This document shows, piece by piece, positions 1-47,294 of a DNA stretch of 47,294 bases. The stretch spans positions 1-47,294 of the forward strand of contig JAAETH010000122.1 in assembly GCA_024228575.1 (NCBI GenBank), written 5' to 3'. A program made the translations under genes and the position numbers. How positions within the stretch are numbered: position 1 is the stretch's first letter; each line of letters starts with the position of its first letter. This DNA comes from Actinomycetes bacterium (lineage in GTDB: Bacteria; Actinomycetota; Acidimicrobiia; Acidimicrobiales; Poriferisodalaceae). The notes beneath the pieces were generated by a model. It ran no database searches. It was not told the origin of the DNA and was given only the letters and a program-made list of their open reading frames with translations.

Positions 1-329
1 CCGTGCCGGCGGCAGCACGGACAGGGCACCTGTGCGTCCACGCGATGAGGAGCGTTCTCATCCCGCGGCCATCCCGCGGGAGCTCGTATCGAGGCGTTTC
101 ACCATGTCCCACGAATCGCGGAAACCGCATGAATAGACGGTGTGCGACAATCTGAGATGGCACGAAACGACCGATAGCCAAACGCCGCCCAGGGGGCGCC
201 GCGCTCGTGACCGACACGATCGACGAGAAAGGCAGACTGGGCCGTGACGACCGGGAACGTTCCTCCAACCCGCTGTGCTTCAGGGAGCGCAAAGGATCTT
301 CGGAAGTTTCACGAGCTGTTCCCCTACAC
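1..329. other. Gene-free left edge and upstream part of repeat copy A
   Basis: I see no credible coding region here. Bases 1-20 form a small hairpin (CCGTGC / GCACGG, 8-base loop) that could be the end of a transcript entering from the left. From about base 57 the sequence is the first unit of a tandem duplication whose second unit starts near 1003. The short reading frames on either strand show no family resemblance. Confidence 0.5.
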
Positions 330-359
330 TTGACCGAGTGACTACTCTATGTGTAGAGT
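330..359 (+). promoter_or_regulatory. Promoter of the secreted-protein gene, copy A
   Basis: TTGACC at 330-335 and TAGAGT at 354-359 are separated by 18 bases and fit a sigma-A promoter with an actinobacterial TAnnnT -10 box. Transcription would start near 366, giving an untranslated leader of about 44 bases with the Shine-Dalgarno at 397-404. Both hexamers are kept in copy B (TTGACC 1380-1385, TAGCGT 1404-1409). The promoter is inferred from pattern only. Confidence 0.55.
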
Positions 360-385
360 GATCACTCTTGATGACCACTCTCCGT
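336..385 (+). promoter_or_regulatory. Nested palindromic operator overlapping the -10 box
   Basis: Two perfect palindromes abut here: ACTCTATGTGTAGAGT (344-359; 6-base arms, 4-base centre), which covers the -10 hexamer, and GAGTGATCACTC (356-367), which covers the expected transcription start. Further GAGT/ACTC half-sites occur at 336-347 and about 377-382, so the GAGTG/CACTC word recurs four to five times in about 50 bases. This layout is what a dimeric repressor blocking polymerase would use. Copy B carries substitutions that break both palindromes. The binding protein is unknown. Confidence 0.5.
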
Positions 386-409
386 GGTTGTCGCCGAAGG
401 AGGTAAGGC

Positions 410-877
410 GTGCGCAGGATTGTAGGTGCGGTAGTTGTGTGCCTGTTGGCGCTGGGATCGGTGGTAAACCCGATCACCAACACCGAACGGCAAGAGCCAG
501 CCCAGTCGATAGCCGCCTCAGGGTTGCCCGAGTTGGGACCGATCAAGGCGATCGCCCACATCTACGTCCCCGACATGGATGCCGACGCCGACATGTGCCT
601 CTGGGACGCTGCCGGTAGTATGACCGGTCAGTGGATCCACCCATCCGACATATCCGCAGCGCCAGGCGTGCAGTTCGTTGTTGCATCGGTGAACTACACG
701 TTCACCGACTTCGACGTCGGCGGGTTCACTGACGAGTCCACCATCTCGCCCAACCTGATCTTTCTGCACGCCGTTGACACAGGCTGCGATATCGCCACGA
801 CCGGTGATCTTGCTGCGACCCTCACCGGCACGCTCACCAACGGTGACACGTTCTCCATCGACCTCCTCGTCCCCTGA
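410..877 (+). CDS. Small secreted two-cysteine protein (copy A), unknown function
   Basis: A 155-residue protein with a GTG start placed 6 bases after AAGGAGGT (397-404), an exact anti-16S complement, so the start is secure. Residues 1-20 (MRRIVGAVVVCLLALGSVVN) form a Sec-type signal peptide. The mature part is rich in Asp, Thr and Gly, looks beta-stranded, and has two cysteines (in DMCLWD and DTGCDIATTG) that could form a disulfide. It ends in a TLTNGDTFSIDLLVP segment. I recognise no family. The same protein is encoded by a defective second copy at 1424-1834, where both cysteines are kept. Being secreted and behind its own regulated promoter suggests an envelope or extracellular role; that is inference. 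Confidence 0.75.
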   Translation: MRRIVGAVVVCLLALGSVVNPITNTERQEPAQSIAASGLPELGPIKAIAHIYVPDMDADADMCLWDAAGSMTGQWIHPSDISAAPGVQFVVASVNYTFTDFDVGGFTDESTISPNLIFLHAVDTGCDIATTGDLAATLTGTLTNGDTFSIDLLVP

Positions 878-1379
878 CCAACCCGCCTTGTTCGGCACCC
901 GCCCGGACCGGGATAGCCCGAACCGGGGCGTAGCGGGGTTCGGCATCGCTACCCGCGATAGCGCCAACAGGCCACCTTGGGGTGCAGACAATCAGGGGCA
1001 GCCTCATCCCACGGCCATCCCGCGAGAGGATGTATCGAGGTGTCTCACCATGTCGAACAAGACGCGGAAACCCTCGAGAACGCCGGGTTTGCGAACATTC
1101 TGAGGCCGCACGAAACGACCGATAGACGAACGCCGCCCAGGGGTCGACTCGCCGTCACCAACGTAGGTATCCCCGGAACGCCGAAACCATCACAGCATGG
1201 ATTGGCCCCTTGGACAGCGATAGGAGCCGACGATCCACAACCGGGGCGCCGCGCTCGCGACCGACACGATCGACGAGAAAGGCAGACTGGGCCGTGACGA
1301 CCGGGAACGTTCCTCCAACCCACTGTGCTTCAGGGAGCGCAAAGGGTCTTCGGAAGTTTCGCGAGCTGTTCCCCTACGC

Positions 1380-1409
1380 TTGACCGAGTGACCACTCTAT
1401 GTGTAGCGT
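1380..1409 (+). promoter_or_regulatory. Promoter remnant in repeat copy B
   Basis: TTGACC (1380-1385) and TAGCGT (1404-1409) keep the 18-base spacing of the copy A promoter. The flanking palindromes are damaged: the right arm reads TAGCGT instead of TAGAGT, and the 12-base palindrome is lost. If active, it would transcribe a message without a ribosome site for the gene that follows. Confidence 0.4.
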
Positions 1410-1423
1410 AGTCACCCTGATGA

Positions 1424-1834
1424 CCACTCTCCGTAGCTGTCACCAGCACCGAACGGGAAGAGCCAGATCAGTCGATAGCCGCCTCAGGGTTACCCGAGTT
1501 GGGGCCGATCAAGGCGATCACCCACATCTACGCCCCCGACATGGATGCCGACCTAGCCTTGTGCGTTCTCGTGGGATACGGTGCCGTGCAAATTTTCCCA
1601 TCCGACATATCCGCAGCGCCGGGCGTGCAGTTCGATGTGCCAACGATAAACGTCACCGTCACCGACTTCAACGACGGCGGATTCACGGAAATAGGCGCCC
1701 GCAACGGCCCCGAACTCTGGCTGAACTTCACTGACACCGGTTGCCACTTGGCCACGACCGGTGATCTTGCTATGACCGTCACCGGCACGCTCGACAACGG
1801 TGACACGTTCTCCATCAACATCCTCGTCCCCTGA
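1424..1834 (+). pseudogene. Secreted-protein copy B, start and signal peptide deleted
   Basis: The frame reads TEREEPDQSIAASGLPELG, then about 112 residues aligned with copy A through the same terminal NILVP and TGA, with both cysteines kept. The region for the Shine-Dalgarno, GTG start and signal peptide is missing. The open frame extends back only to a TGA at 1421-1423 and has no ATG or GTG; the first possible start is a TTG at 1499 with no ribosome site. It therefore cannot be exported, and probably is not made. The body has diverged by substitution yet kept its frame, so the 5' deletion may be recent, or a TTG-started cytoplasmic product may exist. Confidence 0.7.
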
Positions 1835-1902
1835 CCAACCCACCCTGCGGCACGAGCTGTTCCGCCACGCCCGCCCGACTGCCTCACTGCGCACAGAACG
1901 AG

Positions 1903-2198
1903 GCTCACGCCGCGGTCTGGCCGAACTCGACATCCGGCAACGAGGCACCAGATCCAAACCCGGTGAACCGCACCGCCTCACCCTCGGCCTGCGCTGGATC
2001 ATCGAAGCCCTCTATTCGTGGCAATCCAACGACGTCCAACTCCGACGCTGAACCGGCCGCCAGAACCACCACCGACACGCAGCGCTCCAACTCGCCACAG
2101 CAGTCCTCATCATCGGACGGCTCATCGGACACCGAAACCAATGGGCCCACCCATCCGCTAGCCCCCAGCTTCCTCGTTGTCAGGAATTGCTGTTGTGA
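1903..2198 (+). pseudogene. C-terminal remnant of an IS5-like transposase
   Basis: The recognisable part is LGLRWIIEALYSW, then QLRR, an in-frame TGA (2049-2051), TGRQNHHRHAALQLATA and VLIIGRLIGHRNQW. This matches the C-terminal signature of IS5-type DDE transposases, in which RW.(V/I)E carries the last catalytic Glu and is followed by a QLRRNTDR-like block. The stop replaces the Asn of that block, and the catalytic Asp regions are absent upstream, so this is dead. No terminal inverted repeats were seen. It shows that a mobile element once sat between the repeat units and the protease gene. Confidence 0.55.
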
Positions 2199-2218
2199 TT
2201 TGATTCCTGGAATCGGGT

Positions 2219-2320
2219 TCCACCGACTTCAACGCGCCGGAATCACCAAGAGCAATAGGATCGACTCGAACTCCATCAACATCGTGGTCCCCAAACCGAC
2301 CCACCATGTTCGGTGGCCGC
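2219..2320 (+). repeat. Third, heavily deleted copy of the secreted-protein gene
   Basis: Bases 2221-2234 (CACCGACTTCAACG) match copy B at about 1657-1670. Bases 2271-2283 (CTCCATCAACATC) and the following GTCCCC match the 3' end of copy B, and the run ACCCACCATGTTCGG resembles the sequence just past the copy A stop (AACCCGCCTTGTTCGG). Everything between is missing and the stop codon is mutated. This is a scrap of a third unit with about 110 codons deleted. The matches are short, so the assignment is moderate. Confidence 0.45.
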
Positions 2321-2456
2321 CGGGACGCAATCACGGGACCGGGATGAAGCCTGATGTTCTCAGGGTTGTCTCATGTGACGACGCAATGATGGATTTGCGG
2401 TGCAGACTGTGCACCGTCGCCGGCAGTGACGGCTCCACGGCAGGAGCGAAGGACTC

Positions 2457-3674
2457 ATGGACGACTGGAAACCACCCGACCCGAACCGAGACCAGACCCC
2501 GGAGGCAATGACCGATCCGTGGTCGATGCTCGCGACACCCGCGCCCCGGCCCGCCCACGATCCACTACCCGTTTTCGCCGTCCCACTCGCTGAGACACCC
2601 GTTCCTGCCGGGGTCTCACATATCCGCAGGCGACGGTGGACGACGATGCTCGGAGCCGTCGCAGCAGTGACTTGCCTGATGGCGATGTCGGCTGTTGTCT
2701 CCTACCTCGTGGCTTCCAACACGAGCCCAAACTCCGAAGTCACCGCAGGGGCCCCTGCTACGAATACTGACACGACAACGACCATCGCCCCGTTTGTTGT
2801 GCCGGTCATCAACTCGGCCGGCATCGAGGGAGAGCCCTACGCCCAGGCCGCGGCGGTGGTCGCCCCAGCTGTCGTGCAGATCACCACACAGGACGGCGTT
2901 GGGTCCGGCGTGGTCTACGACTCGTCTGGCCTGGTCTTGACCGCCGCCCACGTGGTCGAAGGTGCCGATACCGTGCTCGTGTTGCTCTCCGATGGCCGAA
3001 AGGTCGAGGGGCAAGTGGTCGGGAGTCACCAACTGTCCGACATCGGCGTCGTCAGCATCGAAGCGCCCGCCGGCCTTGCCGTGGCGGCGCTGGCCGACGG
3101 CGATCAGATCACGGTCGGGCAAGGCGCCGTGGCCGTTGGAAGCCCCTTCGGGCTCGACCAAACCGTCACAGCGGGAGTGGTCAGCGCCGTCGATCGCATC
3201 ATCTCGAACATACCCATGGTTCAAACCGACGCAGCGATCAATCCTGGCAACTCCGGTGGGCCACTGGTGAACCTCGACGGCGAGGTCATCGGCATCAGCT
3301 CCCAGATCTTCACCGAGAGCGGCGACAACGCCGGCGTCGGCTTCGCTGTCACCATCGATCTGGCACGTATCGTCGCTGAGCAGCTCACCGAGGGAGACAC
3401 GGTCGAGTTGGCCCTGCTGGGGGTCCTGTCGGCCCCCTCCGGCGACGGCAGTCCCGGAGCACTCATCCAAGAGGTTGTCGCTGACTCGGCTGCGGCGGCC
3501 GGCGGTATCGAGGTAGGCGACATCATCACCGCCATCGACGGGTTGGCCGTGCGCCACGGCGCGGATCTTCGCGCCGAGGTCCTCGTTCGTAGGCCAGGGT
3601 CGAGCAGCACGTTGACCGTCGAACGCGACGGTCAGGTACTCACAATCGAGGTCGTGTTCGGGTCTACTTCATGA
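2457..3674 (+). CDS. Membrane-anchored HtrA/DegP-type serine protease with PDZ domain
   Basis: 405 residues. The ATG follows AGGAG at 2442-2446. A Pro-rich cytoplasmic N-terminus (1-60) ends in RRRR, one transmembrane segment spans 61-86, and a short Thr-rich stretch leads to a trypsin-like domain with the triad His165 (LTAAHVVEG), Asp195 (LSDIGVVSI) and Ser266 (INPGNSGGPL). A PDZ domain fills about 310-400. The family degrades or refolds damaged exported proteins, and this topology places the protease outside the membrane. The gene stands alone, downstream of decayed mobile sequence. It could alternatively be a regulatory site-1-like protease, but no sigma or anti-sigma pair is next to it. 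Confidence 0.9.
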   Translation: MDDWKPPDPNRDQTPEAMTDPWSMLATPAPRPAHDPLPVFAVPLAETPVPAGVSHIRRRRWTTMLGAVAAVTCLMAMSAVVSYLVASNTSPNSEVTAGAPATNTDTTTTIAPFVVPVINSAGIEGEPYAQAAAVVAPAVVQITTQDGVGSGVVYDSSGLVLTAAHVVEGADTVLVLLSDGRKVEGQVVGSHQLSDIGVVSIEAPAGLAVAALADGDQITVGQGAVAVGSPFGLDQTVTAGVVSAVDRIISNIPMVQTDAAINPGNSGGPLVNLDGEVIGISSQIFTESGDNAGVGFAVTIDLARIVAEQLTEGDTVELALLGVLSAPSGDGSPGALIQEVVADSAAAAGGIEVGDIITAIDGLAVRHGADLRAEVLVRRPGSSSTLTVERDGQVLTIEVVFGSTS

Positions 3675-3767
3675 AGTGACCGATTCGTGTGTGTTCGTGT
3701 CCACCAAGTGGTGGCCGAGCACGTACGATCGAGACCGGCGACCCAATCGTGTTGACGGCGGTCGCGT

Positions 3768-4415
3768 GTGAGGATCTCGAAATTGGAACGCGACAGGCTG
3801 ACCACCGTTGGGCTCATCATGCTCGCCTTGGCCCCCATGGTCGCCATCGTTCTGTTCGCGGTCGGCCAAGATTCGAAACAACAGGCTTCACTTGTGGCCG
3901 ATGGCACCCTCACCGACATATCGACGTCATCACCTGCACCTAACTTCGCAACAACAACCACAGTCGAAGTGATACCCAGCAGCTCGTCGGCCGCTCCGAC
4001 AACCACTGACGGCGACGTCGGTGCGGTGATAGAAACCCTCGCACCATCGACCACAGTTGCGGCGCCGGTCACGACCTCCGGACGAAACAATCAATCCGCC
4101 AGTGTTGGTGATACCGAAACGACTGTGACCACTGTTGCGACCACCACCACAACGACCACGGTGATCGATGACCCGATTGGCATCTGTGTATTCGCCGACG
4201 GTTCGGTGGCCAGCGGCATCAAGAAGTCGGCCTGCAACGCCACGTTCACGACCGACGCGACCGAAGCGCGTCGCATCTCCGAAGAACGGCGAAACGCCAC
4301 GACGACAACAACAACAACAACAACCATCCCGTCGACAACATCCACCACCGAATCGGTGTCGACGACCACACCGTCAACGACCGAGGCCCCCGTCGACGTC
4401 AGCCCTGTGGATTGA
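3768..4415 (+). CDS. Thr-rich membrane-anchored protein, unknown function
   Basis: 215 residues, GTG start. One hydrophobic segment (about 13-34) after a basic N-terminus would anchor or export it. Most of the rest is low-complexity Thr/Ser/Val/Pro (about 55-130 and 168-205). A short ordered island near 135-165 has two cysteines (IGICVFADGS and KKSACNATF) followed by a charged helix. Such Thr-rich stalks recur on exported proteins throughout this window. The 3' end overlaps the convergent phosphatase gene by 17 bases. No family was recognised. Confidence 0.6.
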   Translation: MRISKLERDRLTTVGLIMLALAPMVAIVLFAVGQDSKQQASLVADGTLTDISTSSPAPNFATTTTVEVIPSSSSAAPTTTDGDVGAVIETLAPSTTVAAPVTTSGRNNQSASVGDTETTVTTVATTTTTTTVIDDPIGICVFADGSVASGIKKSACNATFTTDATEARRISEERRNATTTTTTTTTIPSTTSTTESVSTTTPSTTEAPVDVSPVD

Positions 4416-5004
4416 CGTCTGCCAGGTGACCGATGTCGTTGAACGACGTCAGCACCGGACGCGAACCCCGGAAACCGACACGACAAACCGCCGCCGTGTC
4501 GAGGCGCATCCGCCACGAGAGTTCGGCGTCGGCGCCGAGCGCCCACTGGACGGCGGCCTTGATCGGCGATGTATGGCACACGACCACGACGTGTGAGTCG
4601 ACAGCCACCTGGGTCAGATCTTCGAGGGCAGACCAGACGCGGCGCCTCAGGTCGAGCAACGACTCACCACCGGGCGGTGTGAAACCCGGATCGTCGATCC
4701 ACTGGGCCCACACGTCGGCGGGCAGATCGGAGAGCGGAATCGAGTCGTAGACGCCGTAGTCGAGCTCGACGAATCGATCATCGAGGACCATGTCCACGCC
4801 GGATCGATCGGTGATCGCCTGGGCGGTCTGACGGGCCCGCAGCAGGGGTGAGCACACAACATGATCGATCGACTCGGTCCCGATCGAGCGACCCACGGCA
4901 AGAGCTTGAGCCTCGCCCACCTCGTCGAGCGGATTGTCGACGCGACCCTGAAGTACACCCGCAGCGTTGGCCGCGGTCCGGCCGTGCCTGACGAGTGTCA
5001 ACAC
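4399..5004 (-). CDS. Histidine phosphatase (phosphoglycerate mutase-like)
   Basis: 201 residues from a GTG at 5004, two bases after the stop of the upstream zinc-ribbon gene, so the two are translationally coupled. LTLVRHGRTAANAAG carries the phospho-accepting His7 in the RHG motif. The second catalytic His is in VVVVCHTSPIKA, and a Glu in FVELDYG is the likely acid. The family includes CobC-type phosphatases and mutases, and the true substrate cannot be read from sequence. A phosphatase directly after a CT398 zinc-ribbon gene also occurs in mycobacteria, where an RNase HI domain is fused to the phosphatase; here no RNase H domain is present. Confidence 0.85.
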   Translation of the reverse strand: MLTLVRHGRTAANAAGVLQGRVDNPLDEVGEAQALAVGRSIGTESIDHVVCSPLLRARQTAQAITDRSGVDMVLDDRFVELDYGVYDSIPLSDLPADVWAQWIDDPGFTPPGGESLLDLRRRVWSALEDLTQVAVDSHVVVVCHTSPIKAAVQWALGADAELSWRMRLDTAAVCRVGFRGSRPVLTSFNDIGHLADVNPQG

Positions 5005-5006
5005 GA

Positions 5007-5735
5007 TCAGGCGCCGCCCGCGGGTACCAAGATGACACCACATTCTTCACAGTTGACGATCTCGCCGGGACCCAGCGACCTGATCCGATCGATGAACACG
5101 GCCGAGGCGCCGAGACCACACGCCGAGCAGACACCGTGGGTCAGGGCACCCACTGCGACTCCGTCCTTGGCACCGCCCCGCATGTGTTGGTACTTCACGA
5201 CGAGGGCCTCATCGAGGCTTAGGACCGCGGTTTCGCGATCGGCGGAAACGGCGTTGTGTTCGGCCTCGATCTCGGCGAGTGAAACGGTACGGGCCGCCTC
5301 AAATCGACCACGTTCTGCCTCGAGTTCGTCGGCCTTCGCATCGAACTTCGAGAGCGTGTCGTCGAGTGGTTCAGCCTGCTCCATCAGCTCGAGTACCTCG
5401 TCCTCGAGCGTCGACTGGTGGCGTGCGAGGCTCTGAAGTTCGTCCTGAAGCGCCGTCAGTTCCTTTGGCGACGTGATGCCACCGTTGTATAGACGATCCG
5501 TGTCCTCGGCCCGTTTGGCCTCGATGCCTGCGACCTCGTCCTCGACGCGCTTCTGGGCTCGCTCGATCTCGTGCCGTTGGGTAGCGATCTCGACCCGGCG
5601 CCCGGCGATCGCCTCGAGCGAGCCGGCCAACTCGTCGATGCGCTCCGTCTCGGGGAGGTTGTCGCGACGGTGGATCAGCTGGTCGAGTCGCGTGTCGAAC
5701 GTCTGGAGTCTGAGCAGAGCTTGCAGTTCACTCAC
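5007..5735 (-). CDS. CT398-type coiled-coil protein with C4 zinc ribbon
   Basis: 242 residues. The GTG start follows GGAGG in a good Shine-Dalgarno position. Residues 1-190 form a long antiparallel coiled coil rich in Glu, Ala and Leu. The C-terminus has two CxxC knuckles (VCSACG and CEECG, about 203-233) forming a zinc ribbon. The family is widespread in Actinobacteria and other phyla; its function is not settled, with a nucleic-acid or adaptor role proposed. It lies 97 bases downstream of the penicillin-binding protein gene and is coupled to the phosphatase that follows. Confidence 0.85.
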   Translation of the reverse strand: MSELQALLRLQTFDTRLDQLIHRRDNLPETERIDELAGSLEAIAGRRVEIATQRHEIERAQKRVEDEVAGIEAKRAEDTDRLYNGGITSPKELTALQDELQSLARHQSTLEDEVLELMEQAEPLDDTLSKFDAKADELEAERGRFEAARTVSLAEIEAEHNAVSADRETAVLSLDEALVVKYQHMRGGAKDGVAVGALTHGVCSACGLGASAVFIDRIRSLGPGEIVNCEECGVILVPAGGA

Positions 5736-5832
5736 CTGACACCTCCGTGACCCCGCAAGGGGCGTTCAAAGCAACTGGCTCGTTCTAGCACCTCTTTGGG
5801 CCAGTCGGTAACGCCCCCGACAGCCGGTGTGA

Positions 5833-8304
5833 TCATCCCCCACCTTCCGCGGCGGTCGTGGTCGTCGCGGCAGCGGTGGTCGTCGTGGCTGCAGTGGTCG
5901 TTGTAGCGGCGGTTGTGGTCGTGGTCACCTCGGTCGTCGTTGCACCGGTGGTCGTGGTCGTCGAAGCGGCGGTGGTGGTCGTGGTCACCTCGGTCGTCGT
6001 CGAACCGGTGGTCGTGGTCGTCGAGGCGGCGGTAGTGGTAGTGCTGGAAGACCCCCCGCCATCCGAAGTCGACGTCGTCTCACCCTCGGACGTGGTTGTT
6101 GTCTCTTCCTCGGTCGTCGTCGTGTTCACCCGGCTGACGACGTCGACGCAGCGAACCTTCTCGGTTCGTACCAGCCCGTCGGGGTCGACCACCTCGATCT
6201 CGCACAGGGCGCTGTCGCGCGGAATGAACTTGCCATTGCGAGGCTGGAGGTCGACCCGAACATCGGAGCACTTGAGTTCGAAGTCGTAGGTCGTGCCGTC
6301 GTCGAGCTCGATCTCGACCTCACACTTCTCCTCCGGCAGGTGCATGAAGCGACCCGAGCGCGGAGCGGGAGGATCGGGCGCAAACTCGACGATGGGCAGG
6401 GTCTCGTGCAGCTTGCTCATGAAGCTGCCGAAGATGGGGGCCGGAACACGACCTCCCGTCACGCCTGAAAGACCCCAGATGTTGCGCATCTCGACCGTCT
6501 CCTCCGGATCACCGACCCAGATTGCCGTCGAGTAGTGCGGTGTGAACCCAACGAACCATGCATCGCCGAAGTCCTGAGCCGTTCCGGTCTTTCCTGCCGC
6601 CGGCTGGCCGTTGGACAGCGCGGCCCTGGTTCCGGTACCGAAGCGCACGTTCGACTCGAGGATGTTGCTGACCCACACAGCCGTGTCTTCGCTGAGAATC
6701 CTCTCGCCGCGCGGTATGTGTTGATAGACGATCTCGCCGTCGCGGTTCTCTATGCGCTCGACGTAGAACGGCTCCATGCGGACGCCGCCGTTGGCCAGCA
6801 CCGAGTAGCCGACCGCCTGTTCGAGCGGTGTCACCTCCTGGGCGCCCAGCGACATCGACTTGAACGGCAGGAAACGTTCGTCGCCGGTCCTGCCGATCAT
6901 GCGACTGGCGACGTCGACCACTTCGTCGAGCCCGGCGAGAATGCCGAGGCGAACGTAGGCACAGTTGGATGAGGCCCTGGTGCGATTGGCGAGTGTGCCT
7001 GGTGAGCCGCGCCCACCTCCGAAGTTGTTGACGATGTAGAAGCCCTGCGCTCCGTCGTCGAATACGCAGGGCCCCACGCCGCTGATCGTGTCGTACGGCA
7101 CGGCCCCGGCCCGCTCGATCGCTGTGGTCAGTACGTAGGTCTTGAATGACGAACCCGGCTGGCGTTTTCCCTGTGTTGCCAGGTTGAACTCGAAATCGGC
7201 GAAGTCGGGCCCTCCGATGAAGGCCCTGATGGCACCCGTCTCGGGTTCGACGGTGGCGATCGATACCTCGAACTGACCCTGGTCCTTGTCGGCGAAGAAC
7301 TCGTCTATGGAGCTTCGCATCATCTGCTCCATGCCTGCGTCGTACGTCGAGTAGATGCGCAAGCCGCCGGAGTAGACAGCGGCGAAACGTTCCTCGCGCG
7401 TCTCGCCGAGGACCTCGAGTTCGAGAGCGGCGGAGACCACCTCGTCGAGGAAATAGTCGCGTCGTAGGGAATCGTCGGTGAAACGCGGGCTCAGATTCCG
7501 GGTTGGGAGGGGGCGCCGCTGATACACCTCAAATTCCTCCTCGTCGATGTGATCCTGGTCGAGCAATCGGGTCAGTCCGACTTCGCGTCGACGCTGGGCG
7601 ACCTCGATGTCGGCGAAATCGTCGAAGATCGCGGGCGCACGGATGAGACCTGCAAGAAGGGCCGCATCGCCGTGGTCGAGTTGTCGAGCGTCCTTGCCGA
7701 AGTAGGTCTCGGCAGCTGCCTGGATGCCGTAGGCGCCATTGCCGAAGTAGATCTCGTTCAGGTAGAACTCGAGCAGCTCCTCCTTTGAGAGCTCCTCCTC
7801 CAACCTCGAGGCCAGCACGGCCTCACGGATCTTGCGGTTGAGTGTGCGCTCCGGACCGACCACCCTGATCTTCACGATCTGCTGCGTGATCGTCGAGCCG
7901 CCCTGGCTGATACCACCTGCAGCGACGTTCGACATGAGCGCGCGCAGGGTGCCTCTGAAGTCCCATCCGTTGTGCTCGAAGAAGTTCTCGTCCTCGACGG
8001 CGGTGACGGCCTCGATGACCTCTGTTGGAATCTGCTCGTAGGGGATGATCTCGCGATCGATCGAGGTGTTGAGCACACCCATCTGTACGCCACGACTGTC
8101 GTAGACCTCGGTGCGCTGGGCACCCGGCTCGAGGTCGAACTCGACGAATAGGCGTTCGCGATCGATCGGTGTGAGGGCCTCACCGCTGTGGGGCGCGATG
8201 GCATACCCGGTGGCTGTGAGCACACCGGTGGCCATCGCGATGGCAGCAAATATGGCGACCACACGCCCTATGCGCCACACGAGACGCTTCAAGTGAATAC
8301 CCAC
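5833..8304 (-). CDS. Class A penicillin-binding protein (glycosyltransferase plus transpeptidase)
   Basis: 823 residues, GTG start with a weak ribosome site. One N-terminal transmembrane helix (about 10-36). The GT51 domain (about 60-235) has the catalytic Glu104 in AVEDENFFEHNG and the GGSTITQQ motif. The transpeptidase domain has SxxK at Ser385-Lys388 (PGSSFK), SxN at 445-447 and KTG at 572-574, so both activities look intact. Role: polymerising and crosslinking peptidoglycan outside the membrane. After the catalytic core comes an unusual tail: two tandem modules of about 38 residues, each with a Cys pair (CEVEIELDDG...KCSDV and CEIEVVDPDG...RCVDV), then about 110 residues of Thr-rich repeats ending in EGGG. 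Confidence 0.95.
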   Translation of the reverse strand: MGIHLKRLVWRIGRVVAIFAAIAMATGVLTATGYAIAPHSGEALTPIDRERLFVEFDLEPGAQRTEVYDSRGVQMGVLNTSIDREIIPYEQIPTEVIEAVTAVEDENFFEHNGWDFRGTLRALMSNVAAGGISQGGSTITQQIVKIRVVGPERTLNRKIREAVLASRLEEELSKEELLEFYLNEIYFGNGAYGIQAAAETYFGKDARQLDHGDAALLAGLIRAPAIFDDFADIEVAQRRREVGLTRLLDQDHIDEEEFEVYQRRPLPTRNLSPRFTDDSLRRDYFLDEVVSAALELEVLGETREERFAAVYSGGLRIYSTYDAGMEQMMRSSIDEFFADKDQGQFEVSIATVEPETGAIRAFIGGPDFADFEFNLATQGKRQPGSSFKTYVLTTAIERAGAVPYDTISGVGPCVFDDGAQGFYIVNNFGGGRGSPGTLANRTRASSNCAYVRLGILAGLDEVVDVASRMIGRTGDERFLPFKSMSLGAQEVTPLEQAVGYSVLANGGVRMEPFYVERIENRDGEIVYQHIPRGERILSEDTAVWVSNILESNVRFGTGTRAALSNGQPAAGKTGTAQDFGDAWFVGFTPHYSTAIWVGDPEETVEMRNIWGLSGVTGGRVPAPIFGSFMSKLHETLPIVEFAPDPPAPRSGRFMHLPEEKCEVEIELDDGTTYDFELKCSDVRVDLQPRNGKFIPRDSALCEIEVVDPDGLVRTEKVRCVDVVSRVNTTTTEEETTTTSEGETTSTSDGGGSSSTTTTAASTTTTTGSTTTEVTTTTTAASTTTTTGATTTEVTTTTTAATTTTAATTTTAAATTTTAAEGGG
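5911..6050 (-). repeat. 60-base tandem repeat coding a Thr-rich stalk
   Basis: Inside the penicillin-binding protein gene the bases 5911-5970 and 5971-6030 are nearly identical 60-base units. They encode a 20-residue repeat (STTTTTGSTTTEVTTTTTAA and the same with GA for GS). A shorter, degenerate TTTTAA repeat continues to 5858. This array could vary in length between strains by slippage or recombination without shifting the frame. Confidence 0.8.
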
Positions 8305-8365
8305 GAGTCCTAAACGGTAGTGGTGATGAGCGCGGAACGGTCATCGGGCGGAGCAGAATGAATGG

Positions 8366-9001
8366 ATGCGTGTGCTGATTGTCGCGAACGGAGTGAGAGG
8401 GCCTCATCTGGACGTCTCGACCGCGGTGGATCTGATCATCGCCGCCGACGGAGGAACCGAACACCTTCGCGGGTCACAGATCCCACCTCACGTCGTGGTG
8501 GGCGATCTCGATTCGATCGATCCCAGCACACTGATCTGGGCCCGCAGCAACGGTGCCCAGATCGTCGCCCACCCGTCGAACAAGGACGCCAGCGATCTCG
8601 AGCTGGCAATCGATCTCGCCCTGGAGCATGGGGCCACATACATCGACATCGCTGCGGCGCTCGGTGGCCGCGAGGATCACGCCCTCGTGAACGTGGCTGT
8701 CGCATGTTCGTCGCACTACTCGACCGTCGAGTTGTGGCTTCGAGGGGAGAGCTCGGTCATGACACCGATCCACACCGGCATGACGAGAGCTCTGCCGATC
8801 GGCGAGGGTGCTGTCATCTCGCTGCTGGCGGTGGGCGGGCCGGCCGTCGTCACAGCCAGAGGAGTTCGGTGGGAACTCGACGGCGAAACCCTGCACCCGA
8901 CCAGCAGTCGCGGCCTGAGTAACGTTGCAGTTCGCAGCGATCCGGTCATCGAGGTCGCCGCAGGAACAGTCCTTGCTGTCTGCCCCCAACACACCAGCTG
9001 A
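8366..9001 (+). CDS. thiN: Thiamine diphosphokinase
   Basis: 211 residues, ATG start. Motifs of the family appear in order: DLIIAADGGTEHL near the N-terminus, VVGDLDSID (about 48-56), the KDASDLELAI block (about 73-82) and ALGGREDHAL (about 95-104). The enzyme transfers pyrophosphate from ATP to thiamine to make thiamine diphosphate in the cytoplasm. It is divergent from the penicillin-binding protein gene (61 bases apart) and lies 37 bases upstream of a ThiB-like binding protein, which supports a thiamine salvage role. No TPP riboswitch is recognisable in the short leader. Confidence 0.88.
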   Translation: MRVLIVANGVRGPHLDVSTAVDLIIAADGGTEHLRGSQIPPHVVVGDLDSIDPSTLIWARSNGAQIVAHPSNKDASDLELAIDLALEHGATYIDIAAALGGREDHALVNVAVACSSHYSTVELWLRGESSVMTPIHTGMTRALPIGEGAVISLLAVGGPAVVTARGVRWELDGETLHPTSSRGLSNVAVRSDPVIEVAAGTVLAVCPQHTS

Positions 9002-9038
9002 TCAAGCAGTTCCGTTGACCGCCATCTCCCCTAAATCG

Positions 9039-10232
9039 ATGCTGCGCACGATCGCAGTGTTCGCGGTATTGACAACCACCGCGTGCAGCACGTCCGCGCC
9101 ATCGGTCGAAACCGTGCGCTTGTTGACTCACGATGGGTTCGTCATCCCGACCGACACACTCGAGGCCTACACAGAACGCACCGGGGTGCGGGTCGCCGTA
9201 CTGCGCGAGTCCGACCCCGCTGCCGTGGTCGATCTCTTGTCGCGGACCCGCGATCAGCCCGTTGCAGATGTCGTTCTCGGAATCGACTCGCTCTCGTTGA
9301 ACCGGGTGATTTCGGAGGGGCTGGTCACGCCCTATCGTGCGATTGAAGCCGACAAACTCGACCCCCTTCTGATGGTCGATGACGATCGCCTCACGCCGGT
9401 CAGCACACTCGACGTGTGTGTCAACGTCGACGCCGAGGTCTACCGGCCCGAACCCCCCGATCCAGAAGAGCTCGAACGTATCGAGCAGGCGAAAGCAGCC
9501 TTGCCAGAGGGTGCCGAGCTGGCCGTTCCCGAGGACGAGAACCCCGAGATCTCGACGGCTCCGACATCGATCCAGGATCTGACCCTGGCCCAGTTCGGAT
9601 CACAGTTTGTGGTGCCCGACCCGAACCGCGACCAACTGGGTCAGTACTTCATGGTCTCGCTGTGGCAACACTTCGGCGACGATCCGACCTCGGCGAACTC
9701 GTGGACCGCTGTGTTGCGCGACCTGTACGCCAACGACATGTTGATCGCTCCCAGCTGGCGCGATGCGTACTTCGGTGAATTCACCCAGGGGAACTCGAGC
9801 GGAACACGAACTGCAGTGGTCGCCTCGGCCGGGATGCCGGTGGTCACGGCCCGTCTCAGGCACACCACACCGGAACTCCTCGAGACCGAGGCGCTCGTCG
9901 ACGAGTGCCTGCGTGTGGTGTCCTACGCCGGCATCGTGCAAGGGGCCGCAGACAGGCGGACGGCCGGCCGCCTGATCGACACGATGATCTCGCCCGAGTT
10001 CCAGTTCTTCCTGGGTGACTCGCTCGGTTCTCGACCCGCACGGGCCGACCTGATCATCAGCGAACTCGACGAGTTGTACGCCCAGACGGTCGAGGCCGAG
10101 GCGCTCGACCCGTCGGTCGACCAGGAACTGATCGCCTTCCTCTTGGCCCAATGGAATGCGGTGATCGACGACTTCGACGCCGCTCCAGAAGACACCGACG
10201 ATGGTGTCTTGACCACACTTCCGGACCCTTGA
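9039..10232 (+). CDS. ThiB-like thiamine ABC transporter substrate-binding lipoprotein
   Basis: 397 residues if started at the ATG shown, which places a hydrophobic segment and Cys16 (VLTTTACS) as a lipoprotein signal; a TTG at 9015 is the alternative. The mature part opens VRLLTHDGF, followed by an elongated Asp/Val-rich block with ADVVLGIDSLSLNR and VISEGLVTPY. This is the pattern of thiamine-binding proteins of the ThiB/TbpA group within the iron/thiamine-type periplasmic binders. The neighbour is thiamine diphosphokinase, so thiamine uptake and activation are genetically linked. No permease or ATPase gene follows: the next gene is an alcohol dehydrogenase behind a hairpin. The transporter partners must lie elsewhere. 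Confidence 0.8.
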   Translation: MLRTIAVFAVLTTTACSTSAPSVETVRLLTHDGFVIPTDTLEAYTERTGVRVAVLRESDPAAVVDLLSRTRDQPVADVVLGIDSLSLNRVISEGLVTPYRAIEADKLDPLLMVDDDRLTPVSTLDVCVNVDAEVYRPEPPDPEELERIEQAKAALPEGAELAVPEDENPEISTAPTSIQDLTLAQFGSQFVVPDPNRDQLGQYFMVSLWQHFGDDPTSANSWTAVLRDLYANDMLIAPSWRDAYFGEFTQGNSSGTRTAVVASAGMPVVTARLRHTTPELLETEALVDECLRVVSYAGIVQGAADRRTAGRLIDTMISPEFQFFLGDSLGSRPARADLIISELDELYAQTVEAEALDPSVDQELIAFLLAQWNAVIDDFDAAPEDTDDGVLTTLPDP

Positions 10233-10252
10233 CCGCGGGTTCGTTCCCGCGG
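10233..10252 (+). terminator. Hairpin after the ThiB-like gene
   Basis: CCGCGGG (10233-10239), loop TTCGTT, CCCGCGG (10246-10252): a perfect 7-pair GC stem starting at the stop codon. No U-tract follows, as is common in high-GC Actinobacteria. It separates the thiamine genes from the alcohol dehydrogenase. Confidence 0.5.
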
Positions 10253-10305
10253 CTGGTCCAGAGGTAGAGTCGGCGCAGTCTCAGATAATTCGAAATGGGG
10301 ATCCG

Positions 10306-11406
10306 ATGAAGGCTGCCGTTCTCAACACCATCCCGGGAAACCTCGACATCGTCGAGGCATCGGTCGACAAGCCCGGGCCCCGCGAGGTCCTGGTGCGAAC
10401 CGCTGCTGCCGGCCTCTGTCACAGCGACCTGCACTTCATGGAGGGCAAGTACCCCTACATGACGCCGGCCATTCTCGGCCACGAATCGGCCGGAATCGTC
10501 GAGGCGGTCGGTAGCGACGTCACCTACTTGAAGCCCGGCGACCATGTCATCAGCTGTCTCTCGGTGTTCTGTGGCCACTGCTCGTATTGCCTCGAGGGCC
10601 GCCCCTCGTTGTGCTCTGGCAAGGCCACCGGCGAACTCGATCGCGGACCGGGCGAGGCCCCGCGCCTCACCATCGACGGCGACCCGGCTTTCCAGTTCCT
10701 CAACCTCAGCTCGTTCGCCGAGATGATGCTTGTGCACGAACACGCCCTGGTGAAGGTCCGCGAGGACATGCCCCTCGACCGGGCCGCCCTCATCGGCTGC
10801 GGCATCATGACCGGCGTCGGCGCTGTCTTTCGCACGGCGGGTGTGCGGCCCGGCGAGACCGTTGCCGTCATCGGTTGTGGCGGTATCGGACTCGGCGCCA
10901 TCCAGGGTGCACGAATCGCCGGCGCGGCTCGAGTCATCGCCGTCGACATGGTCGACTCGAAGCTCGAAATCGCACGCCAGCTCGGTGCCACCGACACCGT
11001 CAACTCGGGCGAGGTCGACGCCGTGGCAGCCGTTCAGGAAATGACGGGCGGCGGGGTCCACTACTCGTTCGAGGCCGTCGGGCTGAAGGTCACCGCCGAG
11101 CAGTCGTTCCAGATGCTGCGTCCTGGCGGTGCCGCAACGGTCATCGGCATGATCCCTGTCGGCACCCACATCGAGATCCACGGCGTCGAGTTCCTGAACG
11201 AGAAACGAATCCAGGGCTCGAACATGGGATCCAACCAGTTCCGCACCGACATGCCCCGCCTGATCGACATGTACATGGACGGGCGGCTCTTGCTCGACGA
11301 GATGGTGTCGGGGCACATCCGCCTCGACGAGATCAACGAGGGCTTCGAACAGATGAAGACGGGCACCATCGCGCGCAACGTCATCATGTTCGACCAGGAC
11401 GGGTAA
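10306..11406 (+). CDS. Zinc-dependent medium-chain alcohol dehydrogenase
   Basis: 366 residues. Catalytic zinc ligands: Cys38 (AGLCHSDLH) and His59-Glu60 (LGHESAG). The structural zinc lobe is complete: Cys89, 92, 95 and 103 (CGHCSYCLEGRPSLC). The Rossmann motif GCGGIGLGA follows in the second half. The family oxidises alcohols with NAD(P). The closest general type is the actinobacterial Adh/class III-like group, whose members can use mycothiol or glutathione adducts of formaldehyde; nothing here fixes the substrate. The gene stands alone between two hairpins. Confidence 0.88.
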   Translation: MKAAVLNTIPGNLDIVEASVDKPGPREVLVRTAAAGLCHSDLHFMEGKYPYMTPAILGHESAGIVEAVGSDVTYLKPGDHVISCLSVFCGHCSYCLEGRPSLCSGKATGELDRGPGEAPRLTIDGDPAFQFLNLSSFAEMMLVHEHALVKVREDMPLDRAALIGCGIMTGVGAVFRTAGVRPGETVAVIGCGGIGLGAIQGARIAGAARVIAVDMVDSKLEIARQLGATDTVNSGEVDAVAAVQEMTGGGVHYSFEAVGLKVTAEQSFQMLRPGGAATVIGMIPVGTHIEIHGVEFLNEKRIQGSNMGSNQFRTDMPRLIDMYMDGRLLLDEMVSGHIRLDEINEGFEQMKTGTIARNVIMFDQDG

Positions 11407-11433
11407 CGATAGGAGGAGGCTCGACGCCAGCCC

Positions 11434-11466
11434 GATCTTCGCCCTCACAGGGTGCAGGCGAAGATC
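11434..11466. terminator. Bidirectional hairpin embedded in the nagZ stop region
   Basis: GATCTTCGCC (11434-11443) and GGCGAAGATC (11457-11466) pair perfectly over 10 bases around a 13-base loop. The loop holds the stop codon of the convergent GH3 gene, and the right arm lies in its last codons. It sits 28 bases after the dehydrogenase stop, so it can serve both convergent genes. Confidence 0.55.
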
Positions 11467-12668
11467 TCCTTCGCTCGAAGTATGCGGGCGACCGACGCGG
11501 CCAGCTGGGCGGCGTCGAGGCGACCAGCGGACAGTGCGTCGAGCAGGCGCAGGTGGATCGTGTCTATCTCGTCCGCGTTGCCCAGAAGGGCGATGTCGTT
11601 GCCCGCCGACAACGCCAGCTCTACGGCCTCAGGGGTACTCCAGCGCTCGACGATGGCACCCATGTCGAGAGAGTCGGTGAACACGAGGCCATCGAACCCC
11701 AGATCGCCCCGCAAGAGACCGCTCACGGCCTCGGGCGACAGCGATGTCGGCATCGAATCGGTCAGGCCGGGAACATCGAGATGGCCGACCATGATCGCGT
11801 CCACACCACCCTCGATGGCGTGGCGGAATGGTTCGACGTCAAGAGCGAGCAGCTCGGCGAGGGGAGGTGTCGTCGGCAGCTCCTCGTGTGAATCTGCCGA
11901 TGCACTGCCGTGACCCGGAAAGTGTTTGGCAACCGACAGCAGGCCGCCATCCTCGAGACCCGCGATGTTGGCCAGGCCGTACTCGATGACCACTGGGACC
12001 TCGTCGCCATACGAGCGGTCACCTATCCCGGGACCACCTCCGACATCGAGGACCGGCGCGAAGTCGACGTCGAATCCGAGCGCCACCATGTCGCGAGCAT
12101 GGCCGGTGAAGAGCTCACGAAGCTCGTCGGGATTGAGCGTCGCCGCCATCTGGCTGGCGGACGGCAGTCGCGTCAGCACGTTTCGCAAACGTTGGACACG
12201 GCCGCCCTCCTCGTCGACTGCAACGAGGGGATCAATGGCGCCAAGACCCTTCACCTCACCGATTCGTGCGTCGAGGGTGCTGTCGGGAGTACCCATGACC
12301 ACCCAGCCACCGATTCGGCCCGCGGCGATGAGTTCGGAGATCGTGTCCAACCGGTCCCAGGCGACACCGGGCATCAAGGTCTGACCGATCTGATCAGCGG
12401 TATCGAGACGGTCAACACAGACGAGGTGCGGATCTACGGCAGCCCCAGATCCCGGTTCGGCGAGCAGGTATGCGTTCGCAACCACCCCCGAGAGCGAGCC
12501 CGTCGGCCGAGAAGTATCACCGGCTGCGGTCTGGGCCTGCGACGCCGAAGGGGATACAAGGGATGACATGATCGCGAATCCGACGAGTATCGAGAGCCAC
12601 CTGGTCGCGAACGGATAGACCCGCGGGACGTCCTTGACAGTCGGTCGGTCTCTCCCACGATGTGTCAC
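11445..12668 (-). CDS. nagZ: Secreted glycoside hydrolase family 3 beta-N-acetylglucosaminidase (NagZ-like)
   Basis: 407 residues from a GTG at 12668, the only start that keeps the hydrophobic export segment (about 26-48, ending ASQAQTA). The GH3 N-terminal barrel shows VDEEGGRVQRL, the NagZ signature KHFPGHGSASADSHEELP with its catalytic His, and the nucleophile Asp in FTDSLDMGAI. The second GH3 domain is absent, as in NagZ proteins. Expected role: removing N-acetylglucosamine from peptidoglycan fragments during cell-wall recycling. The signal peptide implies it acts outside the membrane, as in other Gram-positives. Confidence 0.88.
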   Translation of the reverse strand: MTHRGRDRPTVKDVPRVYPFATRWLSILVGFAIMSSLVSPSASQAQTAAGDTSRPTGSLSGVVANAYLLAEPGSGAAVDPHLVCVDRLDTADQIGQTLMPGVAWDRLDTISELIAAGRIGGWVVMGTPDSTLDARIGEVKGLGAIDPLVAVDEEGGRVQRLRNVLTRLPSASQMAATLNPDELRELFTGHARDMVALGFDVDFAPVLDVGGGPGIGDRSYGDEVPVVIEYGLANIAGLEDGGLLSVAKHFPGHGSASADSHEELPTTPPLAELLALDVEPFRHAIEGGVDAIMVGHLDVPGLTDSMPTSLSPEAVSGLLRGDLGFDGLVFTDSLDMGAIVERWSTPEAVELALSAGNDIALLGNADEIDTIHLRLLDALSAGRLDAAQLAASVARILRAKEIFACTL

Positions 12669-12799
12669 CCCGTCGAACGTATCGAATCGAGCCGCCGGAC
12701 AGGGGGACGTCGGCCGCGCGAGAGGATCGCGTTCGGAGCACTTGAATCGTGACTCACCGATTCCGATGGGACTAGAGCCGCGCACCCATCGAGGATCAG

Positions 12800-13621
12800 A
12801 TGTCACTCCAGCTCGCAACACTCGTAGAAGAGTTCTCCATACTCCCCGAGCAGGATTCGGCGACGATGCGTCTGCTGTCGCTGCTCGACGACCCAAACGT
12901 CGAAGGACGCGATATCGCCCGGGTGATCGAGGCAGATCCCTCGATGACCGCCCGTCTCTTGACCCTCGCCAACTCGGCCTTCTTCGCGGTGAAGAACCCC
13001 GTGACCAATCCATGGGGTGCCGTGATGGTCGTCGGATTCAACGTCGTGAGGGCACTGGCAGCTTCGGGTTCACTCGGGCTCGGTGACCCTGCAGGCGAGA
13101 TGCCGAAGGGTTTCTTCGATCACAGCATCGGCTCCGCAGCCGGCGCGGCGGTTGTGGCCCGTCAGGTCGGCGTACGTGCCTCCGATGCGTTCAGCGCCGC
13201 ACTCCTTCACGATGTCGGCTCTCCCCTGCTGTACAGGGCCGCTCGCCCCCGCTGGGAAGAGGCAATCGTCGAGGATGACGAGGGCAATGTTCGCCTGTGC
13301 CTGACGGCGGAGCGCGCAGTGTTCGGTTCCAGCCACGATCAGCTCGGCGCTCAGGTGATGGAGTACCTGCACTTCCCGCCGTCGATCGTCGATGTGGTCG
13401 CTTCGCACAACAACCCGTCCGCCCTGGTCACCAGCCGGCTGACCCGAATTGTCATCGCAGGAATCGCCCTGGCCGAGACAGCGGGTCACAGCTCGACGAC
13501 CGAACCGATCGCAGACCCGATCGATGCCTTCGAAGCTGTCGATCTGTCGTTCCCACCGACCGAGACGATGCTCGAGGAGCTCGAGAACGAGATCGCCGAT
13601 CTGCGCGCAGTGCTTGCCTGA
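12800..13621 (+). CDS. HDOD domain protein
   Basis: 273 residues, ATG after GAGG. The N-terminal SILPEQDSATMRLLSLLDDP and DIARVIEADPSMTARLLTLANSAF match the HDOD fold, a non-catalytic relative of HD phosphohydrolases. The core continues with HSIGSAAGAAVVARQ and ALLHDVGSPLL. HDOD proteins act in signalling, often with c-di-GMP or chemotaxis systems. A second HD-superfamily protein, a catalytic HD-GYP, lies at 24280-26274. The gene diverges from nagZ with 131 bases between them. Confidence 0.85.
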   Translation: MSLQLATLVEEFSILPEQDSATMRLLSLLDDPNVEGRDIARVIEADPSMTARLLTLANSAFFAVKNPVTNPWGAVMVVGFNVVRALAASGSLGLGDPAGEMPKGFFDHSIGSAAGAAVVARQVGVRASDAFSAALLHDVGSPLLYRAARPRWEEAIVEDDEGNVRLCLTAERAVFGSSHDQLGAQVMEYLHFPPSIVDVVASHNNPSALVTSRLTRIVIAGIALAETAGHSSTTEPIADPIDAFEAVDLSFPPTETMLEELENEIADLRAVLA

Positions 13622-13639
13622 GCTGGGGCAGTCTCAGGC
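13616..13639. terminator. Hairpin spanning two convergent stop codons
   Basis: GCCTGAG (13616-13622), a 10-base loop, CTCAGGC (13633-13639): a perfect 7-pair stem. The left arm contains the TGA of the HDOD gene and the right arm contains the TGA (TCA on this strand) of the small zinc-ribbon gene. It probably ends both transcripts. Confidence 0.45.
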
Positions 13640-13831
13640 TCGGCGAGCCACGAACAGGCGGAGTGGCCCGTCCTGTCCCGGCTCCTCACAACACCAGCAG
13701 TCGTCGTCCGACACGCCGTACCAGGTCACCTCACACGATGGGCAGGCACGCGGCAGCAGCCCGCCTGGCTGGGGTTCCAGGACAGGCGCAGGCGCCGCAG
13801 CCGGCAATGTGAGCGTGCGGAAGCGAGACAT
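13634..13831 (-). CDS. Small zinc-ribbon-like protein
   Basis: 65 residues from the ATG at 13831 (an upstream in-frame ATG at 13930 would add 33 unconvincing residues). After a Pro/Ala-rich lead, the core RACPSCEVTWYG and DDDCWCCEEPGQ give two CxxC pairs spaced for one zinc ion. It ends GPLRLFVARRA. I recognise the zinc-knuckle pattern but no named family. Its stop is 12 bases from that of the convergent HDOD gene. Confidence 0.6.
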   Translation of the reverse strand: MSRFRTLTLPAAAPAPVLEPQPGGLLPRACPSCEVTWYGVSDDDCWCCEEPGQDGPLRLFVARRA

Positions 13832-13957
13832 GGAGTGCCTGTCGGCACATCTCGTTTGAACCTGAGGCACATTCCGACCACACGACCGGGTGGCAGACAA
13901 CCCGCTCATCTGGGTGCCCGAAACTCTCACGCGTGAGAAAAGGCAGTACCCAGATGC

Positions 13958-14704
13958 TCAGCCGAGTTCGTGATACCGGTAGGAGTGGACGGCCGAGAAT
14001 CCGAGTCGCTCGTAGATCCGCACGGCGGGGTTTGAGGGAACCACGTTCAGCACGAATGGTGCGGGCATGATCGTCATCAGGTGGGCGACCAGTCGTGTTG
14101 CCATTCCCCTCCCTCGCAGCGAAGGGTCGGTCGCAATCGCGCACAGATAGGAACCGAGCTCGGTCTCCAGCCCGAGACCAACACACGATGGCCGGTCGAT
14201 GGGACCGACGCTCGCGGCCTTCACCCCACCGAGGCCAGCCATGAATCCGGCACTGATCTGAGGTGCAACCGATGCTCCCGATACGTCGTGCCAACGGTTG
14301 TGCCAGGGAGCATCGACCCGATCGGCGACGTCGACAGCCGGGTCGAATCGGTCGAGGGCCTGTCGAGCGACCATGACCAGTGTCGAGTCGATTCCACCGA
14401 TGCCCATCTCGGTGAGCCACCGACGCTCGGCATCGTGGAGTAGGTGGTCGCTCAGCTGGAACCGGGCGATCTGTCCGCGGGACCGCGCCTCATCGGCAAC
14501 CCAGTCGACCGCGTCGACGATGGGCATTCGAGCTGTCGCTACCGGTGTGGCCGAATTGGCTCGTCGCGTGAACCCGTGGGCCGATCGAAACAGCCATCCA
14601 TCGCGCTCGACGGAGTCTTCGGGACGCCAGGCCAGCGCGCCGATCTCGTCGGCACGAAACAAATCGTGAAAGACTCGCGGCGACTGGTGGGGATGGGACG
14701 TCAC
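13958..14704 (-). CDS. GNAT-family N-acetyltransferase
   Basis: 248 residues, GTG start. The C-terminal half has the GNAT acetyl-CoA-binding signature (AIATDPSLRGRGMATRLVAH) and the terminal NPAVRIYERLGFSAVHSYR strand. The N-terminal 110 residues form a degenerate first GNAT-like half, as in tandem two-domain members. The acceptor substrate is unknown. It diverges from the HhH membrane protein gene with 35 bases between the starts. Confidence 0.85.
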   Translation of the reverse strand: MTSHPHQSPRVFHDLFRADEIGALAWRPEDSVERDGWLFRSAHGFTRRANSATPVATARMPIVDAVDWVADEARSRGQIARFQLSDHLLHDAERRWLTEMGIGGIDSTLVMVARQALDRFDPAVDVADRVDAPWHNRWHDVSGASVAPQISAGFMAGLGGVKAASVGPIDRPSCVGLGLETELGSYLCAIATDPSLRGRGMATRLVAHLMTIMPAPFVLNVVPSNPAVRIYERLGFSAVHSYRYHELG

Positions 14705-14739
14705 CCATCCAGATTGCCACGGTCTGAGGAGAATGAGCG

Positions 14740-15489
14740 ATGGGCTACGTGGTTGGAGAGATCCTCGTCTACATACTGATCGCAGCCCTCATCGGGCTAC
14801 TGATCGGCTGGCTGTTGTGGTATCGCAAGTGGCATGAGGGCAACAACGAAACGGCCGATACCTCCACCTCACTGGCGACGAGGACTACCGAGCGACCGAT
14901 CAGCGCTCTCGGATCGGTCGACGGCCAGATCACCGACCTGAAGGATGAGCTCGAGGCAGCGAAGTCGGCTGCTGCGTCTGCGATAGAGGAGATGTGCAAA
15001 GAGCGCGACCGGGCCGCCGCGCTCTCGGCCCAGCTCGCGGACCTCGAGGGTCAACTCGCCACGGTTCGTAGCGAGTTGACGCCCGCTGTGCTGGCTCCTT
15101 CGGTCCGGTTCGACTCGGCAGCGGTACCCAGCGCAGAAGCCGACCTAGCGGTCGAATCCGAGCCCGAGCCAGAACAGGAATCAGATTCCGACGCGGTCGC
15201 AGCGGCTGTTGCAGCAGGCACCGCATCGTTCCTCGACCCAGAGCCCGTCGAAGAGCTTCGGGCCAGCCCCGATGAGCTGCAACAAATCAAGGGAGTTGGC
15301 CCCTACCTCGAGGCCTTGTTGAACCGCAACGGCATCTACACATTCCGCCAGATCGCCGCCTTGACGCCCCAGGGTGTGGCCGATCTCGACTCGCGGCTCG
15401 AGTCGTTCAAGGGGCGTATCGGACGAGACAACTGGCTACCGCAAGCGACCGAACTCGATGAAACAAACCGCGGCACTTCGACTCGATGA
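14740..15489 (+). CDS. Membrane protein with coiled coil and C-terminal helix-hairpin-helix
   Basis: 249 residues, ATG after GAGGAG. One transmembrane helix (5-27), a coiled coil (about 60-112), an acidic Glu/Pro/Ser stretch (130-150), and a C-terminal helix-hairpin-helix domain (about 178-235; DELQQIKGVGPYLEALL, then TFRQIAALTPQGVADL). This C-terminus matches the flap-endonuclease-like HhH domain found on many uncharacterised bacterial proteins; no nuclease residues are evident. A membrane-tethered DNA- or protein-binding role is possible but unproven. Confidence 0.75.
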   Translation: MGYVVGEILVYILIAALIGLLIGWLLWYRKWHEGNNETADTSTSLATRTTERPISALGSVDGQITDLKDELEAAKSAAASAIEEMCKERDRAAALSAQLADLEGQLATVRSELTPAVLAPSVRFDSAAVPSAEADLAVESEPEPEQESDSDAVAAAVAAGTASFLDPEPVEELRASPDELQQIKGVGPYLEALLNRNGIYTFRQIAALTPQGVADLDSRLESFKGRIGRDNWLPQATELDETNRGTSTR

Positions 15490-15648
15490 ACGTCAGGCTT
15501 CGGTGCAGTCGATTTCGAACACCGTTTCCTGGGCACCGACATGTGGATTCCAGTCGGACGACTCTCCTGTCAGGGATCGAGGGCAGCCATCTGGTGCCTT
15601 GCGGGAGCACCATCGGTGTACTCGTTGCCCATGTGCCAGCATGGAGCG

Positions 15649-16158
15649 ATGGATACGGTCGAAATCCGTGCTGCGACCCTGAACGACGTCGAGGCTGTTG
15701 AGGAATACCACCATCGTTGCTTCACGAAGACCTACTCCTCCCAGCTGCTCGCTGGCGAGTTTGAAGCCCCTGACCGGGAAGGCACAAGGCAACAACTCCT
15801 CGACTGGTTCCGTCCCGAATCGGCAGTCGAGACACGGGTGGCCGTGGTCGATGGAGTACCGGTCGGCCACTTCACCATCTGCGGCCATCGGCTCGTCCAT
15901 CTGTTCATCGAGCCGGATCATCAGGGAAGTGGTCTCGGCCGATACCTGCTCGCTCGGGGCGAGGCGATGATTGTGAGCGACGGGCATACCGATCTCGAGC
16001 TACACGCAAGAGTCGAGAACAGGGCCGCTATCGCCTTCTACGAAAGGGCGGGTTGGACCGTGACCGGCCGTCGGGTTCACACCGTCGAACACGGCATCAG
16101 CTACGACGAGCACATCCTTGTCAAGCGCTACCAGGGAATGGGAAAGGCGACGACCTAG
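15649..16158 (+). CDS. GNAT-family N-acetyltransferase
   Basis: 169 residues from the ATG at 15649 (with GGAG 6 bases upstream). An earlier in-frame ATG at 15541 would add an implausible Cys/Gly-rich leader. It has the N-terminal VEIRAATLNDVEAVEEYH, the acetyl-CoA signature LFIEPDHQGSGLGRYLL and VENRAAIAFYERAGWTVTG near the end. The pattern resembles RimI/PhnO-like enzymes acting on small molecules or protein N-termini. The substrate is not inferable. Confidence 0.85.
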   Translation: MDTVEIRAATLNDVEAVEEYHHRCFTKTYSSQLLAGEFEAPDREGTRQQLLDWFRPESAVETRVAVVDGVPVGHFTICGHRLVHLFIEPDHQGSGLGRYLLARGEAMIVSDGHTDLELHARVENRAAIAFYERAGWTVTGRRVHTVEHGISYDEHILVKRYQGMGKATT

Positions 16159-16258
16159 ATGTCGGTCTGGCCGCTACCACCCCAATCGCTGGCAAACAGC
16201 ATCCTCGTACGGTTGAGCGGTCGACCACCAAGGCGCAACTCACCCTTGTACACAGGCA

Positions 16259-16825
16259 TCAGATGCGTTCGTAGGCCCAGCCGCTGGGACGGTCACCGTC
16301 GTAGGGCATGGTGCCGTGGAAGACGCGGGAATCGCCGTCGAACACAAGCGGCAAGAAGTGGCGGTCGCCTTCCCACATGGGAAGCTCGGCCGACGCCCTG
16401 ACCAACTCGTCGGGCGAACAGGCGTCGAGCAGGCGCGAAAGGTCGATCCACTCGAGCGTGCCTTCATGGTTCGCCTCGGGAATGTCGCCGGTCCACGAGT
16501 CGACGAGGAACACGAACCCGAGCCATTGCTCGCGTTTGGGACCGAAGTTGGTCCAGGTAATGGTTCCTCGAAGCTCGATCACACCGAGCTCGACGGACGC
16601 CTCCTCGAGCAACTCTCGCCTGAGGCTTTCGACCACACCCTCGTCGGGATCGACCTTGCCACCCAGACCGTTGACCTTGCCGAAGTGGTCGTCGTCGGGA
16701 CGTGCGTCGCGCCGGATCATCAACACGCGGTCTCGGTCGCTGTCGAGCAGATAGGCCAGCGTCCCGACTATGGGTCTGAACCGGGCGGTCAGGCTGCTGA
16801 GCTTTCGAGGATGTGTATGCCACAT
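16259..16825 (-). CDS. Nudix hydrolase (MutT-like)
   Basis: 188 residues from the ATG at 16825, which lies 37 bases inside the end of the thiolase gene; no other ATG, GTG or TTG precedes the conserved RPIVGTLAYLL, so this start is the best available. The Nudix box runs from GLGGKVDPDEG to RRELLEEASVE with all acidic residues present. The family cleaves nucleoside diphosphates linked to another group, often damaged nucleotides such as 8-oxo-dGTP. The overlap suggests co-transcription with the thiolase and DUF35 genes. Confidence 0.85.
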   Translation of the reverse strand: MWHTHPRKLSSLTARFRPIVGTLAYLLDSDRDRVLMIRRDARPDDDHFGKVNGLGGKVDPDEGVVESLRRELLEEASVELGVIELRGTITWTNFGPKREQWLGFVFLVDSWTGDIPEANHEGTLEWIDLSRLLDACSPDELVRASAELPMWEGDRHFLPLVFDGDSRVFHGTMPYDGDRPSGWAYERI

Positions 16826-17985
16826 GCCGAGCCGAGGCCGATGACATGAGCCAGAGCCACCCTGGCGCCCTCGATCTGGCGATCGCCTGCCTCACCCCGG
16901 AGGTGGTGGCAGACCTCCCAGATGTTGGCGATGCCGGTCGCCGAGATCGGGTGGCCCTTGCTCTGAAGGCCGCCTGAAACGTTGACCGGCTTGGAGCCGT
17001 CGCGCCAGGGAGCACCCGACTCGAAGAAGTCGACCGCGCCGCCCTCCTCGCACAGACCGAGGTTGTCGTAGTGCACCAACTCTGCGGTGGCGAAGCAGTC
17101 GTGCAGCTCGACGAGATCGAGGTCGTCGGGACCAACACCGGCCTGCTCGTAGGCCTGGGCTGCAGCACTCTTGGTGAGCGTGTTCACATCGGGAAGGACC
17201 TGGCATCGCTCGGTGTACGGATCGGACGTGAGCACCGACGCGCTGACCTTGATGGCGCGGCGCTGCTGCTCGAGCGACAGGGTCTTGAGCTTCGCGTCGG
17301 AAACGACTACGGCGGCCGCGCCACCATCGCAGTTGGCCGAACACATGGGCCGCGTGTTCGGGTACGCGATCATGATGTCGCCCATTATCTGCTCGAGCGA
17401 CATCTCCTTGCTGTAGGCCGCCAAGGGATTGAGCGTCGAGTGTTTGTGGTTCTTGACGCTGATACGGGCGAAGGTCTCGAAGCTGACGTCGCCGTACTTG
17501 TGGCCGTACTCCATGCCGACCTGGGCGAAGGTGCCAGGCATGTTGGCTGTGCCGATGCGACCATCGGTCGGTGCCACAGCACCGAAGCGACCTTCTGGCT
17601 GCCACTCGTCGACGTCGCTCTGGGCGACGGCACCGAGGAGGCCGGCACCGGCCAGCTTCTCGACTCCCACCGCCAGACCCATGTCGCACTCGCCGGCCCT
17701 GATCGCCATGATTGCGGTGCGCAAGGCCGTCGCGCCGGTCGCGCAGGCGTTGGTCACGTTGAACACGGGGATGCCGGTCTGGCCGATCTGTTTCTGGAGT
17801 TGCTGGCCGAAACCGCCGCCACCCCTGAGGTTCCCGGCAGCGAGGATGCCCATGTCGGCCATCGTCACCCCGCCGTCGGCCATGGCGGCCATCGCTGCTT
17901 CGGCACCCAGATCGACAACGTCCTTGTCGAAGTGTTTGCCGAACTTGGTCATATTGATCCCGAGGATCCAGACGTCTTCAACCAT
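16789..17985 (-). CDS. Thiolase-family acyl-CoA acetyltransferase (SCPx-like)
   Basis: 398 residues; the ATG at 17985 follows GAGGGGA. Active-site Cys81 lies in VTNACATGATALR, the thiolase His in LVELHDCFATAEL, and the C-terminal GGLQSKGHPISATG motif is intact although its usual second Cys region is written GSACGIH. The sequence is of the SCPx/lipid-transfer type rather than a classic acetoacetyl-CoA thiolase. These enzymes work with an OB-fold zinc-ribbon partner, which is exactly the next gene upstream (10-base gap). Expected role: thiolytic or retro-aldol-type cleavage in side-chain or fatty acid breakdown. Confidence 0.88.
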   Translation of the reverse strand: MVEDVWILGINMTKFGKHFDKDVVDLGAEAAMAAMADGGVTMADMGILAAGNLRGGGGFGQQLQKQIGQTGIPVFNVTNACATGATALRTAIMAIRAGECDMGLAVGVEKLAGAGLLGAVAQSDVDEWQPEGRFGAVAPTDGRIGTANMPGTFAQVGMEYGHKYGDVSFETFARISVKNHKHSTLNPLAAYSKEMSLEQIMGDIMIAYPNTRPMCSANCDGGAAAVVVSDAKLKTLSLEQQRRAIKVSASVLTSDPYTERCQVLPDVNTLTKSAAAQAYEQAGVGPDDLDLVELHDCFATAELVHYDNLGLCEEGGAVDFFESGAPWRDGSKPVNVSGGLQSKGHPISATGIANIWEVCHHLRGEAGDRQIEGARVALAHVIGLGSACGIHILESSAA

Positions 17986-17996
17986 GGTTGTTCCCC

Positions 17997-18407
17997 TCAG
18001 TTTCCGACGGGTTCGAAACCGAACCCGATCGCTTCGACACCACCCTTGGTGCCCATCGAATATGTACACAGCCGGACCTTCATGCCCAGCTTGATGTGAT
18101 CGTCGTCGGGTGTGACGTTCAGCAGGTTCGCCCTGACGCTGGTGCCGTCGCAGTCGATGATCGACGACACAAACGGCACCTCGACGCCCGGAGGCGCCAT
18201 CGAGACGATGGTGAACGAGGCGACCTCACCCGTCGTTGCAACCCCGACCTTTTGGAAGTCGGTGGCGAAACAGCCCGCACACGCATTGCGTCTGTCGAAG
18301 TACCGGGCCCCACAGTTGGTGCACTCGTTGGCCACCAGGTGAACAGGGTCGTCGAGAACCAGGTAGTCGACAAGTGGTATCTGAGCCGATGTGGCGGTAT
18401 CTGTCAT
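17997..18407 (-). CDS. DUF35 OB-fold protein with zinc ribbon (thiolase partner)
   Basis: 136 residues; the ATG at 18407 follows GAGGAG. A rubredoxin-like zinc ribbon comes first (ANECTNCGARYFDRRNACAG, two CxxC pairs, about 28-45) and an OB-fold follows (SFTIVSMAPPGVEVPF, then DGTSVRANLLNV). DUF35 proteins form complexes with thiolase or hydratase partners, for example ChsH2 and Ltp2 in actinobacterial steroid degradation. Pairing with the thiolase 11 bases downstream supports that role here. Confidence 0.88.
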   Translation of the reverse strand: MTDTATSAQIPLVDYLVLDDPVHLVANECTNCGARYFDRRNACAGCFATDFQKVGVATTGEVASFTIVSMAPPGVEVPFVSSIIDCDGTSVRANLLNVTPDDDHIKLGMKVRLCTYSMGTKGGVEAIGFGFEPVGN

Positions 18408-18552
18408 CGAATCTCCTCGCGCCTTCGTCCCGCCAATCGTGTCAGACCACCACCCCTCCACGTCAATCGAAGGCTCCCGTCGGTCGCACGGTTGGGTCGA
18501 GAGACCTTTCGACGGCTACGGTGACGGTCGAGGCGAAGGGGGCTCCGGGGGC

Positions 18553-19503
18553 GTGAGGCAGCTGCTGTTGAGAAAGCTGGTAGAGCTGATCGTCGTCCTG
18601 TTCGTCGTCACGCTCGTCAGCTTCCTGCTGCTGTCGCTCGTGCCTGGCGGAAACCCGGCTGTTCGTATGCTCGGCGACCAGGCAACACCAGAGGCGGTGG
18701 CCGAACTCAGGGCCGAGCTCGGGCTCGACGACCCATTGCCCACCCGCTACCTGCGCTGGCTCGGCGATGTCCTTCGTGGCGACCTCGGCCGTTCCATCGA
18801 CCTCAACCAGGACGTCGCCGACGTCTTGAGGGAAAAGGTCCCCATCACCATCGAACTGGCGGCGCTGTCGATCGGAATAGGTGTCCTGTTCGCCGTACCG
18901 CTGGGCATCGTCAGCGCTTGGAAGGCAGGCACGAGGCTGGACAAGGTGATCACGTCGACCAGCTTCGCAGTCCTTTCGCTGCCCAGCTTCCTCATCGCCA
19001 TCGTCTTGTTGATCCTCTTCGCCGTGAGATGGAAGATCCTTCCGGCCACGCCGGCGTGGGTGCCGATCACCGAAGCACCCCTCACCAACCTGAAGAACCT
19101 CATCCTGCCGGTCTCGGCGATGGCCATCGGCGAGATAGCGGTGCTGACGCGAGTACTTCGCTCGGACATGATCGAGGTCCTCCAGAGCAACTTCATCGAG
19201 GCGGCCAGGGCCAAGGGCATGTCGAACCGCTACATACTCACCCGCCACGCACTGCCCGCATCGCTCACGTCGATGCTGACCCTCATCGGCCTACAGATCG
19301 CCGGAGCGTTGACCGGAGCCGTCATCATCGAGCAGATCTTCGGCCTGCCGGGGCTGGGCCGCACACTCTTGTTGGCGATCTCGCGACGCGACCTCGTACT
19401 CGTTCAGGGGATGGTCCTCATCGTCGCCGCGTCGTACGTGATCGTGAACTCGCTGGTCGACCTCACCTACCGAATGACCGATCCGCGGTTGCGACATGGC
19501 TGA
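18553..19503 (+). CDS. ABC transporter permease, DppB/OppB type
   Basis: 316 residues from a GTG at 18553, chosen because the next residues (RQLLLRKLVELIVVLFVVTL) are the usual N-terminal helix; the upstream in-frame extension is polar and not conserved-looking. Six membrane helices, a periplasmic loop with GLDDPLPTRYLRWL, and the EAA loop region (FIEAARAKGMSNRYILTRHA) that docks the ATPase. It overlaps the next gene by 8 bases. Role: one half of the channel of a peptide, nickel or related solute importer. Confidence 0.9.
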   Translation: MRQLLLRKLVELIVVLFVVTLVSFLLLSLVPGGNPAVRMLGDQATPEAVAELRAELGLDDPLPTRYLRWLGDVLRGDLGRSIDLNQDVADVLREKVPITIELAALSIGIGVLFAVPLGIVSAWKAGTRLDKVITSTSFAVLSLPSFLIAIVLLILFAVRWKILPATPAWVPITEAPLTNLKNLILPVSAMAIGEIAVLTRVLRSDMIEVLQSNFIEAARAKGMSNRYILTRHALPASLTSMLTLIGLQIAGALTGAVIIEQIFGLPGLGRTLLLAISRRDLVLVQGMVLIVAASYVIVNSLVDLTYRMTDPRLRHG

Positions 19504-20386
19504 GACCGTCGCTCGAACCGTGCCTGACGTCGATGTCGACGAGTCACGAGATGTTGCCAACGCCGGCAACGGGTTTGGCTTGATGTTCTGGTTCGGCCTC
19601 TGCTGGTTCATCATTGTCGTCGTGCTCGCCGTCATCGGCGACTTCCTCCCGCTGAAGGACCCGAACCGAATCAACCCCGCCGACAAATACCTTCCGGTGC
19701 TGTCAGAGGGTCATCTGTTGGGAACAGACCAACTCGGCCGCGACATGTTGGCCCGCATCGTCGACGGCGCCCAGGTCTCGATGTTCATAAGTTTCGTCAC
19801 GGTGGTGGTGGGTATCTCGATAGGAGGGATCATCGGCACCGTGGTCGGCTATCTCGGCGGCTGGGTCGAGACCGTCACGATGGCGCTGGTCAATGTGATG
19901 TTGTCGTTCCCCGCCCTGTTGGTGCTACTCGGGGTCATCGCGATGGCAGGCCAGAGCCTGAAGATCATCGTCATCGTCTTCGCAATCCTCGCCATCCCTG
20001 CCTACATCCGCTTCGCTCGCGCGTCGGCGATAACCCTCAAGGAACAAGAGTGGGTCGCCGCCAGCGAGATGATGGGTGCCAAACGGACGCGCATAATCTT
20101 TCGTGGGCTGATTCCGAACGTGATGATCACACTGATCACGTTCGGACTGCTGGCGCTCGGGGGTGTCATCGTCGCCGAGGGGGTCATAGCGTTTCTGGGG
20201 GTTGGTGTCCCCAAGCCCCAGGCCACCTGGGGCTCGATGATCTCGGACGGAAACCAGGCGTTCGCCGACGACATCATCCACATCGCTTTGGTACCCGCCG
20301 CTGTGATGTTCCTGACGATTCTTTCGCTGAACCTCGTCGGTGATGGGCTGCGCCGCAGGTTGCAGGTACGCGAATCAATGATCTGA
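19496..20386 (+). CDS. ABC transporter permease, DppC/OppC type
   Basis: 296 residues. A helix near 27-50, then the DppC-type LGTDQLGRDMLARIV motif, five further helices and the EAA loop (EWVAASEMMGAKRTRIIFRG). It partners the DppB-type permease upstream (8-base overlap) and the binding protein that starts 31 bases downstream. The usual two ATPase genes (DppD and DppF) do not follow. Confidence 0.9.
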   Translation: MAETVARTVPDVDVDESRDVANAGNGFGLMFWFGLCWFIIVVVLAVIGDFLPLKDPNRINPADKYLPVLSEGHLLGTDQLGRDMLARIVDGAQVSMFISFVTVVVGISIGGIIGTVVGYLGGWVETVTMALVNVMLSFPALLVLLGVIAMAGQSLKIIVIVFAILAIPAYIRFARASAITLKEQEWVAASEMMGAKRTRIIFRGLIPNVMITLITFGLLALGGVIVAEGVIAFLGVGVPKPQATWGSMISDGNQAFADDIIHIALVPAAVMFLTILSLNLVGDGLRRRLQVRESMI

Positions 20387-20417
20387 GCGGTCAAGGACCG
20401 CCAGGAGGGAGAATATT

Positions 20418-22784
20418 GTGAAACGGTCGATGCGAATCCTCGCACTACTTCTGGCTCTCGCCATGATCGCAGCCGCCTGCTCGTCGGGCGACAGCGACGA
20501 CGACTCCGGAGGCGACGACGACTCAGAAGGAACCACACAAACAACTGCTGGAGACATCTCCACGGCGACCACGGCTGCGGCGCCAGACGAGACCGGTCTC
20601 GAGATAACCCGGGGCGGCGAGATAAGCATCGGCCTCGTGTCGGAGAGCACGGGCTGGTATCCGCCGAGCGCCGAGACGGCATTCTCGGCGGGTTTCCTCG
20701 TGATGGACGCGTTGTACGACCGCTGGTACGACCAGTCCGGTAGCGGCGACCTGATCCCCATGGTCGCCGCGGAGCGGGCCACACCGAACGAAGACGCTTC
20801 GGAGTGGACCATGAAGATCCGCCCTGGCATCTTGTTCCACGACGGCACCGAGGTGAACGCGGCCGCAGCGGTCGACATGATCGCCCAGTGGCACGAGGGC
20901 CCGTTCGGTTCCTCGTCGACCATCGCCAGCGCCGAAGCGATCGACGAGTTCACCGTCCACTATGTCCTCAAGGATCCGAACCCCGCCTTCGAGGAGGTCA
21001 TGGCTGGGATCTCGGCCGGCGCCGTCTTCTCACCAACGGCGGGTCGGGGCTTCGGCCCCGAGGACTCCGTTGAGAACCCTGTGGGCACCGGCCCGTTCAT
21101 GTTCGAATCGTGGACCCGCGACTCCGAGGTCGTTCTCACGCGCAATCCCAACTACTGGCGCAGTGCTCCCGACGGTGGAACACTCCCCTATCTCGACCGG
21201 ATTCGCTTCCGTGTGCTTCCCGACAGCGTCGCCCGCAATGCGAGCCTCGAAGCCGGCGATCTCGACATCACGACCCAGGGCGGTCCCGACGGAGGTCAGG
21301 ACCTGATCGATCAGGGATTTGTTCCGTACGAGTTCATCGGCAACGGTGCCGGGTTGAACGTCCTCAACACAGCGGTGCCCCCCTTCGACGATGTGAGGAT
21401 CCGACGGGCGACCGCCCACGCTCTCGACCCCGATCAAGCCAGCGCACTGCGTCCGCCGAACCTCTCGGGTGTGGCCGAGTTCCGCACCCAGTACTTCAGC
21501 TCTACCAGCAAGTGGTACGACGAGGTTGCGGGTGAACCGTACGCCCGTTTCGACCTGGCCGAAGCCCAGCGTCTCTACGAGGAATACACAAACGATGTGG
21601 CACGCAGCGACGGAAAGGCTGCCGGCGAGCCAATCAGCTTCATCTACGACTGCAACACCGACCCGATCAACTCCGACACAGCCCTGTTGTACCAACAGCA
21701 GTGGCAAGACATCGGATTCGAGGTCGAGCTCCGATTCTCCGAGCAGGCGAGCTTCGTCAATCAGGTCCTCGGCACCAGCAGCGATCCGCTCTTCCAGGGC
21801 GACTTCCAAGCCGCCTGCTGGGCCGACGGCAACGACCAGGACCCGCTGCAGCTCTTCCGCACCCGGTACGTCGACGGTCAGGTCCTCAACTGGACCAACT
21901 TCGCTGGTCCAGAGCTCGACGCCCAGATCGACATCCTGCGGACCAGCCTCGACTTCGAAAGCCGCAAGGCGGCCGCGTCCGAGATCACAAGGATCACCGC
22001 GGAACAGATGCCCGTCTATTGGTGGGCCTCTGGGTCGACACTCGTGATGACACAACCCAACATTCGGGGCGTCGAGACCTACACCTACCCAGATGGTGAA
22101 GTCGGCGAACGGCGAGGTTTGGGTCGTGTCTGGTGGCACGAGGTGTGGTTGGACGGCGCCGAACCACTCGACGACATCGCCACCGACTTCATCGATGCTC
22201 CCGAGCCCCCGGCGACGACCACTACCACAACGACAGAGGCTCCGGCCGAACCGGTGGCCGGCGGTCCGAATCCCGATGTGCAAGCAGCCATGCCCGATCC
22301 TCCGGGAATCCTTACGGTCGCCAGCACAGATCAGCCGCTCGGCGTCCTGTGTCCGGGCATCACAACACTCGAGGGCATCGAGGCGATCAGTGCCACGACC
22401 CAGAACTACGCGGGTGATCCTCAGCTCGGTCCAAGGGCTGCAGTGACCATCTACGAGCTGGGCGAGGGCGACGCCGACATCATCCTCGGACGCTACGACC
22501 AGGCGTTGAACGAGTGCACCGAGTACAGCGCCGAGCTGGCCGACGGCACGGCACTCGAGCTGGGGTACGCAGCACGCGACCTGGGCAGCTTTGGACCAGA
22601 GTCGTATACCTACGGCCTTGCCGGCACCGCCGGCGGCTTCCCGATCGACACCGACATCGTGCTCATCAGGTCGGGCAACAACCTGGCATTGGTAACGGCG
22701 TTGCACATCCTGAGCCCCGCCGACGGGTCGGTGGTGACACCACTGGCCGAAAGTGCCGCCGAGATCCTCGCCGGACTGGGCTGA
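20418..22784 (+). CDS. Family 5 solute-binding lipoprotein with an added C-terminal sensor-like domain
   Basis: 788 residues, GTG after AGGAGGG. Lipoprotein signal with Cys21 (MIAAACSSG) and an acidic Ser/Asp linker, then a full family 5 (peptide/nickel-type) binding domain (about 50-590): LVMDALYDRWYDQ, MKIRPGILFHDGTEVNAAA, GTGPFMFESW. After a Thr-rich linker near 594-606 comes an extra domain of about 175 residues absent from ordinary family members (usually 500-600 residues). It has two cysteines (GVLCPG and LNECTEY) and VVLIRSGNNLALVTAL-like strands, resembling the extracellular sensor fold of PknH/LppH-type mycobacterial proteins. That resemblance is my inference. It partners the two permeases upstream. 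Confidence 0.85.
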   Translation: MKRSMRILALLLALAMIAAACSSGDSDDDSGGDDDSEGTTQTTAGDISTATTAAAPDETGLEITRGGEISIGLVSESTGWYPPSAETAFSAGFLVMDALYDRWYDQSGSGDLIPMVAAERATPNEDASEWTMKIRPGILFHDGTEVNAAAAVDMIAQWHEGPFGSSSTIASAEAIDEFTVHYVLKDPNPAFEEVMAGISAGAVFSPTAGRGFGPEDSVENPVGTGPFMFESWTRDSEVVLTRNPNYWRSAPDGGTLPYLDRIRFRVLPDSVARNASLEAGDLDITTQGGPDGGQDLIDQGFVPYEFIGNGAGLNVLNTAVPPFDDVRIRRATAHALDPDQASALRPPNLSGVAEFRTQYFSSTSKWYDEVAGEPYARFDLAEAQRLYEEYTNDVARSDGKAAGEPISFIYDCNTDPINSDTALLYQQQWQDIGFEVELRFSEQASFVNQVLGTSSDPLFQGDFQAACWADGNDQDPLQLFRTRYVDGQVLNWTNFAGPELDAQIDILRTSLDFESRKAAASEITRITAEQMPVYWWASGSTLVMTQPNIRGVETYTYPDGEVGERRGLGRVWWHEVWLDGAEPLDDIATDFIDAPEPPATTTTTTTEAPAEPVAGGPNPDVQAAMPDPPGILTVASTDQPLGVLCPGITTLEGIEAISATTQNYAGDPQLGPRAAVTIYELGEGDADIILGRYDQALNECTEYSAELADGTALELGYAARDLGSFGPESYTYGLAGTAGGFPIDTDIVLIRSGNNLALVTALHILSPADGSVVTPLAESAAEILAGLG

Positions 22785-22796
22785 CACCACCCGCGA

Positions 22797-22834
22797 CTGC
22801 GTCGGTACCTGGTGGTCGCCAGGTGCCGACGCAG
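22797..22834. terminator. Strong bidirectional terminator hairpin
   Basis: CTGCGTCGGTACCTGG (22797-22812), loop TGGTCG, CCAGGTGCCGACGCAG (22819-22834): 16 pairs with a single G-U/A-C position. It lies between the convergent binding-protein gene (ends 22784) and aminotransferase gene (ends 22854) and can end both transcripts. Confidence 0.75.
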
Positions 22835-22853
22835 TGGGTGTTCGCAGCTGTGC

Positions 22854-24062
22854 CTACAACGATGCGACGAGGGTGTCGAGCATCTGTGTGACCTCTCCCT
22901 CGGTGATGATCAGTGGCGGACAGAACGCCATGACGTTGCCGATTCCGCGGACGACCACACCGGCCTCGAGCATCGCGTCACGAACCGGGACCGAATCGCG
23001 ACCCAAGTCGGCGCCCCAGATGGCACCCTGACCGCGATACGACTCGATGACGCCATCGGCCACCAGGGCCGACAGGCCATCTCGGAACCACGAGTGAAGC
23101 TGTGTGTTGGCCCGCTCTACGAGACCCTCTGACTCGATGATCTCGATGTTCTTGATGCCCGCAACACAAGCCGCGGCATGACCCGAATAGGTGTAGCCGT
23201 GACGCAACACTTCGTCCATCTGCTCGAGGTCGGAAGCGATGTCCTCGGAGATGACAACACCCGACAAGGGCTGGTATCCCGATGTGACGCCCTTGGCGAA
23301 GGTGAACAGGTCGGGTTTGACGCCCCAGGTCTGGGACCCGAACCAGCTACCGGTACGACCGAAGCCGGCGATGACCTCATCGAAACACAGCAGAGCATCG
23401 TGGTCGTCGCAGAGACGACGAAGACCCTCGAGGTAACCATCGGCGGGCGGGATGACTCCACCCGCACCCTGGATGGGCTCAGAGATGATGCCTGCGATCT
23501 GATCACCTTTCTCGGCGAACAGTGATGCCACGGCCTCGAGGTCATTGCTCGGAACCTGCACGAAGTGGGGAATGAGATCACCCCAGCCCTCGCGGTTCGA
23601 TGCGATGCCCTGTGCGGTGGTTCCACCGAAGTTTGTGCCGTGATAGCCGTGTTCGCGGCGGATGATGATCTGTTTGGCACCACCAGATCCACCACGCCTC
23701 TGGCCGTGGAGGCGGATGATCTTCAAGGCCGTGTCGACGGCCTCAGAACCCGAACTGGCGAGGAAGACGCGGCCCTCTGGCATCGGGGTTTTTGAGACGA
23801 TCGCATCGGCGACCTGACGGGCCGGTTCGTGCGTGAAGGGGTCGAAGATGTGGTACGACTCGAACTCGAGCATCTGCTGGTGAACAGCGTCGATGATCTC
23901 GCGCCGACCGTGGCCAACCTGGCAGTACCAGAGGCTGGCGAGTCCATCGATGTAGCTCTTGCCGTTCGAGTCCCAAAGGGTCGATCTCTCCGCCTTCACA
24001 ACCGAGATGAAGTTGTCCTCGGCCTTCGCTGGATTGGCGAACGGGTGGAGCAGAGCTGACAT
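22854..24062 (-). CDS. Class III PLP-dependent aminotransferase (omega-transaminase type)
   Basis: 402 residues; the ATG at 24062 follows GAGGAG. A longer in-frame start exists at 24239 but adds a non-homologous leader. Motifs: LASSGSEAVDTALK (cofactor phosphate site), CFDEVIAGFGRTG with Asp228, and Lys257 (FTFAKGVTSGYQP) that binds pyridoxal phosphate. The family moves amino groups from amines or omega-amino acids to pyruvate or similar acceptors. The substrate is not readable. It converges on the importer operon across a strong hairpin. Confidence 0.9.
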   Translation of the reverse strand: MSALLHPFANPAKAEDNFISVVKAERSTLWDSNGKSYIDGLASLWYCQVGHGRREIIDAVHQQMLEFESYHIFDPFTHEPARQVADAIVSKTPMPEGRVFLASSGSEAVDTALKIIRLHGQRRGGSGGAKQIIIRREHGYHGTNFGGTTAQGIASNREGWGDLIPHFVQVPSNDLEAVASLFAEKGDQIAGIISEPIQGAGGVIPPADGYLEGLRRLCDDHDALLCFDEVIAGFGRTGSWFGSQTWGVKPDLFTFAKGVTSGYQPLSGVVISEDIASDLEQMDEVLRHGYTYSGHAAACVAGIKNIEIIESEGLVERANTQLHSWFRDGLSALVADGVIESYRGQGAIWGADLGRDSVPVRDAMLEAGVVVRGIGNVMAFCPPLIITEGEVTQMLDTLVASL

Positions 24063-24279
24063 TTGTGTCTCCTCGCAGAGATTCCGATGTGAGAACTTGA
24101 GACCTGGCTGCTTCTCAGACAGCGGACCAAGCATGGTCGACCGGTCGGGCGAGGCGATCTCACCGACAGGTCGCTGTGAGATCTTGCCATGTTCGTCACC
24201 ACCTGGGTAGCCGATCGGGCACATCGGCCAGATACGCACGATTCCTCACCGACACACAATCAAGTGCCGAAAGGAACCG

Positions 24280-26274
24280 GTGGCGTCGACTACCCCTACA
24301 CAACACGACCCCGAGACACGTACGCGTCACGATGGAGGGTCGGCACAAAGCCAGGCGATAGACCGCCAGACCGTTTCCTGGATGGCAACCCCTTGGTGGC
24401 CCCGCCTCATCAAGACGGTGATGTTCCTCGTACCGCTCGTCGCTGCAATGATCGTAGGCGCTGTGTACTCGCGGGTCGTCGGCGACCCGGTGGGTGTTCT
24501 CAACGCCCTCATCTGGTGGATCGGGCTCATGTGTGTCACCACCGCCACCATCTACGGAACCCGTCCGCTGATCCAGAAGCTGAGCCCGCTGGCGTTCCTG
24601 TGCCAGCTGACCCTCGTCTTCCCCGACGAGGCACCGGCCCGCTTCAAGATGGCCATCCGACAGAAGTCGGTCCGCGATCTCCAACGCCGCCTGACCAATG
24701 GAGAATCGCTTGGCAGGACCCCTCAGGACGCCGCCGAGAACGTCATCATCCTCGTCAACGCACTGAACGAACACGACAGGCGAACCCGCGGCCACAGCGA
24801 AAGGGTCAGGGCCTACTCGGACCTCATCGCCGCCGACATGAAGCTGCCGGCGGAGGATCGCGAGAAGTTGCACTGGGCAGCACTCGTCCACGACGTCGGG
24901 AAGCTGGCGGTACCACCAGAAATCCTCGGCAAGGACGGGCGCCCATCGAACGAAGAATGGTTGCTGCTACGTCAGCATCCGGCTGCCGCCGGCCGCCTCC
25001 TCGTGCCACTGGTGGAATGGCTCGGCGAGTGGGTCCTCGCCTCGACCCAACACCACGAACGCTGGGATGGCAAGGGGTATCCGCGCGGTCTGGCCGGCAC
25101 CGATATCTCACTTGCCGCCAGGATCGTCGCCGTCGCCGATGCATACGACGCCATGACGTCGATCCGTTCGTACAAGACCGCCTGGTCCAGGGCCAGCGCT
25201 CGACAGGAGCTGGCCAGCAACGCCGGCACGCAGTTCGACCCGCGGGTCGTGAGGGCATTCCTATCGGTCCCCACGTCGCAGCTGTCCGGCGTCGCAGGAC
25301 CTCTCTCGTGGTTGAGCGAGTTCCCCAGGGCCGCCGAAGTGATAGGCCGTCTGGGAGCGATGTCGGGATCAGCTGTCAGCAGCGTCGTACTCGCGGCCGC
25401 CGGTGCAGCACTCGCGGTCGGTGGGCTTGCGATGGTCGACCAGCTCGGCAGCTCGCCGAGCGGGGAGAACACATCCGCCCAGACGACCAACGTCGAAGAT
25501 GACAGACCAGACGGTGCGTCCTCTGTTGGCGATCCCGTCGTCGTGACCTCCGACCCCGACAGCGCCAGATCGGACACGGTCGCTCTGCCCAAGATCGATC
25601 AGACTTCGGCGAGCGACAGCGCCGAGACCTCACCGGCCCCGTCGACCAATGTGACGACAACGATCGGCACAACAACCACGACGGCCGAAACGTTGCCGAT
25701 CGTCACAATCTCGGTTCCCACGACGGTGCCACCGGCCACCACGACGACGACAGCCCCGGCAACCACAACACCACCGGCGCCGTCCACGACCACAACCACA
25801 ACCACCGAGGCTCGACCACCCGGTGGCTACGTCGTCGCCGACAGGTCAGGCCTCCAAACAGGGAACCTCGAGGCGAATTCCTATGTGCACCTCATAACCG
25901 AATCGGCTCCGACCACTCTTGTTGCATCCCTGACCATCCTCGCACCGACCGGCAACGTCGCCGCGGACAGCACCAATACCGTGACCCTCCCCGCGGGCAC
26001 GCGGGTCTGTTCGTCGATCATCCACGCCCAACGCAAATCTGGGTCCGGAACGATCGACTTCGACATCAACTTCGTCGGCACAATCCTCGGCTTTGCAGTC
26101 ACCGATACCCAACTCGCCGGTACGAGTTGGTTCCACGGCGACGCCGGTCCGACCTTCTACGGGATCGAGGGTTCAGACCACGTCAGCTTCGACGGGACCA
26201 CAGTGTCGGGCAGCCTCAGCCTCACCGACTCGCCAAAGGATCTCGACGACATTCGCGTCTTCGTGGGGTGTTGA
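24280..26274 (+). CDS. HD-GYP phosphodiesterase with extracytoplasmic C-terminal domain
   Basis: 664 residues, GTG start after AAGGAA. Two N-terminal transmembrane helices (about 44-66 and 73-95) precede a cytoplasmic HD-GYP domain (about 155-335) with His204-Asp205 (LVHDVGKLA) and HHERWDGKGYPRGL at 258-271, so the GYP triplet and metal ligands are intact. A third helix (about 364-387) puts the rest outside: a Thr-rich stalk (about 440-515) and a C-terminal beta-rich domain of about 150 residues with two cysteines (TRVCSSII and a terminal Cys). HD-GYP enzymes hydrolyse c-di-GMP. The outside domain could be sensor or anchor. The 3' end is 4 bases from the convergent gene. Confidence 0.88.
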   Translation: MASTTPTQHDPETRTRHDGGSAQSQAIDRQTVSWMATPWWPRLIKTVMFLVPLVAAMIVGAVYSRVVGDPVGVLNALIWWIGLMCVTTATIYGTRPLIQKLSPLAFLCQLTLVFPDEAPARFKMAIRQKSVRDLQRRLTNGESLGRTPQDAAENVIILVNALNEHDRRTRGHSERVRAYSDLIAADMKLPAEDREKLHWAALVHDVGKLAVPPEILGKDGRPSNEEWLLLRQHPAAAGRLLVPLVEWLGEWVLASTQHHERWDGKGYPRGLAGTDISLAARIVAVADAYDAMTSIRSYKTAWSRASARQELASNAGTQFDPRVVRAFLSVPTSQLSGVAGPLSWLSEFPRAAEVIGRLGAMSGSAVSSVVLAAAGAALAVGGLAMVDQLGSSPSGENTSAQTTNVEDDRPDGASSVGDPVVVTSDPDSARSDTVALPKIDQTSASDSAETSPAPSTNVTTTIGTTTTTAETLPIVTISVPTTVPPATTTTTAPATTTPPAPSTTTTTTTEARPPGGYVVADRSGLQTGNLEANSYVHLITESAPTTLVASLTILAPTGNVAADSTNTVTLPAGTRVCSSIIHAQRKSGSGTIDFDINFVGTILGFAVTDTQLAGTSWFHGDAGPTFYGIEGSDHVSFDGTTVSGSLSLTDSPKDLDDIRVFVGC

Positions 26275-26278
26275 GGTC

Positions 26279-27274
26279 TCAGCCGGTGATGCGCGCGATC
26301 GCTATTCCCGACTCCCCTGCCACCGCATACAACACGAACTCGTCGCCCGAGTCGGGGTCGACGAACCAGCAGGGATCACGAAGTTCGTTCACGCGGCCAT
26401 GTGCGACCGAACGCACCGACGCCACGATGGGGCGGTCGGCTCCCTCGTACGGATGTTCGGGCTCGAGGACCACCACACCGTCGGTGGCATTCCATTCTGC
26501 GGGTGGACCGGTCAGATCGATGGTGCTCAGAAGGATCGACTCGGGTGTGTCGCCCACGCGGGTCCACAACACGTACAGGGTGTCGCCGACGACCTTCACT
26601 GCGCAGTGCCTCATGTTGGGTTCAAAGGTCGACCCGACCCGTTGCGCCCCAGCGAGGCCCGGGAACGGCGCGGTTGGTGACGATGCAAGGCGGTAGATGA
26701 TCCCCGGCATGGCCACGCCATAGGACTGCATCTTGTGCCGAAAGACCCGAAGGTAGGTGTTCGGCACGGTCTCAGACAATGCCGTGAAATCGAGGCCATC
26801 CGTCGAGACCGCACAGCGCGAGATCTGGGTGGCCACCGACTCGAGGCCGTGAAAGTACATGACGATGCGGCGGTTGTGGTCGTCGATGTGGACGTCGGGT
26901 GAGGCGATGTGGGCAGCCGTGACATCCGATGCGATGTCGAGCCGTTGCGCACCTGGTCCGAGAGCTTCGACGTACAACCTGGTGATGGCCCCAAGCTGCT
27001 CGTCGTCGATCTCGAAATCCTCGGTCGGGAAACAGGAGTTGTCCAGATCGAGACATCCCGAAGCGTGAACCGTGTACGGACCGGCGGGGTCGTCTGCGTA
27101 GGCCAGACGGATGTAGCGACCCTTGTGATCGGCGAAGTACAGGTAGTACCGGCCCAATGGGCCATCGACCCACTCGGGAACCCGGATCAACGACGGACCC
27201 TGGATGTTGTCACCGATGCTCTGATCGAGGTCGGGCCCAATGATCGGACCATCTCCAATTCGTTCAAGGATCAC
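26279..27274 (-). CDS. GH43-like five-bladed beta-propeller protein
   Basis: 331 residues from the GTG at 27274 (TTG 27310 and GTG 27307 are in-frame alternatives). The blocks GPSLIRVPEWVDGPLGRYYL, YFADHKGRYIRLAYADDPAG and HIASPDVHIDDHNRRIVMYF match the repeating blades of GH43/GH117-type glycosidase-like proteins. I cannot confirm the catalytic acidic triad, so it may bind or act on a carbohydrate or be a non-enzymatic relative. There is no signal peptide. Its start region faces the decarboxylase gene, 86 bases away. Confidence 0.65.
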   Translation of the reverse strand: MILERIGDGPIIGPDLDQSIGDNIQGPSLIRVPEWVDGPLGRYYLYFADHKGRYIRLAYADDPAGPYTVHASGCLDLDNSCFPTEDFEIDDEQLGAITRLYVEALGPGAQRLDIASDVTAAHIASPDVHIDDHNRRIVMYFHGLESVATQISRCAVSTDGLDFTALSETVPNTYLRVFRHKMQSYGVAMPGIIYRLASSPTAPFPGLAGAQRVGSTFEPNMRHCAVKVVGDTLYVLWTRVGDTPESILLSTIDLTGPPAEWNATDGVVVLEPEHPYEGADRPIVASVRSVAHGRVNELRDPCWFVDPDSGDEFVLYAVAGESGIAIARITG

Positions 27275-27360
27275 ACGACCAGGATGCCCTTGACCGTGCG
27301 ACCACACCAATCCGCCGGACCGGTTGACTGGCTCGGTCCGGGCGTGCTCAGGTTGTCACC

Positions 27361-28728
27361 ATGGAAACACTGCTTCTTGACGTCGCGCGCAGGACTGGGC
27401 GCTACCTCGACCTCAAGCGTGAACGTGTTGCTCCGATCAGCGCTGCCCTCGATGCCCTTGCCAGTGTCAGCGACGCGCTTCCCCCCGGCCCGGTCGACGT
27501 CGAAGCGATTGTCGAGACCCTCGACACGATCGGATCCCCAGCGACCATGCGCAGTACGAGTGGTCGCTACTTCGGGTTCGTCAACGGCGGAACGCTGCCA
27601 GCGGGTTTGGTCGCAGCCATGTTCGTCGCCGCCTGGGATCAGAACGCCGCGCTGCCGGTCATGTCACCCGCCGCAGCACGGTTCGACCAGATCGCGGCCG
27701 ACTGGATAGTCGAACTGCTCGGGCTACCTTCCTCTGCCGAGGCGACCTTCTGCGGTGGAGCCAGCATCGCCAACCTGACCTGTCTTGTTGCGGCCAGAGA
27801 TGCGATCTTCGACAACCTCGGCTGGGACTCCCGACACGACGGCCTGATGGGTGCTCCGCGCCTGAGGATCGTGTCGACGGCCGAGACACACGTCACCATC
27901 GACCGGGCGCTGCGGGTCGCCGGCATCGGCCGGTCCGCCGTCGAGACAATTCCCACCGATGCCTGTGGCAGGGCCATCACAAACGCCACTCCCCCGCTCG
28001 ACGATCACACCATCGTCGTCCTGCAAGCGGGCAATGTGAACACAGGACACAGCGATCCGTTCGCCGAAATCATCGCCAAAGCACATGACGCCGACGCATG
28101 GGTGCACGTAGACGGCGCATTCGGCTTGTGGGCCGCAGCATCACCCTCCCGCCGGCACCTGGTCGAAGGTATCGAGCTGGCCGACAGCTGGGCGACCGAC
28201 TGCCACAAGTGGCTGAACGTTCCCTACGACTCTGGTGTCTCGATCCTCAGAGACCCGTCGACGGCGCGAAGATCGATGGCTGCCGGTGCCGCCTACCTGA
28301 CCGACGACGAGGGACGGGCGCCGATGCATCAAGGTCTTCAGATGTCGCAACGGGCCAGAGGTGTCGAGGCGTGGGCGACAATCACCTCCCTGGGCCGATC
28401 TGGGGTCGCAGCACTGGTCGACGACCTCAGCGACCACGCCGCCCGGCTGGGCCGCCTTCTCTGTTCCGAAGGAGCCGAGTTGCTGGCCCCTGCCGTGTTG
28501 AACCAGGCCCTCGTCGCATTCGGAGACGACGCCACGACCGAGGCGGTCATCGAAGCCGTCCAGGCCGATGGACGGATCTGGGCGGGTGGAACCAGGTGGC
28601 AGGGCCGCTCGGCCATGCGCTTGAGTGTGTCGTCGCACGCCACAACCGACGCTGACGTCAACCTCTCGGCAGCCGTCATCATCGAGTGCTGGCGGTCACT
28701 CACGACTCGCCCACCCGATGCGGCGTAA
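27361..28728 (+). CDS. Group II pyridoxal-phosphate decarboxylase
   Basis: 455 residues. Motifs of the aromatic amino acid/glutamate decarboxylase group: FGFVNGGTLPAGLVAAMF, FCGGASIANLTCLVAARD (cofactor phosphate), WVHVDGAFGLWAAAS with the PLP-ring Asp, and Lys283 in TDCHKWLNVPYD. Such enzymes remove CO2 from amino acids such as tryptophan, tyrosine or diaminobutyrate; the substrate is not determined here. The start has no strong Shine-Dalgarno. Confidence 0.87.
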   Translation: METLLLDVARRTGRYLDLKRERVAPISAALDALASVSDALPPGPVDVEAIVETLDTIGSPATMRSTSGRYFGFVNGGTLPAGLVAAMFVAAWDQNAALPVMSPAAARFDQIAADWIVELLGLPSSAEATFCGGASIANLTCLVAARDAIFDNLGWDSRHDGLMGAPRLRIVSTAETHVTIDRALRVAGIGRSAVETIPTDACGRAITNATPPLDDHTIVVLQAGNVNTGHSDPFAEIIAKAHDADAWVHVDGAFGLWAAASPSRRHLVEGIELADSWATDCHKWLNVPYDSGVSILRDPSTARRSMAAGAAYLTDDEGRAPMHQGLQMSQRARGVEAWATITSLGRSGVAALVDDLSDHAARLGRLLCSEGAELLAPAVLNQALVAFGDDATTEAVIEAVQADGRIWAGGTRWQGRSAMRLSVSSHATTDADVNLSAAVIIECWRSLTTRPPDAA

Positions 28729-28781
28729 CCTTGGTTGCACCGTGACACCCGTCCTCGGCATCTCGGAGCACCCCGACCATC

Positions 28782-29684
28782 ATGAGTCACGACCATTCAC
28801 ATCAAGGCCATTCCCATGGCAAATCGGAGGTCAGCTCGACGCGCCTCATGGCTGCAACCGGCGTGAACGTCGGGTTCGCCGTCGTCCAGATCGTCGTCGG
28901 ATTGATCATCGGGTCTGTGGTGGTGCTGGCCGATGCCCTTCACCAGGTGGTCGACGCCCTGGGTCTGGTCACCGCCGCTGTCGCCCTACATCTTTCTCGC
29001 CGTCCGAGCGATCACGACATGACATTTGGCTGGGGCAAGATCGATGCACTCGGTGCGTTCACCTCGGGGTTGCTGCTGGTCGGTTCGATCGGTTGGGTGG
29101 CCTACGAGTCGATCCGCCGCCTCTTCGAACCGGTCGAGGTGGCGGGCGGCGGAGTCATCGCCATCGGACTGGCCGGCATCGCGGTGAACGGGCTCTCCGT
29201 GCTGGCGTTGAGTGGGGCTTCGGGTTTGTCGATTCGCGCCGCCCGGCTGCACCTGTTGGTCGACCTCGGTGGTTCGGTCATCGTCGTGTTGACCGGTGTG
29301 CTGTTGTCGGCGACCGGAGCAAACTGGCTCGACCCTGCGGCCTCGCTGCTGCTCAACCTGGTCGTGTTGCATGCGACCCTTGGGGTGTTGCGTTCGGCCT
29401 CGAACGAGCTGCTCGACCGTACGCCGGGCCATGTGTCGGTCTCATCGATCGAGGATGTGTTGTCCGCTATCCCGGGCGTGGAACAGGTTCACCACGTACA
29501 CGTCCGCGGACTCGGGAACGGTCACTCGAGCGCAACAGCTCACGTCGTGCTCGACAGCGAGCTATCGCTACACGCGGCACAAGTCATCATCGACACCATG
29601 AACGATGCACTCGAAACCCGGCTGAGGGTCACCCATTCGACCATCCAGATCGAGTGCCACGAATGCGACGAGGTCACCCACTGA
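28782..29684 (+). CDS. Cation diffusion facilitator (zinc/cobalt-type metal exporter)
   Basis: 300 residues. The His-rich N-terminus (MSHDHSHQGHSHGK) is typical of zinc-handling members. Six membrane helices; transport-site ligands appear as ADALHQVVD in helix 2 and RLHLLVDLGG in helix 5 (both carry HxxxD). A cytoplasmic C-terminal domain ends in a metal-like CHECDE. The family exports divalent metals using proton antiport. No metalloregulator gene is adjacent. Confidence 0.92.
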   Translation: MSHDHSHQGHSHGKSEVSSTRLMAATGVNVGFAVVQIVVGLIIGSVVVLADALHQVVDALGLVTAAVALHLSRRPSDHDMTFGWGKIDALGAFTSGLLLVGSIGWVAYESIRRLFEPVEVAGGGVIAIGLAGIAVNGLSVLALSGASGLSIRAARLHLLVDLGGSVIVVLTGVLLSATGANWLDPAASLLLNLVVLHATLGVLRSASNELLDRTPGHVSVSSIEDVLSAIPGVEQVHHVHVRGLGNGHSSATAHVVLDSELSLHAAQVIIDTMNDALETRLRVTHSTIQIECHECDEVTH

Positions 29685-29777
29685 CCCGTTGAGCGACGTC
29701 TTGGTGGGCCGGCGCCCCGATCACAAGACGAGACCGACTGCGGCTGAAGAATCGACAACAGAACAAGGGGACCACAT

Positions 29778-30521
29778 ATGACCAGTACCGAACTCGAGGG
29801 CAAGGTTGCGATAGTCACGGGATCGTCGAGCGGCATCGGCGAACAGACGGCCAGGCGACTGTCAGAGCTTGGTGCCTCTGTTGTGGTCAACTCGTCGTCC
29901 TCGGTCGAGGCGGGAACCGCAGTATCGGAGTCGCTGCCAGGCGAGTCGATCTATGTCCAGGCCGACATCTCAGACCAGGATCAGGATCGTGCCCTGATCG
30001 ACACGACCATCGATCGCTTCGGGCAGCTCGACATCCTGATCAACAACGCGGGCTGGACCACCGTTGTGCCCCATGGTGATCTCGACGCCTTGACAGACGA
30101 CATCTTCAACAAGACGATGCAGGTCAACGTCTACGGCACCTGGTGGCTGACCAAGGCTGCAATCCCGCACCTGAAGAAATCCGACGATGGCAACGTGGTG
30201 ACGATCACCTCCATCGCAGGAGTACGCCCCGTCGGATCTTCGATGGCCTACTCCATGGCCAAGGCCTCGCTCAACCAGATGACCAAACTGCTTGCCAAGT
30301 CGTACGGCCCGCTACGGTTCAACGCTGTTGCCCCCGGCCTTGTCGCCACACCATGGACCGCGGATTGGGATGTGCTCCACGCGGCAGTAGCGGCATCGGC
30401 ACCGGTCCCGCGGTCGGCCACACCCGACGACTGCGCCGAAGCCGCCCTGGCGTTGATCCGAAACAGGTATGCCACGGGCCAGATCTTTGTGGTCGACGGA
30501 GGCACAACGCTCCTCCAGTGA
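29778..30521 (+). CDS. Short-chain dehydrogenase/reductase
   Basis: 247 residues, ATG after AAGGGG. Cofactor motif TGSSSGIG (14-21), NNAG (89-92), and catalytic Ser145, Tyr158 and Lys162 (YSMAK). The C-terminal IFVVDGG is typical of FabG-like enzymes. It reduces or oxidises a carbonyl/alcohol with NAD(P)H. The specific substrate is unknown. A zinc-type dehydrogenase gene follows on the same strand 88 bases later, so they may act in one catabolic route. Confidence 0.9.
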   Translation: MTSTELEGKVAIVTGSSSGIGEQTARRLSELGASVVVNSSSSVEAGTAVSESLPGESIYVQADISDQDQDRALIDTTIDRFGQLDILINNAGWTTVVPHGDLDALTDDIFNKTMQVNVYGTWWLTKAAIPHLKKSDDGNVVTITSIAGVRPVGSSMAYSMAKASLNQMTKLLAKSYGPLRFNAVAPGLVATPWTADWDVLHAAVAASAPVPRSATPDDCAEAALALIRNRYATGQIFVVDGGTTLLQ

Positions 30522-30609
30522 GGCCTGGCCGGCGCGGGGATCTCACAACGCGGCAGCCAAAGGAACGAACGATCGTGGGTGATGGGCTCATTCGTGCGAT
30601 GATCGGGCG

Positions 30610-31647
30610 ATGCGTGCTGCCATCCTTCGCAACGGCTCCATGGTCGTCGACGATCTTCCCGACCTGACACCCGGCCCGGGGCAGGTGCTTGTCGAGCCGA
30701 TCGCCTGCGGCATATGTGGCTCCGATCTTCACACCGTGGGTGGTGCTCACGAGATGGTCGCTGCCGCCCACGAAGCTGGCCACGGTGCGTTCATCTTCGA
30801 CCCCGACCAGGACCTCGTTATGGGCCACGAGCTGTCGGTCCGCGTGCTGGCGGCCGGTTCTGGTGTCTCAGGGCTGACCGAGGGTGCGGCCTACGCGGCG
30901 ATACCGATGCTCAATCTCCCAGGCGATCAGCGTGCGCTGCCCGGCTACGACAACACCTATCCAGGTGGATACTCCAGCCAGATGTTGCTCGACCCGGCGG
31001 GCCTTCTCCCCGTCTCGAACGGCCTCGATCCCAAACTCGCGGCCCTGACCGAACCCTTGGCTGTCGGCCTACACGCGGTCAACGAATCGGCCATCGGGTC
31101 GGGCCGAATCGCCATCGTCGTCGGATGTGGGCCCGTCGGTTTGGCAATAGTTGCTTCCCTGGCCGCACAGGGAACGACCACGATCATTGCGGCCGACTAC
31201 TCACCCACACGACGAGCGACGGCCGGCAAGCTCGGCGCTCATGTTGTCGCCGACCCCGCCGAGGCATCGGTGTTCGATGCCTGGCGAGACTGCGGTGACG
31301 CCATGACACCACCTGTCGTCTTTGAAGCGGTCGGCGTTCCCGGAGTCATCGACCAGATCATGCGTGACGCCCCACCTCGCAGCGAGATCGTGATCGTCGG
31401 CGTCTGTATGCAGCCCGACACGTTCAGACCGACCATCGGTGTCTTCAAACACCTGACGATGCGCTTCGTGTTGGGATGGAGCCCAGAAGAGTTCGCTACC
31501 TCGCTCACAAACCTGTCCGAGGGGCATATCGACGGGTCGGTATTGGTGACGGGTGAGGTTGGTATCGACGGAGTTCCCCAAGCGTTCACCGATCTCGCCG
31601 ACCCGGAGCAACACGTGAAGATCCTCGTCCGCCCCGACTTGGGCTAA
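30610..31647 (+). CDS. Zinc-binding medium-chain dehydrogenase
   Basis: 345 residues. Catalytic zinc ligands Cys36 (CGICGSDLH) and His73-Glu74 (VMGHELSVR), and a GCGPVGLAI nucleotide motif. The four-Cys structural zinc lobe of the enzyme at 10306-11406 is missing, so it belongs to a different branch of the family, with an insertion rich in Ala/His after the catalytic Cys. The stop overlaps that of the convergent endonuclease gene by 4 bases (CTAA). Confidence 0.87.
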   Translation: MRAAILRNGSMVVDDLPDLTPGPGQVLVEPIACGICGSDLHTVGGAHEMVAAAHEAGHGAFIFDPDQDLVMGHELSVRVLAAGSGVSGLTEGAAYAAIPMLNLPGDQRALPGYDNTYPGGYSSQMLLDPAGLLPVSNGLDPKLAALTEPLAVGLHAVNESAIGSGRIAIVVGCGPVGLAIVASLAAQGTTTIIAADYSPTRRATAGKLGAHVVADPAEASVFDAWRDCGDAMTPPVVFEAVGVPGVIDQIMRDAPPRSEIVIVGVCMQPDTFRPTIGVFKHLTMRFVLGWSPEEFATSLTNLSEGHIDGSVLVTGEVGIDGVPQAFTDLADPEQHVKILVRPDLG

Positions 31648-32291
31648 CGACGAGCCTCTTCGTTGATGCGCTTCTTGGTGGCCGCCCACGAGCAGATCGG
31701 GCACTCGAGAAGGTCGTGGCTGCGAGCCGGGCAGTATTCGCGCCCGAACCAGATGATCTGGAGGTGACGGTCACTCCAGGTCTCGCGTGGAAACACGGCC
31801 TTCAGGTCGCGCTCGGTTCGTTCGACATTGGTCCCGTTCGACAGCCCCCAACGTGCCCCGAGTCGGTGGATGTGTGTGTCGACGGCGAAGGCGGGAACAC
31901 CAAATGCTTGCGACATCACAACACTGGCGGTCTTGTGGCCGACACCGGCGAGCGATTCGAGGAACTCCCAGTCGGCGATGACCTCGCCACCACCATCGAT
32001 GATCTGGTTGGCAGCGGTCCACAGGTTCCTGGCCTTCGTCGGAGCAAGGCCGATTTCGCGGATGATCTCGAGGATCTTCTCAACGCCCAGCTCGACCATA
32101 CGTTCGGGTGTATCGGCCTCGGCAAACAGTGCCGGCGTCACCTGGTTGACCTTCTTGTCGGTCGTCTGGGCCGAGAGCGCTACCGCCACCAGGAGGGTGT
32201 AGGGGCTGTGGTGGTCGAGCGGGATCGGGATTTCTGGGTACAAGTCGTCGAGAATGTCGCCGATACGATCGGCCTTGTCCTGTCGCTTCAC
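31644..32291 (-). CDS. nth: Endonuclease III (DNA glycosylase/AP lyase)
   Basis: 215 residues. Helix-hairpin-helix ESLAGVGHKTASVVMSQAF with the catalytic Lys in GHK, then AVDTHIHRLGARWG with the catalytic Asp. Base excision repair of oxidised pyrimidines. The usual C-terminal iron-sulfur loop (C-x6-C-x2-C-x5-C) is altered: only YCPARSHDLLECPICSW is present, three cysteines in a C-x9-C-x2-C arrangement with no fourth. It lies after the nar operon hairpin on the same strand. Confidence 0.92.
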   Translation of the reverse strand: MKRQDKADRIGDILDDLYPEIPIPLDHHSPYTLLVAVALSAQTTDKKVNQVTPALFAEADTPERMVELGVEKILEIIREIGLAPTKARNLWTAANQIIDGGGEVIADWEFLESLAGVGHKTASVVMSQAFGVPAFAVDTHIHRLGARWGLSNGTNVERTERDLKAVFPRETWSDRHLQIIWFGREYCPARSHDLLECPICSWAATKKRINEEARR

Positions 32292-32303
32292 CGTTCAGAC
32301 AAT

Positions 32304-32337
32304 ACAGAGGCCGGCCCATCTCTGGACCGGCCTCTGT
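32304..32337 (-). terminator. Terminator hairpin closing the nar operon
   Basis: ACAGAGGCCGGCCC (32304-32317), loop ATCTCT, GGACCGGCCTCTGT (32324-32337): 14 pairs with one G-U/A-C position. It lies 97 bases past the stop of the last nar gene and 12 bases before the start of nth on the same strand, so nth probably has its own promoter or depends on read-through. Confidence 0.65.
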
Positions 32338-32434
32338 GTTTCGTGTATCCAGATATGTCTGACAAGTCTCCGGGCCGGGAGAACGTTTCGTCGGCACCCG
32401 TGGTGCTGGCGAAAGGCGTCCGAGCCCGAAGGGC

Positions 32435-34042
32435 TTACGGGTTCTGGTATTCGGCCTTTGGACCGAGGTAGAACCACCAGTTGATGCCAGTGCAGATCAG
32501 GTAGAAGATTGCGAACGCAATCAGGGCGTACTCGGGACGAGCTGCCTTGATCTGTGCGCCGAACTCCTGGGGCACCACGAAGGCACCGTAGGCGGCGACC
32601 GCCGAGGTCCATCCGAGGACGGGCCCTGCCTGTTCCTTGTCGAACACGATGGCGATGGTTCGGAACGTGGACCCGTTGCCGATTCCGCTGGCTGCGAACA
32701 GCAGCAGGAACAGCAAGAAGAACGGCACGAAGTAGTCTTCTGGAGTCGCTGAGCGGTAGGCCTCACGCATGAAGTAGGCGACGCCGAGGGCGCTGCCCGT
32801 CATCACGATGGACACATAGTGGGTGACCCTGGCACCACCGACACGGTCGGAGATCCAGCCTCCGACCGGACGGATGAATGCACCGATGAATGGGCCCATC
32901 CAGGCAAAGGTCAGCGCCGACGGTCCGTCGGGGTTGGCGATGGAGTGGTCCCAGACGCCAGCAGCATCTTGGATGTGCTGGAAGCCGAAGATGACCTTGA
33001 TGGCCAGAGCGAAACCGGCCGAGTAGCCAATGAAACTTCCGAACGTCATGGTGTAGATGACGCTCATGATCCATGTGTGCTTGTGATCAAAGATCTTGTA
33101 CTGGCGTTCGAGGTTCGGCTTGATATCGCCAGGGATCTGCTTGAGCAGGAAGACGGAGAACCAGATCACGAAGGCGATGATCGGCCACTTGCTCCAGGAA
33201 GGAGCACCGAGACCGGTCGGCTCGGGAAGGAAGATGTACAGGCCGATGGCCGCGGGAATGGAGGTGATCGCCAACATTCCGATGATCTTGCCGAACGAGA
33301 CGAGCGGGGTACCGATGTTCGGTGACACGTGGGCGGTTCGGATGTTGTTCATCCCGAACCAGCCTGCGACGACCAATGGAACCAGGAGCACGAGCCAGAT
33401 GAGGCCTGCGTTGTGGATATAGGTCTCGGTGCCGGCCTCGATCTTGCCGATGAGGGTTCCAGAGGTCTGGACGAGTTCCTCGGCACTGCCGCCGAAGATC
33501 GCCCTGGTCATCACCAGGGGGATGACCAGCTGCATGGTGGTAACACCAGCGTTTCCAAGACCCGCGTTCAGTCCGAGGGCGAGGCCCTGCACCTTCTTCG
33601 GATAGAAGAAGCTGATGTTGGACATCGAGGAAGCGAAGTTGCCGCCACCGAAGCCCGACATGAACGCCAGCATCTGGAAGACCCACAACGGAGTGTCCCG
33701 GTCGGACAGGGCGATTCCGGTTCCCAGCGCAGGGATTATCAACAGCGCTGTCGTCAGGACAATGGTGTTCCTGCCGCCCGCCAGGCGGATGAAGAACGTG
33801 TTGGGAATTCGGAACGTGGCACCGGTGAAGCCCGCAATGGCCGTGATGGTGAACAGCTCGGACTGTTCGAAGCCGAAGTCCAGATTGACCATCTGGACGG
33901 TGATGATGCTCCAGTAAAGCCACACCGCGAATCCGCAAAGCAGGCTGGGAATCGAGATCCAGAGATTGCGGGTCGCAACCTTCTTGCCCTCGGATTCCCA
34001 GAACTGTTCGTCCTCGACGTCCCAGTCGGTGATGTCGGCCAT
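32435..34042 (-). CDS. narK: NarK-family nitrate/nitrite transporter (second of two)
   Basis: 535 residues from the ATG at 34042, preceded by AGGAGGG. Major facilitator fold with 12 predicted helices. The nitrate signature GGGNFASSMSNISFFYPKKV and GLNAGLGNAGVTTMQL are present. The long loop after helix 6 (about 220-250) is typical of NarK2-type nitrate/nitrite antiporters. Expected role: bringing nitrate to the cytoplasmic reductase and expelling nitrite. It follows the first NarK gene with a 73-base gap and is the last gene of the operon. Confidence 0.9.
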   Translation of the reverse strand: MADITDWDVEDEQFWESEGKKVATRNLWISIPSLLCGFAVWLYWSIITVQMVNLDFGFEQSELFTITAIAGFTGATFRIPNTFFIRLAGGRNTIVLTTALLIIPALGTGIALSDRDTPLWVFQMLAFMSGFGGGNFASSMSNISFFYPKKVQGLALGLNAGLGNAGVTTMQLVIPLVMTRAIFGGSAEELVQTSGTLIGKIEAGTETYIHNAGLIWLVLLVPLVVAGWFGMNNIRTAHVSPNIGTPLVSFGKIIGMLAITSIPAAIGLYIFLPEPTGLGAPSWSKWPIIAFVIWFSVFLLKQIPGDIKPNLERQYKIFDHKHTWIMSVIYTMTFGSFIGYSAGFALAIKVIFGFQHIQDAAGVWDHSIANPDGPSALTFAWMGPFIGAFIRPVGGWISDRVGGARVTHYVSIVMTGSALGVAYFMREAYRSATPEDYFVPFFLLFLLLFAASGIGNGSTFRTIAIVFDKEQAGPVLGWTSAVAAYGAFVVPQEFGAQIKAARPEYALIAFAIFYLICTGINWWFYLGPKAEYQNP

Positions 34043-34115
34043 AAGAGGCCCTCCTGTTGGTTGATGTCCACGGCCACTGCGGGCCGGGTCAGTTCTGTGC
34101 GGTTGACGTCGTCGA

Positions 34116-35741
34116 TCAGGTGAGCGCGGTTGGGTCTGGCGTCGGGTCGATGTGGTCGTCGAATCCCTCGGAGAAGGCACCCTCGGGTTCCTCGAGTAGC
34201 AGGAGCGTTATCAGGAAGCTGACAGCGGCCCCGGCGGCGAGGATGAAGAAGAAGGTGCGGGCGTCCACGAGCGAGAAGATCACGAGGTAGATGACAGCGC
34301 CGACGTTTCCATACGCACCGGCCATGCCTGCGACCTGGCCGGTCATGCGCTTGTTGACCATCGGGATGATGGCAAATGTGGCGCCCTCTGCACCCTGCAC
34401 GAACACCGAGGCGAACACAGTGAAGATCACGGCGATCACGAGCCAGCCGACACCACCGAACGCCGGGGCGAGGTTGCGAAGGCCATCCTCGTCGACTCCG
34501 GTAGTCCACTTGGCGATGAAGCCCATCAACACGAAGCCGACAACGATCCCGAGGATGTAGCCGAGCATCGTGCGACGCCTGTTCGGCAACTTGTCCGAGA
34601 GGAAACCGCCGAGTGGGCGGGCGACCAGGTTGACAAAGGCGAACGATGCGGCGACGAGTCCAGCGACGGTCGCGGTGACGATGGGGCCACCGCTGCTGTT
34701 GGTGAGGGGCTCGAACACTGTCTCGAAGAACGCTGGCAACATCGAGACGACGGCCAGTTCGGCACCGAAGTTGGCGAAGTAGGTCGAGTTGAGGGCTACC
34801 ACGCTGCCGAAGTTGTACTTCTCGTCCTCGGGGACTCCCGCCTTCAGGTAGGGGAGATTCACCTGGAGGGTTCGCACGACGTGGCCGATGTAGACGGCGG
34901 TCAACACTGCGTAGATCACATAGAGCAGGCCGTCACTCATGACCTCGTCGCCGTCGACCTTGACGTTCGAGATTCGCCATGCGAGAACACCGAGTGCTCC
35001 GACAAGGGGCATCGACCAGACGAGGTACTGGACCAGATCCTTGTAGGAGCTGACCAGCATCGGCTCGGCCTTCTTGGTCTTCGCGAGCTTGCGGCCGTCT
35101 GGTACATCTCTCACGAGGAAGTAGTACATGACGCCGTAGATGCCCATGACGAGGCCGTTGAGGGCCATCGCCCAACGCCATGCGTCCTCGCCCATGCCGA
35201 ACCAATCGCCGAACACGGTGATGGCGATCCAAGGCAGGGTCATAGCGGCCCAGGCAGAACCGAAGTTGCCCCAACCGGCGTAGAACCCCTCGGTTCGGCC
35301 GATGTACTTGGGTGGGAACCACTGGGCAACCATCTTGATACCGATCACGAAGCCGGCGCCGACACAGCTCAGCACGAGGCGAGCGATCAACATCTGGTTG
35401 AACGTGTCGACGAATGCGAACACGATCGCGGGTATCGACATCGTGACCATCAGCCACGAGAACACGATCCGTGATCCGAACCGGTCGATCAGGGCGCCGA
35501 CCACGATGCGTGCCGGGATGGTGAGCGCGACGTTGGCGATGAGCAGAACCTTGACGTGTTCCTTGGTCAGCCAGTCGCTGCCCTCGCGCATCGTTGTCGA
35601 GAGCGGCGCAAGGTTGAACCAGACATAGAACGTCATGAAGAAGGCGATCCACGTGAAGTGGAGAACCCGGATGCGCTCTTGGTCGAAGTCGAGCAGCTTC
35701 GGCTCGACTTCTGCCTGGTTGTTGGAGTCGGTCTCAGCCAT
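34116..35741 (-). CDS. narK: NarK-family nitrate transporter (first of two)
   Basis: 541 residues, ATG after GGAGG. Major facilitator fold; ALIDRFGSR and FYAGWGNFGSAWAAMTLPW are the nitrate-transporter signatures, the latter of the NarK1 type (proposed nitrate/proton symport). It is not a close copy of the transporter downstream. Two different NarK types in tandem also occur, sometimes fused, in Paracoccus and in the Thermus operon. An acidic N-terminal tail precedes helix 1. The gene is 75 bases after narI, and that gap carries an inverted repeat (35772-35786). Confidence 0.9.
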   Translation of the reverse strand: MAETDSNNQAEVEPKLLDFDQERIRVLHFTWIAFFMTFYVWFNLAPLSTTMREGSDWLTKEHVKVLLIANVALTIPARIVVGALIDRFGSRIVFSWLMVTMSIPAIVFAFVDTFNQMLIARLVLSCVGAGFVIGIKMVAQWFPPKYIGRTEGFYAGWGNFGSAWAAMTLPWIAITVFGDWFGMGEDAWRWAMALNGLVMGIYGVMYYFLVRDVPDGRKLAKTKKAEPMLVSSYKDLVQYLVWSMPLVGALGVLAWRISNVKVDGDEVMSDGLLYVIYAVLTAVYIGHVVRTLQVNLPYLKAGVPEDEKYNFGSVVALNSTYFANFGAELAVVSMLPAFFETVFEPLTNSSGGPIVTATVAGLVAASFAFVNLVARPLGGFLSDKLPNRRRTMLGYILGIVVGFVLMGFIAKWTTGVDEDGLRNLAPAFGGVGWLVIAVIFTVFASVFVQGAEGATFAIIPMVNKRMTGQVAGMAGAYGNVGAVIYLVIFSLVDARTFFFILAAGAAVSFLITLLLLEEPEGAFSEGFDDHIDPTPDPTALT

Positions 35742-35771
35742 GTCGGCCCAGCCTCCGGGTCTGTTGATGGT

Positions 35772-35786
35772 TGATATTGGGTATCA
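35772..35786. promoter_or_regulatory. Inverted repeat in the narI-narK gap
   Basis: TGATA (35772-35776), TTGGG, TATCA (35782-35786): a perfect 5-base inverted repeat. Its arms resemble FNR/CRP-type half sites but with the wrong spacing (5 bases between TGATA and TATCA). It lies 31-45 bases upstream of the first narK start. Function unproven. Confidence 0.25.
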
Positions 35787-35816
35787 CCGATGAAATTGGG
35801 TCTCGTTGAGCCAGCG

Positions 35817-36536
35817 TCAGCTGACGCCGCGCGCGTTCTTGTCGCGGGTCACGTATTCGGCGGGTGGCTCATCGCGAACCGACACGACCTTCTGCCAGGG
35901 CCTCGTGAGGTACTGGAGGGGCAGGGTGATGATGTGCACGAGCCGCGTGAACGGGAAGACAGCGAGGAAGGCGAAGAAGGCCAACACGTGGACCTTCACC
36001 ATGAACGGCAACGGGTCAATGAAACCCGGTTCCGGGCTGAAGCGCAGCAGGGAGCGGACGTAGGGAACCATTACTTCGGTACCCCAGAACGAACCCCACC
36101 GATGGGCGATGGCTGTCCAAAGACCGGTGAAGATCTGCACTCCGATGATGGCCATCACGACCGTGTCCATCGGTGTGGTGACCCGACGAACCCGAGGTTC
36201 GGTCGAGCGCCTGATCACCAGCACGATGAGGCCCGCTGCTGCCCAGAGTCCCAGGGCTACACCGGTGAACTCGAGCAGATAGAGGCGCAGGGGTGCGCCA
36301 TTCCACAGCTCGAACCCGCTGGGAACCAGCAGTGCAAGCAAGTGGCCGACGAGTACGAGTGAAAGACCCCAATGGAAGGAGATCGATCCCCAATAGAGCT
36401 TCTTGCTCTCGAGCAGCTGTGAAGACAGCGACGAGACCGTGAACTGGGCCTGACGGAAGCGCACGATCGTGACGATGATCGCCAACGCCAGCACTACGTA
36501 GGGGACCACAGCGAACAACAGGTCGTTTCCGCTCAT
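35817..36536 (-). CDS. narI: Respiratory nitrate reductase gamma subunit (haem b)
   Basis: 239 residues from the ATG at 36536, which overlaps the narJ stop by 4 bases (ATGA). Five membrane helices. Histidines placed for haem ligation: SFHWGLSLVLVGHLLALL in helix 2 and VKVHVLAFFAFLAVFPFTRL in the last helix. It anchors NarGH to the membrane and passes electrons from quinol to the iron-sulfur chain. The C-terminal tail is cytoplasmic and basic. Confidence 0.93.
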   Translation of the reverse strand: MSGNDLLFAVVPYVVLALAIIVTIVRFRQAQFTVSSLSSQLLESKKLYWGSISFHWGLSLVLVGHLLALLVPSGFELWNGAPLRLYLLEFTGVALGLWAAAGLIVLVIRRSTEPRVRRVTTPMDTVVMAIIGVQIFTGLWTAIAHRWGSFWGTEVMVPYVRSLLRFSPEPGFIDPLPFMVKVHVLAFFAFLAVFPFTRLVHIITLPLQYLTRPWQKVVSVRDEPPAEYVTRDKNARGVS

Positions 36537-37048
36537 CGCCGACCTCCAATGGTGACGGGCCGTTCCGCTGTGCATGCGGCAGTCGCTGCGAGCAGATGGC
36601 AATAGGGGTTGTCTGGTGCGGCCGATTGAAGTGTCTTGTGCATGTCGGTGACCGCTCCGGCAAGCACATCGAGCAGATCCGGCAGGGGGTCTGTCACAGC
36701 AGCGAGGTAACGTAGCACCGGCTCGATGTGGTCCGGCAACTCACCGGACAACTCGATCCCCGCAATGTTCATTTCGCGCTGCAGGTCTGCCATGAAGGCG
36801 CCACGCCGGTAGTTCTCACCCCAAACCACATGGCCGACGTAGGGAGCCACCGGCGCCGACAGATCGAGCGTCGACGTGTGTAGTTCTTCCCATCGTCCGA
36901 GTGGTAGAGCCGCTACCTCGTCAATGAAGCTGCGCATGTGTCTGGCCACTTCACCTCGAGGTTCCGCCTCGACCGTGGCGGCGAGTTCGGCTGCAGCCGA
37001 AGCGGTGGGATACCGGTAACCCATGGCGACCGTCTCGAACGCCGTCAT
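36533..37048 (-). CDS. narJ: Nitrate reductase assembly chaperone
   Basis: 171 residues, starting within the narH stop (TGATG). All-helical NarJ/TorD fold with YVGHVVWGENYRRGAFMADL and ELPDHIEPVLRYLAAV, the two most conserved blocks. It binds apo-NarG and allows insertion of the molybdenum cofactor before membrane docking; it is not part of the final enzyme. Confidence 0.92.
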   Translation of the reverse strand: MTAFETVAMGYRYPTASAAAELAATVEAEPRGEVARHMRSFIDEVAALPLGRWEELHTSTLDLSAPVAPYVGHVVWGENYRRGAFMADLQREMNIAGIELSGELPDHIEPVLRYLAAVTDPLPDLLDVLAGAVTDMHKTLQSAAPDNPYCHLLAATAACTAERPVTIGGRR

Positions 37049-38559
37049 CAGGCACCCCGCTCGGGGCCGCGCCGGTAGCCGAAGCCCATGCCACCCTTGG
37101 CCTTGATGGGATCGCCGAGTTCCTCGAGCGACATCTCGCGATGGTAGGGCGGGAACACGAATCGGTCGTCCATGGTGGGCGTGGTCGTGAGGCGGTAGAT
37201 CTGCTCTGCCTTGAATGGCGTGAGGTCCAGATCGGCGAGCATCTCGAGCGTCGCATCGTCGAGGGTTCCGTCGACGCTCTGGCGACGCTTGAACGTGCGC
37301 ACCGCGAGCATCGTGCGCAACACCCGCTTGATGGGTTCAACGTCGCCGATCGTGAACAGGTTCGCCAGATACTCGAGAGGCAGACGCGCCTTCTCGAGTT
37401 CCTCGAGCAGCTCGAAGTCCTGGCGTTCGTCCGGAAGGTCGAGCTTGATGAGATCGTCCTCGATGACGCTCATCACCGGCGACAGCGGCGGGACGTAGAA
37501 CATCATCGCCTCGGTGCGGAACTCGGGATGGAGCGGGAATGCCATGCCCCATTCCTTCACGAAGCGGTAGACCGGCGAACGGCGAGCGGCGTCGAGCCAG
37601 TCGTCGTCGATGCCAGCGAGCCTTGCCGCTGCGATGACCTCGGGATCGTTCGGATCGAGGATCATGTTGAGCTGTGCGTCGAGCAGTTCGTCGTCGGGTA
37701 GCGAACCGACCGCCTCGATCTGGTCCGCGTCGTACAACATGACGCCCATGTACCTGATGCGCCCGACACACGAGTGTGCACACGCCGGGGCCTGGCCGGT
37801 CTCCATCCGGGGGAAACACAGGATGCACTTCTCGGACTTGCCGCTGTCCCAGTTGTAATAGACCTTCTTGTAGGGGCAGCCCGATACACACATGCGCCAA
37901 CCGCGGCACTTGTCCTCGTTGACCAGCACCACGCCGTCTTCGCCACGCTTGTAGATGGCACCACTGGGGCACGCGGCCACACACGCGGGGTTGAGGCAGT
38001 GGTTGCAGATGCGAGGCAGGTAGTTGAACACCACCCGCTCGATCTCTTCCATCTGTGCCCTGACCGACTCGTCGACTCCGTTCATCGAGAGATCGTTTGC
38101 CGCAAAGATGTCGGACCCGCCGAGGTCGTCGTCCCAGTTGGGGCCCGTGTTGATTTCCATGGGCTTGCCGGTGATCTTCGACACCGGGATTGCCGTCGGC
38201 TGGTGTTTACCCTGAGGCGCTCCGAACAGATCGCCGTAGCGGAACGTGAACGGGTCGTAGTAGTCCTCGAGCTCGGGTAGCGACGGGTTGTAGAAGGCCT
38301 TGGCGACACCGCCTCCCTTCGAGTGAAGGGTCAGCTTCAGTCGACCCTTGTTGTCGCGCTTCCAACCACCCTTGTAGTGGTCCTGGTCTTCCCAGCCCGT
38401 CGGGTAGCCGGTGCCCGGCCTCGTCTCGACGTTGTTCCACCACATGTATTCGGCGCCGTCGCGATCTGTCCACAGGTTCTTGCATGCGACAGAGCAGGTG
38501 TGGCAACCGATGCACTTGTCCATGTGGAACAGCATGCTCATTTGAGCTCTGACCTTCAT
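37048..38559 (-). CDS. narH: Respiratory nitrate reductase beta subunit (iron-sulfur)
   Basis: 503 residues from the ATG at 38559, two bases after the narG stop, with GAGG just upstream inside narG. Four cysteine clusters: Cys16/19/22/26 (CIGCHTCSVAC), CNHCLNPACVAACP, CRGWRMCVSGCP and CILCFPRMETGQAPAC. The Trp in the third group is the normal replacement that makes it a [3Fe-4S] centre, as in E. coli NarH. Role: wiring electrons from NarI to NarG on the cytoplasmic side. Confidence 0.95.
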   Translation of the reverse strand: MKVRAQMSMLFHMDKCIGCHTCSVACKNLWTDRDGAEYMWWNNVETRPGTGYPTGWEDQDHYKGGWKRDNKGRLKLTLHSKGGGVAKAFYNPSLPELEDYYDPFTFRYGDLFGAPQGKHQPTAIPVSKITGKPMEINTGPNWDDDLGGSDIFAANDLSMNGVDESVRAQMEEIERVVFNYLPRICNHCLNPACVAACPSGAIYKRGEDGVVLVNEDKCRGWRMCVSGCPYKKVYYNWDSGKSEKCILCFPRMETGQAPACAHSCVGRIRYMGVMLYDADQIEAVGSLPDDELLDAQLNMILDPNDPEVIAAARLAGIDDDWLDAARRSPVYRFVKEWGMAFPLHPEFRTEAMMFYVPPLSPVMSVIEDDLIKLDLPDERQDFELLEELEKARLPLEYLANLFTIGDVEPIKRVLRTMLAVRTFKRRQSVDGTLDDATLEMLADLDLTPFKAEQIYRLTTTPTMDDRFVFPPYHREMSLEELGDPIKAKGGMGFGYRRGPERGA

Positions 38560-38561
38560 CG

Positions 38562-41500
38562 TCAGACCTCCCCGTATTCGGCCTGCTCGAGGCGTCGGAC
38601 ATAGACGAAGGTGTCTCGGTTGACACCCGTGGGCCCCCAGTAGTTGAAGGCGTAGGTGAACTGGCCGTAGCCGCCACTCATGAGCACCGGCTTGAGCCGT
38701 GCACGGGTGAGCGAGTTGTTCATGCCCGCTCTGGCACCCCTGCGTTCGGAGAGAGGTACTCCGACCGTTCGTTCGGTGGCGTGATAGACGAACACCGCCC
38801 CACGAGGGATCCGAGCCGACGTCGTACACCGCTGGATGAAGACGCCGTTGTCGTTGAACAGCTCGACCCAGTCGTTGTCGGCAATACCCAGTTCGACGGC
38901 GTCCTTGGTGTTGATCCAGATCGGGTAGCCGCCCCTCGACAGGGTCATCATTCGTTCATTGTCGCCATACGTGGAGTGGATGGACCACTTGCCGTGTGGC
39001 GTGATGTAGTTGAACAGGTGACCTGCCTGGCCTTCGGCCAACGTTTGCTCGGTTTCCGAGAGCATCGCGTGGTCGGGCCTGGGCTTGTAGACGGGCATGT
39101 GCTCGCCCCACTCGATGTACATCTCGTGGTCGAGGTAGAAGTGCTGTCTACCGGTGAGCGTGCGCCACGGAACGAGCTGCTCGACATTGAGAGTGAACGG
39201 GCTGTAGGGCCTGCCCTTGCCGATCAGGCCACTCCAGGTAGGCGTGACCATGACCCGCCTTGGCTGGGAGACGAGATCGTCGAAGGTAATCCGGGTGTCG
39301 CGCTGGCCCGCCCCAAGGTGGCTCAGGGACTGACCGGTCTTGGCCTCTTCGGCCTCGAAGGCCCGGTGGGCGATCTCGCCGTTGCTGGCGGGATCGAGTG
39401 CGAGGATCGCTTCCGCCACATCTCGCGCTTTGGCGAGTGTCGGGCGAAGTGGCCCCTCTTCGTCGCGACTGCGCTCGTCGGGCTGGCGTCTTGCCAGCTC
39501 GTCGTAGAAGTCCTCGACCTGCATGCGAAGTCCGTGGGCGGCGACGCCGTTGGCGCGCACACCACCTCCGAGGGAGGTCATGCGCTCGTACAACTTGGTG
39601 TAGTCGCGACCGACAACCTTGAAGCGAGGCATCGTGACCCCGGGGATCGCCTCACACTCGCCGGCTCGCCAGTCGGCAACGTGGGTCTGGGCTATCTCGT
39701 CTGGCGAGTCGTGTGAGAGGGGCTGCATCACGACGTCGTGCACGGTGCCGTCGAGGTGACCTGCGGCCATCTGGGAGACCTTGGCGGCCAGGGTGGTGAA
39801 GATATCCCAGTCGCCTTTGGACTCCCATGCCGGTGGCACCGCAGCCTGCATCGGGTTGATGAAGGTGTGCATGTCGGTCGAGTTGAGGTCGTCCTTCTCG
39901 TACCACGTCGCTGCCGGCAACACGATGTCGGAGTACAGCGCCGATGTGTCCATACGGAAGTTGAGGTCGACGACGAGGTCCATCTTCCCGATGGGGGCAT
40001 CGGGTCTGACGTTGACCTCTGCGACGCCGTGATCGTCGGGCTCGGCGGCGATTGCCGTCGAATGGGTGCCCAGGTAGTGCTTCATGAAGAACTCGTGGCC
40101 CTTGGCCGAGGTGCCTATTGCGTTTCCTCGCCAGATGAACCAGGTTCTTGGCCAGTTCTCGGGTGCGTCGGGGTCGTCGATGGAGAACTCGAGATCGCCC
40201 GACTTCAGACGATCGACGATACGTTCGGTGATGGCCTCATCGCTGTCGGCGCCGCGCGATTTCGCCTCGGTGACAACCTCGATCGGGTTCTGCTTGAACT
40301 GGGGGAAGAACGGCAGCCAACCCTGACGAACCGCTCGAGCCTGGTGGTCGATGGTGTGGTCGTGGCCCTGGGGATGCCCAGATGGCAGTGAGTCGTACTC
40401 GCGGTAGCCACGTTCGTAGCGCCACTGATCGGAGTGCACATAGTGGAACGAGGGGGTGTTCTGCTGACGTGGAGCCATGCCCCAGTCGGCGCCCATCGCG
40501 ATGGCACCCCACGAAGCGGCGCAGACCAGCTTCTCCTGTCCGACGTAGTGAGCGAGACCGCCGCCGTTGACGCCGACCGAACCGGTCAACATGAGGGCTG
40601 TGATGCCCGAGCGATAGAGCAGGTTGTTGTGGTACCAGTGATTCGCGCCGGCACCGATGATGATCAGGTTCTTGCCGTTGGTGAGCTCGCCATTGCGGCC
40701 CCACTCGCGGGCGTACTTCACGACGGTGTCGGCGTGGATGCCGCTGTACTTCTCTTGCCATGCGGGTGTATAGGGAGCTTCGGCGTCGTCGTATCCGGCG
40801 GCGTCTTCTCCTGGCATACCCCTGTCGACACCAAATCGAGCCATCATCAGGTCGAAGACGGTGGTGACAGTGACTGGACCGTCGGCGGTTTCGATCGTGC
40901 GAACCGGCACCGACCTAGCAACGGTTCCGCTGCCCTCGTAGACCTCGAAATCGATTTCGGCGGTCTCGCTGCCTTCGCCGACAAATGTGAGCGACGGTGC
41001 GATGTCCTCGCCGAGCACGCTGTCGTGGAGTTCGAGGTTCCACCGGCCCTTGTTCTCGCTTGCCCAGCGGTCAGCGATGGACCCGTTGGGCATGCGGGGC
41101 TCGGAGGCCTCGTCGTCCCACATGAGCATACGCCAGTCGCCGTTTTCGCAGTCGGCGTAGCGAGCGAGTCGGTTCGCCCTCAGGTACTTGCCCGCCTGAC
41201 GATCGTTGACCTCGACGAGGAACGGCAGATCGGTGTACTGCTTCGCGTATTCCTGGAAGTAGGGAACTTCTCGATCGCGATAGAACTCGCTGAGCAGGAC
41301 GTGGTTCACCGAAAGCCAGAAAGCCGTGTCTTGACCCGGGTTCGAGGGGACCCACCAGTCGGCGTACTTGGCGACCTGGGAGAAGTCGGGGCTGAATACG
41401 GCCAGCTTTGCTCCGGCGTGCCTCACTTCGGAGATGAAGTGGGTGTCGGGTGTTCTGGTCATGTTCAGGTTCGCACCCATTACGGCTATGAACCTGGCGT

Positions 41501-42191
41501 TGAACCAGTCGGCCGACTCGTGCACGTCGGTCTGCTCGCCCCAGATCTCCGGGGAGGCGGGCGGCAGATCGCAATACCAGTCGTAGAAGCTCATCACCAC
41601 GCCGCCGAGCAGCGACATGAACCGACTGCCCGCCGCGTAGCTGACCTGGGACATGGCCGGAATGGGAGAGAAGCCGGCAACACGGTCGGGGCCGTGTTCC
41701 TTGATCGTGTGGATCACCGAAGCACCGGCGATCTCGAGCGCTTCTTCCCAGCTGATACGCCGGAAGCCGCCCTTTCCACGCGCTTGTTGGTACTGCTGGC
41801 GCAACTCGGGCGATGCCTGGATGCTGTCCCAAGCAGCGACCGGGTCGCCGAGATGGGTGTCCTTGGCCGCCCTGAACATGTCGACGAGCGCGCCGCGCGC
41901 ATAGGGGTACTTCACCCGCAGCGGCGAGTACAGGTACCAGGAGTACGAGATGCCTCGCTGGCAGCCTCGCGGCTCGTACGGAGGCAAACCCTCCTCGAGC
42001 TGGGGGTAGTCGGTGGCCTGGAGCTCCCAGGTGACGATGCCCTCTTTTACGAAGACCTCCCACGAGCAGCTACCGGTGCAGTTGACACCGTGGGTCGTGC
42101 GCACTCGCTTGTCGTGCTGAAACCGGTTCCGGTAGAACTCTTCCCACTGCCGCGCAGCCGGGTCGATCGTGTCTCGGCTCCACTGGTTCAT
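38562..42191 (-). CDS. narG: Respiratory nitrate reductase alpha subunit (molybdenum)
   Basis: 1209 residues, the usual length. The N-terminal iron-sulfur ligands His34, Cys38, Cys42 and Cys77 keep the E. coli spacing (HGVNCTGSCSW), and the molybdenum ligand Asp208 lies in WYCDLPPASP. It shows no twin-arginine signal, so I place it on the cytoplasmic face, as in classic NarGHI. It reduces nitrate to nitrite with two electrons. The start overlaps the end of the cytochrome c gene by 4 bases (ATGA), coupling their translation. Confidence 0.96.
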   Translation of the reverse strand: MNQWSRDTIDPAARQWEEFYRNRFQHDKRVRTTHGVNCTGSCSWEVFVKEGIVTWELQATDYPQLEEGLPPYEPRGCQRGISYSWYLYSPLRVKYPYARGALVDMFRAAKDTHLGDPVAAWDSIQASPELRQQYQQARGKGGFRRISWEEALEIAGASVIHTIKEHGPDRVAGFSPIPAMSQVSYAAGSRFMSLLGGVVMSFYDWYCDLPPASPEIWGEQTDVHESADWFNARFIAVMGANLNMTRTPDTHFISEVRHAGAKLAVFSPDFSQVAKYADWWVPSNPGQDTAFWLSVNHVLLSEFYRDREVPYFQEYAKQYTDLPFLVEVNDRQAGKYLRANRLARYADCENGDWRMLMWDDEASEPRMPNGSIADRWASENKGRWNLELHDSVLGEDIAPSLTFVGEGSETAEIDFEVYEGSGTVARSVPVRTIETADGPVTVTTVFDLMMARFGVDRGMPGEDAAGYDDAEAPYTPAWQEKYSGIHADTVVKYAREWGRNGELTNGKNLIIIGAGANHWYHNNLLYRSGITALMLTGSVGVNGGGLAHYVGQEKLVCAASWGAIAMGADWGMAPRQQNTPSFHYVHSDQWRYERGYREYDSLPSGHPQGHDHTIDHQARAVRQGWLPFFPQFKQNPIEVVTEAKSRGADSDEAITERIVDRLKSGDLEFSIDDPDAPENWPRTWFIWRGNAIGTSAKGHEFFMKHYLGTHSTAIAAEPDDHGVAEVNVRPDAPIGKMDLVVDLNFRMDTSALYSDIVLPAATWYEKDDLNSTDMHTFINPMQAAVPPAWESKGDWDIFTTLAAKVSQMAAGHLDGTVHDVVMQPLSHDSPDEIAQTHVADWRAGECEAIPGVTMPRFKVVGRDYTKLYERMTSLGGGVRANGVAAHGLRMQVEDFYDELARRQPDERSRDEEGPLRPTLAKARDVAEAILALDPASNGEIAHRAFEAEEAKTGQSLSHLGAGQRDTRITFDDLVSQPRRVMVTPTWSGLIGKGRPYSPFTLNVEQLVPWRTLTGRQHFYLDHEMYIEWGEHMPVYKPRPDHAMLSETEQTLAEGQAGHLFNYITPHGKWSIHSTYGDNERMMTLSRGGYPIWINTKDAVELGIADNDWVELFNDNGVFIQRCTTSARIPRGAVFVYHATERTVGVPLSERRGARAGMNNSLTRARLKPVLMSGGYGQFTYAFNYWGPTGVNRDTFVYVRRLEQAEYGEV

Positions 42192-43051
42192 CGAGCGCTC
42201 CTCAGGGTTTCTACGTAGGTGCGGCGCATTCCGCGCCAGGCGACTGCCATACCGGCGAACAACACGACGGCTCCGATGAAGCCGATCAGCAGCAGCCAGT
42301 CGATCTGATCGGATGGCTCGTCATCGTTTGGTGCTTCGGCGAGATAGGCGACGAGGTCTGCTATCTCGGCTTCGGTCAGCGGGTGGTCGCCGAATATCGG
42401 TGTCATGGTCGGCGCCGGTGGGTTGGTGAGCCAGGCGCTGAGTCCTGCTTCCCCTCCGAGCTTCGCGTAGACATCGGTCAGATCCGGGCCGAGACTCGAA
42501 CCGCCGAGGTTCCCGATATCGCCGGCCGTATGACACGAGGCACATGCCGAGGTCCCCTCGGATGTGCGCTTCGCTCCGATGAACAGATCGCGCCCTCGGT
42601 CGGCGTCACCTCCGGTGGGTGCTTCTGTCGCAACGGTGGTGGAGGTAGTGGTCTCGTCACCGCCCGCCAGCCCGGACACGTATTCCGATATCGCTTCGAC
42701 CTGATCGGCGGAGAGACCGGCGACCGGCGCCATCACCGAGTCGTACTGAACACCGAGGACCTCGAGAGGTCCGCTCTTGCCGTTGGTGATCACGCCGCCC
42801 ACATAGGCGGGGTCGGCCACGGCTGGGTTTGAGGCGAGTGGAGGGAAGGTTCCCTCGATCCCGACACCGCCGGCCTGGTGGCAACCCGCACAATTCTGCG
42901 CATACAGGTCGGCCCCTGATGGGTCTTGGGCATCTGCCCTGGTCGATGATGCTGCAACCAGTGCAGCGATCGTGGCAGCCAGGGCAACGAGGACGAGGTG
43001 TAGGCCACGCCTCCCTTGCCTGGCCTTTCCATGGCGCTTCGCTGAGGACAT
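42188..43051 (-). CDS. narC: Membrane-anchored dihaem cytochrome c leading the nar operon
   Basis: 287 residues from the ATG at 43051, chosen for the GGGAGGGG upstream; an ATG at 43111 is possible. A basic N-terminus and signal helix (about 17-36) precede two cytochrome c domains: CAGCH (Cys54, Cys57, His58) and CASCH (Cys170, Cys173, His174), joined by a Thr-rich linker (about 133-147). A C-terminal helix (about 252-273) holds it in the membrane with the haems outside. Likely Met ligands are in MAPVAGL and MTPIFGD. A dihaem cytochrome at this position is the NarC arrangement of Thermus. The symbol is by analogy. Confidence 0.85.
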   Translation of the reverse strand: MSSAKRHGKARQGRRGLHLVLVALAATIAALVAASSTRADAQDPSGADLYAQNCAGCHQAGGVGIEGTFPPLASNPAVADPAYVGGVITNGKSGPLEVLGVQYDSVMAPVAGLSADQVEAISEYVSGLAGGDETTTSTTVATEAPTGGDADRGRDLFIGAKRTSEGTSACASCHTAGDIGNLGGSSLGPDLTDVYAKLGGEAGLSAWLTNPPAPTMTPIFGDHPLTEAEIADLVAYLAEAPNDDEPSDQIDWLLLIGFIGAVVLFAGMAVAWRGMRRTYVETLRSAR

Positions 43052-43206
43052 AACCTCTGTGACCCCTCCCGCTGGACCGTGATGTGCCGAGTGATGGTCT
43101 ACTCGACTCATGAATAACGGCCATCATTGGTCAATTGATCGATGCTCGCTAGGGAAAAAGGTCCCTATGGGTGTGCCGAGGCATGATAGCGCCACGGAGC
43201 TGGCCA
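43052..43206 (-). promoter_or_regulatory. Upstream region of the nar operon
   Basis: This 155-base gap must hold the operon promoter. It contains TAGGGA (43150-43155), AAAAGG, TCCCTA (43162-43167), a perfect 6-base inverted repeat, and the palindrome TCAATTGA (43131-43138) within the imperfect GGTCAATTGATC. On the minus strand TTGACC (43134-43129) could be a -35 box, but I find no -10 at normal spacing. No exact FNR (TTGATnnnnATCAA) site is visible. Confidence 0.35.
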
Positions 43207-44133
43207 TCAGGACAACGTCTCCTCGAGCATCGTGATGAACCTGCGCCGAGAAACACTGGTGACGACGTCGGCGTTTGCCCCCAGCCCGGTCGCGTCGAGC
43301 CAGTCGACGATGTCCTTGCCCCGGTCGCGACCATCGCCGAAAGCGACGTCGACGTGGTGCCGCTCGGTGGTGGCAATGCCGGGATCGATGGCAACCGCCA
43401 TCGCCATCGGGTCGGGCAGGTCGAACCCGTCGAGGCCCGAGACGTCTCGCGAGAACTTCTCGACCGTCGCCTGAATGTCGATGGCGAAACGGGCCAGGTC
43501 GGATCCGAGGTTGCGGATCCGCGACGCATCGTGCGCCGACAACATGGCCGAAGCGACGGAGATGTCCCATCCGACAAGGGTCAGGGGAAGGCCGGAACGG
43601 CACACGATCCGGGCGGCTTCTGGATCGGCCCACAGGTTGTATTCGGCCAGAGGTGTGACGTTGCCCGGTCCCCGCCCGGCGCCCCCCATGACAACACACC
43701 GCTTGACCGCTGTCGCGATGTCGGGCGTCCTCAACAAGGCGGTCGCCACATTCGACAGCGGCCCGAGGGTCACGAGGGTGATCTCACCCCGGTTCGCCAT
43801 GATCGTCTCGGTGATGACGTCGACCGCATGACCGTACGTTGGCACGCGTCCCGACAAGTCGAGCCCGATGTCGCCGAACCCGTCGTCGCCGTGGGTGTCG
43901 GTGGCGTCTTCGAGATCGCGCAACAATGGGCCGGTCAACCCACCGAATACCGGGACCGACGAGCCGCACAGTTCGACGGTGTAGAGCGCGTTCTGAACCG
44001 CTTGATCGAGGGCGACGTTCCCGGCGACGACGGTGATCGCTTCGACTTCGACGTCGCTGTGGCGCAACGCCATGATCAGAGCCACCGCATCGTCTGACGC
44101 CGTGTCGGTGTCGATCAGGAGTCGCTCGGCCAC
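43207..44133 (-). CDS. Inosine-uridine-type nucleoside hydrolase
   Basis: 308 residues from the GTG at 44133; a longer frame reaches 44217 but adds a Cys/Arg-rich leader. The calcium-binding LIDTDTASDDAVAL (Asp8, Asp10, Asp14, Asp15) is the family signature, with TLGPLSNVATALL and YNLWADPEAARIV also present. It cleaves the N-glycosidic bond of ribonucleosides for base salvage. It lies upstream of the nar operon on the same strand but is separated by 155 bases, and diverges from the acyl-CoA dehydrogenase gene. Confidence 0.9.
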   Translation of the reverse strand: MAERLLIDTDTASDDAVALIMALRHSDVEVEAITVVAGNVALDQAVQNALYTVELCGSSVPVFGGLTGPLLRDLEDATDTHGDDGFGDIGLDLSGRVPTYGHAVDVITETIMANRGEITLVTLGPLSNVATALLRTPDIATAVKRCVVMGGAGRGPGNVTPLAEYNLWADPEAARIVCRSGLPLTLVGWDISVASAMLSAHDASRIRNLGSDLARFAIDIQATVEKFSRDVSGLDGFDLPDPMAMAVAIDPGIATTERHHVDVAFGDGRDRGKDIVDWLDATGLGANADVVTSVSRRRFITMLEETLS

Positions 44134-44151
44134 GCTCGAAGTCTGCCAGGT

Positions 44152-44180
44152 TTGGCCCGGTGATCGCTTCGAGGCACAAT
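44152..44180 (+). promoter_or_regulatory. Possible promoter of the acyl-CoA dehydrogenase gene
   Basis: TTGGCC (44152-44157) and CACAAT (44175-44180) are 17 bases apart. The -10 ends six bases before the ATG at 44187, so the transcript would be leaderless or nearly so. The hexamers match the consensus only in part. Confidence 0.3.
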
Positions 44181-44186
44181 CGCGAC

Positions 44187-45398
44187 ATGGGCGAAGTACT
44201 TGCGACAGATTCCGCACTCGGACGCATCGACACGGCCATCGACGATGTCATCGAAGAGTGCGACTTCGACAACATGTCACGCGAGGAGATTCGGGGAATC
44301 CAGTTCGACCACGGACTCGCCTGGATCCACTTCGACGAAGGTCATGGTGGCCTTGGTTTGAGACCCGACCTCCAGGGCCATATCGAGCAGCGTCTGCGCG
44401 CGGCGGGCGCTCCAGCCCAGGACCCGTCCACCTTCTTCCTCGCTCTTGCCGGCCCGACCGTTCACACCCACGGCACCGATGCTCAGAAGAGACGGTTTCT
44501 CCGTCCGATGTTCACCGGAGAGGATCGCTGGTGTCAGCTGTTCAGCGAACCCGGTGCCGGCTCCGACTTCGCCGGTCTCGGGTCGAAGGCGGCGAAGGAC
44601 GGCGACGAGTGGATCGTCAGCGGCCAGAAGGTGTGGAACACACTCGCCCACGCCGCCGACCTGGGCATGCTCGTCACACGCTCCAACTCCGAGGTGCCAA
44701 AACACCGCGGGATGACCTACTTCGCGCTCGACATGAACAGTCCAGGCGTCGAGGTGCGCCCGTTGCGCCAGATCACCGGCGAGGCCGAGTTCAACGAGGT
44801 CTACATGACCGACGTCAGGGTTCCCGATGCCGATCGCCTTGGCGACGTGGGCGACGGTTGGCGAGTTTCGCTGACCACCCTGATGAACGAACGGAGCGCT
44901 ATCGGCAGCGCTGGCTCGCCGAAACGCGGCAGCGGAGCGATCGCCTCACTCGTCGATACATGGAACGATGCGCCCGAATATGCCAGGACACCGATCGCAC
45001 GCGATCACATGATGCGGCTGTGGGCCAGGGCCGAAACACTTCGCCTGACCAACATGAGGGCATCACAGAACCGCACGGCCGGCAACCCGGGTCCCGAGAT
45101 GTCGGTCGCGAAGCTCGCGTTCGCGTCGTTGAATCAGGAGATCATGGAAGCAGCAATCAACCTCGAGGGCCCGGGCGGCCAGGTCGACTTCGACTACACG
45201 TACCGCCGGCCCGAAGACCTGTCGGTCTCGGGTGCGGAGAGCGGGACACACCACGCGTTCCTCCGGGTCAGAGCCAACTCGATCGAGGGCGGCACCAGCG
45301 AGATCATGCGAAACATCGTGGGCGAACAGGTCCTGGGATTGCCCGGAGAACCGCGCGTCGACAAGGAGCCACCGTGGAGCCGGGTGCCTCGCAGCTGA
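44187..45398 (+). CDS. Acyl-CoA dehydrogenase
   Basis: 403 residues from the ATG at 44187 (an in-frame ATG at 44160 lacks support). FAD-dependent fold: QLFSEPGAGSDFAGLGSKA, WIVSGQKVWNTLAHAADLGM and the C-terminal ANSIEGGTSEIMRNIVGEQV, the family's hallmark region. The catalytic base is not certain: this branch often carries it in a different position from mammalian short/medium-chain enzymes. The substrate acyl chain is unknown. It is followed within 10 bases by a Nudix gene. Confidence 0.9.
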   Translation: MGEVLATDSALGRIDTAIDDVIEECDFDNMSREEIRGIQFDHGLAWIHFDEGHGGLGLRPDLQGHIEQRLRAAGAPAQDPSTFFLALAGPTVHTHGTDAQKRRFLRPMFTGEDRWCQLFSEPGAGSDFAGLGSKAAKDGDEWIVSGQKVWNTLAHAADLGMLVTRSNSEVPKHRGMTYFALDMNSPGVEVRPLRQITGEAEFNEVYMTDVRVPDADRLGDVGDGWRVSLTTLMNERSAIGSAGSPKRGSGAIASLVDTWNDAPEYARTPIARDHMMRLWARAETLRLTNMRASQNRTAGNPGPEMSVAKLAFASLNQEIMEAAINLEGPGGQVDFDYTYRRPEDLSVSGAESGTHHAFLRVRANSIEGGTSEIMRNIVGEQVLGLPGEPRVDKEPPWSRVPRS

Positions 45399-45406
45399 CG
45401 ATCACA

Positions 45407-45907
45407 ATGGCTGCTCAACTCAGTGTCGGACTTCTGCTCTACCGCCCGACGGGCTCGACGGGCCCGCTCGAGTTCCTGATCGCCAAGATGGGTGGTCCCT
45501 TCTGGACTCACAAACACGAACATTCGTGGACCATCCCGAAGGGGATCGCCGAAGCCGCCGACCCCGACGAGTTGGCGGTGGCCGAGCGCGAGTTCGCCGA
45601 GGAGATGGGGTCTTTCGCTCCAATCGGAGACACGATTGCGCTCGGATCGGTGAAGTCGGGAAACAAGACCATCACCATCTTCGCCCGCGAAGGCGACTTC
45701 GATGCCACATCGATCCGGTCGAACACCTTCGAGCTGGAGTGGCCTCCGAGGTCGGGCGCGAAGCGGCAGTTCCCCGAGGTCGAGCGGGCCGACTGGGTCA
45801 GCGCCGACGAGGCTCGACTCCTCCTGACGAAGAACCAAACCATGTTCATCGACCGCCTTCTCGACGCGATTTCGATCCGACCGCCAAGCCTGGGCCCGAA
45901 TCTCTAG
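45407..45907 (+). CDS. Nudix hydrolase
   Basis: 166 residues from the ATG at 45407; a GTG at 45374 inside the preceding gene is an alternative. The N-terminal LSVGLLLYRP, GGPFWTHKHEHSWTIPKGI and ELAVAEREFAEEMGSF give the Nudix helix with its REFxEEMG core. It resembles small single-domain hydrolases of unknown nucleotide substrate. It is likely co-transcribed with the acyl-CoA dehydrogenase. The stop (TAG) overlaps the stop of the convergent gene in CTAG. Confidence 0.82.
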   Translation: MAAQLSVGLLLYRPTGSTGPLEFLIAKMGGPFWTHKHEHSWTIPKGIAEAADPDELAVAEREFAEEMGSFAPIGDTIALGSVKSGNKTITIFAREGDFDATSIRSNTFELEWPPRSGAKRQFPEVERADWVSADEARLLLTKNQTMFIDRLLDAISIRPPSLGPNL

Positions 45908-46215
45908 TCGCGAAGTTCAGCCAGGAGCTCCGAGATCTCCGCCGGGTCCGCGCCAGCTACCGGTCGACTGGTGACGACAGGCCGGAAGGTGAAACGGTCT
46001 GGATCGCCGGCCGTGTCGATGAGGCTCTTGGCCAGAGCGTCAAACGCCACGCTGCCGTCCGGGGGAACCTCGACCGCGTCGGTCAAGATCGATTCGATCT
46101 CCGGGGGAATGTGGGGTTGAAGGAAGCCCGAGTCTGGTGATGTCTCACCCGCCGGATCCGGGTCGTGACCGATGAGGTCGACTTCGAAGGTCAGAAACGA
46201 TCCAACAAGACCCAC
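45904..46215 (-). CDS. Unknown small acidic protein, possibly 5'-truncated
   Basis: 103 residues from a GTG at 46215; an ATG at 46338 would add 41 residues (Cys-rich, Arg-rich) that look non-coding. The 3' part shows strong third-position GC, which supports a real frame. It opens VGLVGSFLTFEVDLIGHDPD, is rich in Pro, Asp and Glu, and ends EISELLAELRD. No family recognised. The absence of a convincing start next to the divergent DUF222 gene suggests it may be the remnant of a longer gene cut at its 5' side. Confidence 0.5.
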   Translation of the reverse strand: MGLVGSFLTFEVDLIGHDPDPAGETSPDSGFLQPHIPPEIESILTDAVEVPPDGSVAFDALAKSLIDTAGDPDRFTFRPVVTSRPVAGADPAEISELLAELRD

Positions 46216-46390
46216 GCGTTCACGACAGATCCTGAAGCGCTGCCGTATCGCAAGTCCAGCAACACTGCAGCAGTGTTGTCCTACCACCCCAAGGACTCTC
46301 CAATACTGGGGACTCGTACCAGAACCCAGAATTTCCACATCCTGTTGGTCGAGTGCGAGATGATTTCCTCAGATTTCCTCTCGTTTCTAT

Positions 46391-46426
46391 TTGTGATGGA
46401 ACGTATGTTCTGGTAGTGTTCTGTGG
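46391..46426 (+). promoter_or_regulatory. LexA-box-like operator within a leaderless promoter
   Basis: TTGTGA (46391-46396), a 17-base spacer, TAGTGT (46414-46419; a TAnnnT -10). The spacer contains GAACGTATGTTC (46399-46410), a perfect GAAC-N4-GTTC inverted repeat, the core of the LexA site of Actinobacteria and Bacillus. Seven bases after the -10 lies the GTG start of the DUF222 gene, so transcript and coding region would begin together. The genus Mycobacterium places LexA sites in front of 13E12 (DUF222) genes, which supports the reading. Confidence 0.55.
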
Positions 46427-47294
46427 GTGAGGGAAATGGTTGTGCCCTTCTATGGGGCCGAAGAACTCGACAACATGGAACGCCAGACACTCGACGCATT
46501 GTTGGGCCGTCAACGTTTCGTGCGGGCCCGCATCGATGGGCACGAAGCCCTGCTGTTGTCGGCTATCGACCGCGCCGACAGGCGTGCCGCTAGCTCCAAT
46601 CGCGGCAAACCCGACCCCGACGACGAAGAAACCCAGACCGGGGACTCCGGCGACCGGGGTTCGGGCAACGATGGAGATGAGGACGAGTCGACGCCGCCTC
46701 CGTCGCGAAAGGCTCAACGCGAAGCCGCTGAACGTGCCCGACGCTTGGAAACCCACCCCGACGTGGCTGCTGCGTTGGCCGAGGGTCGTATCAACACAGA
46801 ACAAGCAGACACGATTACCAAAGCCGACCTGCCAGCAGATGTGAAAGCCCGACTGCTCGACGACGCCTACGCCCAGGACGCAGACGAAACGAAGGACGCT
46901 GTCAGCCAAGCCGTCAAGGACGCCGACGCTGACAACGCGGAGAAACGTCTGAAGCGCCAACGCAAGGCACGCCGGGGAACGTGTGGCATCAACGACCAGA
47001 ACATGATCTGGATCAACGCCGAACTCGACCCCGTCACCGGTGCGGTCATCAAGGCCGAATACGACCGGCGCGAAAGCGCCGCCTACCACCACGCCATGCG
47101 CACCATCACCGACCGAGCCCAGCGCCGTACACACGCGCAGCGCCGAGCCGACGTCATCGCACCGCTGATCCTCGCCGGCATCATCCCCGCAACCGCCGCC
47201 CCAGATAACAGCACCAGCGAACTGGGCGGTACCCAAGGTCAGCTCACCCTCGTCGAAGATCAGCCCAACAAGACCGAAACTGGGACCGACAACA
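46427..47294 (+). CDS. DUF222/13E12-type HNH endonuclease-like protein (partial)
   Basis: The frame is open to the window end; 289 codons are visible. The GTG at 46427 (leaderless position) or ATG at 46436 is the start. An N-terminal helical block (RQTLDALLGRQRFVRARIDG) is followed by an acidic low-complexity linker (about 60-95), then the DUF222 core (RRLETHPDVAAALAEGRI with NTEQADTI, and later WINAELDPVTGAVIKAEYDR). A C-terminal HNH motif is expected beyond the window. These proteins are multicopy in Actinobacteria, often with an HNH nuclease, and several are DNA-damage induced. Their role is not settled; some are mobile-element linked. Confidence 0.75.
   Translation, partial: MREMVVPFYGAEELDNMERQTLDALLGRQRFVRARIDGHEALLLSAIDRADRRAASSNRGKPDPDDEETQTGDSGDRGSGNDGDEDESTPPPSRKAQREAAERARRLETHPDVAAALAEGRINTEQADTITKADLPADVKARLLDDAYAQDADETKDAVSQAVKDADADNAEKRLKRQRKARRGTCGINDQNMIWINAELDPVTGAVIKAEYDRRESAAYHHAMRTITDRAQRRTHAQRRADVIAPLILAGIIPATAAPDNSTSELGGTQGQLTLVEDQPNKTETGTDN

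Follow-up and report, generated by a model that had tools for sequence, protein, structure and literature searches.

The DUF222 gene at the end of the window (the whole stretch of 47,294 nucleotides analysed here) carries a promoter in which a putative LexA operator lies between the -35 and -10 hexamers. Control of this gene by LexA is well supported by sequence, and we put its probability at roughly 0.85. At least a dozen copies, this gene included, are dispersed in the genome, a 6.15-Mb draft of 960 contigs. DUF222 copies that lack the SOS box mostly carry a second promoter of damage type, TGTCNCACC-N7-TAnnnT. Actinobacteria, M. tuberculosis among them, carry DUF222/13E12 genes as a repeated family. 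In Mycobacterium such genes are known to be under LexA control.

Results

The promoter and the gene are composed of the following elements:

46391..46396, + strand: TTGTGA, predicted -35 hexamer, 17 nt from the -10
46399..46410, + strand: SOS box GAACGTATGTTC, putative LexA operator, 2 nt past the -35 and 3 nt short of the -10
46414..46419, + strand: TAGTGT, -10 hexamer, assigned by sequence and by conservation among copies
46427..47294, + strand: DUF222 gene with GTG start, assigned by its frame; the contig ends before the HNH part

The 17-nt spacer (46397-46413) reads TG, GAACGTATGTTC and TGG (2 + 12 + 3), so that the putative operator overlaps the core promoter, and seven bases separate TAGTGT from the GTG at 46427-46429. 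A sequence-only reading had described this arrangement, with the box centred in the TTGTGA/TAGTGT spacer, and every coordinate was confirmed by reading the sequence. It had also taken the interlocking of the three signals as an argument against chance. For the box on its own this does not stand: GAACNNNNGTTC occurs once in the window and 0.98 occurrences per window are expected by chance, and hence the box alone proves nothing and outside support is required. This expectation is also what speaks for the view that the box is a chance palindrome and the promoter unregulated. The claim does stand on enrichment across the genome and on the conserved box arms. The pattern GAACNNNNGTTCN{1,4}TANNNT is found at 25 sites genome-wide compared to 3 for the reversed-pattern control; 16 of the 25 sites precede DUF222/HNH genes, three precede recA, dnaE2 and imuA', and six lie elsewhere. 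In a comparison of 12 copies from the window's subfamily, the eight positions of the box arms show no pairwise differences (0/528), nor do the -10 positions (0/396), while the box centre differs by 15%, third codon positions by 17%, the less well conserved -35 by 18% and sequence further upstream by 48-68%. Invariant arms and an invariant -10 next to third codon positions that vary by 17% argue that both the operator and the -10 are under selection. Enrichment before one gene family, the apparent selection on the arms and the identity of the box to those at lexA and recA already contradict a chance palindrome, which we regard as very improbable.

The comparison with the recA and lexA promoters of this genome, which the sequence-only reading had named as the check, revealed the same box at both and not an unrelated one. 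The lexA promoter has several boxes of the GAACnnnnGTTC type, with GAACACTCGTTC, GAACGTTCGTTC and GAACTTTCGTTC in tandem plus further boxes with one mismatch, and lexA promoters of other genomes across the order have the same box, often in multiple copies. In the recA promoter, TTGAAA-C[GAACAGGCGTTC]GAGT-TACAAT, the box again lies within a 17-nt spacer. The predicted operator of the window is thus of the type found at the genome's own lexA and recA, as would be expected for a member of the LexA regulon. The promoters of imuA' (NF058630), TTGTCA-GTC[GAACTGATGTTC]GA-TAGATT-TGAGGG-GTG, and of dnaE2, ATC[GAACATCTGTTC]GA followed by TATTGT-TCGAGT-ATG, share the layout of the window, with the box in a 17-nt spacing and the start codon 6 nt past the -10. 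Matching boxes at lexA and recA and the shared layout at imuA' and dnaE2 support both LexA control and a leaderless start. By our own count, 48 of 66 DUF222 promoters have an in-frame start 6-7 nt past the -10; with its start at 7 nt the window gene falls within this range and is probably leaderless.

The frame from 46427 reaches the contig end as 289 aa. The protein matches Pfam DUF222 weakly (25.7 bits, above the cut-off of 24.4), and its paralogue C187 remains slightly under this cut-off (22.5 bits). Two paralogues are complete, C187 with 467 aa and C267 with 470 aa, and an HNH match (PF01844, 27.5 bits) was obtained for the C187 protein. The earlier designation as a putative HNH nuclease therefore applies to the full-length paralogues, while the window gene itself stops at the contig end and its own HNH part would lie past it. 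As judged from these matches, the window gene encodes a DUF222 (13E12-type) putative HNH nuclease with predicted nuclease activity. A search of NCBIfam with the DUF222 protein gave IscB as sole match, far under the cut-off; the sole PDB match by sequence was to the HNH portion of an IscB, PHROGs gave weak HNH-type matches and the PADLOC search found nothing. The copies are under purifying selection (dN/dS about 0.22, mean dS 0.43).

Two further elements lie upstream of the promoter:

46174..46284, + strand: transposase-gene remnant, called a transposase by eye, with 79% identity to a copy on contig C15 (L093) that appears to be fuller
46361..46390, + strand: T-rich stretch, left edge of the repeated unit, where homology of most copies stops about here

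For most pairs of copies, upstream homology ends some 25-50 bp ahead of the box, with longer sharing for C685/C686 (about 80 bp) and C122/C187 (about 115 bp). The transposase remnant sits directly upstream of the stretch that is common to the C187 copy. On the right side, similarity breaks off past ...PPWANP or at the stop codon: C846 and C521 agree in every base up to the TAG and differ beyond it, and copies related to C577 share sequence to just past the TGA stop and then diverge. Decay may account for some of the lost flank similarity, because the copies are old (dS about 0.43). A DNA search with C187 returned numerous left and right edges of the repeat, most of them at contig ends, as a repeat that breaks the assembly would give; a scan of genome contigs with the C187 paralogue gave one distant match. 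As far as these edges allow, the spread unit is a promoter plus an ORF that ends near the stop codon, with approximate boundaries. Downstream of the DUF222 stop, L307, L309 and L311 (contigs C20, C209 and C65) have about 80 nt in common that contain GC-rich inverted repeats, and differ from there on. At L024 (contig C787) a DUF222 gene is preceded by an apparently decayed SOS box, GAACACGTGGCC, with the promoter position unchanged.

The C577 gene is absent from the matching site in the sister genome G001, where the flank matches follow in the same order at about 59 bp, compared to about 1513 bp in the own genome; the ends of this empty site are imprecise, because identity in the alignment is near 70% and the closest match on the left flank is both short and weak. 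Copies with unrelated flanks, together with this one empty site at low identity, are what would be expected of a mobile or homing-like gene. Close relatives on phages or plasmids, as expected of a phage or plasmid gene, were not found in the respective searches, which gave one weak phage record and four weak plasmid records; among the viral contigs searched no relative of the DUF222 gene was confirmed.

For an order-wide census we sampled 100 DUF222 genes from the own genome and its relatives, with a readable upstream region in 97. Counting one-mismatch matches, 28 of these belong to the SOS class, 43 to the second class and 26 to neither, and hence 71 of the 97 carry one of two damage-type switches. 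The SOS class takes in five GTAC-armed boxes, a type seen in genome G050 and noticed after the first count. Reversed patterns gave no matches over the same 54 kb, and neither did the control for the GTAC variant. Promoter class changes at least seven times between labelled rows of the family tree, which was made by a quick method and has some long branches. The subfamily of the window (SOS) is sister to the G001 copies (second class, one labelled row) with a support of 96. Relatives differ in copy number: some have no match, others more than 20.

The second-class element in the form TGTCCCACC-N7-TAnnnT precedes the own-genome DUF222 genes L017, L022, L026 and L027, which have no SOS box, and also G001 L140 and L144, the sisters of the window subfamily. 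TGTCNCAC-N8-TANNNT occurs 28 times in the own genome compared to 2 control matches. A tighter form of the pattern has matches in 45 of 61 genomes, while its control gave 2 over all of them. Genes behind the element in the order include recA, uvrA and uvrB, and recA of the own genome has it downstream of its SOS promoter. Two WYL genes in tandem, similar to PafB-PafC, were also found, for which NCBIfam returned no name, and a PafBC-type regulator may read the second-class promoter. A DUF222-like HNH gene of a Rhodococcus plasmid has TGTCGGTA-N8-TATCAT beside a one-mismatch SOS box, a hint that both elements occur beyond the order. In L017, L022, L026 and L027 the -10 is separated from the ATG by 50-52 nt, and these genes are therefore probably not leaderless. 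The interval opens with an inverted repeat of varying sequence; such repeats after the -10 of second-class DUF222 genes are TTTCGCATACGCGAAA, TTTTGGCATACGCCAAAA and CTTTCGATCAAGGATCGAAAG. At L271 (genome G054, contig C10), at least five TGTCNCACCCC...TAnnnT elements follow one another in tandem at a spacing of about 47-98 bp.

Discussion

In the mechanism that we propose, LexA would occupy GAACGTATGTTC in the promoter spacer and thereby block RNA polymerase. RecA on single-stranded DNA would then lead to LexA self-cleavage and the promoter would open, with a transcript beginning at or beside the GTG. The presence of one of two damage-type promoters on most of the copies read across the order and the repeated change of class suggest that timing with DNA damage matters to the role of the DUF222/13E12 proteins. 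Our preferred reading, to which we nevertheless give slightly less than even odds, is that the DUF222 gene resembles in its behaviour a selfish or homing-like nuclease gene that is expressed while recombination repair is active; in this sense we infer the reason for the dispersal of the unit. A little more tentative is the wider notion that DUF222/HNH genes are selfish dispersed genes that need damage control for their spread and have repeatedly switched between LexA and PafBC-type regulons.

A different explanation is that DUF222/HNH proteins are ordinary host DNA-repair nucleases and that damage control simply reflects their repair job. They share damage-type promoters with recA, uvrA and uvrB, the copies are under purifying selection, and the mycobacterial 13E12 genes have been proposed as a substitute for mismatch repair (PMC4181829). 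However, a copy number between none and more than 20 matches among relatives, presence and absence at one site between sister species, and many copies with unrelated flanks do not sit well with a host repair function, and we consider it rather unlikely. Damage-induced suicide nucleases that serve programmed cell death appear improbable. Overexpression of the HNH DNase MSMEG_1275 of M. smegmatis is reported to cause chromosomal cleavage and death (PMC9416677), but this enzyme is reported to be under an ArsR regulator, and a genome could hardly maintain a suicide gene in more than a dozen copies. With these findings on the promoters, the old question of whether DUF222/13E12 is a repair enzyme or a selfish gene becomes testable.

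SOS control of HNH endonuclease genes is not new, since RecA-dependent induction of five putative HNH endonucleases has been reported in M. tuberculosis (PMC8151990), in line with the sequence-only reading, which had pointed to LexA-controlled 13E12 genes in Mycobacterium. The pattern of two regulons for DUF222 genes was not described in the literature that we searched, and no paper joining 13E12 with PafBC or DUF222 with SOS was found in this search, which had most subscription journals outside its reach. The LexA-regulated 13E12/HNH genes of M. tuberculosis are of the same HNH/13E12 type and have the same GAACnnnnGTTC SOS box (PMC8151990, PMC4181829). In contrast to these, the genes described here belong to another lineage and form many dispersed copies, the box lies within the promoter of an apparently leaderless gene, and other copies use the second class. 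A LexA-independent, PafBC-linked damage promoter of mycobacteria, tTGTCRgtg-N8-TannnT (PMC5656591), resembles the second class in its TGTC start and in the equal spacing to TAnnnT. There are differences as well, as the core is TGTCNCACC rather than TGTCRGTG and the regulator is a putative one; this PafBC-like class serves other DUF222 copies and not the gene of the window. REP13E12, found among the repetitive elements in a mobile-element screen (PMC10589994), is by its description likewise a repeated DUF222/HNH sequence, whereas the unit described here would consist of a promoter and a single ORF.
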